Below are positions 1 through 35,008 of a stretch of DNA of 35,008 nt, piece by piece. Position numbers and translations under genes: made by a program. The notes under the pieces are model-generated. The model was not told where the DNA came from and did no database searches. It saw only the letters and a program-made list of their open reading frames with translations. This DNA is from Sulfitobacter sp. HI0040 (lineage in GTDB: Bacteria; Pseudomonadota; Alphaproteobacteria; Rhodobacterales; Rhodobacteraceae), in assembly GCF_001634885.1 (NCBI RefSeq), contig NZ_LWEX01000571.1, positions 1-35,008 of the forward strand, in the 5' to 3' direction. The number at the start of each line of letters is the position of its first letter. The stretch's first letter is position 1.

Positions 1-1818
1 CAGTTGGAAGAACGGGACACCCCCAAGGGGCGGGTCCTATATGCGCGCATCGAACGCCCGGGCCGCCCCGCAGCCGAGATTGTCGCGGAGGTGCTGGAAC
101 GGACCATCCGCAATTTCCCTTGGCCCAAGTCCATGCGCTGGGGTTCGGGCTCCCTGCGCTGGGTGCGGCCGCTCCATTCCATCCTCTGCATCATTACGGC
201 AGAGGACGGCACAGCCGAGATCGTCCCGCTGGAGATCGACGGCATCGCGGCGGGCGACCGGACCGCGGGGCACCGTTTCATGGCACCCGACGGTTTCGCG
301 GTCACGGGGTTCGAGGATTACGAACGCCGCCTGAAACGCGCCCATGTCGTGCTCAGCGCCGAAGACAGGGCCGAAACCATCTGGAACGACGCGACGAACA
401 TGGCCTTTGCCAGCGGCATGGAAGTGGTCGAGGATCGTGGCCTTCTGGCCGAGGTTGCGGGCCTCGTTGAATGGCCCGTGGTGCTGATGGGCCGGATCGG
501 GGATGCGTTCCTCGATCTTCCGCCCGAGGTGCTGCAAACCTCCATGAAGGAGCATCAGAAGTTCTTTTCGGTGCGCAACCCCAAGACGGGCCGGATCGAA
601 CGGTTTGTCACGGTCGCGAACCGGGAAACTGCCGATGACGGCGCCACGATCCTAGCCGGGAACGAAAAGGTCCTTTCGGCCCGGCTGTCGGATGCGAAAT
701 TCTTCTGGGAAAATGACCTGCGCCAAGTCCACGCAGAGGGCTTTGAATCCATGGCCGCACCGCTGGCGGATGTAACCTTTCACAACAAGCTGGGCAGTCA
801 GGCAGAACGGATCGCCCGTATCGCGATGCTGGCGCGCGAAATCGCGCCGCAGGTCGGCGCCGATGCGGAACGCGCGCAGCAGGCGGCAGGGATCGCCAAG
901 GCGGACCTGTCGTCTGAAATGGTCTATGAATTCCCGGAATTACAAGGACTTATGGGCCGTTATTACGCCGAGGCCGCCGGCCTGCCGCAGGTGGTCGCGA
1001 ACGCAGCGCAATACCATTACGCGCCGCTCGGCCCGTCGGACGATGTGCCAGCCGAACCCGTGACCATCGCCGTGGCACTGGCGGACAAGCTGGATACCTT
1101 GGCCGGGTTCTGGGCGATCGATGAAAAGCCCACCGGCTCAAAAGACCCCTTTGCGCTGCGGCGTGCGGCGTTGGGCGTGATCCGGCTGGTGTTGGGAAAC
1201 GATCTGAAGCTCGCGCTCGCCTCCGAAGGCGGTCCGCTTGTCAAGGCGCGCGATGCCATTGCGACGGGCACGGGCGATGCCGCCGCGGATGTGGCCGACC
1301 TTCTGGGCTTTCTGCATGACCGGCTGAAAGTCTACCTGCGCGATCAGGGCATCCGCCATGATGTTATCGACGCCTGTATCGCCATGCCCGGGAACGATGA
1401 TCTCGCGCTACTGGTCAAACGGGCCCGCGCCCTTTCCGAAGTGCTGGGGACGGACGATGGCGAAAACCTTCTGCAGGGCTTCAAGCGGGCCAACAATATC
1501 CTGACCCAGGCGGAGAGCGCGGACGGCGTGGAATATTCCTTCGGCGCCGACCCGAAGTTCGCTGAAAAGGACGAAGAACGCGCGTTGTTCTCTGCACTGG
1601 ATACCGCCGAGGGCCAGATCGCGGCGGCACTGGAGCAGGAGGATTTCGCGGCGGCGATGCAGGCCATGGCGGCCCTGCGTGCGCCCATCGATGCCTTCTT
1701 CGAGGCGGTGCAGGTCAACGCGGACAACGCCACCGTGCGGCGCAATCGCCTCAACCTGTTGAGCCGCATTCGCACGATCTGCCTTGGTGTTGCGGATCTG
1801 ACCCGGATAGAGGGCTGA
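1..1818 (+). CDS. glyS: Glycyl-tRNA synthetase beta subunit, 5'-truncated by window edge
   Basis: Beta subunit of the bacterial alpha2beta2 glycyl-tRNA synthetase, which charges tRNA-Gly in the cytoplasm. About 605 codons are present, open from the first base; the family is near 690 residues, so about 85-90 N-terminal residues lie upstream. Recognisable blocks are LSARLSDAKFFWENDL, then YEFPELQGLMGRYYAE and ALADKLDTLAGFW of the HD-like central region, then KDPFALRRAALGVIRLVL. The C-terminal part (about the last 110 residues) is the DALR-type anticodon-binding region. The TTG at base 4 is internal, not a start. The alpha subunit gene glyQ is expected just upstream. The next gene follows on the same strand after 89 bp. 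Confidence 0.95.
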   Translation, partial: QLEERDTPKGRVLYARIERPGRPAAEIVAEVLERTIRNFPWPKSMRWGSGSLRWVRPLHSILCIITAEDGTAEIVPLEIDGIAAGDRTAGHRFMAPDGFAVTGFEDYERRLKRAHVVLSAEDRAETIWNDATNMAFASGMEVVEDRGLLAEVAGLVEWPVVLMGRIGDAFLDLPPEVLQTSMKEHQKFFSVRNPKTGRIERFVTVANRETADDGATILAGNEKVLSARLSDAKFFWENDLRQVHAEGFESMAAPLADVTFHNKLGSQAERIARIAMLAREIAPQVGADAERAQQAAGIAKADLSSEMVYEFPELQGLMGRYYAEAAGLPQVVANAAQYHYAPLGPSDDVPAEPVTIAVALADKLDTLAGFWAIDEKPTGSKDPFALRRAALGVIRLVLGNDLKLALASEGGPLVKARDAIATGTGDAAADVADLLGFLHDRLKVYLRDQGIRHDVIDACIAMPGNDDLALLVKRARALSEVLGTDDGENLLQGFKRANNILTQAESADGVEYSFGADPKFAEKDEERALFSALDTAEGQIAAALEQEDFAAAMQAMAALRAPIDAFFEAVQVNADNATVRRNRLNLLSRIRTICLGVADLTRIEG

Positions 1819-1907
1819 CAACGCCGCGTCTGCGGTAGGAGCGGGCCCCTTTTTCTTGCCTGCCCGGCAATCTGTCCTATGCTGCGCCGAAACCGAAAGG
1901 TGCTGCA

Positions 1908-4445
1908 GTGCAGAATGATTCAGATATCGTCCTTGTGACGCCCTCGGCGCCCATCGCCAACGATACTCATGGGGGCCGTGCCAAATGCCTTCAGCGGCTG
2001 GTGCGGCTGGATTTGCCTGTGCCGCCTACCGTGGCGCTGTCTTTCGATGCGGTGCACCGGATCGCGCAGGGGGACATGCCCGATATCGCCGCTGTTGTCG
2101 GGGCTTTTCCCAAGGGCGCGCTCATGTGTGTGCGCCCCTCCAGCCAGGATCCGGATTGGGGCGGGCCGGGGGCCGTGCTCAACATCGGCATGAACGATGC
2201 CTGTTTCGACCAGTTCCGCGAAAGCATCGGCGAAGGGCCCGCCGCCGCGCTCTATACGCGTTTCGTGCAATCCTATGCCGTGAACGTGGCCCGGCTCGAT
2301 CCCGATATGTTCGACGAGGTGCAGGGCGACGGGCGCGATGCGCTGCGTGCCTCGCTGCAGGCCTATGAGGCAGAGACCGAAGAGGAATTTCCGCAGGACC
2401 GCGCTACGCAGCTGGCCGCCGTGCTGCGTTCGATGGCGCGCGCGTGGGAGGGGACCTCGGCCCGGCTGTTGCGGCAGGCCAAGGGCGCGCCTGCCGATGC
2501 CGGTCTGGGGCTGGTCGTCCAGCAGATGGTGTTCGGGGTGGGCACCGGGCAATGCGGATCGGGCGTGTTGCAACTGATCGACAGTGCCACCGGGCTGGCG
2601 CAGATCACGGGCCGCTACCTCAGCCAGTCGCAAGGTCGCGATGCGCTCGAAGGGGATGCCGCGGCGCTCTACCTCACGCGGGATCCGCGCGGCCCCTCGC
2701 TGGAGGAACTGGCCCCCGACGCCTTCGCGGAACTCAAGGAGGACGCCGCGCTGATGCGGCAGCGCCTGCGCGAAGAGATGCAGGTCGAATTCGTGATCGA
2801 GGATGGCAAGCTGCATATACTCGACGGGGTGCGCGTGGCGCGGTCTTCCCGTGCCGCGGTACGGATCGCCGTTGCCCTGGCGCAGGACGGGGTCATCACC
2901 CGCGAAGAGGCCGTGATGCGGGTACAGCCGCGCACGCTGACGGAGCTGTTGCACCGTCAGGTGTCACCCACAGCGCGGCGTGACCTTATCGGGCGGGGGA
3001 TCGCCGCAAGCCCGGGGGCCGCCACGGGGCGCATCGTCTTTTCCGCCGCCGATGCACAGGCTTTCGCCTCGCGCGGGGATGCCTGTATTCTCGTCCGGCG
3101 CGAAACCAGCCCCGAGGATATTCGCGGCATGCATGCCGCGCAGGCCGTTCTGACCGAACGCGGCGGGATCACCAGCCACGCGGCGGTAATCGGGCGCGGC
3201 ATGGGGCTGCCCTGCGTGGTGGGCGCGTCCAACATGCGCTTCAACCTCGCGAAAAAGCAGATCACCGCTGCCGATGGGCGCGTTTTCGTCGGCGGGGATA
3301 TCATCACCGTCGATGGCTCCACCGGGCAAGTGCTTGCCGGAGAGGCGGAGATGCAGGAAGCCGCGCTCGACGATACCTTTCAGGAATTGATGGACTGGGC
3401 CGAGGACATCGCCGACATCGGCATTCGCGCCAATGCCGACACCCCTGCGGATGCCCAGACCGCGCGCAATTTCCACGCGCATGGGATCGGGCTCTGCCGG
3501 ACGGAGCATATGTTCTTCGATCCCAGCCGCTTGATCGTGATGCGCGAAATGATCTTTGCCGAATCCGGCGAAGACCGGCGCGCGGTGCTGGAACGTCTGT
3601 TGCCGATGCAGCGGGACGACTTTACCCAGCTTTTCCGCATCATGCAGGGCCAGCCCGTCTGCATCCGGCTTTTCGATCCGCCGCTGCATGAATTCCTGCC
3701 CATGGACAAGGCGGGCCAGCGCGAACTGGCCGAAGCGCTCGGCCTGCCGCTCAGCAGTGTCACCCGCCGCATCGATGCGATGACCGAGTATAACCCCATG
3801 CTGGGCCTGCGTGGCGTGCGGCTTGGCATCACGGTGCCCGAGATCTATGAAATGCAGGCCCGCGCGATCTTCGAAGCGACGATCGAAGCCAGCCGCGACG
3901 GGGAACCGGTGGTGCCGGAGATCATGATCCCGCTGGTATCGGCACGGCGGGAGGTCGAGCTTGTAAAGACGTCTGTCGATTCGATTGCCGCCGCCGTGCG
4001 CAACGAACGGGACGCCAGCTTTACCTATCGCCTCGGCGTGATGGTGGAAACGCCCCGCGCCGCGCTGCGCGCCGCCGAAATCGCCCCCCATTGTGCCTTT
4101 CTCAGCTTCGGCACCAACGACCTGACCCAGATGACCTATGGCCTCTCTCGCGACGACGCGGGCCGCTTCATGTCGGACTACGTGCAGCAGGGTGTCTACG
4201 CTGAGGATCCCTTTCACGTGCTCGATACGGATGGGGTGGGGGAACTACTTCAACTGGGGGCGGAGCGTGGCCGCAAGGCGCAGCCGGGCATCACGCTTTC
4301 CATCTGTGGCGAGCATGGCGGCAACCCCGAATCGATTTCCTTCTGCCGGGAATCGGGGTTCGACTACGTTTCATGCTCTCCGTTTCGCGTCCCGGTTGCG
4401 CGGCTCGCTGCGGCCCAATTGGCGATACGTCACAAAATAGGGTAG
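1908..4445 (+). CDS. PPDK-like PEP-utilising protein with degenerate ATP-grasp domain
   Basis: 845 residues with the domain order of pyruvate phosphate dikinase (usually about 875): ATP-grasp, swivelling phosphohistidine domain, PEP/pyruvate TIM barrel. The start is GTG (1908). The swivel motif GGITSHAAV is intact with His424 as the phosphorylated residue. The barrel keeps GLCRTEHMFF, IRLFDPPLHEFLP, MVETPRAAL, GTNDLTQMTYG and CGEHGG (Cys800), the residues that bind PEP/pyruvate and Mg. The N-terminal half is different: where PPDK has SGARASMPGMMDT, TRNPSTGE and LQTRNGKR this protein has PSSQDPDWGGPGA, LIDSATGL and LDGVRVAR, so the nucleotide-contacting arginines are lost. By comparison with the Clostridium symbiosum enzyme I infer that ATP-dependent dikinase activity is doubtful. 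It may be a PEP-sensing or phosphotransfer relative. Rhodobacteraceae genomes often carry such a gene beside glyS. Confidence 0.85.
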   Translation: MQNDSDIVLVTPSAPIANDTHGGRAKCLQRLVRLDLPVPPTVALSFDAVHRIAQGDMPDIAAVVGAFPKGALMCVRPSSQDPDWGGPGAVLNIGMNDACFDQFRESIGEGPAAALYTRFVQSYAVNVARLDPDMFDEVQGDGRDALRASLQAYEAETEEEFPQDRATQLAAVLRSMARAWEGTSARLLRQAKGAPADAGLGLVVQQMVFGVGTGQCGSGVLQLIDSATGLAQITGRYLSQSQGRDALEGDAAALYLTRDPRGPSLEELAPDAFAELKEDAALMRQRLREEMQVEFVIEDGKLHILDGVRVARSSRAAVRIAVALAQDGVITREEAVMRVQPRTLTELLHRQVSPTARRDLIGRGIAASPGAATGRIVFSAADAQAFASRGDACILVRRETSPEDIRGMHAAQAVLTERGGITSHAAVIGRGMGLPCVVGASNMRFNLAKKQITAADGRVFVGGDIITVDGSTGQVLAGEAEMQEAALDDTFQELMDWAEDIADIGIRANADTPADAQTARNFHAHGIGLCRTEHMFFDPSRLIVMREMIFAESGEDRRAVLERLLPMQRDDFTQLFRIMQGQPVCIRLFDPPLHEFLPMDKAGQRELAEALGLPLSSVTRRIDAMTEYNPMLGLRGVRLGITVPEIYEMQARAIFEATIEASRDGEPVVPEIMIPLVSARREVELVKTSVDSIAAAVRNERDASFTYRLGVMVETPRAALRAAEIAPHCAFLSFGTNDLTQMTYGLSRDDAGRFMSDYVQQGVYAEDPFHVLDTDGVGELLQLGAERGRKAQPGITLSICGEHGGNPESISFCRESGFDYVSCSPFRVPVARLAAAQLAIRHKIG

Positions 4446-4576
4446 GGGCGCACTTACCAACACGCAACAAATAGCTCACGTGCGCGGGATTTCGCGTAAC
4501 ATAATCGCTCGGGTTTACCCAAGGGATCGAGTTCTTTAAGCGGCCCGAAAGCCGCACTTAGATAACGAGAGGACCC

Positions 4577-5218
4577 ATGCGTTTGTTCCCGATCTATTTT
4601 CTGCCCCTCCTCGCAGTCGCCGCCCTGACTCTGGGCGCCCCTGCCGAAGCCAACTCCGGCAAGGCTCTCGACCTTGCCCGCATCGAAGCGGAGGGTCTGG
4701 AATCGGTGGGCAGCGACCGTCTCAAGCAGCTCGTGGCGCAACCCAAGGCTGAAAAGAAATCGGTGCAATTTTCCCGCGCATGGATCGATCGGCAGCCCAA
4801 GGCCTCCGGCAGCGACGAATGGCAGTGCCTTGCCGAAGCGCTCTATTTCGAAGCGCGCGGTGAAACGGTCAAGGGCCAGTTCGCCGTGGCGGAGGTGATC
4901 CTCAACCGGGTTCGCAGCAAGCGCTTCCCCGGCACGCTTTGCGGCGTCATCAATCAGGGCACTGGCAAGAAATACCAGTGCCAGTTCACCTATACCTGCG
5001 ATGGCCACAAGGAAGTCATCGCCGAACCGCGCGCATTTGCCCGTGTGGGCAAGGTTGCCCGGGCAGTGCTGGACGGAAAGGCCCCGCGCATTACCGACGG
5101 TGCCACGCATTATCACACCACCGCGGTCAGCCCGAACTGGTCAAAGGTTTTCACCCGCACAGCCAAGATCGGCGTGCATCTCTTCTACCGCGAGGGCGTG
5201 CGCACAGCGTCGAACTGA
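4577..5218 (+). CDS. Secreted SleB/CwlJ-type cell wall hydrolase
   Basis: 213 residues. An N-terminal signal peptide (MRLFPIYFLPLLAVAALTLG, ending APAEA around residue 25) sends it to the periplasm. After a linker of about 55 residues comes a hydrolase_2 (SleB/CwlJ) domain from about residue 82: LAEALYFEARGE with Glu92 and Glu96 as the candidate lytic residues, then FAVAEVILNRVRSKRFP, CGVINQG, QFTYTCDG and GATHYHTTAVSPNWSK. The family cleaves peptidoglycan, in spores as a lytic transglycosylase; in this group a role in wall remodelling is inferred. GAGAGG lies four bases before the ATG. It is monocistronic-looking, with 131 bp upstream and 94 bp before folB. Confidence 0.88.
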   Translation: MRLFPIYFLPLLAVAALTLGAPAEANSGKALDLARIEAEGLESVGSDRLKQLVAQPKAEKKSVQFSRAWIDRQPKASGSDEWQCLAEALYFEARGETVKGQFAVAEVILNRVRSKRFPGTLCGVINQGTGKKYQCQFTYTCDGHKEVIAEPRAFARVGKVARAVLDGKAPRITDGATHYHTTAVSPNWSKVFTRTAKIGVHLFYREGVRTASN

Positions 5219-5312
5219 CGCCGCGTTTCGACACTGGCACGGCGCCTCCGTTCTTGCTAGGCAGGCGCCCAGCGTCACCTTGCCCGTGGCGAAGCTATCG
5301 AAGGCCCGTGCC

Positions 5313-6239
5313 ATGCCGCCCTCCGAAGTCCGCCTTGCCTTCGCGCATCCTTCTGAACGTGCGAATGCCACCGCCGGGTCCGAGCCGCTGGACCGCATTT
5401 CGCTGCGCGACCATATCGTCGAAGTCGAGATCGGGGCCTTTCAGGCCGAGCGCGGCGTCACCCAACGTATCTGCTTCAACGTCGTCGTGGAGGTCCGCCC
5501 CCTCACGGAGCCGGTGGACGACGATGTCGACCGCATCCTGAGCTATGACCGCGTGACCGAAGCGATTGCGTCCGAACTGAAGGACGAAAGGCTCAACCTT
5601 CTGGAAACTCTGGCTGAACGGGTGGCGGATCGGATCCTGAACGAACCGCAGGCCGTCCGGGTTTTCGTTCGCATCGAAAAGCTGGATCGCGGGCCGGGCG
5701 CACTGGGGGTGGAAATCGTGCGCGCCAAGGATGAAGGCTGGTCCGCCGACCGGGCTTTCGCTGGCGGCACCCATCCCGAACTCGTCTACCTCAGCAACGC
5801 GGCGATTGCGTCGCCGTACCTACCCGGCTGGCTGGATCAGCTCGAAGCGATCGGGCGCCCGGTGGTGATCTGCGTGGGCCCCGCCGATACGCCCGCCCCG
5901 CAGGTGCCGCACCGGATGGCGCAGCGCCGGATCGACCTGCTGGCCATCGAACAGAACGCATGGGTGCTTGCCGCCCGCGACGACCGTTGCGTGGTGGTTG
6001 AAACCCGTACCGAACTCGACTGGGCCATGAAAAACGGCCAGACCTGTGTCTGGGCGCCTTCCAAGATCGTGCTGGATGCCGTCGATACGCCCTCTGCCCA
6101 GCCGCGCGACGCCGTTGCGCTGGCCGCGTGGTTCGCGGCAACCTTCGACGCCGAAGAGATGCTGGTCATCGGGGCGGACGTGCCCAGCGGCGCCTCCGTG
6201 CCGCTGCGCGCCGTGCCCGCCACGGCGGAGCGTCTTTAA
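5313..6239 (+). CDS. folB: Dihydroneopterin aldolase with extra C-terminal domain
   Basis: Dihydroneopterin aldolase converts 7,8-dihydroneopterin to 6-hydroxymethyl-dihydropterin in folate synthesis. Of 308 residues, about 25-145 form the FolB domain: ISLRDHIVEVEIGAFQAERG, then LSYDRVTEAI, RLNLLETLAERVADRIL and VRVFVRIEKLDRG. The family is normally about 120 residues. The remaining 160 form a second domain starting ELVYLSNAAIASPYLPGWLDQL and ending with DAVALAAWFAATFDAEEMLVIG. This looks distantly like an amino-acid-kinase fold protein (MfnE-like), but that is a weak resemblance only. The ATG at 5313 is chosen because GAAGG lies eight bases upstream; an in-frame GTG at 5286 is less likely. 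The gene is four bases ahead of folP, so they are cotranscribed. Confidence 0.87.
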   Translation: MPPSEVRLAFAHPSERANATAGSEPLDRISLRDHIVEVEIGAFQAERGVTQRICFNVVVEVRPLTEPVDDDVDRILSYDRVTEAIASELKDERLNLLETLAERVADRILNEPQAVRVFVRIEKLDRGPGALGVEIVRAKDEGWSADRAFAGGTHPELVYLSNAAIASPYLPGWLDQLEAIGRPVVICVGPADTPAPQVPHRMAQRRIDLLAIEQNAWVLAARDDRCVVVETRTELDWAMKNGQTCVWAPSKIVLDAVDTPSAQPRDAVALAAWFAATFDAEEMLVIGADVPSGASVPLRAVPATAERL

Positions 6240-6243
6240 CACC

Positions 6244-7278
6244 ATGGCCACCCTTTATTACCGACCGCTGGTTCAGATCGGTCCTGCCCGGCCCGAGCCT
6301 GCCTTGCCACTCGCCGGGGGCTGGGGCTGGTTCACCGACGTCGAGGTGCTGCGCAGGGATGCGCCGCCCTCTTTCCTGCCCGCGAGGGCCCTGCCGCCGG
6401 ATGTGGCCGCACAGCTCACCGAACCACGGTCGGAAATTGCGGGCCTTGGCATGAACCGCCCGCGCATCATGGGTATCCTCAACGTCACACCTGACAGTTT
6501 TTCCGACGGCGGGAAGGACGCCCATGCCGCGGCTGCGGTCGAACGCGGCCGCGCCATGCTGGCGGCAGGGGCCGATATCCTCGATATCGGTGGCGAATCG
6601 ACCCGCCCTGGTGCAGTGACCGTCCCGGAGGAGGAGGAAATCGCCCGGGTCGTCCCGGTTGTCGCCGGGTTGCGGGCAGCCGGGGTCGGGGGGGTGATCT
6701 CCGTCGATACGCGCAAGGCGGCGGTTGCGCGCGCAGCGCTCAATGCAGGGGCCGATCTGGTAAACGATGTCTCGGCGCTCAGCTACGATCCGGCCATGCC
6801 GGGCCTTTGCGCCGAACGGGGCGTGCCCGTCTGCGCCATGCACGCCAAGGGCACCCCGGAAGACATGCAAAACGATCCGCGCTATAACGACGTGGTGCTG
6901 GATGTCTACGACGCCCTCGCCGCGCGGCTGCAGGCGCTGGAGCATGCGGGCATCCCGCGTCGGCGCATCATCGCCGATCCGGGTATTGGTTTCGGCAAGA
7001 CGCGCGCGCACAACCTTGCTTTGCTGGCCCGGCTGGGCATCTTTCATGGGCTGGGCGTGCCGCTTTTGCTGGGGGCCTCGCGCAAGGGCTTTATCGGAAC
7101 GATAGGCAAGGCCCTACAGGCGGCGGATCGAGCACCGGGTTCCATCGCCGTGGCTCTTGCGGGCTTCGCGCAGGGCGTGCAGATGGTGCGGGTGCATGAT
7201 GTGGCCGAAACGGTTCAGGCCCGCGCGCTCTGGCAGGCGTCGGTGAGCGGATATTTTGAAGAGACGAACGAGGATTGA
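6244..7278 (+). CDS. folP: Dihydropteroate synthase
   Basis: Condenses 6-hydroxymethyl-dihydropterin diphosphate with p-aminobenzoate to dihydropteroate, the sulfonamide target. 344 residues, longer than the usual 270-285 because of an N-terminal extension of about 70 residues (MATLYYRPLVQIGPARPEPA onward) typical of this group. The catalytic barrel begins at IMGILNVTPDSFSDGG, with ADILDIGGESTRPG, ISVDTRK, LVNDVSAL, IIADPGIGFGKT and LLLGASRKGFIG, which are the pterin, pABA and phosphate-binding motifs. The start at 6244 follows the folB stop by four bases. The TGA abuts the ATG of glmM (TGAATG). The FolB product feeds this step after pyrophosphorylation by FolK, which is not in the window. 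Confidence 0.96.
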   Translation: MATLYYRPLVQIGPARPEPALPLAGGWGWFTDVEVLRRDAPPSFLPARALPPDVAAQLTEPRSEIAGLGMNRPRIMGILNVTPDSFSDGGKDAHAAAAVERGRAMLAAGADILDIGGESTRPGAVTVPEEEEIARVVPVVAGLRAAGVGGVISVDTRKAAVARAALNAGADLVNDVSALSYDPAMPGLCAERGVPVCAMHAKGTPEDMQNDPRYNDVVLDVYDALAARLQALEHAGIPRRRIIADPGIGFGKTRAHNLALLARLGIFHGLGVPLLLGASRKGFIGTIGKALQAADRAPGSIAVALAGFAQGVQMVRVHDVAETVQARALWQASVSGYFEETNED

Positions 7279-8625
7279 ATGACGAAACTGTTTGGCACCG
7301 ACGGCGTGCGTGGCACGGCGAACCTCGCTCCGATGACGGCGGAAACCGCCCTGCGCATCGGCGCTGCCGTGGGTCGCTATTTCCGCCGCGATGGCGGCGG
7401 TTCGCATCGGGTGGTGATCGGCAAGGATACTCGCCTCTCGGGCTATATGTTCGAAAACGCGCTGACCGCCGGGCTGACCAGCACTGGCATGAACGTATTG
7501 CTGCTGGGCCCTGTGCCCACACCGGCGGTGGGGCTTCTGACACGTTCCATGCGCGCCGACCTCGGCGTGATGATCTCTGCCAGCCACAATCCGGCGCATG
7601 ACAACGGCATCAAGTTCTTCGGCCCGGACGGGTTCAAACTGTCCGATCAGGCGGAAAGCGAGATCGAAACATTGGTGGCCGAGGGGGTGGAACCCACCGG
7701 CGCGGGCCAGATCGGTCGCGCCAAACGGATCGATGACGGGCGCTTTCGCTATGTGGAGCGGGTGAAATCCTCCTTCCCGCGTCAGATGAGCCTCGATGGG
7801 CTCAAGGTCGTGATCGACTGCGCGAACGGGGCCGCCCACTGCGTGGCGCCGGAAACCCTGTGGGAACTGGGGGCCGAGGTCATCAGCACCGGCGTTTCCC
7901 CGAACGGCCACAATATCAACGACGGCTGCGGCTCCACCCACCCGGAGGAGGCCGCGCGCCTTGTGGTGGAAAGGGGCGCTGACGTGGGCATCTGCCTCGA
8001 CGGTGATGCCGACCGGGTCATCCTGATCGACGAAAAGGGCCGGGTGGGCGACGGCGATCAGTTCATGGCGCTGATGGCCGCCCGCTGGGCCGCGGAAGAG
8101 CGCCTCGCCGGAAATGCGCTGGTGGCCACGGTGATGAGCAACCTCGGGCTTGAGCGGTTTCTCGAAGCGAAGGGCCTGCGGCTGGAGCGTACCAGCGTCG
8201 GTGACCGCTATGTCGTCGAGCGGATGCGCGAAGGTGGCTTCAACCTCGGCGGCGAACAATCGGGCCATATCGTGATGACCGACCACGCCACGACGGGTGA
8301 CGGGCTGATGGCGGGGCTGCAGTTCCTGGCCGAGATGATCCGCTCCGGCAAACCTTCCTCCGAATTGCTGGCGCAATTCGAGCCGGTGCCGCAACTGCTG
8401 GAAAACGTCCGCTTCGGCGCCGGGCAGGCCCCGCTCGAAACAACCGTGGTGAAATCCGCCATTGCCGAGGCCGAGGCGCGGCTGAGCGGGGGCGGGCGGT
8501 TGCTGATCCGCAAATCCGGTACGGAACCGCTCGTCCGCGTTATGGCGGAACATGAGGATGCCGACCTCATGGCGCAATCGGTACGGCTGGTCGTCGATGC
8601 GGTGACGGACGCGGTGCGCGTCTGA
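7279..8625 (+). CDS. glmM: Phosphoglucosamine mutase
   Basis: Interconverts glucosamine-6-phosphate and glucosamine-1-phosphate for UDP-GlcNAc, hence peptidoglycan and LPS. 448 residues, the usual length. It has the four domains of the alpha-D-phosphohexomutase family: the opening [18 protein letters not shown], the phosphoserine loop [20 protein letters not shown] with Ser102, the Mg loop [13 protein letters not shown], the sugar loop GGEQSGHIV, and the phosphate-binding [12 protein letters not shown] near the C terminus. Its ATG directly follows the folP TGA, so translation is probably coupled. The folP-glmM pairing is common across bacteria. It converges on the DMT transporter with only 12 bp between stops. 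Confidence 0.97.
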
Positions 8626-8637
8626 CGCAGCAAGCTT

Positions 8638-9606
8638 TCAGGCGTCGGCCCGGTTCGGGGCGGCGGCGGTATCCGCTCGCCCTGCGCGCTTGCTGCCGAA
8701 AAGACGGCGCAGCGCCCCGTATTGGCTGACCGCGACGCCGATCAGGATCAACCCCATCGCCCAGATGAGCGAGGGGGGCAGCGGTTCCGACAGGATGAGA
8801 GCGCCCAGCACCACGGACCACACCGGCACCTGATAGTTCACGAGGCTCATGAAGACCGGCCCCGCGCTGCGCACCACTAGCACCCGCAGGAAATTCGCGG
8901 CCGCCGTGGGAACAAGCCCGAGGAAGGCCAGCACCCAGAGGATATCCCCCTCCGGCACAGGCGGCACGCCTTCCACGGCCAAAGCCAGCGGCAGGCTGAA
9001 AAAGGCACCGATGATCAGCAAAACGCTGGCAAGGCCAATCGGATCGACCGAAGGCAAGCGCCGCATCAGGATGGAGCCGACCGCATAGCATCCCGCCGCC
9101 GCCACGCAGGCGATCCGGCCCGGTGTCTCCAGTGCGGTACCGGTGGAGTCGAAAGCCTGCGCGCCGATCAGCACGACGACGCCTGCGAAACCGATCACGA
9201 AACCGATGCCCCGCCGGGGGGTAAGCCGTTCCCCCGGAACGAAGAAATGCGCCAGCGGCAGCACGATGAGCGCGACGGAAGCCATCGAAACCCCGGCGAA
9301 GCCGGCGGTCACATATTGCTGACCCCATGCCAGCAGCGCAAAGGGCACGGCGGAACTGACCGCGCCGATGGTCACCAGTGCGGCCAGATCGCGGCGCGCC
9401 GGGGGTGCGTCGAAAAGGGCGAAGCCGCGCAGGCTCCAGACCGCAGCCATGACCACGGCGGCGAAACCGACCCGCGAAGCCGCCACCCAGAAGGGCGTCA
9501 CCCCAGTGAGCGCGATTTCGGTCACCAGAAATGTCCCGCCCCAGACAAAGGCCAGAAGGGCGACCATGGCCCAGCTTGCGGGCGTGATCCGGGGCTGCGG
9601 CGTCAT
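8638..9606 (-). CDS. DMT-family (EamA) transporter
   Basis: 322 residues forming about ten hydrophobic segments in two EamA repeats, as in drug/metabolite superfamily exporters of the inner membrane. The first repeat opens with WAMVALLAFVWGGTFLVTEI and includes FALLAWGQQYVTAGFAGVSM. The second begins near IACVAAAGCYAVGSILMRRL and includes LVNYQVPVWSVVLGALILSE. The C terminus is a cytoplasmic basic tail. AAGGA lies ahead of the start in the minus orientation. The substrate cannot be deduced; relatives export amino acids, nucleosides or drugs. It lies downstream of ilvC on the same strand, but two hairpins in between suggest a separate transcript. Confidence 0.88.
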   Translation of the reverse strand: MTPQPRITPASWAMVALLAFVWGGTFLVTEIALTGVTPFWVAASRVGFAAVVMAAVWSLRGFALFDAPPARRDLAALVTIGAVSSAVPFALLAWGQQYVTAGFAGVSMASVALIVLPLAHFFVPGERLTPRRGIGFVIGFAGVVVLIGAQAFDSTGTALETPGRIACVAAAGCYAVGSILMRRLPSVDPIGLASVLLIIGAFFSLPLALAVEGVPPVPEGDILWVLAFLGLVPTAAANFLRVLVVRSAGPVFMSLVNYQVPVWSVVLGALILSEPLPPSLIWAMGLILIGVAVSQYGALRRLFGSKRAGRADTAAAPNRADA

Positions 9607-9647
9607 GCGAGACGGTCCTTTGCGTGTGCCGGTTCGTGAAACGCGAA

Positions 9648-9697
9648 GGGCCCCGGCGGTGCCGCCGGGGCCCTCGAGGCGGGCCAGAAGGCCCGCC
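9648..9697 (-). terminator. Tandem hairpin terminator downstream of ilvC
   Basis: Two GC-rich stem-loops follow the ilvC stop on the minus strand. The nearer one (9678-9697) is GGCGGGCC-TTCT-GGCCCGCC, a perfect 8-bp stem with a tetraloop. The further one (9648-9673) has a 12-bp stem GGGCCCCGGCGG / CCGCCGGGGCCC with a minimal loop, followed by TTCGCGTTT. The U-tract is interrupted, so termination efficiency is uncertain. Confidence 0.65.
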
Positions 9698-9715
9698 CCA
9701 CCTGTCCAATCTGGA

Positions 9716-11332
<1,617 letters not shown>

Positions 11333-11336
<4 letters not shown>

Positions 11337-11788
11337 TCGCGCTCGATGAGACCGACCGGGAATTGATCCGCGCGTTGATGCGCGACGCGGCCCAAAGCAC
11401 CGCGGCGCTGGGGCGGGCGCTGGGCCTGTCCCAGCCCGCCACATGGCGGCGCATCCGCCGGCTGGAGGAGGCGGGCGTCTTTGCGGGACGGCGTCTGCGG
11501 CTCGATGCCGAGGCGCTGGGGTTCGGGGTGACCGTGTTTCTGGGGGTAAAGCTGGCCCGGAAGGGGCGGGTGAGCCTTGAGGATTTCGAACGGGCCGTGG
11601 CCGCCATACCCGAGGTGCAGACGGTGGAACATGTTCTGGGGCTTTATGATTACCGCCTGCGCGTGGTGGCGCGCGACCTGCCTGATTTTGAACGGGTTCT
11701 GCGGCGGCGGATCATGACCTTGCCGGGTGCCGGTGAAGTGGAAGCCAATGTGCTGCTGAGCGAGGAACGGCTTGCGGGTCCGCTGTGA
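11333..11788 (+). CDS. Lrp/AsnC family transcriptional regulator (second of pair)
   Basis: 151 residues from GTG 11333, giving a start VIALDETDRELIRALMRDAA that aligns with the family. The frame is open well upstream, but this start is set by the 4-base overlap with the preceding stop and by homology. Winged HTH at about residues 4-52 (LGRALGLSQPATWRRIRRLEEAGVF), RAM domain about 65-145 (PEVQTVEHVLGLYDYRLRVVARDLPDFE). It is a paralogue of its neighbour with the same length. Forty-three bases separate it from the aminotransferase, so an operon is likely. Confidence 0.88.
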
Positions 11789-11831
11789 CCGGGGCAAGCT
11801 GCGCCGTGGCGATCAAACAATGGAGTATGAG

Positions 11832-12971
11832 ATGAGCAAGGTTGACCCTGACGGATTGATGGAATTCTCGGTGGTGTTCACCGACCGCTCGCTCAATCAC
11901 ATGTCCGCCGCGTTTCAGGAGGTGATGCGCGACATCTCCTCTATGCTGCGCAAGGTCTATAACGCCCATGCGGTCGCCGTCGTGCCCGGGGGCGGCACCT
12001 ACGGCATGGAAGCGGTCGCCCGGCAATTCGCGCGCGGGGCGGAAGTGCTCGTGGTGCGCAACGGGTGGTTTTCCTATCGCTGGAGCCAGATCATCGAGAC
12101 AGGAGACCTGACCGGCAATGCGACGGTGATGGCCGCCCGTCCCACGGGTAACACCGCGCCCAGCCCCTTCGCGCCCGCCGCCATTGAAGAGGTCACCGCC
12201 GCCATCCGCGAACGGCGCCCCGCGATGGTCTTTGCCCCGCATGTGGAAACCTCGGCTGGGGTCATTCTGCCGGACGATTACCTGACCCAGCTGGCCGAGG
12301 CGGCCCATGAGGTGGGTGCCTTGCTGGTGCTGGATTGCATCGCCTCGGGCAGCGCGTGGATCGACATGGAAGCGCTGGGCGTGGATGTGCTTATCTCCGC
12401 CCCGCAAAAGGGGTGGAGCGCGTCGCCTTCCGCCGGGTTGGTCATGCTTTCGGCCCGGGCAGAGGACAAGTTGGCCGAGACCGCATCGGACAGTTTCGCG
12501 CTCGATCTGGCGAAATGGCGCAGTATCATGAAAGCCTATGAGGGCGGCGGCCATGCCTATCACGCCACCATGCCCACGGATGCCCTGCGCGGGTTCCGCG
12601 ATGCCATGCGCGAAACGATGGATTTCGGGCTGGAGGAGGCCCGCGACGCGCAGTGGCGGCTGGGCGACGGGGTGCGGCAGATGCTGGCGCGGCGCGGGGT
12701 CGTTTCGGTTGCGGCGCAGGGGTTCGGCGCGCCGGGCGTGGTTGTGGGCTATACCGATGACCCGGAGGTGCAGTCGGGCCGGGCCTTTGCCGCCGAGGGC
12801 ATGCAGATCGCGGCGGGCGTTCCGCTGCAGGTGGGGGAGCCTGCGGGCTTCAGCACCTTCCGGCTGGGTCTTTTCGGTCTGGACAAGCTGCGGGACGTGG
12901 ATGCCACGCTGGCCCGGATGGAGCCTGTCATCGACAAGGTGTTGGGCAAACCCAAGGCCGAAGCCGGTTAA
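11832..12971 (+). CDS. Class V aminotransferase (alanine/serine-glyoxylate type)
   Basis: 379 residues, fold-type I PLP enzyme of the alanine-glyoxylate / serine-pyruvate aminotransferase group. The glycine-rich cofactor region VVPGGGTYGMEAVARQFARG, the aspartate in LLVLDCIASGSAWIDME, and the Schiff-base lysine in SAPQKGWSASPSAGLVML (Lys193) are all visible. I chose ATG 11832 because GGAG lies six bases upstream; ATG 11820 is in frame but lacks such a site. The exact amino donor and acceptor cannot be told from sequence. Its place behind two Lrp-type regulators suggests amino-acid-controlled expression. Its stop TAA overlaps the convergent UbiH-type gene stop in a shared TTAA. Confidence 0.87.
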   Translation: MSKVDPDGLMEFSVVFTDRSLNHMSAAFQEVMRDISSMLRKVYNAHAVAVVPGGGTYGMEAVARQFARGAEVLVVRNGWFSYRWSQIIETGDLTGNATVMAARPTGNTAPSPFAPAAIEEVTAAIRERRPAMVFAPHVETSAGVILPDDYLTQLAEAAHEVGALLVLDCIASGSAWIDMEALGVDVLISAPQKGWSASPSAGLVMLSARAEDKLAETASDSFALDLAKWRSIMKAYEGGGHAYHATMPTDALRGFRDAMRETMDFGLEEARDAQWRLGDGVRQMLARRGVVSVAAQGFGAPGVVVGYTDDPEVQSGRAFAAEGMQIAAGVPLQVGEPAGFSTFRLGLFGLDKLRDVDATLARMEPVIDKVLGKPKAEAG

Positions 12972-14164
12972 CGCAGGCCAAGGCCCATCTGCATCAGCAG
13001 GCGCCGTACCGGTGCCATGGAATAGAGCGCATCAAGCCCCAGCGCGCGGGCATCCCGCGCCAGCGGGCTGGAGGCCTGGCTTGCGCGGTTGAGCAGGTCG
13101 ATCCCCTGTATCCGCAGGGAGACCTGTGGATGGCGCTTGCTGTGATAGGTTTCCAGCAAGGTGACGTTGCCCGGATCGATCCTGTCGGATTGCGCCAGTT
13201 CCAGCAAGGTCGCGAGGTCTGCAAGGCTCAGGTTCAGGCCCTGCGCGCCGATGGGTGGCAGCACATGCGCGGCCTCTGCGATGAGTGCGACCCGTTCACC
13301 GGACATCCGCGCCGCCTGTTGGCTGATGATCGGCCAGAGCGCGCGGGGACTGGCCAGCGTAAGCGGCCCGAAGATATGGCTGCTGCGGTCGGTCATCTCC
13401 GCTTCAAAGGCGGCGGGGTCCAGCTTTGACCGGCGGACCTGTTCCGGGCCGTCATCCATCCAGACCACAGCGGAGCAGGGCATGCCGCCCCGGTCCGGCA
13501 GGGGCACCAGCGTGAAAGGACCGCCCGTGCGATGCACCTCTGTCGAGACATCGTTGTGAGGAATGGGATGGGTGACAGCGAAGGCCAGCGCCTTCTGCCC
13601 GTAGCGGCGGGTGCTGACCGGGATGCCCGCAGCCTGCCGCATGGGGCTGTCGCGACCGTCCGCCGCCACGACGAGCCGCGTGCGGATACGGCTGCCGTCA
13701 TCGAGTGTGACGCGCGCCTCGGTGGTGCGCGCCAGTAGACCGGCGGCGCCGACGCCGGGGCGGAACCGGACGGTGTCAAGCTCCCCCAGCCGGGCCACCA
13801 GCACGCGGCGCAGCAGCCAGTTGGGAAAATTCCAGCCGAAGGGTTGGTCCGATATATCGGCGGCATCGAATTCGCGTACAACGCGGGCGCGCCCGTCCTC
13901 CCCGCCCGCATCGATGATACGCATCACCTGCAGGGGGGCGGCCTCCGGCGCGAGCGCCTGCCACAGGCCCGCGGCTTCCAGCACCTGCCGGGCCGGTTGC
14001 AGCAAGGCGGTGGAGCGCATGTCGGCACCTGTGGCCTCGCCATCTGTCACCGGGGCCGCGGGATCGACGCAGAGGACCGAAAAGCCCGCGCTGCCGAAAG
14101 CCGCCGCCGCCGTTAGCCCGGCGATACCTCCGCCGGAAACCACAATGTCGAAATCTTCGGTCAT
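12968..14164 (-). CDS. ubiH: FAD-dependent hydroxylase, UbiH/UbiF/COQ6 family
   Basis: 398 residues; flavin monooxygenase of ubiquinone ring hydroxylation, probably peripheral on the inner membrane. The FAD dinucleotide motif DIVVSGGGIAGLTAAAAFGS is at the N terminus, the DG motif VVAADGRDSPMRQAAGI is central, and AEAAHVLPPIGAQGLNLSLAD is the second FAD motif, with AEAAH in place of the commoner GDAAH. The start used is ATG 14164; a GTG at 14173 directly after the upstream stop would add three residues. Which ring position it hydroxylates cannot be decided, since alphaproteobacterial UbiH, UbiF and UbiL are close. The HAD phosphatase gene precedes it on the same strand. Confidence 0.85.
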   Translation of the reverse strand: MTEDFDIVVSGGGIAGLTAAAAFGSAGFSVLCVDPAAPVTDGEATGADMRSTALLQPARQVLEAAGLWQALAPEAAPLQVMRIIDAGGEDGRARVVREFDAADISDQPFGWNFPNWLLRRVLVARLGELDTVRFRPGVGAAGLLARTTEARVTLDDGSRIRTRLVVAADGRDSPMRQAAGIPVSTRRYGQKALAFAVTHPIPHNDVSTEVHRTGGPFTLVPLPDRGGMPCSAVVWMDDGPEQVRRSKLDPAAFEAEMTDRSSHIFGPLTLASPRALWPIISQQAARMSGERVALIAEAAHVLPPIGAQGLNLSLADLATLLELAQSDRIDPGNVTLLETYHSKRHPQVSLRIQGIDLLNRASQASSPLARDARALGLDALYSMAPVRRLLMQMGLGLR

Positions 14165-14173
14165 ACCGCCCAC

Positions 14174-14821
14174 TTAGGGCGCAAGCAGGCGGAGGAAACC
14201 ACCCAGATCATCGGTATGATACTGCACATGTTCGCCCGGGTCGCGGGCGGGGGACACATGCACGGTGCGCATGCCCATGGCGTGCGGCGCGGCAAGGTTG
14301 CGGGCGTCATCCTCGAACATGGCGGCACAAAGCGGATCGAGCCTGTCGGCGGCAAAGACCGTATCGAAGGCGGCGCGCTCAGGCTTGGGCAAAAAGCCCG
14401 CGTGTTCGACCCCGTAGACCGCATCGAAGAGACCCGAAAGCCCGCGGGCGGCCAGCACCCGTTCGGCGTAGGGCGCGCAGCCGTTGGTATAGACGATGCG
14501 CCGCCCCGGCAGGTCACGGATGCGCGCGGCAAGCTCGGCATCGGGCAGCAGGCTCTCCATCGAGATGTCATGCACATCCTCAAGGTAGGGCGCCGGGTCG
14601 ACCCCGTGTTCTCGCATCAGGCCTGCCAGCGTCGTGCCATAGGTCTGCCAGTAATGCAGCCGCAGGCGATCCGCCTCCGCCCGGTCGACTTTCAGCGCCT
14701 CCATCACCCATGCGGTCATGCGTTGTTCGATCAGGTCGAACAGGCGGGCCGAGGGCGGATAAAGCGTATTGTCGAGGTCGAAGACCCAGGACGTGACATG
14801 TGAAAAGGCTTCTCGCGGCAT
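14174..14821 (-). CDS. HAD-superfamily pyrimidine 5'-nucleotidase
   Basis: 215 residues. Haloacid dehalogenase-fold phosphatase of the SDT1/pyrimidine 5'-nucleotidase type. Motif I is WVFDLDNTLYPP with nucleophile Asp15 and Asp17. Motif II is IVYTNG, the motif III lysine is in GFLPKPE, and motif IV is MFEDDARNL. The start at 14821 (MPREAFSHV) gives the family length; the frame runs on to 14902, but that would reach into the divergent promoter of the GntR gene. No clear Shine-Dalgarno is seen. It is followed without a gap by the UbiH-type gene. Dephosphorylation of UMP/CMP or related monophosphates is expected from the family. Confidence 0.85.
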   Translation of the reverse strand: MPREAFSHVTSWVFDLDNTLYPPSARLFDLIEQRMTAWVMEALKVDRAEADRLRLHYWQTYGTTLAGLMREHGVDPAPYLEDVHDISMESLLPDAELAARIRDLPGRRIVYTNGCAPYAERVLAARGLSGLFDAVYGVEHAGFLPKPERAAFDTVFAADRLDPLCAAMFEDDARNLAAPHAMGMRTVHVSPARDPGEHVQYHTDDLGGFLRLLAP

Positions 14822-14918
14822 GGTGCCGTGGTAGGCCGCCCCGCCGCGCCGCGCAAGGGCGGAGGCTTGCGCATATGGTCGCGGCGGGTAAGGTTGCGCC
14901 ACTTGCAGGGACAGACAG

Positions 14919-15575
14919 ATGACAGCACCGAAACCCGGATCGACCGACGCCTATTCCATGATCCTCGACGCGATCGACGTGGGGATCTATCGCCCCGGGG
15001 ACCGGCTGGTGGAAAGCGAGCTGGCCGACCGCTTCGGCGTGTCGCGCACCCCCGTCCGCGAAGCCTTGCAGCGGCTCGAGACCCAGTCGCTGCTGGCGCG
15101 GGACGGGCGCAGCCTGATCGTGGCCTCATTGGATCACAACCAGATGGCGGAACTTTACGTGGTGCGCGGCGCGCTGGAGGGGTTGGCCGCCCGGCTTGCG
15201 GCGCGTCACGCCACCGCGGAGGAGGTCCGCGTCCTGCGGGAAATGGTGGAGGCGGACGACGCGCTCAAGGATCGTCCTGCGGCGCTGGCGCGGGCGAACC
15301 GGCGGTTCCACCGCCAGATACATCTCGCCTCGCACAACCGGTTCCTGGTGCAGCAACTCGACCTCGTGCATCGGTCTATGGCGCTGATGGCGACCTCCTC
15401 CCTCGCTGTGGAGGGACGCGGTGCGATTGCACAGGCCGAACACGACGAGATCGTGCGCCGGATCGAAGCCCGCGACGAGGACGGCGCGGATGCGGCGCTG
15501 CGCACCCATATCTCCGTCGCCTTCATGACCCGGTTGAAGCAAGAGGCGGCACAGTCGCAGGAGGCGGAGGAGTGA
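14919..15575 (+). CDS. GntR family regulator, FadR/FCD subgroup
   Basis: 218 residues. The N-terminal winged HTH (about 10-75) has the GntR signature GDRLVESELADRFGVSRTPVREALQRLE. The C-terminal all-helical FCD domain (about 85-205) contains the acidic and histidine residues that bind metal and a carboxylate effector (RANRRFHRQIHLASHN, AEHDEIVRRIEARDEDGA). It is divergent from the nucleotidase gene, with 97 bp between starts. Its last 53 bases overlap the 3' end of the convergent glycosyltransferase gene. Target and effector are unknown. Confidence 0.9.
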   Translation: MTAPKPGSTDAYSMILDAIDVGIYRPGDRLVESELADRFGVSRTPVREALQRLETQSLLARDGRSLIVASLDHNQMAELYVVRGALEGLAARLAARHATAEEVRVLREMVEADDALKDRPAALARANRRFHRQIHLASHNRFLVQQLDLVHRSMALMATSSLAVEGRGAIAQAEHDEIVRRIEARDEDGADAALRTHISVAFMTRLKQEAAQSQEAEE

Positions 15576-17502
15576 CGCTGGCGCGGGGTACGCCCACCGC
15601 TTTTGGTGCCGTGTGCCGGGCGGCAGAGGGCAGGGCGGGGGAAAGCCCGTGCTGGGTCTTGTCCCAGTAGAACGGCGCCATCACGAATTCAGCCAATGCC
15701 TTGAACGCGGCTGCCGTCGCAAGGGTGAAGTACACCGGCAGCACCGGCACGAAGGCCAGCAGCCCGGGCCGCCCCGAATGCAGCGCCGCATAGGCCGCCA
15801 TGCCGAGGTTCAGCACCTCGGCAAAGACGAAGAGCCCGATGAGCGCCAGCATCACTCCTTGCCCCAGCACATCGGCGGCGGGGTGGGGGATGCCGAAGGG
15901 CATGACCCAGAAGGACCACAACAGCGGCGCGAGCAGAAATTGCGAGAACGTCGCGAGGAAGAGCGTCTGCACCCCCAGAAACCGGAGCGCCCCCAGTTCG
16001 GACCAGAGGCGCGCCGGGCGGCGCATGTGCACGCACCATGTCACGAGAAAGCCCTTGAGCCAGCGCGATCGTTGCCTGACCCAGGGCCATGGCCGGGCCG
16101 TGGCTTCCTCAAAGGTGGCGGTGTGCATCAGTTCCGTCCGGTAGCCGTGCCGGGCGAGCCGCAGGCCCAGATCGGCGTCCTCTGTGACGTTATGGGCATC
16201 CCAGCCGCCCAGTTGCTCCAGCCGGTGGCGGCGGAAAAACAGCGTGGTGCCCCCGAGCGGCAGGACAAACCCCAGCCGCGCCAGTCCCGGCAGCAGCACG
16301 CGCCACCATGTGGCATATTCCAGCGTGAAGCAGCGGGTGATGAGGTTCCTGCCCGTATTGTAATAATCGAGCACACCCTGAAGGCAGGCGACATCGGGGG
16401 CGGCGCGGTGAAATTGCTGCACGACCCGTTCCAGCTGGTCGGGGGCGGGGGCGTCTTCGGCATCCCAGACCCCAATGATATCGCCCGCGCAGAAATTGAG
16501 CGCGTAGTTGAGCGCGCGGGGTTTCGTGCGTAGCCGCGACGCGTCCGGCACTTCCAGAACACTCATCCACGGCGGCAGGGCGGTGCACCGCAACGCCTCC
16601 CGGGTTACGGCGTCGTCCTGTTCCAGCACCAGCACCACGTCGAGCAACGATTTGGGATAGGTCAGACGCGTGAGCCGCTCAACGAGGTGGCAGGCGATAT
16701 TCTCTTCCCGAAAGAGCGGCACCAGCACCGAAACCCGGGGCAGGCGGAAGCCATCGCCCCCGGGGGCGGAAGACGCAGGCCCTCCTTCGGCCTGCGCGGG
16801 CGCGGTCAGATGCGCCACGAAGGCCGCAGCCTTGAGTGCGACGCAGAGGGCGAGCGTCAGGCTGGCCCAGAGGATGCCCAATGCCAGCGTCCACCCCGGC
16901 GCGGCGGCGGCGCACAGGGCCAGCAGCGCCGCCAGCCCCCCGGCCCATGCGATGCGCCGACGGTGATTGACGGCCCATCCCCGGCAGCTTTCGGCGGCGG
17001 GAACGCGCGTCGCGGCGGCAAAGGCCAGTTCATCGCCATAGAGCCGACCGATCGTGCGCACGATATCTTCCTGCGTTGCCAGAACCGGGAGCATTCGCTG
17101 CCCCTCCGGCCCCATGCTGGCGCGCAGCTCGTCAAACAGGTCGGGCCTGTTGGTCGCCACAAGAAGCAGACCGTCCGCCTGTTTCCACGGGGTGACGCCG
17201 TGGCGCAGGCAGACGGAAACCGGCAAGCGGCGCGCAACGGAAATCTCGGGCGGCTTTCGGTCAAGGTCGATGACCCGCAGCCCGTTCTGCCGAGCAAGCC
17301 CCGCCAGCAGTTGGGCTTCGGTCAGCAATCCCTCAACCAGCAGCACTTCACCCAGCAGCCTGTCCATCCGGCGCTGCAGGATCAGCGCATGGGCAAGATC
17401 CGCCTGCGTGATATGCCCCAGTTCGACAAGGCATTGCCCCAGCGTCCGCGGCGGAGCCCGCGCCGCGCGCGCATTCGCGAGTTCCAGCGAGAGGTTGATC
17501 AT
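15523..17502 (-). CDS. Membrane glycosyltransferase family 2 with N-terminal MshEN-like domain
   Basis: 659 residues. Residues 19-43 and 48-72 hold two copies of the MshEN pattern (LGQCLVELGHITQADLAHAL and LGEVLLVEGLLTEAQLLAGL), the c-di-GMP-binding domain known from MshE-type ATPases and NfrB. Two membrane helices follow at about 184-231. The GT2 catalytic domain starts near 255 (VSVLVPLFREENIA) with DAED at 347-350, TEDAD at 440-444 and the QRSRW motif of processive synthases at 477-481. About four further helices follow and a proline-rich tail ends the protein. A polysaccharide synthase switched by c-di-GMP is the inference; the sugar is not predictable. The ribosome site is weak. Confidence 0.88.
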   Translation of the reverse strand: MINLSLELANARAARAPPRTLGQCLVELGHITQADLAHALILQRRMDRLLGEVLLVEGLLTEAQLLAGLARQNGLRVIDLDRKPPEISVARRLPVSVCLRHGVTPWKQADGLLLVATNRPDLFDELRASMGPEGQRMLPVLATQEDIVRTIGRLYGDELAFAAATRVPAAESCRGWAVNHRRRIAWAGGLAALLALCAAAAPGWTLALGILWASLTLALCVALKAAAFVAHLTAPAQAEGGPASSAPGGDGFRLPRVSVLVPLFREENIACHLVERLTRLTYPKSLLDVVLVLEQDDAVTREALRCTALPPWMSVLEVPDASRLRTKPRALNYALNFCAGDIIGVWDAEDAPAPDQLERVVQQFHRAAPDVACLQGVLDYYNTGRNLITRCFTLEYATWWRVLLPGLARLGFVLPLGGTTLFFRRHRLEQLGGWDAHNVTEDADLGLRLARHGYRTELMHTATFEEATARPWPWVRQRSRWLKGFLVTWCVHMRRPARLWSELGALRFLGVQTLFLATFSQFLLAPLLWSFWVMPFGIPHPAADVLGQGVMLALIGLFVFAEVLNLGMAAYAALHSGRPGLLAFVPVLPVYFTLATAAAFKALAEFVMAPFYWDKTQHGLSPALPSAARHTAPKAVGVPRASVTPPPPATVPPLASTGS

Positions 17503-17599
17503 GCGGACCTGCCAATTCCTTCAATGCCGAAGGAAGGTGGCAGAGCTTGGTTAATCGTCTCTTAATGCCCGGGAAGGCCGGAAGGGTCGAAGAGCCAGA

Positions 17600-18757
17600 T
17601 CAGGCGGCGCGGTCGTCCATGGCGGCGGCGAACCTTTCAAACAGGTAATAGCTGTCCTGCGGGCCGGGGCTCGCCTCGGGGTGATGCTGGACGGACCATA
17701 CCGGCCGCCCCTCCATCCGGATGCCGCAGTTCGACCCGTCGAACAGCGACACATGCGTTTCGCGCACCCCGGCGGGCAGGCTTTGGGAATCCACCGCGAA
17801 ACCATGGTTCATCGAGGTGATTTCGACCTTGCCGGTGTCGTTGTCCCGCACCGGATGATTGGCCCCGTGATGGCCATGGCCCATCTTGACGGTCCGCGCC
17901 CCCAGCGCGATTGCCAGCATCTGGTGGCCAAGGCAGATGCCAAAAACCGGCAGCTCCGTCTTTTCCAGCACATCGCGGATCATCGGCACCGCGTAGGCGC
18001 CCGTGGCGGCCGGGTCGCCGGGACCGTTCGACAGGAAGACGCCGTCGGGGTTGTGGGCCATCACGTCCTCGTAGGTGGCGCTGGCCGGAAGCACCGTCAC
18101 GTCGCAACCGGCGGAGGCGAGGCACCGAAGGATGTTGCGCTTCGCGCCGTAGTCCACCGCGACGACCTTGTGGCGGGGGTTGGTCTGCTCGGCAAAGCCT
18201 TCGGGCCAGGCCCAACGCATTTCATTCCAGCGATAGGATTGCGCGCAGGTGACATCCTTCGCGAGGTCCACGCCTTCCAGCCCGGCGAAGTCCCGTGCCG
18301 CCTTCACCAGTGCTTCGATATCGAAGTTGCCGGAAGGGTCATGGGCCAGCGCGGCATGGGGTGCGCCAGCCTGCCGGATCGCGCGGGTCAGGCGGCGGGT
18401 GTCCACACCTCCGATAGCGATGCGTCCGCGCCCCGCCAGCCAGTCCGACAGGTGCTGCGTCGCGCGCCAGTTGCTGGGCTCGGTCGGCATCCATTTGACG
18501 ACCATGCCCGCCGCGACCGGATCGCCGGTTTCGTCGTCCTGCGGGTTGGTGCCCACGTTGCCGATGTGCGGGAATGTAAAGGTAACGATCTGACCGGCGT
18601 AGGAGGGATCGGTCATGATCTCCTGATAGCCGGTCATGGAGGTGTTGAAGCAAAGCTCGGCCACGGTCTGGCCGGTGGCGCCGAACCCCATGCCGTAGAA
18701 GATTGAACCGTCCGCGAGGGCGAGGCAGGCGGTCGGGCGGGAAGCGGGCGCGGACAT
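17600..18757 (-). CDS. carA: Carbamoyl-phosphate synthase small subunit
   Basis: 385 residues, full length. The glutaminase subunit supplies ammonia to CarB for carbamoyl phosphate, feeding arginine and pyrimidine synthesis. The N-terminal CPSase small-chain domain (LALADGSIFYGMGFGATGQT, MTGYQEIMTDPSYAGQ) is followed from about residue 195 by a class I glutamine amidotransferase domain (VVAVDYGAKRNILRCL). Its nucleophile is Cys275 in GICLGHQML, and the HHPEASPGP motif carries the catalytic His and Glu. carB is not in the window. The gene stands alone on its strand, with a LysR-type gene 147 bp upstream in the same orientation. Confidence 0.97.
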   Translation of the reverse strand: MSAPASRPTACLALADGSIFYGMGFGATGQTVAELCFNTSMTGYQEIMTDPSYAGQIVTFTFPHIGNVGTNPQDDETGDPVAAGMVVKWMPTEPSNWRATQHLSDWLAGRGRIAIGGVDTRRLTRAIRQAGAPHAALAHDPSGNFDIEALVKAARDFAGLEGVDLAKDVTCAQSYRWNEMRWAWPEGFAEQTNPRHKVVAVDYGAKRNILRCLASAGCDVTVLPASATYEDVMAHNPDGVFLSNGPGDPAATGAYAVPMIRDVLEKTELPVFGICLGHQMLAIALGARTVKMGHGHHGANHPVRDNDTGKVEITSMNHGFAVDSQSLPAGVRETHVSLFDGSNCGIRMEGRPVWSVQHHPEASPGPQDSYYLFERFAAAMDDRAA

Positions 18758-18904
18758 GGGGCAGACTCCGGCGAATGGAAAGGGGGCAAACGGGGCGCAA
18801 TCTAGTTGGGGCGCCAGCCGGGGTCAAGGGGCCGGGCGATCATATAAAACTAGCGAAATCATCATCTTATCTGAACGCGCAGGTATAGTTGCCTCGCAGG
18901 GAGT

Positions 18905-19861
18905 TCAGGGTGCAGGCAGGTCCGGCCCCTCGTCCAGCGGTGCCATCAGGTCGACGATCTGGTCGCGCAGCCAGCTATGCGCCGGGCTGGCGGTGTTGCG
19001 CCGGTGCCAGATCATGCAGATCTGGGCCGGTTCGATAGGCATCGGGGGGCGAAACACGTCGATCCCGGCGTGGGGGGCGATATGCTCTGCCAGTTGTGTC
19101 GGCAGCAGCGCGATGAGGTCGGACCCCGCAACCGCGCGGTAGACGCCCGAGAAGACCGCCATGGTCATCACCACCCGCCGCGCCCGCCCGACCCGTGCCA
19201 GCGCGGCGTCGCCCATGGCCGCGACCTTGCCCTCGGGCGAAAAGAGGACGTGCCCGATGTCGCAAAAGAGGTCGATGGGAACAACCGCCCCCGGCGCCAC
19301 CCCCGCCCGTGCAAGGCGCGGATGGTCCCGCCGCGCGATGACGGAAAAGGAAGACCCGAAAATGCGCTGGGATTCGATCCGGTCGGGCAGGTCCATCTCC
19401 GGAACCAGCGCCACGTCCACGTCGTAGCGGTCGAGCGTATCGGCATAGCTGTCAGGGACGAGGTCCACGAGATGCACGAGCATCAGCGGCGCCTGCAGGG
19501 ACAATCGGTCCGCCAGCCGGGGCATCAGCATCTCGGCAAAGAAATCGCTGCCCGAGATGCGGAACCGCGCCTGCGCCGTTTGCGGATCAAAGACCTTCGC
19601 CCCGTGGATCAGCGCCTCCACCCGGTCCAGCGTTTCGCGCAGCGGAGTTTCCAGCGAAAGCGCGAAATGCGTGGGCTCCAGCCCCTGACCCCGGCGAAAG
19701 AACAATTCATCCCCCAGCGCGCTGCGCAATCGCCCGAGGGCGGCGGAAACGGCGGGCTGCGAAAGGCCCAGATGCTCCCCCGCGCGGACGGTGGAATGAT
19801 GCTGCAACAGCGCGTCCAGCACCCGCAGCAGGTTCAGATCGAAGTTGGTTATATTGGCCAT
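18905..19861 (-). CDS. LysR family transcriptional regulator
   Basis: 318 residues. N-terminal HTH (about 5-65, FDLNLLRVLDALLQHHSTVRAGEHLGLSQPAVSAALGRLR) followed by a periplasmic-binding-like effector domain (about 95-300). The start MANITNFDLN at 19861 is chosen by family alignment; the frame is open to 20017 but that would run through the divergent cupin gene. It faces the cupin / membrane-protein pair across 106 bp, the usual layout for a LysR protein and its target. A 16-bp palindrome lies in that gap. The inducer is unknown. Confidence 0.9.
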   Translation of the reverse strand: MANITNFDLNLLRVLDALLQHHSTVRAGEHLGLSQPAVSAALGRLRSALGDELFFRRGQGLEPTHFALSLETPLRETLDRVEALIHGAKVFDPQTAQARFRISGSDFFAEMLMPRLADRLSLQAPLMLVHLVDLVPDSYADTLDRYDVDVALVPEMDLPDRIESQRIFGSSFSVIARRDHPRLARAGVAPGAVVPIDLFCDIGHVLFSPEGKVAAMGDAALARVGRARRVVMTMAVFSGVYRAVAGSDLIALLPTQLAEHIAPHAGIDVFRPPMPIEPAQICMIWHRRNTASPAHSWLRDQIVDLMAPLDEGPDLPAP

Positions 19862-19924
19862 TCGTATTAATTCTATGCGATCAATCGATTTGTTATATAC
19901 CACGCTTTCGCCTATTCTGCGCAT

Positions 19925-19940
19925 ACGAAGGCGCCTTCGT
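19925..19940. promoter_or_regulatory. 16-bp perfect palindrome in the LysR/cupin divergent promoter
   Basis: ACGAAGGCGCCTTCGT reads identically on both strands. It lies 27 bp before the cupin start and 63 bp before the LysR start. Such a site could be an operator for the divergent regulator, although it does not show the classical T-N11-A LysR box. Its closeness to the cupin start suggests control of that promoter. Confidence 0.45.
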
Positions 19941-19967
19941 TTCCAACCCAGCAAAGCGGAGGAAACG

Positions 19968-20432
19968 ATGTTGAACTCATCCACAGCACATGACGCGGTC
20001 ACATGGCTTGGCGTCACCTATCAAACGCTTCTCGGGGCCGCGGAAACGGGCGGGAGCCTGTCGATCGTCGAGTCCGTTTCGCCCCCGGCCTCCGGGCCGC
20101 CGCGCCATGTCCATGCCGATGCCTGCGAAGCCTTCGTGGTGCTGACCGGCGATGTCGAATTCTGGCTGGAGGGCGAGAGTTTCATTCGCGGCCCGGGGCA
20201 GGCGGTCTTTGTACCACGCGGCAAGGAACACACATTCCGCGTCGTGAGCGATGTGCCCTCCCGACATCTCGTTATCCTCACGCCGGGGGGCTTCGAGGAG
20301 TTCTTTCATGAAATGGCGGAGGGCCAGTTCCGTATTCCCGAGGACATGCCAGAGATCACCCGCAGCGCGGAGCGCCATCACCTGACCTTCACCGGCCCGC
20401 CCTTGGGCGCAGAGGCGGAGGCCGTGCAATGA
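19968..20432 (+). CDS. Cupin domain protein
   Basis: 154 residues, a single cupin barrel. The first motif is PRHVHADACEAFVVLTGDVEF, supplying two His and a Glu as metal ligands, and the second is GPGQAVFVPRGKEHTFRV, supplying the last His. The start at 19968 has a strong GGAGGA five bases upstream; the longer open frame upstream lies in the promoter. Cupins of this kind bind small molecules or act as dioxygenases or isomerases, and no specific substrate can be named. The stop overlaps the next start in ATGA, so it is cotranslated with the membrane protein. Confidence 0.85.
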   Translation: MLNSSTAHDAVTWLGVTYQTLLGAAETGGSLSIVESVSPPASGPPRHVHADACEAFVVLTGDVEFWLEGESFIRGPGQAVFVPRGKEHTFRVVSDVPSRHLVILTPGGFEEFFHEMAEGQFRIPEDMPEITRSAERHHLTFTGPPLGAEAEAVQ

Positions 20433-20833
20433 GACCGGTCGTCACGCTTTTCGTCGCCACCGGCGCGTTCTTCGCGCTTTGCGGGATGGTCTGGGGTATC
20501 CAGATGGCGGCGACCGGCGACCATACGCTGTCCCCGGCGCACGGGCATCTCAACCTCGTGGGCTTCGTGCTGATGTCGATCTTCGGCGCCTATTACGCGC
20601 TGACGCCGCGGGCAGCCGCCACGGGCCTCGCGCGTTTGCACTACGGGCTTTCGGTGCTGGCCGTCCTGTCGCTGGCCCCGGGGATCGCGCTCGCGATCCT
20701 TGGAAGGACCGAGGTGCTGGCGCTTCTGGGCTCATTCCTGACGCTCGCCAGCATGGCGTTGTTTCTTTTCGTGGTCCTGCGCCACGGCGTCGGCGAAGAA
20801 GGCAGAGCAGCGATGGCCCCGTCACCCGCCTGA
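20429..20833 (+). CDS. Small four-helix membrane protein, heme-copper-oxidase-like fragment
   Basis: 134 residues with four hydrophobic helices (about 5-25, 40-60, 70-92, 97-118). The second helix begins AHGHLNLVGFVLMSIFGAYYAL; a HGH(L/I)N motif followed by a helix resembles the haem-ligating helix of heme-copper oxidase subunit I and of small single-domain relatives often annotated as cbb3-like. A haem-binding or redox role is only an inference. It overlaps the cupin gene by four bases and ends before the GatB/YqeY gene 86 bp on. Confidence 0.75.
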   Translation: MRPVVTLFVATGAFFALCGMVWGIQMAATGDHTLSPAHGHLNLVGFVLMSIFGAYYALTPRAAATGLARLHYGLSVLAVLSLAPGIALAILGRTEVLALLGSFLTLASMALFLFVVLRHGVGEEGRAAMAPSPA

Positions 20834-20880
20834 ACCACCGCGCAGGCGCTGCCATTGCCTGCGCGGAATACATTGGATAA

Positions 20881-20920
20881 TGTCCGGTCTTCATGCGTCA
20901 AAAAGGACCACAACCGGACA
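20881..20920 (+). promoter_or_regulatory. 8-bp inverted repeat spanning the yqeY ribosome-binding region
   Basis: TGTCCGGT at 20881-20888 pairs perfectly with ACCGGACA at 20913-20920, whose final A is the first base of the ATG. The AAGGA ribosome site lies in the 24-nt loop. In RNA this would form a stem touching the start codon and might modulate translation; it could also be chance. Confidence 0.3.
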
Positions 20921-21378
20921 TGACCCTGCGTACCCAGATCTCCGATTCCCTGAAACAGGCGATGAAGGACAAGGATGCCAACCGGCTGTCCACGCTGCGA
21001 CTGATCAATGCGGCCATCAAGGACAAGGACATCGCCGCCCGCTCTACCGGGCAGGACGAAGGGGTGAGCGAGGACGAAGTGCTCGCCATTCTGGGCAAGA
21101 TGTCCAAGCAACGGCTGGAATCGGCCCGCGCCTACGAAGAAGGCGGGCGGCTCGATCTTGCGGACCGGGAGCGGGAGGAGATCAGCGTGATCGAGGAGTT
21201 CCTGCCGCGCCAGTTGGATGAGGCTGAAAGCGCCCGGGCGGTGGACGAGGCCGTGGCCGAGGTTGGCGCCACGTCGATCCGCGACATGGGCAAGGTGATG
21301 GGCATTCTCAAATCCCGCTACACCGGACAGATGGATTTCGGCACCGTGGGGCCGATGGTCAAGAACCGCCTGAGCTGA
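20920..21378 (+). CDS. GatB/YqeY domain protein
   Basis: 152 residues of the YqeY-like family, homologous to the C-terminal tRNA-binding tail domain of GatB and usually found as a free protein with a still unclear tRNA-related role. Family blocks seen: LRTQISDSLKQAMKDKDANRLSTLRLINAAIKDKDIA, LAILGKMSKQRLESARAYEEGGR, EISVIEEFLPRQLDEAE and DMGKVMGILKSRYTGQMDFG. ATG 20920 matches the family start; ATG 20893 would add nine residues. In alphaproteobacteria this gene often lies beside carA; here the LysR / cupin / membrane-protein module separates them. Confidence 0.9.
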   Translation: MTLRTQISDSLKQAMKDKDANRLSTLRLINAAIKDKDIAARSTGQDEGVSEDEVLAILGKMSKQRLESARAYEEGGRLDLADREREEISVIEEFLPRQLDEAESARAVDEAVAEVGATSIRDMGKVMGILKSRYTGQMDFGTVGPMVKNRLS

Positions 21379-21394
21379 CGCTTTCGCAAGCCCT

Positions 21395-21877
21395 CTACCG
21401 GGCGAGCGAACGCTGCAGTTCCTCGAAAAGTGCGATGCGCTCGTCCTCGCTCAGAAACGCGCCGATCTCGACCTCGCGCCCCTTGCCGCTGAGGGTGACG
21501 TAATGGGGCACCGGCCCGCCCTTTTCGTACTTGGTGACGGTCGTCCAGTAGCGGTTGCAATCCCATTCCTTCACCACCCCGTCGGGCCGCCGGTGTGTCA
21601 GCCGCGCGGTATCGGTATCGAGCGTCAACACCTCTTCGATGCGCCGCGCGTGATGATTGCGCTGCAGGGCAAAGTAGATCCCGGCCACCGCCAGCAACAC
21701 AAAGGGAAGCAGCCCCCAAAGCAGTTTCGTGCCCAGCAACGGCAAGGTGGGGATGAGGATCAGCGTGAAGGTCGCCAGAATGAAGGCCGCGAACCCCTTG
21801 GGGGGCAGCGACTGATGCGGCCAGAGCCTGAGCCGCCGTGCCGGTGCATCCGGCGGAGTGGTCCATTCGTAGGGCAT
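21395..21877 (-). CDS. DUF2244 membrane protein
   Basis: 160 residues. A cytoplasmic N terminus (MPYEWTTPPDAPARRLRLWPHQSLPPKGF) precedes two adjacent transmembrane helices (about residues 30-72). A soluble C-terminal domain follows with RRIEEVLTLDTDTARLTHRR and WDCNRYWTTVTKYEKGGPVPHYVTLSGKGREVEIGAFLSEDER, which is the DUF2244 pattern of alphaproteobacterial inner-membrane proteins. Function is unknown. The start was chosen at MPYEW because the family begins with this region; the frame upstream to 22006 is not conserved in kind. It is 163 bp downstream of pyruvate carboxylase on the same strand. Confidence 0.8.
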   Translation of the reverse strand: MPYEWTTPPDAPARRLRLWPHQSLPPKGFAAFILATFTLILIPTLPLLGTKLLWGLLPFVLLAVAGIYFALQRNHHARRIEEVLTLDTDTARLTHRRPDGVVKEWDCNRYWTTVTKYEKGGPVPHYVTLSGKGREVEIGAFLSEDERIALFEELQRSLAR

Positions 21878-21997
21878 GTCGCAATGATAGGCGCGCGCGC
21901 TGCCCCGGCAATGCGGCGAATGGACCGGACGCAGTATTCTTAAGGTACTTCCCACGACACGTCTGTCACTTCTTTTTTGGCAGGAAGTGATGGAGTA

Positions 21998-22027
21998 GGC
22001 GGCCAAGGCATTAACCCCTCGGCCGCC
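21998..22027 (-). terminator. Hairpin after pyruvate carboxylase stop
   Basis: GGCGGCC / GGCCGCC, a 7-bp stem extended past one mismatch by AGG/CCT, begins 14 bases after the pyc stop. It could form a transcription terminator or a 3'-end stabiliser, but no U-run follows on the minus strand. A competing CCCGAC-A-GTCGGG repeat (22026-22038) overlaps it. Confidence 0.4.
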
Positions 22028-22040
22028 CGACAGTCGGGGC

Positions 22041-25000
22041 CTATTCCAGTTCCACCAACAGGTCCTTGGCGTCGATCTGGGTGCCGGGCTGGACGTGTAC
22101 GGCCTTGATCACGGCGGCGCGTTCGGCGTGGATGCCCGTTTCCATCTTCATCGCTTCGATGGTCAGCAGCAGATCGCCCTTGGCGACCTTGGCCCCGGCC
22201 ACCGCACCGACGGAGGCGACGACACCGGGCATGGGCGCCCCCACGTGGTTTTCATTGCCTGCCTCGGCCTTGGGGCGCTGGGCCGCGCTGGCCTTGACCA
22301 CCCGGTCGGCGACCCGGATCACCCGGGGCTGGCCGTTGAGTTCGAAGAAGACCTTCACCTCACCGTCTTCATTGGTGTCGCTGGTGGCCTGCATGCGGAT
22401 TTCCAGCGTCTTGCCGGGGTCGATCTCGGCCGAGATCTCCTCGCCCGGTTCCATGCCGTAGAAGAATGTGCGTGTGGGCAGCGTCCGCACCGGGCCGTAT
22501 TGCCGGTGCCGACCCATGTAATCGAGGAAGACCTTGGGATACATCAGGTATCCGCAAAGGTCGTCGTCATCGATCCGCATGCCGTCAAGCTCTTCGGACA
22601 ATTCCTTGCGCGTCGCTTCCAGATCCACCGGGGCGAGGTGCTTGCCCGGGCGCTCCGTCATCGGTTCCTCGCCTTTCAGCACTTTCTTGACGATGCGGTC
22701 CGGGAAGCCGCCGGGGGGCTGGCCCAGATTGCCGCGCATCATGTCCACGACGGAATCGGGGAAGGAAACATCGACCTCCGGGTCCTCCACCTGCGCGCGG
22801 GTCAGGCCCTGGCTCACCATCATCAGGGCCATGTCCCCCACCACCTTGGACGAGGGCGTGACCTTCACGATGTCGCCGAACATCTGGTTCACATCCGCAT
22901 AGGTCCGCGCCACTTCGGGCCAGCGGTCATCCAGACCCATGGAGGCCGCTTGTGCCTTGAGGTTGGTGAACTGGCCGCCGGGCATCTCGTGCAGATAGAC
23001 CTCGGACGAAGGCGCCTGCATCCCGGTCTCGAATGCGGCGTAGTGCTTGCGCACCTCTTCCCAGTAATCCGAGATTTCGCGCACCGCGGGCATGCTTAGG
23101 CCGGTATCCCGGTCGGTATGGCGCAGCGCCTCCACCACCGAGCCGAGCGTCGCCTGGGAGGTATTTCCCGAAAACGCGTCCATCGCGCAATCCACCGCGT
23201 CGACCCCGGCCTCGGAGGCGGCAAGGATCGTCGCGCAGGCGATGCCCGCCGTGTCATGGGTGTGGAAATGGATGGGCAGGCCGACCTCTGACTTGAGCGC
23301 CTTGACCAGCGCGCGGGCCTGCGCGGGCTTCAGCAGCCCTGCCATGTCCTTTAGCCCCAGAACATGGGCCCCCGCGTCGCGCAACTCCTTGCCCATGGCG
23401 ACGTAGTACTTCAGGTCATACTTGGCCCGGTCCGGGTCGAAGATATCGCCGGTGTAGCAAATCGTGCCTTCGCAGACCTTGTTCGCCTCCTGCACCGCGT
23501 CCATCGCGACGCGCATGTTCTCCACCCAGTTGAGACTGTCGAAAACGCGGAAGACGTCCACCCCGGTTTCCGCCGCCGTGGCGACGAACTTCTGCACCAC
23601 GTTGTCGGGATAGTTTGTGTAGCCGACGCCGTTGGAGGCGCGCAGCAGCATCTGGGTCATCAGGTTCGGCATCGCCGCGCGCAGGTCGCGCAGCCTTTGC
23701 CAGGGGCATTCCTGCAGGAAACGATAGGCCACATCGAAAGTGGCGCCGCCCCAGCATTCGACGGAGAAAAGCTGCGGCAGGTTGGCGGAATAGGCCGGTG
23801 CCACCTTGATCATGTCGATGGAGCGCATCCGCGTCGCCAGAAGGGACTGGTGCCCGTCACGCATCGTGGTATCGGTGATCAGCAACTGGCGCTGCTGGCT
23901 CATCCAGTCCGCGACCGCCTGCGGGCCTTTCTGCTCAAGCAGGTTGCGGGTGCCCATCTGCGGTTCTGCCCGCTTTGCCGGCGGGCGCGGATCCTTCAGA
24001 TGTGCCGGGGGCCGGGGGTGGCCCTTGGTTTCGGGATGCCCGTTCACCGTAATGTCGGCGATGTAATTCAATACCTTGGTCGCCCGGTCGCGCCGCTTGG
24101 TGAACTGGAACAGCTCCGGCGTCTGGTCGATGAACTTGGTGTGGTATTCGTCGTTCAGGAAGGTGGGGTGTTTCAGCAGGTTCTCGACAAAGGCGATATT
24201 GGTGGAAACACCGCGCACGCGGAATTCGCGCAGCGCCCGGTCCATCCGCGCGATGGCCATCTCCGGCGTGGGGGCCTTCGCCGTCACCTTCGTGAGCAGG
24301 CTGTCGTAATAGCGCGTGATCACCCCGCCCGCGTAGGCGGTCCCCCCGTCGAGCCGGATGCCCATGCCGGTGGCGGAGCGATAGGCGGTGATGCGGCCAT
24401 AATCGGGGATGAAATTGTTCTGCGGATCCTCGGTGGTAACCCGGGTCTGGAGCGCGTGGCCATTCAGCGTGATCTGGGACTGGTTTTCCTTGCCCGTCGC
24501 CTCCGCCAGGGTCTTGCCTTCGGCGATGAGGATCTGCGCGCGCACGATGTCGATGCCCGTGACCTCTTCGGTGACGGTATGTTCGACCTGCACGCGCGGG
24601 TTCACTTCGATGAAGTAGAATTTCTCATCCGCCATATCCATCAGGAATTCGACGGTACCCGCGCATTCGTAATCCACATGCGCGCAGATCCGGCGGCCCA
24701 GCTCGCAAAGCTCATCCCGCTGAGCCTGCGTGAGATAGGGCGCGGGTGCGCGTTCGACGACCTTCTGGTTGCGCCGCTGGACCGAGCAGTCGCGTTCGAA
24801 AAGGTGATAGATCCCGCCGTGCTTGTCGCCGAGGATCTGCACCTCCACGTGCCGCGCCTTGAGGATCATTTTTTCCAGGTAGCCTTCACCGTTGCCAAAG
24901 GCCGCCTCCGCCTCGCGCCGGCCCTCGCGGACCTTTTCCTTGAGTTCGGAGGCCTTCATGATGGGCCGCATCCCGCGCCCGCCGCCGCCCCAGGACGCCT

Positions 25001-25481
25001 TGAGCATCAGGGGATAGCCCACCTCTTCGGCCTGGCGGGCGATTTCGTCCATGTCGTCGCCCAGCACTTCGGTCGCGGGAATGACGGGCACGCCCGCCTC
25101 GACGGCGACGCGCCGCGCACTGGCCTTGTCCCCCAGCGCGCGCATGGTTTCCGCGCGCGGACCGATGAACGCGATGCCGTTGTTTTCGCAGGCATCGACG
25201 AATTCGGGGTTCTCGGACAGCAGGCCATAGCCCGGGTGTATCGCGTCGGCGCCGGAGGCTTTGGCCACGCGGATCATCTCGTCAATGCTGAGGTAGGCCG
25301 CCACCGGGCCCAGCCCTTCGCCGATACGATAGGCTTCGTCCGCCTTGAAGCGGTGCAGCCCCAGCTTGTCTTCTTCGGCATAGACCGCGACCGTCTTCTT
25401 GCCCATCTCATTGGCGGCGCGCATCACGCGGATCGCGATTTCGCCGCGGTTGGCGATGAGGATTTTGCGGAATTCGGTCAT
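22041..25481 (-). CDS. pyc: Pyruvate carboxylase
   Basis: Single-chain biotin enzyme making oxaloacetate from pyruvate, bicarbonate and ATP (anaplerosis). 1146 residues, the normal full length. The biotin carboxylase half (about 1-460) starts KILIANRGEIAIRVMRAANEMG and has the ATP-grasp glycine loop KASWGGGGRGMR and the EVNPRVQVEHTVTE block. The carboxyltransferase domain (about 535-800) has TTMRDGHQSLLATRMR, LFSVECWGGATFDVA, GLKDMAGLL and HFHTHDTAG. The PYC/OADA domain follows, then the C-terminal biotinyl domain with EAMKMETG, biotin on Lys1112. AAGGGA precedes the start. It stands 145 bp from the dehydrogenase gene upstream. Confidence 0.98.
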   Translation of the reverse strand: MTEFRKILIANRGEIAIRVMRAANEMGKKTVAVYAEEDKLGLHRFKADEAYRIGEGLGPVAAYLSIDEMIRVAKASGADAIHPGYGLLSENPEFVDACENNGIAFIGPRAETMRALGDKASARRVAVEAGVPVIPATEVLGDDMDEIARQAEEVGYPLMLKASWGGGGRGMRPIMKASELKEKVREGRREAEAAFGNGEGYLEKMILKARHVEVQILGDKHGGIYHLFERDCSVQRRNQKVVERAPAPYLTQAQRDELCELGRRICAHVDYECAGTVEFLMDMADEKFYFIEVNPRVQVEHTVTEEVTGIDIVRAQILIAEGKTLAEATGKENQSQITLNGHALQTRVTTEDPQNNFIPDYGRITAYRSATGMGIRLDGGTAYAGGVITRYYDSLLTKVTAKAPTPEMAIARMDRALREFRVRGVSTNIAFVENLLKHPTFLNDEYHTKFIDQTPELFQFTKRRDRATKVLNYIADITVNGHPETKGHPRPPAHLKDPRPPAKRAEPQMGTRNLLEQKGPQAVADWMSQQRQLLITDTTMRDGHQSLLATRMRSIDMIKVAPAYSANLPQLFSVECWGGATFDVAYRFLQECPWQRLRDLRAAMPNLMTQMLLRASNGVGYTNYPDNVVQKFVATAAETGVDVFRVFDSLNWVENMRVAMDAVQEANKVCEGTICYTGDIFDPDRAKYDLKYYVAMGKELRDAGAHVLGLKDMAGLLKPAQARALVKALKSEVGLPIHFHTHDTAGIACATILAASEAGVDAVDCAMDAFSGNTSQATLGSVVEALRHTDRDTGLSMPAVREISDYWEEVRKHYAAFETGMQAPSSEVYLHEMPGGQFTNLKAQAASMGLDDRWPEVARTYADVNQMFGDIVKVTPSSKVVGDMALMMVSQGLTRAQVEDPEVDVSFPDSVVDMMRGNLGQPPGGFPDRIVKKVLKGEEPMTERPGKHLAPVDLEATRKELSEELDGMRIDDDDLCGYLMYPKVFLDYMGRHRQYGPVRTLPTRTFFYGMEPGEEISAEIDPGKTLEIRMQATSDTNEDGEVKVFFELNGQPRVIRVADRVVKASAAQRPKAEAGNENHVGAPMPGVVASVGAVAGAKVAKGDLLLTIEAMKMETGIHAERAAVIKAVHVQPGTQIDAKDLLVELE

Positions 25482-25626
25482 TTGGATCGTCCCTTGGATT
25501 AACGTAGCGGCAGTCTACGGATGCTGCGATGCAGCGCAATGCCTGCTTGGCTGTTTTCTAGCCCATAAGTTTGCTGATCTGCGCCTGCAAAGACAGTTTT
25601 TTTGATCCTTGGGCGCCGGTTTTCGT

Positions 25627-26769
25627 TCAGGCAATCCGAAAGGGCGGGGGCAGATGCGCCAGATCGGCGGCGCCCAACTGCCCCATGTTAGCGGTAAGGT
25701 CGCGGCGCAGCAGTTCTATCAGGTGATCGACCCCGCGCGGCCCAAAGGCGGCGAGGGCGAAGTGAAAGGCGCGCCCCAGCATGACGAAGTCCGCCCCGCT
25801 GGCCAGCGCGCGCAGGATGTCCAGCCCGGATTCCACGCCGCTGTCGAAGATGATCGGCAGATCGGTGGCGGCGCGCACATCCGGCAGGGCGTCGATCGCG
25901 GGCGGTGCCCCGTCGAACTGGCGGCCTGCGTGATTCGACACCCAGATCGCATCCACCCCCGCTTTTTCGAGCCGCTCCGCATCCTCGGCCCGCAGCACGC
26001 CCTTCACCACGAAGGGGCCGCCCCAAGCCGCGCGCAACCATTCGACGTAGTCCCAGCCCGGCGCGGTACGCAACAGATAGCCCACGTGGGCCGTGGACGA
26101 GAGGCTCCCGCCGGCCAACCCTTCGATATACTTGTCGAGCATCCGCATATGCGGCATCCCCCGCCGCGCCATCTGCGTGGCCCACGCCGGGCGCATCGCA
26201 ACCTGCGCCATCAGGCGCGGGGTCAGCCGGGGCGGGTTGGTCAGGCCAGAGCGTGTCTGGCGTTCGCGCCGCGATGCGACCGGCACGTCCGCCGTCAGGA
26301 CGAGCGTCCCGAAACCAGCATCCCGGGCGCGCGCCAGCATATCGGTCCGGATTTCGGGATCGCGGGGCGGGTACATCTGGAACCACGCTTGGTCCCCGAG
26401 GTGCGGGGCGAGGTCTTCGGGGCTTTGCGAGGCGACGGTGGACAGGCTGTAGGGAATGCCTGCCCGCGCGGCGGCCCGGGCAAGGTGGCCTTCGGCATCG
26501 GGCCAGATCAGGCCCGACATGCCGACCGGGGCGACCCCGAAGGGCAGCGGCAGGTTCTGCCCCATCAGTTGAACGCTCAGGTCCGGCTCCATCTCTCCGT
26601 GCAGGATCGACGGCATGAGGCCGATCCGGTCCAGCGCCGTGCGGTTGCGCGCCTTGGCCGCTTCGGTGCCGGTGCCCGAATCGAGGTATTCCCAGACGAA
26701 TTTGGGCAAACGACGGCGCGCGCGCTTGCGCAGATCGGAAAGGGCGGGGTAGGTGGCGTGCAGATCCAT
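25627..26769 (-). CDS. lldD: FMN-dependent alpha-hydroxy-acid dehydrogenase (L-lactate dehydrogenase type)
   Basis: 380 residues. Flavin enzyme oxidising L-lactate or another 2-hydroxy acid to the 2-oxo acid, passing electrons to the respiratory chain. Motifs in order: FVWEYLDSGTGTE, LPLPFGVAPVGMSGLIWPDAE (FMN phosphate region), WFQMYPPRDPEI, LVLTADVPVASRRERQTRSG, and the catalytic SNHAGRQFDGAP with His280 as base and Arg283 as carboxylate anchor, then IIFDSGVESGLDIL and VMLGRAFHF. The usual motif is SNHGGRQLD, so this is a slightly divergent member and lactate is likely but not certain. The frame stays open upstream under the helicase gene; MDLHATYP at 26769 is the family-like start. It is divergent from uvrD. 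Confidence 0.87.
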   Translation of the reverse strand: MDLHATYPALSDLRKRARRRLPKFVWEYLDSGTGTEAAKARNRTALDRIGLMPSILHGEMEPDLSVQLMGQNLPLPFGVAPVGMSGLIWPDAEGHLARAAARAGIPYSLSTVASQSPEDLAPHLGDQAWFQMYPPRDPEIRTDMLARARDAGFGTLVLTADVPVASRRERQTRSGLTNPPRLTPRLMAQVAMRPAWATQMARRGMPHMRMLDKYIEGLAGGSLSSTAHVGYLLRTAPGWDYVEWLRAAWGGPFVVKGVLRAEDAERLEKAGVDAIWVSNHAGRQFDGAPPAIDALPDVRAATDLPIIFDSGVESGLDILRALASGADFVMLGRAFHFALAAFGPRGVDHLIELLRRDLTANMGQLGAADLAHLPPPFRIA

Positions 26770-26898
26770 GGCGGCATCTGGGGGAGTGCTGAACAGATTG
26801 TCCAGCCTTTGCGTTCGGACCCCCGAGAGGTTGGATAACACGAGAACAGGTGGAGAACATGGGTTTCGTTTGCAAGGATTCAGGTTTAGGTTCGCCCC

Positions 26899-29313
26899 AT
26901 GAGTGATTTCGACGAAATGGACGCCTTCGAATCCGCTTCGCTGTCCGCGCGGGCGATGGCCGCGCGACCGCAGCCTTACCTCGACGGGCTGAACCCGGCG
27001 CAGCGTGCGGCGGTGGAACAGATGGACGGCCCGGTGCTGATGCTGGCCGGGGCGGGGACGGGCAAGACACGCGCGCTGACCGCGCGGATCGTTCACCTGC
27101 TCAATACCGGAAGGGCCCGGCCCAACGAGGTGCTGGCCGTCACCTTTACCAACAAGGCCGCACGGGAAATGAAGAACCGTGTCGGCGATATGCTGGGCCG
27201 CCAGATCGAGGGGATGCCATGGCTCGGCACCTTTCACGCCATCTGCGTCAAACTGCTGCGGCGCCATGCCGAACTGGTCGGGCTGAAAAGCAACTTCACT
27301 ATTCTGGACACCGACGACCAGCTTCGCCTGCTCAAGCAACTGGTGGCCGCCGATGGCATCGATGACAAGCGCTGGCCCGCGCGGCTGCTGGCCGGGATCA
27401 TCGACGGCTGGAAGAACCGCGCCCTGACACCGGACAGGATTCCCGCCGCCGATGCCGGAGCCTACAATCATCGCGGGGCGGAGCTTTACGCGCAGTATCA
27501 GGCGCGGCTGAAAGAGCTGAACGCCACCGATTTCGGCGATCTGCTGCTGCATATGGTCACGATCTTCCAGACCCACGAAGACGTGCTGGCCCAGTATCAA
27601 CGCTGGTTCAAATACATCCTCGTGGACGAATATCAGGATACCAACGTCGCCCAGTACCTCTGGCTGCGGCTCTTGGCGCAGGGGCACCGCAACATTTGCT
27701 GCGTCGGTGACGATGACCAGTCGATCTATGGCTGGCGCGGGGCCGAGGTGGGCAACATCCTGCGCTTCGAAAAGGATTTCCCCGGCGCCCATGTGGTGCG
27801 GCTGGAACAGAATTATCGCTCCACGCCCCATATCCTCGCCGCCGCATCGGGCGTGATCGCGGGCAACGAGGGCCGGCTGGGCAAAACACTCTGGACCGAG
27901 GCGCAGGAGGGCGAGAAGGTCCGCCTAATCGGCCATTGGGACGGTGAGGAGGAAGCCCGCTGGATCGGGGACGAGATCGAGGCGGCGCAGCGCGGGACGC
28001 GCGGTCAGCGGCCATATTCGCTCGACGATATGGCGATCCTCGTGCGGGCCAGCCACCAGATGCGCGCCTTCGAGGACCGGTTCCTCACCATCGGTCTTCC
28101 CTACCGGGTGATCGGGGGGCCGCGATTCTACGAACGTTTGGAAATCCGCGATGCGATGGCCTATTTCCGCATCGCCACCAGCCCGGACGATGATCTCGCA
28201 TTCGAGCGGATCGTGAACACGCCAAAGCGCGGGCTGGGCGACAAGGCGCAGCAGAAGATACAGGTAACAGCCCGCGAACATCGCACATCGCTGGTGGAGG
28301 GCGCGCGAATCCTGCTGGCCCATGGCGGGCTTTCCGGCAAGGGCGCGGCGCAACTGCGGCAACTGGTCGAAGGCATCGACCGCTGGCACGCCATGACGCG
28401 CGGGCCTCTGTTGACCACGCGGATCGGCGATGATGACGTCATCGACGATGGCATCGACCGGCAGGAATACGGCCCCCCCGAAACGAGCCATGTCGAGCTG
28501 GCCCAGATCATCCTGGACGAAAGCGGCTACACCGCCATGTGGCAGAACGACAAGACGCCCGAGGCGCCCGGCCGGCTGGAAAACCTCAAGGAACTCGTGA
28601 AGGCGCTGGAGCAGTTCGAAAACCTTCAGGGCTTTCTCGAACATGTCAGCCTGATCATGGACAATGAAAGCGACGAGGGCGGTGCCAAGGTCAGCATCAT
28701 GACGCTGCATGCCGCGAAGGGTCTGGAATTTCCGGTTGTCTTCCTGCCCGGCTGGGAAGACGGGCTGTTCCCCTCACAGCGCTCGATGGACGAAAGCGGG
28801 ATCAAGGGCCTCGAAGAGGAACGCCGCCTTGCCTACGTCGGCATCACCCGGGCGGAGGAGGTCTGCACCGTGTCCTTTGCCGCCAACCGCCGCGTCTTCG
28901 GCCAATGGCAAAGCAGCATGCCCTCGCGTTTCGTCGACGAACTGCCCGAAGATCATGTGGAGGTGCTGACACCCCCGGGCCTTTATGGCGGCGGCTATGG
29001 CGCGGCCATGCCGCAGAGCACCCTGCACGAAGCCGCGGCCGAGGCGAATGTCTACAATTCGCCCGGCTGGCGACGTCTTCAGGCGCGATCGGGCCAGCGC
29101 AGCGTGAGCCAGCCGAAGGAAAGCCGGAACGTCACCATCGACATGAACGCCGTCAGCGCCTTCACCATGGGGGAGCGGGTCTTTCATCAAAAGTTCGGCT
29201 ATGGCGAGGTGATCGGCATCGAGGGCGACAAACTCGAAGTGGCTTTTGAAAAGGCCGGTACGAAAAAGGTCGTCTCGCGCTTTCTGACCGGGGAAAACGA
29301 CGTCCCGTTTTGA
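26899..29313 (+). CDS. uvrD: ATP-dependent 3'-5' DNA helicase, UvrD/PcrA
   Basis: 804 residues; superfamily 1A helicase for nucleotide excision and mismatch repair and for clearing recombination intermediates. Motifs seen: LNPAQRAAVEQMDGPVLMLA with Walker A AGAGTGKT (50-57), motif Ib FTNKAAREMKNR, Walker B VDEYQDTN (Asp243, Glu244), motif III DDQSIYGWRGAE, motif IV EQNYRST, motif V MTLHAAKGLEFP and motif VI RRLAYVGITRAEE. The C-terminal tail (about 745-804) has the Tudor-like FTMGERVFHQKFGYGEVIGIEGDKLEVAFEKAGTKKVV that in PcrA/UvrD binds RNA polymerase. ATG 26899 has only a weak ribosome site. Confidence 0.96.
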   Translation: MSDFDEMDAFESASLSARAMAARPQPYLDGLNPAQRAAVEQMDGPVLMLAGAGTGKTRALTARIVHLLNTGRARPNEVLAVTFTNKAAREMKNRVGDMLGRQIEGMPWLGTFHAICVKLLRRHAELVGLKSNFTILDTDDQLRLLKQLVAADGIDDKRWPARLLAGIIDGWKNRALTPDRIPAADAGAYNHRGAELYAQYQARLKELNATDFGDLLLHMVTIFQTHEDVLAQYQRWFKYILVDEYQDTNVAQYLWLRLLAQGHRNICCVGDDDQSIYGWRGAEVGNILRFEKDFPGAHVVRLEQNYRSTPHILAAASGVIAGNEGRLGKTLWTEAQEGEKVRLIGHWDGEEEARWIGDEIEAAQRGTRGQRPYSLDDMAILVRASHQMRAFEDRFLTIGLPYRVIGGPRFYERLEIRDAMAYFRIATSPDDDLAFERIVNTPKRGLGDKAQQKIQVTAREHRTSLVEGARILLAHGGLSGKGAAQLRQLVEGIDRWHAMTRGPLLTTRIGDDDVIDDGIDRQEYGPPETSHVELAQIILDESGYTAMWQNDKTPEAPGRLENLKELVKALEQFENLQGFLEHVSLIMDNESDEGGAKVSIMTLHAAKGLEFPVVFLPGWEDGLFPSQRSMDESGIKGLEEERRLAYVGITRAEEVCTVSFAANRRVFGQWQSSMPSRFVDELPEDHVEVLTPPGLYGGGYGAAMPQSTLHEAAAEANVYNSPGWRRLQARSGQRSVSQPKESRNVTIDMNAVSAFTMGERVFHQKFGYGEVIGIEGDKLEVAFEKAGTKKVVSRFLTGENDVPF

Positions 29314-29416
29314 TGCGCTGCAGCAGCCTGATCGCGCGGTGCAGGCCCTAAGGGCGGGGCACCTGAGTCTCACGCGCCATGATTTTACCTTATTTCGCGC
29401 CTAACTTCGGCGTCGA

Positions 29417-29431
29417 ATCATTTGAAATGAT
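29417..29431. promoter_or_regulatory. 15-bp palindrome upstream of the BLUF gene
   Basis: ATCATTT-G-AAATGAT is a perfect 7-bp inverted repeat around a central G. It is centred about 66 bp before the BLUF start in an AT-rich part of the 176-bp gap after uvrD. Position and symmetry suit a dimeric repressor or activator site; no regulator can be assigned. Confidence 0.4.
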
Positions 29432-29489
29432 GAAGTATTCTGATTTCCGGGGGCGATTTCGTGCCGTTCGGTGTGTTTTTTGAAGAAGG

Positions 29490-29933
29490 ATGGCATTCTT
29501 GTTGCTTCAACTCATTTACGTCAGCAGTGCGTATGGCCCCGTGAAAAGCGATGACCTTTCCCAGATTCTCGGCCAGTCGCGCAAAAATAACGAAAAGGAC
29601 GACATTACCGGGCTGCTCGTCTTTGACGACGGGCTGTTCTTTCAGGTTCTCGAAGGACCCGAAGACGCCGTGAAGCGCTGCTTCAACCGGATCGCAAAGG
29701 ATGAAAGGCATGGCAGCATCGCCCTTTGCATGGAAAGCCACGTGGAAGCCCGCGCTTTTCCGAACTGGTCAATGGGGTTCAAGCGGCCCGAGGAGCTGGG
29801 CGAAGCGAGCCTTTCCGCCGTTCATTCAATTGCCGAGCTTCAGGAACGTCTGGGCAAGGACCTTGGGACGGATCCGGCGGTGGCCGAACTGACCCGCACA
29901 ATTCTGGGTATCACTGGCCGCGTGGCCGCCTGA
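29490..29933 (+). CDS. BLUF-domain blue-light photoreceptor
   Basis: 147 residues. Residues about 5-98 form a BLUF (blue light using FAD) domain. Tyr10, Asn34, Gln52, Trp93 and Met95 have the same spacing as Tyr21, Asn45, Gln63, Trp104 and Met106 of AppA, so the flavin hydrogen-bond switch is intact. Other marks: LIYVSSAYG, DDITGLLVFDDGLFFQVLEGP, FPNWSMGF. A short C-terminal helical tail of about 45 residues has no output domain, so signalling goes through a partner protein. The ATG lies directly on a GAAGAAGG ribosome site; the TTG at 29499, nine bases past that site, is the better-spaced start and would remove three residues. It lies next to the DUF1127 / sRNA locus. Confidence 0.93.
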   Translation: MAFLLLQLIYVSSAYGPVKSDDLSQILGQSRKNNEKDDITGLLVFDDGLFFQVLEGPEDAVKRCFNRIAKDERHGSIALCMESHVEARAFPNWSMGFKRPEELGEASLSAVHSIAELQERLGKDLGTDPAVAELTRTILGITGRVAA

Positions 29934-29942
29934 CCCGACAGG

Positions 29943-29964
29943 GCGCCCGCAGCGCGGTGGGCGC
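29943..29964 (+). terminator. Weak hairpin after the BLUF gene
   Basis: GCGCCC-N10-GGGCGC begins ten bases after the BLUF stop and is followed by ATAGCTTT. The stem is short and the U-tract poor, so termination is only possible, not certain. Confidence 0.35.
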
Positions 29965-29979
29965 ATAGCTTTAGAGGGG

Positions 29980-30023
29980 TGAAATAAAAAAGACGGCGAT
30001 GCCAGGGAGGAGGCACCGCCGTC
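29980..30023 (-). terminator. Intrinsic terminator of the DUF1127-sRNA transcript
   Basis: The last cuckoo hairpin (GACGGCGGTGCC / GGCATCGCCGTC, 12 positions with one mismatch) is followed immediately on the minus strand by TTTTTTATTTC, a good U-tract. The hairpin thus serves both as sRNA and as rho-independent terminator. Confidence 0.85.
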
Positions 30024-30145
30024 TCTTTCTGCGAACCGGGTCATCGGGGAGGACGTGCCCGGTTCGGGTCGGGACCGCATCATCAGGGAGGAGGAAAGGT
30101 GATGCAGCCCCCTACAGACCCGCGCCGGGGAGGCGGCGCAGGTCC
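29980..30145 (-). ncRNA. Array of four CcsR-like (cuckoo) small RNAs
   Basis: Four consecutive stem-loops on the minus strand directly after the DUF1127 gene, each exposing a C/U-rich loop: 30117-30144 (GACCTGCGCC stem, loop GCCTCCCC), 30077-30105 (loop TTTCCTCCTCCCT), 30032-30066 (9-bp stem CGAACCGGG, loop with TCCTCCCC), and 29992-30023 (12-bp stem with one mismatch, loop TCCTCCCT). In Rhodobacter sphaeroides the CcsR1-4 RNAs share the CCUCCUCCC loop motif and lie behind a DUF1127 gene of the same size, cotranscribed and processed under singlet-oxygen and other stress. The stems here differ in sequence while the loops are conserved, which is strong evidence for RNA function. The motif resembles the anti-Shine-Dalgarno sequence. 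Orientation is inferred from the gene and the terminator. Confidence 0.85.
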
Positions 30146-30158
30146 GATTCAGTAATCC

Positions 30159-30374
30159 TTACAGAGCGTTGCGGCTCGACTCGATCGCGATGCGACGGAT
30201 TTCGGAGCGGCTGATGCCCAGATCGTTCAACTCGCGGTTCGACAGTTCGCTCAGCTCGGCGAAGGTCTGACGGAACATGCGGTTCTGACGACGGCGGGTG
30301 GCCAGGGCATCGAAGAACGTGCTTACGCGGGCCATGAAGGAAGAAGAGTTGGATGCGGTATTGATATAAGCCAT
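30159..30374 (-). CDS. Small DUF1127 protein, CcaF1-like
   Basis: 71 residues, basic. The C-terminal half carries the DUF1127 (YjiS-like) signature FAELSELSNRELNDLGISRSEIRRIA; the N-terminal half is MAYINTASNSSSFMARVSTF. In R. sphaeroides the 71-residue DUF1127 protein CcaF1 (RSP_6037) is encoded just before CcsR1-4 and has been described as an RNA-binding protein that affects sRNA maturation and turnover. The size, motif and downstream array are the same here, so orthology is a fair inference. The start at 30374 has AAAGAGG ahead of it; the longer open frame to 30542 has no family similarity. Confidence 0.9.
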   Translation of the reverse strand: MAYINTASNSSSFMARVSTFFDALATRRRQNRMFRQTFAELSELSNRELNDLGISRSEIRRIAIESSRNAL

Positions 30375-30599
30375 TCGGCGCCTCTTTCGGTTTGTACTGC
30401 GTTTCTGTTGACGCTTACTTAGGTGTTTGCTGCAGCCGCACAACAGGCAGTTCGGCAGGGCCGATATGCATTTTCTGCATAGGAAATCGGGCGGCAAGCA
30501 TATGAAAACAATCAGGGTAACGCTAACGCCGCAATGCGGCATAAGCGCGTGGGTTTTTACAGATTCGGCGTCTCGGTTCGGGTAGGGAGGGGAAAGGAA

Positions 30600-30670
30600 G
30601 GCGACGACATCAGGGAGGAGGAAGGATGTCGCCGCCAGTCACAGGCCGATCCGGGAGGAGGATGGATCGG
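30600..30670 (-). ncRNA. Second cuckoo RNA pair, upstream of the DUF1127 gene
   Basis: Two more stem-loops with the full CCTCCTCCC loop on the minus strand: 30646-30670 (CCGATCC stem, 7 bp, loop ATCCTCCTCCC) and 30600-30636 (GGCGGCGACATC / GATGTCGTCGCC, 12 positions with one mismatch, loop CTTCCTCCTCCCT). They sit about 225-300 bp ahead of the DUF1127 start, so they either form a separate sRNA transcript or the 5' leader of that gene. The loop is identical to that of the downstream array while the stems are unrelated, arguing for function. Only a poor U-tract (TTCCTTT) follows. Confidence 0.78.
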
Positions 30671-30720
30671 ACTGATCTTTTCCGGAGCAGGCTGTTCCTG
30701 CTCTGATAGTGATAATGGCC

Positions 30721-30774
30721 TTTATGCTGCGAGCGCACAATAAACGTTTTTGCATTGCTGCTATGCAGCATAAA
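30721..30774. repeat. 10-bp inverted repeat TTTATGCTGC / GCAGCATAAA
   Basis: The arms at 30721-30730 and 30765-30774 are exact reverse complements, 34 bp apart. They lie just upstream (minus strand) of the second cuckoo pair. This could be a regulatory site with two half-operators, or a stem in the leader of an RNA on either strand. Confidence 0.5.
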
Positions 30775-30778
30775 CATG

Positions 30779-30790
30779 GACCATATGGTC
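30779..30790. promoter_or_regulatory. 12-bp perfect palindrome GACCATATGGTC
   Basis: Lies between the cuckoo pair and mrp. On the minus strand it overlaps a TTGACC hexamer that could be a -35 element for the sRNA pair, although no good -10 is found at 16-18 bp. It may be an operator. Confidence 0.35.
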
Positions 30791-30893
30791 AAGAATTAGG
30801 CCGCCTGCCCGTTGCATGGGCATTCGCCCGGGGCACCCCCCCTTGCAGCCACTGCAGAACCTGCCATGTCAGGGTGTAACGAAAGGAACGCCC

Positions 30894-31958
30894 ATGACCG
30901 TGACCCGTGCCGATATCGAAAATGCGCTGAAGCGCGTCATGCTGCCGGACGGTCGCGACCTGCTGGCGCATGATCTCGTTCGGGCGCTGACCATCGAAGG
31001 CAATGACGTGCGCTTCGTGATCGAGGCGCCCAATGCAGAGGCGGCCAAACAGATGGGGCAGCTGCGCGACGCGGCTGAACAGGTGGTGCGCGAAGTGTCG
31101 GGCGTCGGCAAGGTCGGCGTGGCGCTGACGGCCCATGCGCCCGCGGCAAAGGCGCCCTCGCTGAAGCTCGGCGGGCATCCCAAGCCGCAGGAGGGCCCGA
31201 TCAAACCGGCGGGCGTTCGCAATATCATCGCCATCGGGTCCGGAAAGGGCGGGGTGGGCAAATCCACCGTGAGCTCCAACCTTGCCGTGGCGCTGGCCCG
31301 GGCCGGGCGCCGCGTCGGGTTGCTCGATGCCGATATTTACGGGCCAAGCCAGCCGCGCATGATGGGCATCAGCAAGCGCCCGGCCAGCCCTGACGGGAAA
31401 ACGATCATCCCGCTGCAGGCCCATGGCGTCACCATGATGTCCATTGGTTTCATGGTCGAAGAGGGCAAGGCCGTCGTCTGGCGCGGTCCGATGCTGATGG
31501 GGGCGCTGCAGCAGATGATGGGACAGGTCGAATGGGGCGAGCTTGATGTTTTGCTGGTCGACCTGCCGCCGGGGACGGGCGACGTTCAACTGACGCTCTG
31601 CACCAAGACGGAGCTGGCCGGTGCCGTTATCGTCAGCACCCCGCAGGACGTGGCCCTGATCGATGCCCGCAAGGCGCTGGACATGTTCGCGACGCTCAAG
31701 ACCCCGGTGCTGGGTCTTATCGAAAACATGAGCCAGTTCGTCTGCCCCGATTGCGGCAGTACGCATGATATCTTCGGGCAGGGCGGGGTCGCCGCCGAGG
31801 CGCAGAAGCTGGGCGTTCCGCTGCTGGGAAGCCTGCCCATCGATCTTGAAACCCGGCTTGCCGGGGACGCGGGCACGCCTGTCGCCGCCGGTGACGGGCC
31901 GATGGCCGAGGCATATGCCGGGATCGCCCGCGACCTGATGGAGCGTGGGCTGGCCTGA
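30894..31958 (+). CDS. mrp: Iron-sulfur cluster carrier, Mrp/ApbC (NBP35-like P-loop ATPase)
   Basis: 354 residues. An N-terminal MIP18/DUF59 domain (about 1-80) is joined by a linker to a deviant-Walker-A ATPase: [11 protein letters not shown] at 115-125, then [28 protein letters not shown] and [15 protein letters not shown]. The CxxC pair FVCPDC (Cys284, Cys287) bridges a [4Fe-4S] cluster at the dimer interface for delivery to apoproteins. AAAGGA precedes ATG 30894; the frame is open a further 78 bp upstream but without a ribosome site. It appears to be monocistronic, with a convergent gene starting 23 bp after its stop. Confidence 0.96.
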
Positions 31959-31981
31959 GATGTGTCGGCCCTATGGGCTGC

Positions 31982-32767
31982 TCAGCCGATTTCGCGGCGT
32001 TCCACGTAGTGACCGTAAAGCGTTGTCAGTACGCTGACGAAAACAAGCGCCTCCAATATATAGACGACGGCTTCGACGGCCATGCGGATGCCGCTGCCCG
32101 GCGCCCCGGTAAGGGCGGAGAGGGTCGACAGGACCGCATTCGCTGTCAGCAATAAAAGGGCCAGCCAGATCAGCGCGGTGCCTGCGGGCGCGGTGTGTCG
32201 CCAGCTTTCGAGCGGCCCTATGGGCCGACCCAGCGCCGCGGCAGGCAGCATCAGCCCCAGCCGCAGGACGATCCAGATGAACAACAGCCCCGCCAGTATC
32301 CCGACCGCCCCGAAGATCACGACCGTGGGCGCTTCGCCAGCCACGACATTCATGCGCGGTGCCGCAAGAAAGAGAAGAATGAGCAGCGGCACGGTCACCG
32401 CAAGCTGTATCGCCCCGATCAGGATCGTCCGCATCAGATAGGACAGTACGATCCTTGCCGAAGGCCGTCCCGGCGGCGCGTTCTGCGCATCGATAAGCAC
32501 GTGACGATGCCAGAGTATCGCCAGCAGGACAAAGCCCAGAGCGGTGATAACAGCAAAGACGACCCCTGCGAGCATCCCCCCGGCGTTCGGTGCCGGTGCC
32601 TGAGCCAGCCCGGTAGACAGGTACGGAAAGGTGGGGGCGGCCCAGATTAGCCCGATTATCCCCACCGCCAGAAGGGCGAGTGCGGGCGCCAGAACGCGCA
32701 GCAGGCTACTGACATCCAGTATCAACATGCGCAACGCATGTCCGAGAAGGGCGAGGCTCTTGTTCAT
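31982..32767 (-). CDS. Six-helix inner-membrane protein of unknown function
   Basis: 261 residues from MNKSLALLGHALRML at 32767. About six hydrophobic helices: VLAPALALLAVGIIGLIW, AGVVFAVITALGFVLLAILW, ILIGAIQLAVTVPLLILLFL, VIFGAVGILAGLLFIWIV, ALIWLALLLLTANAVLSTL and VVYILEALVFVSVLTTLYG. A cytoplasmic loop between helices 2 and 3 has HRHVLIDAQNAPPGRPSARIVLSYLMR, a pattern seen in uncharacterised Rhodobacteraceae membrane proteins. I recognise no family function. The longer open frame upstream to 33049 has no coding character. It is convergent with mrp. Confidence 0.75.
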   Translation of the reverse strand: MNKSLALLGHALRMLILDVSSLLRVLAPALALLAVGIIGLIWAAPTFPYLSTGLAQAPAPNAGGMLAGVVFAVITALGFVLLAILWHRHVLIDAQNAPPGRPSARIVLSYLMRTILIGAIQLAVTVPLLILLFLAAPRMNVVAGEAPTVVIFGAVGILAGLLFIWIVLRLGLMLPAAALGRPIGPLESWRHTAPAGTALIWLALLLLTANAVLSTLSALTGAPGSGIRMAVEAVVYILEALVFVSVLTTLYGHYVERREIG

Positions 32768-32887
32768 GCGTGCTCCGATATCGACAGAACGGATACTGCA
32801 CCTGCCGACAGAAAGCGCAAGTATGGGATTATAATGCTCATTTTCCGCGCTGGGATTTATTGGGACGGGCGGGGAGAGCCGGGAATC

Positions 32888-32909
32888 AATCGGCCAAAAC
32901 TGGCCGATT
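32888..32909. repeat. 9-bp inverted repeat with AAAC loop
   Basis: AATCGGCCA and TGGCCGATT are perfect reverse complements separated by four bases. It lies 120 bp ahead of the minus-strand membrane protein gene. No U-tract adjoins, so an operator or a leader hairpin is more likely than a terminator. Confidence 0.45.
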
Positions 32910-32988
32910 CCGAATCGCGCCATTGAATTTTCGGGTGGGAACCCTTGAATTATTGTTAAGCGCACAGGAACAACGGTGGAACATATCC

Positions 32989-32997
32989 TGTGGATAA
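32989..32997 (-). promoter_or_regulatory. Perfect DnaA box (TTATCCACA)
   Basis: TGTGGATAA on the plus strand is the exact complement of the consensus TTATCCACA. It stands alone, 20 bp before the MraZ-type repeats, so it is more likely a regulatory DnaA site for the division cluster than part of an origin. Confidence 0.5.
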
Positions 32998-33016
32998 GTA
33001 TGTGAATGCATTTAGT

Positions 33017-33040
33017 TGGGAAATCGTGGGAAAGCGTGCG
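33017..33040 (+). promoter_or_regulatory. Putative MraZ box (TGGG repeats, 10-bp period)
   Basis: TGGGAAATCG TGGGAAAGCG TGCG: two exact TGGG repeats and a degenerate third (TGCG) at 33017, 33027 and 33037. MraZ of E. coli binds direct repeats of TGGGN separated by 5 bp upstream of its own gene, the same spacing. mraZ lies about 450 bp downstream, so the site would control a distal dcw promoter by autoregulation. Confidence 0.6.
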
Positions 33041-33188
33041 CGCCTGCAACAGTGATCTACATATAGTGTATTCTTAAAATTTTATAACAAATAGTGCCGT
33101 TGTTTTCGCCCATATTTTGCCCTATTCGTTAATAAAGCCCCTGTGCAGAACCTGTTTTGCCCTATCCCCGCTCAGATATCGGTAGACG

Positions 33189-33219
33189 CCCATGAATTCC
33201 CATGGCATCCATAGTCCAT
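33189..33219 (-). promoter_or_regulatory. Second, degenerate set of TGGG-type repeats
   Basis: On the minus strand ATGGG occurs twice at a 10-bp interval (CCCAT at 33189-33193 and 33199-33203 on the plus strand), followed by two ATGG at 9- and 7-bp intervals. It may be an additional, weaker MraZ site in the opposite orientation. Confidence 0.3.
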
Positions 33220-33229
33220 CAGATGAGAA

Positions 33230-33436
33230 CGGGACACGGGGCACCAAACGACCCCACAGACCAATAAAACTCTAGCAGGTTCATACAGGCACCTCGCTTT
33301 CATCAGACCAGAAGATCCGGCGCGCGAGCGGCAACATCCCCCCAGGTGGCGCGTGCGATCGGACTTACCCGCAAGCTGCGGGACAAAGGCGGCGGGTTGA
33401 TCAGTGGCAGCAGATCAACCCGCCGTTTTTCATTTT
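33230..33436 (+). ncRNA. UpsM-like leader RNA of the dcw cluster (5' end not defined)
   Basis: A strong intrinsic terminator lies 61 bp ahead of mraZ with no gene in front of it, so transcripts from the upstream promoter must mostly end as a short RNA. In R. sphaeroides UpsM is exactly this: an abundant sRNA of about 200 nt produced by premature termination in the mraZ 5' UTR, with read-through giving the dcw mRNA. The 3' end here is set by the terminator; the 5' end is only estimated from the UpsM length. A second hairpin CCCGCA-AGC-TGCGGG lies at 33368-33382. Confidence 0.6.
33390..33436 (+). terminator. Strong intrinsic terminator in the mraZ leader
   Basis: GGCGGGTTGATC (33391-33402) and GATCAACCCGCC (33413-33424) form a perfect 12-bp stem with a 10-nt loop, extendable by one C-G pair, followed by TTTTTCATTTT. 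It lies 55-100 bp before the mraZ start on the same strand, so it acts as an attenuator. Confidence 0.85.
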
Positions 33437-33491
33437 CGGACCTGGGGAACGCACAAAGCCCGATTGTAACGGGCAAAGGGAACAGCCGAAC

Positions 33492-33983
33492 GTGGCACGC
33501 AGGTTCAGAGGCGAAGGCGACCTGAAGGTCGACGCGAAGGGCAGGGTTTCGATCCCGGCCAACTTCCGCCGCGTGGTCGAAGCCTGCGATCCCGACTTCA
33601 ACAATGGCAATCTGGCGCGCTTCATCCTCGTATACGGGGACGAACGCCGCGACTACCTTGAGGCATTCACGATCGAGGCGATGGACGAGGTCGACGAGAA
33701 GATCGAGCGTCACCCCCGTGCCTCTCCCAAGCGCAAGGCCATGGAACGGCTCTATTCCCAGCAGGCGCTGGACATGACAATCGATGAAACCGGCCGCATC
33801 GTGCTGCCGGCCAAGCTGCGTGAAAAGATCGGGCTCGACGGGACGGTCTTCGTCGGCGCTTCGGGCGATACCTTCCAGATGTGGAAGCCCGAAACCTATG
33901 CGGCCCACGTCGCGGCCGAGGCGGACGCGGACGAAGACTTCGATCCCGATGTCGATCCCTCTCTCTATCTGGATGATCTATGA
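33492..33983 (+). CDS. mraZ: MraZ, transcriptional regulator of the dcw cluster
   Basis: 163 residues, a tandem SpoVT/AbrB-like protein that forms rings and binds DNA upstream of the division and cell-wall cluster. The two DNA-contacting repeats are visible: [17 protein letters not shown] near residue 11 and [18 protein letters not shown] near residue 97. A longish acidic C-terminal tail ([22 protein letters not shown]) is typical of the Rhodobacteraceae form. The start is GTG 33492 with AAAGGGA about ten bases upstream. The stop overlaps the rsmH start in ATGA, giving translational coupling. Putative target repeats lie at 33017-33040. Confidence 0.95.
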
Positions 33984-34960
33984 CTTCGGCGGACCAGACG
34001 GGCGACCATGTTCCCGTCCTTCTGGAACCGATCCTGCGCTATTGTGCACCCATCGAGGGCATCTGGCTGGACGGCACCTTTGGCGCGGGCGGCTATACCC
34101 GTGGCCTGCTGGAGGCCGGTGCCGCGCGGGTCATCGCGGTGGACCGCGATCCGCTGGCCTTCGAGATGGCCAGCGACTGGGCCGATGCCTATGGCGACCG
34201 GATCGACATGCGCCGCGGCGTGTTTTCCAGGCTGGACGAACAGGGATCGGACCTCGACGGGGTCGTTCTGGACCTCGGCGTTTCCTCCATGCAGCTTGAC
34301 CGGGCCGAACGCGGCTTTTCCTTCATGCGCGACGGCCCGCTCGACATGCGGATGAGCCAGGAAGGGCCATCGGCTGCCGATCTGGTGAACGGCGCGGAGG
34401 AAGAGGCGCTGGCGGATATTCTTTTTCACTACGGCGAAGAGCGGGCGAGCCGGCGCATCGCCCGTGCCATCGTCCGCGCGCGGGAAGACGCGCCGATCAC
34501 CCGCACCCTGCAGCTCGCCGAACTGGTGGAAGGCTGTCTGCCGCGCCAGAAACCGGGGCAGAGCCACCCCGCAACCCGCAGCTTTCAGGCTCTGCGCATT
34601 GCCGTGAATGACGAATACGAGGAATTGTTCGGCGGTCTCATGGCGGCCGAGCGGGCGTTGAAACCGGGCGGCCAGCTTGCGGTGGTGACCTTCCATTCGG
34701 TAGAGGACCGCATGGTCAAGCGCTTCCTCACCGCGCGCTCCGGCGGGGGCGGCAACGCGAACCGTTTTGCCCCCGAACGCGAACCGGAGGCGCCGCGCTT
34801 CCGGCTTGAACGGCGCAAGGCCATAGCACCCGACGCGCAGGAGCAGGAGCGCAACCCGCGCGCCCGCTCGGCCAAGCTGCGCATCGCCACCCGCACCGAC
34901 GCGCCTTCGGGCACCGTCGAGGCGTCATCCATCGGAATGCCACAGGTCAGGGGGATCTGA
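33980..34960 (+). CDS. rsmH: 16S rRNA m4C1402 methyltransferase RsmH (MraW)
   Basis: 326 residues; S-adenosylmethionine-dependent N4-methylation of C1402 in 16S rRNA. It opens [36 protein letters not shown], the SAM-binding GTFGAGG loop, followed by [51 protein letters not shown] and [18 protein letters not shown]. An inserted helical domain lies in the middle. The C-terminal segment is basic ([13 protein letters not shown]). It overlaps mraZ by four bases and precedes ftsL by four bases, the conserved dcw order. Confidence 0.97.
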
Positions 34961-34964
34961 GACC

Positions 34965-35008
34965 ATGCGAGCCGTTTTGTACATTCTCACCGCCCTTGGC
35001 GTCATCGG
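34965..35008 (+). CDS. ftsL: Start of ftsL (division protein), truncated by window edge
   Basis: ATG 34965 starts four bases after the rsmH stop. Fourteen codons remain: MRAVLYILTALGVI, which is the opening of a single membrane helix as expected for FtsL of Rhodobacteraceae. Identity rests mainly on position, since ftsL follows rsmH in nearly all dcw clusters. FtsL would join FtsB and FtsQ in the divisome. Confidence 0.75.
   Translation, partial: MRAVLYILTALGVI

Follow-up and report, generated by a model that had tools for sequence, protein, structure and literature searches.

The closest described counterpart of the locus analysed here is the CcaF1 (RSP_6037)/CcsR1-4 locus of R. sphaeroides, where, as in our case, four CcsR units and then a terminator come after a 71-aa DUF1127 gene, and the available text of the same paper associates cuckoo/CcsR RNAs with a short DUF1127 gene (PMC10253847). 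The RpoHI/II-type promoter of the R. sphaeroides CIN1 cuckoo locus has putative, imperfect counterparts in the present one. In rhizobia, ar14/NfeR1 (alpha-r14) has three hairpins whose CCUCCUCCC loops are identical and whose stems diverge. The NfeR1 promoter, unlike the probable RpoH-type promoter of our locus, is of the sigma-70 kind, with LsrB and NtrC binding to it (PMC10746234, available in part). A further system of relevance is the PhaR (AniA) regulon, for which excerpts of PMC12542648 give the R. sphaeroides PhaR site as CTGCNNNGCAG and name an sRNA, MmgR, repressed by PhaR in S. meliloti. The present locus likewise combines a CTGCNNNGCAG site with putative small RNAs; in contrast to the regulon as published, its control by PhaR is a prediction.

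The locus belongs to a kind that is already known, and by Rfam it is a sub-threshold relative. It lies in the window, by which we mean the whole analysed stretch of 35,008 nucleotides, from a bacterium that is probably marine. Its assignment to the CcaF1/CcsR type (cuckoo, CIN1) is supported by a DUF1127 domain, CCUCCUCCC hairpins with covarying stems, Rfam matches below threshold and a Mrp/ApbC neighbour. The short DUF1127 gene expected of a CIN1 locus is present, its 71-aa product matching PF06568 at 49.4 bits against a cut-off of 23.3 in a Pfam profile search. Four cuckoo hairpins follow the gene and two precede it, and in the last hairpin of each array the stem covaries and the loop is kept. 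The preliminary description, made from the sequence alone, had proposed four stem-loops after a 71-aa DUF1127 gene, with unrelated stems, a common C/U loop and a terminator after the last one. All four were located at 30146-29986 on the minus strand (Table 1); their stems differ, CCUCC(UCC)C-type loops occur in all of them, and hairpin 4, which runs into the T-run TTTTTTATTT, is a cuckoo hairpin doubling as terminator.

Table 1. Features of the cuckoo locus and of related sites, in window coordinates
Feature	Position	Strand	Basis or remark
Palindrome CTGCATAGCAG, upstream of P1	30768-30758	-	Matches the published R. sphaeroides PhaR site CTGCNNNGCAG
TTGTGC-N4-GCAGCA box with -35 (TTG) of P1, array 1	30740-30725	-	Exact in 21/21 genus loci
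Putative -12 CCATTAT of P1, RpoH type, imperfect	30718-30712	-	Position from 30 aligned family loci
Array 1 hairpin 1, loop AUCCUCCUCCC	30670-30646	-	Motif/stem scan
Array 1 hairpin 2, loop CUUCCUCCUCCCU	30636-30600	-	Folding, scan, covariation
Degenerate palindrome TGCATATCGGC, upstream of P2	30470-30460	-	Genus alignment
TTGTGC-N4-GCAGCA box with -35 of P2, DUF1127 promoter	30443-30428	-	Motif search
Putative -12 CTAAGTA of P2, imperfect	30422-30416	-	Alignment of family loci
DUF1127 gene, CcaF1-like, 71 aa	30374-30159 including stop	-	ORF and Pfam PF06568
Array 2 hairpin 1, loop CCUCCC	30146-30115	-	Folding and motif/stem scan
Array 2 hairpin 2, loop UUUCCUCCUCCCU	30111-30071	-	Folding and motif/stem scan
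Array 2 hairpin 3, loop around UCCUCCCC	30066-30032	-	Folding
Array 2 hairpin 4, loop UCCUCCCU, into T-run TTTTTTATTT	30029-29986	-	Folding, scan, covariation
Palindrome CTGCGATGCAG, PhaR-type, perfect	25524-25534	.	43 bp upstream of pyruvate carboxylase gene
Pyruvate carboxylase gene (pyc)	22041-25481	-	

Three of the four hairpins downstream of the DUF1127 gene (array 2), each folded alone, were better than 200 of 200 dinucleotide shuffles; hairpin 4 reached a z of -8.5 against 200 such shuffles, and hairpin 3 was equalled by 3 of 200. The 141-nt segment 29978-30118, which holds hairpins 2-4, had a z of -7.9 with none of 200 shuffles as good. A motif-plus-stem scan returned seven CU-loop stems window-wide, five of them at the cuckoo locus including two upstream, and overlooked hairpin 3 of array 2 owing to its bulged stem. 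When 40 genomes, the window's own included, were queried with the DUF1127 protein, 25 matched; the genus alignment takes the best-scoring locus from each of 21 of the 24 genus genomes (G004, G005 and G006 are absent). Over 3.2 kb, a Sulfitobacter litoralis locus (L099) shares 95.6% identity with one genus locus (L044), so that the genus is probably Sulfitobacter as GTDB defines it. Compensatory changes among relatives, a test set beforehand, are present in the last hairpin of array 2: across the 21 genus loci (20 distinct rows), 98.9% of cells are paired, 9 of 14 pairs have both sides changed, and the covariation score, computed for this last hairpin, is 0.500 against 0.225 when shuffled. The good intrinsic-terminator shape of the last hairpin is what plain tandem terminators would give, and chance GC-rich stems might be invoked as well; with a covarying stem around a kept loop and a family-wide association with a promoter element, we consider such an origin highly improbable.

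The Rfam models place both arrays near ar14 and CcsR1, at scores below those required for membership. A window-wide scan at gathering score gave no match. The covariance-model search that the preliminary description had suggested did find ar14 (RF02344) on array 2 (29987-30117; 51.4 bits, E 2.9e-8) and on array 1 (30580-30680, minus strand; 46.7 bits), against a cut-off of 58.8, and CcsR1 (RF02791) on array 1 (30596-30677, minus strand; 44.0 bits, E 2.8e-9) and on array 2 (30069-30150; 29.7 bits), against a cut-off of 65.3; the matches were thus obtained, but both families stayed under their gathering scores. Unrelated Rfam families also match weakly (Scr3202, E 0.008; BjrC80, E 0.009). The rhizobial loci L123 and L167 score 76-110 with ar14. 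Five other loci, L034, L035, L043, L106 (Rhodobacter capsulatus) and L147, had no ar14 match at the cut-off when searched, so that a low ar14 score is usual here. Compared with the three hairpins of ar14/NfeR1, array 1 has two, and its ar14 score is below gathering. Hairpin number varies elsewhere too: 12 cuckoo hairpins lie within 900 nt of DUF1127 in L147 (Maritimibacter) and 13 in L167 (Nitratireductor).

Orthology to RSP_6037 is suggested by relatives rather than by the R. sphaeroides locus. All 21 genus loci have a Mrp/ApbC match, scored as presence in the fetched stretch and not as adjacency locus by locus, and so do 13 of the 80 named loci; twelve of these 13 are L099-L107, L112, L115 and L147, and Rhodobacter capsulatus is among the 13. 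A BLUF blue-light sensor gene (29490-29933, plus strand; PF04940, 109 bits) converges on the array 2 terminator. It was considered as part of the unit and set aside, there being no match to it in the fetched stretches of 20 other genus and 80 named loci. The genes mraZ and rsmH lie 3 kb from the cuckoo locus and are preceded by an intergenic leader (33050-33491). The R. sphaeroides sRNA UpsM derives from the leader of the mraZ/rsmH cluster (PMC8625941, in its available part), and the gathering-score Rfam scan gave no UpsM-like match in the leader of the window.

A second cuckoo array, absent from the preliminary description, lies upstream of the DUF1127 gene at 30670-30600, on the same strand and some 225 nt before it. 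Its first hairpin is weak by itself (z -0.6; 49 of 200 shuffles fold equally well), and its second has a z of -6.3 against 200 dinucleotide shuffles. Array 1 was detected in all 21 aligned genus loci, with the hairpin counter calling one hairpin only in 12 of them, and it is also found at a contig end in G005, outside the aligned set (L240). In its last hairpin, the ten outer pairs are formed in 100% of cells, and three show change in both partners. Of five covariation measures, four are higher than in almost every shuffle; the exception is the number of pair types (7 against 7.8 shuffled). The alignment has 14 distinct rows of 21. Compared with the available description of R. sphaeroides CIN1, the present locus has a second, upstream array with its own putative promoter, and a PhaR-type palindrome and a box at its promoters. 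An upstream array at a DUF1127 locus was not found in the available portions of the cuckoo/CcsR literature; the founding papers may mention one.

The position of array 1 would also suit hairpins that belong to the DUF1127 transcript itself, as a leader or attenuator and nothing else, with no separate RNA. Besides the shared strand and the distance to the gene, the lack of a clear T-run (at least five T) after array 1 in the window would agree with a leader, as would the exact second box between array 1 and DUF1127 being confined to 5 of 21 genus loci. However, array 1 ends in such a T-run in 16 of the 21, the window is one of those with an exact second box before DUF1127, and elsewhere in the genome an array of two hairpins with this box stands on its own (locus C, below), which makes a leader-only role unlikely in our view. 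Two-sided arrays in Roseibium (L117, L127, L133, L136 and L154) were examined as the same layout and rejected; they look like tandem duplicates, because the upstream array trails another DUF1127 gene (by eye) in several of them. These tandem units suggest, without proof, that array 1 in the genus may be an orphaned duplicate.

The two putative promoters, P1 of array 1 and P2 of the DUF1127 gene, share a box that probably forms the -35 side of an RpoH-type promoter. The 21-locus alignment shows strong conservation ahead of array 1, in a block with the sequence tGCtGCATrGCAGCAtTGC, then aTTGTGCa...GCAGCA. In 28 of 30 family loci, ATTGTGCA...GCAGCA is followed by a CTATNTT-like sequence 21-22 nt from the TTG start, so that TTG and TAT-like elements stand at a fixed spacing; the corresponding CCATTAT and CTAAGTA of the window are imperfect. 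Such spacing fits RpoHI/RpoHII promoters, which have TTG at -35 and TAT at -12 (PMC10673084, in part). The earlier proposal of an orthologous stress locus stands as regards the CcaF1/CcsR type, and its stress role is supported only indirectly, through the putative RpoHI/II-type TTG/TAT promoter. The genome has five exact copies of TTGTGC-N4-GCAGCA, three of which belong to cuckoo promoters; if a single mismatch is tolerated, 39 sites compare with 27 for the reversed pattern. The box was ruled out as a PhaR site in its own right by its 4-base rather than 3-base spacing. At the position of the degenerate palindrome upstream of P2, some relatives (L043-L046) have CTGCATAGCAG.

The array 1 promoter is a composite, in which CTGCNNNGCAG is followed by TTGTGC-N4-GCAGCA over the RpoH-type -35, and this composite is tied to cuckoo loci among the 30 places that were read. 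A search that used no RNA or gene reference covered 198 genomes of the family, which represent 197 genera, and found CTGCN3GCAG-N8..30-TTGTGCN4GCAGCA (CTGCNNNGCAG-N8..30-TTGTGCNNNNGCAGCA) 101 times in 93 of them and the reversed pattern in none; the other 105 lack the exact element. Of the 101 places, 30 were read, and two of the other 71 are loci A and C of the window's genome. At least two cuckoo hairpins lie within 900 nt downstream in 29 of the 30, and a DUF1127-like small ORF (motif test) accompanies 26. The thirtieth locus (L267) has no called hairpins, yet two TCCTCCC stretches and a DUF1127-like ORF are present. The composite signature finds cuckoo loci without an RNA model, including an array without a DUF1127 gene (locus C).

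Beside the locus of the window (A), the genome contains two further cuckoo loci. Locus B (G000 C416:23393-24051; L034), near a contig end, carries a DUF1127 gene (PF06568, 39.6 bits) together with another small ORF, DUF1127-like by eye and without a significant Pfam match; two palindromes precede them and three cuckoo-type loops follow, one of which the scanner called as a hairpin. Locus C (G000 C368:11247-11378; L035, L235) is a free-standing two-hairpin array with box, palindrome and T-run terminator, and no DUF1127 gene was seen adjoining it. A third DUF1127 gene (C597) has neither array nor palindrome. A perfect palindrome lies within 300 nt upstream in all three cuckoo loci, counted from the first hairpin in A and C and from the DUF1127 gene in B. 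Given the density of such sites across the genome, the chance of one site per 300 nt is 0.010, and that of three in three ~1e-6, a figure computed after the motif had been noticed on these same loci and ignoring any intergenic bias. The site is also present in four of four locus B relatives (L059, L065, L230 and L254). It is absent from the locus C relative L253 and from all five genus DUF1127 loci without an array, which have at most one cuckoo-type hairpin.

PhaR is the most likely reader of this palindrome, on evidence from sequence that favours it without proving it. At the array 1 promoter, 30758-30768 matches the PhaR-type operator CTGCNNNGCAG, and 19 of the 21 genus loci have CTGCN3GCAG no more than 250 nt before array 1. 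The genome of the window has phaR (PF05233) and 140 CTGCNNNGCAG sites against 51 reversed; one adjoins phaP, with a gene resembling phaC by eye on its other side, and a site of this type is also found near phaR. A perfect PhaR-type palindrome precedes pyc as well (Table 1), and in S. meliloti Pyc is one of the proteins whose levels rise in the absence of PhaR, according to the available text of PMC12542648. The window has a third perfect CTGCN3GCAG at 1903-1913. Another perfect palindrome (G000 C9:52357-52367; L067) is flanked by a divergent 4Fe-4S protein gene and, by eye, a formate dehydrogenase accessory ORF, a possible link to C1 metabolism.

Beyond the genus, the palindrome is often degenerate. 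Among 51 named loci with cuckoo hairpins, many of which are rhizobial, 4 have CTGCN3GCAG in the preceding 300 nt. Relaxing the motif to TGCN3GCA raises the count to 30 of these 51, against 6 of 23 loci without cuckoo hairpins and 4 of 51 in a control region; YGCRNYGCR gives 30 of 51, 7 of 23 and 12 of 51, respectively. In these counts, 5 of 79 named loci were dropped as too short or off-register, L141, L174 and L178 were kept despite another gene offset and so have misplaced windows, and related species are non-independent. The composite element occurs in 92 of 190 phaR-bearing genomes and in 1 of 8 without phaR (Fisher p 0.069), the lone genome with the element and without phaR being 84% complete.

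The palindrome and box may instead be read by another regulator, or be fixed parts of an extended RpoH-type promoter, in which case the cuckoo locus would be the same and PHB would have no role in it. The overlap of the box with the -35, its 4-base spacing, the weak co-occurrence of element and phaR, and the binding of LsrB and NtrC at the promoter of the S. meliloti alpha-r14 sRNA NfeR1 would all suit this explanation. Against it, the palindrome is the exact published PhaR site and recurs beside phaP and pyc in the same genome, and the palindromes of locus B occur without a box. We regard a reader other than PhaR, or none, as a real possibility that we nonetheless lean against.

In S. meliloti, SMc02051 is raised without PhaR and has predicted PhaR sites (PMC12542648, in part), and it adjoins the sRNA candidate C14/smrC14 (PMC2780559, PMC2573895, both in part). 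SMc02051 may or may not be a DUF1127 protein, and smrC14 may or may not be NfeR1, and we did not count them as proof of PhaR control. Among the best literature matches listed, no paper links PhaR to CcsR, CcaF1 or a cuckoo RNA, and a term search of the available text of PMC12542648 returned DUF1127 and NfeR1 zero times and no cuckoo RNA by name. A family-wide PhaR-type palindrome in cuckoo promoters was likewise not found in the accessible parts of the literature; the founding papers may mention one.

By sequence, the loops carry CCUCCUCCC, an anti-Shine-Dalgarno sequence complementary to GGGAGGAGG, and the earlier suggestion that they compete for Shine-Dalgarno sites is plausible. Genome-wide, the pattern GGGAGGAG-N3..10-ATG has 37 sites, compared with 5 for its reverse. 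Three of these 37 lie antisense to cuckoo loops, and among the 30 sites read, 12 stand before ORFs shorter than 60 aa. A domain scan of ten products, chosen among 15 with a length of 120 aa or more, gave three DctP solute receptors, one ABC permease and one FadL-type porin. The DctP and permease products are in line with NfeR1, most of whose candidate targets encode ABC transport systems (PMC10746234, in part). The 9-mer CCTCCTCCC alone is uninformative, as its 65 genome occurrences compare with 57 reversed. Paired loops, CCTCCTCCC-N22..48-CCTCCTCCC, number 27 in 24 genus genomes against 1 reversed.

The same loops could also turn the arrays into a sponge for the DUF1127 protein, Hfq or another C/U-binding protein, with no pairing between loop and mRNA. 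CcsR RNAs are reported to interact with or depend on Hfq (PMC8307010, PMC7866481), CcaF1 is an RNA-binding protein that influences CcsR levels (PMC10253847), all in the available portions of these papers, and a kept loop on drifting stems is compatible with protein binding. However, excerpts of PMC8307010 report flhR mRNA as a target of CcsR1-4, and the loop complements strong ribosome-binding sites in this genome in the above excess over the reversed pattern, which renders an exclusive sponge quite unlikely.

On balance, and with confidence only somewhat better than even, we interpret the locus as an RpoH-driven cuckoo stress sRNA locus gated by the reader of the palindrome, most likely PhaR. 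It would form two transcription units, with P1 yielding a free-standing RNA of two cuckoo hairpins and P2 a DUF1127 mRNA with a four-hairpin 3' tail. RNase E, aided by the DUF1127 protein, may cut this tail into small RNAs, as in R. sphaeroides, where RNase E cleavage is aided by CcaF1 (PMC8625941, PMC10253847, in part). Heat or singlet oxygen would switch on both promoters through RpoHI/II-type sigma factors, and PhaR on CTGCNNNGCAG beside the -35 would repress P1, and P2 more weakly, until PHB granules titrate PhaR away and lift the repression. Output would then require stress and carbon surplus together, and the loops would mask GGGAGGAGG ribosome-binding sites, some of them in solute-uptake genes.

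A broader proposal, to which we give slightly less than even chances, is that PhaR directly controls the cuckoo/CcsR RNAs, and the DUF1127 partner that goes with them, throughout the Rhodobacteraceae, with RpoH-type sigma factors and the release of a PHB sensor forming an AND gate that would shut nutrient uptake only in stressed, carbon-replete cells. CcsR/cuckoo RNAs have been reported in stress, in C1 metabolism and in the control of pyruvate dehydrogenase, and the reason why stress RNAs should steer central carbon was not found in the available portions of this literature (PMC8625941, PMC8307010). If the proposal is true, anti-Shine-Dalgarno RNAs would couple the stress response to carbon reserves. 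Since a PhaR-type site forms part of the signature, which occurs in 93 of the 198 genomes of the family, whether a carbon-storage sensor sets cuckoo RNA levels becomes a testable question.
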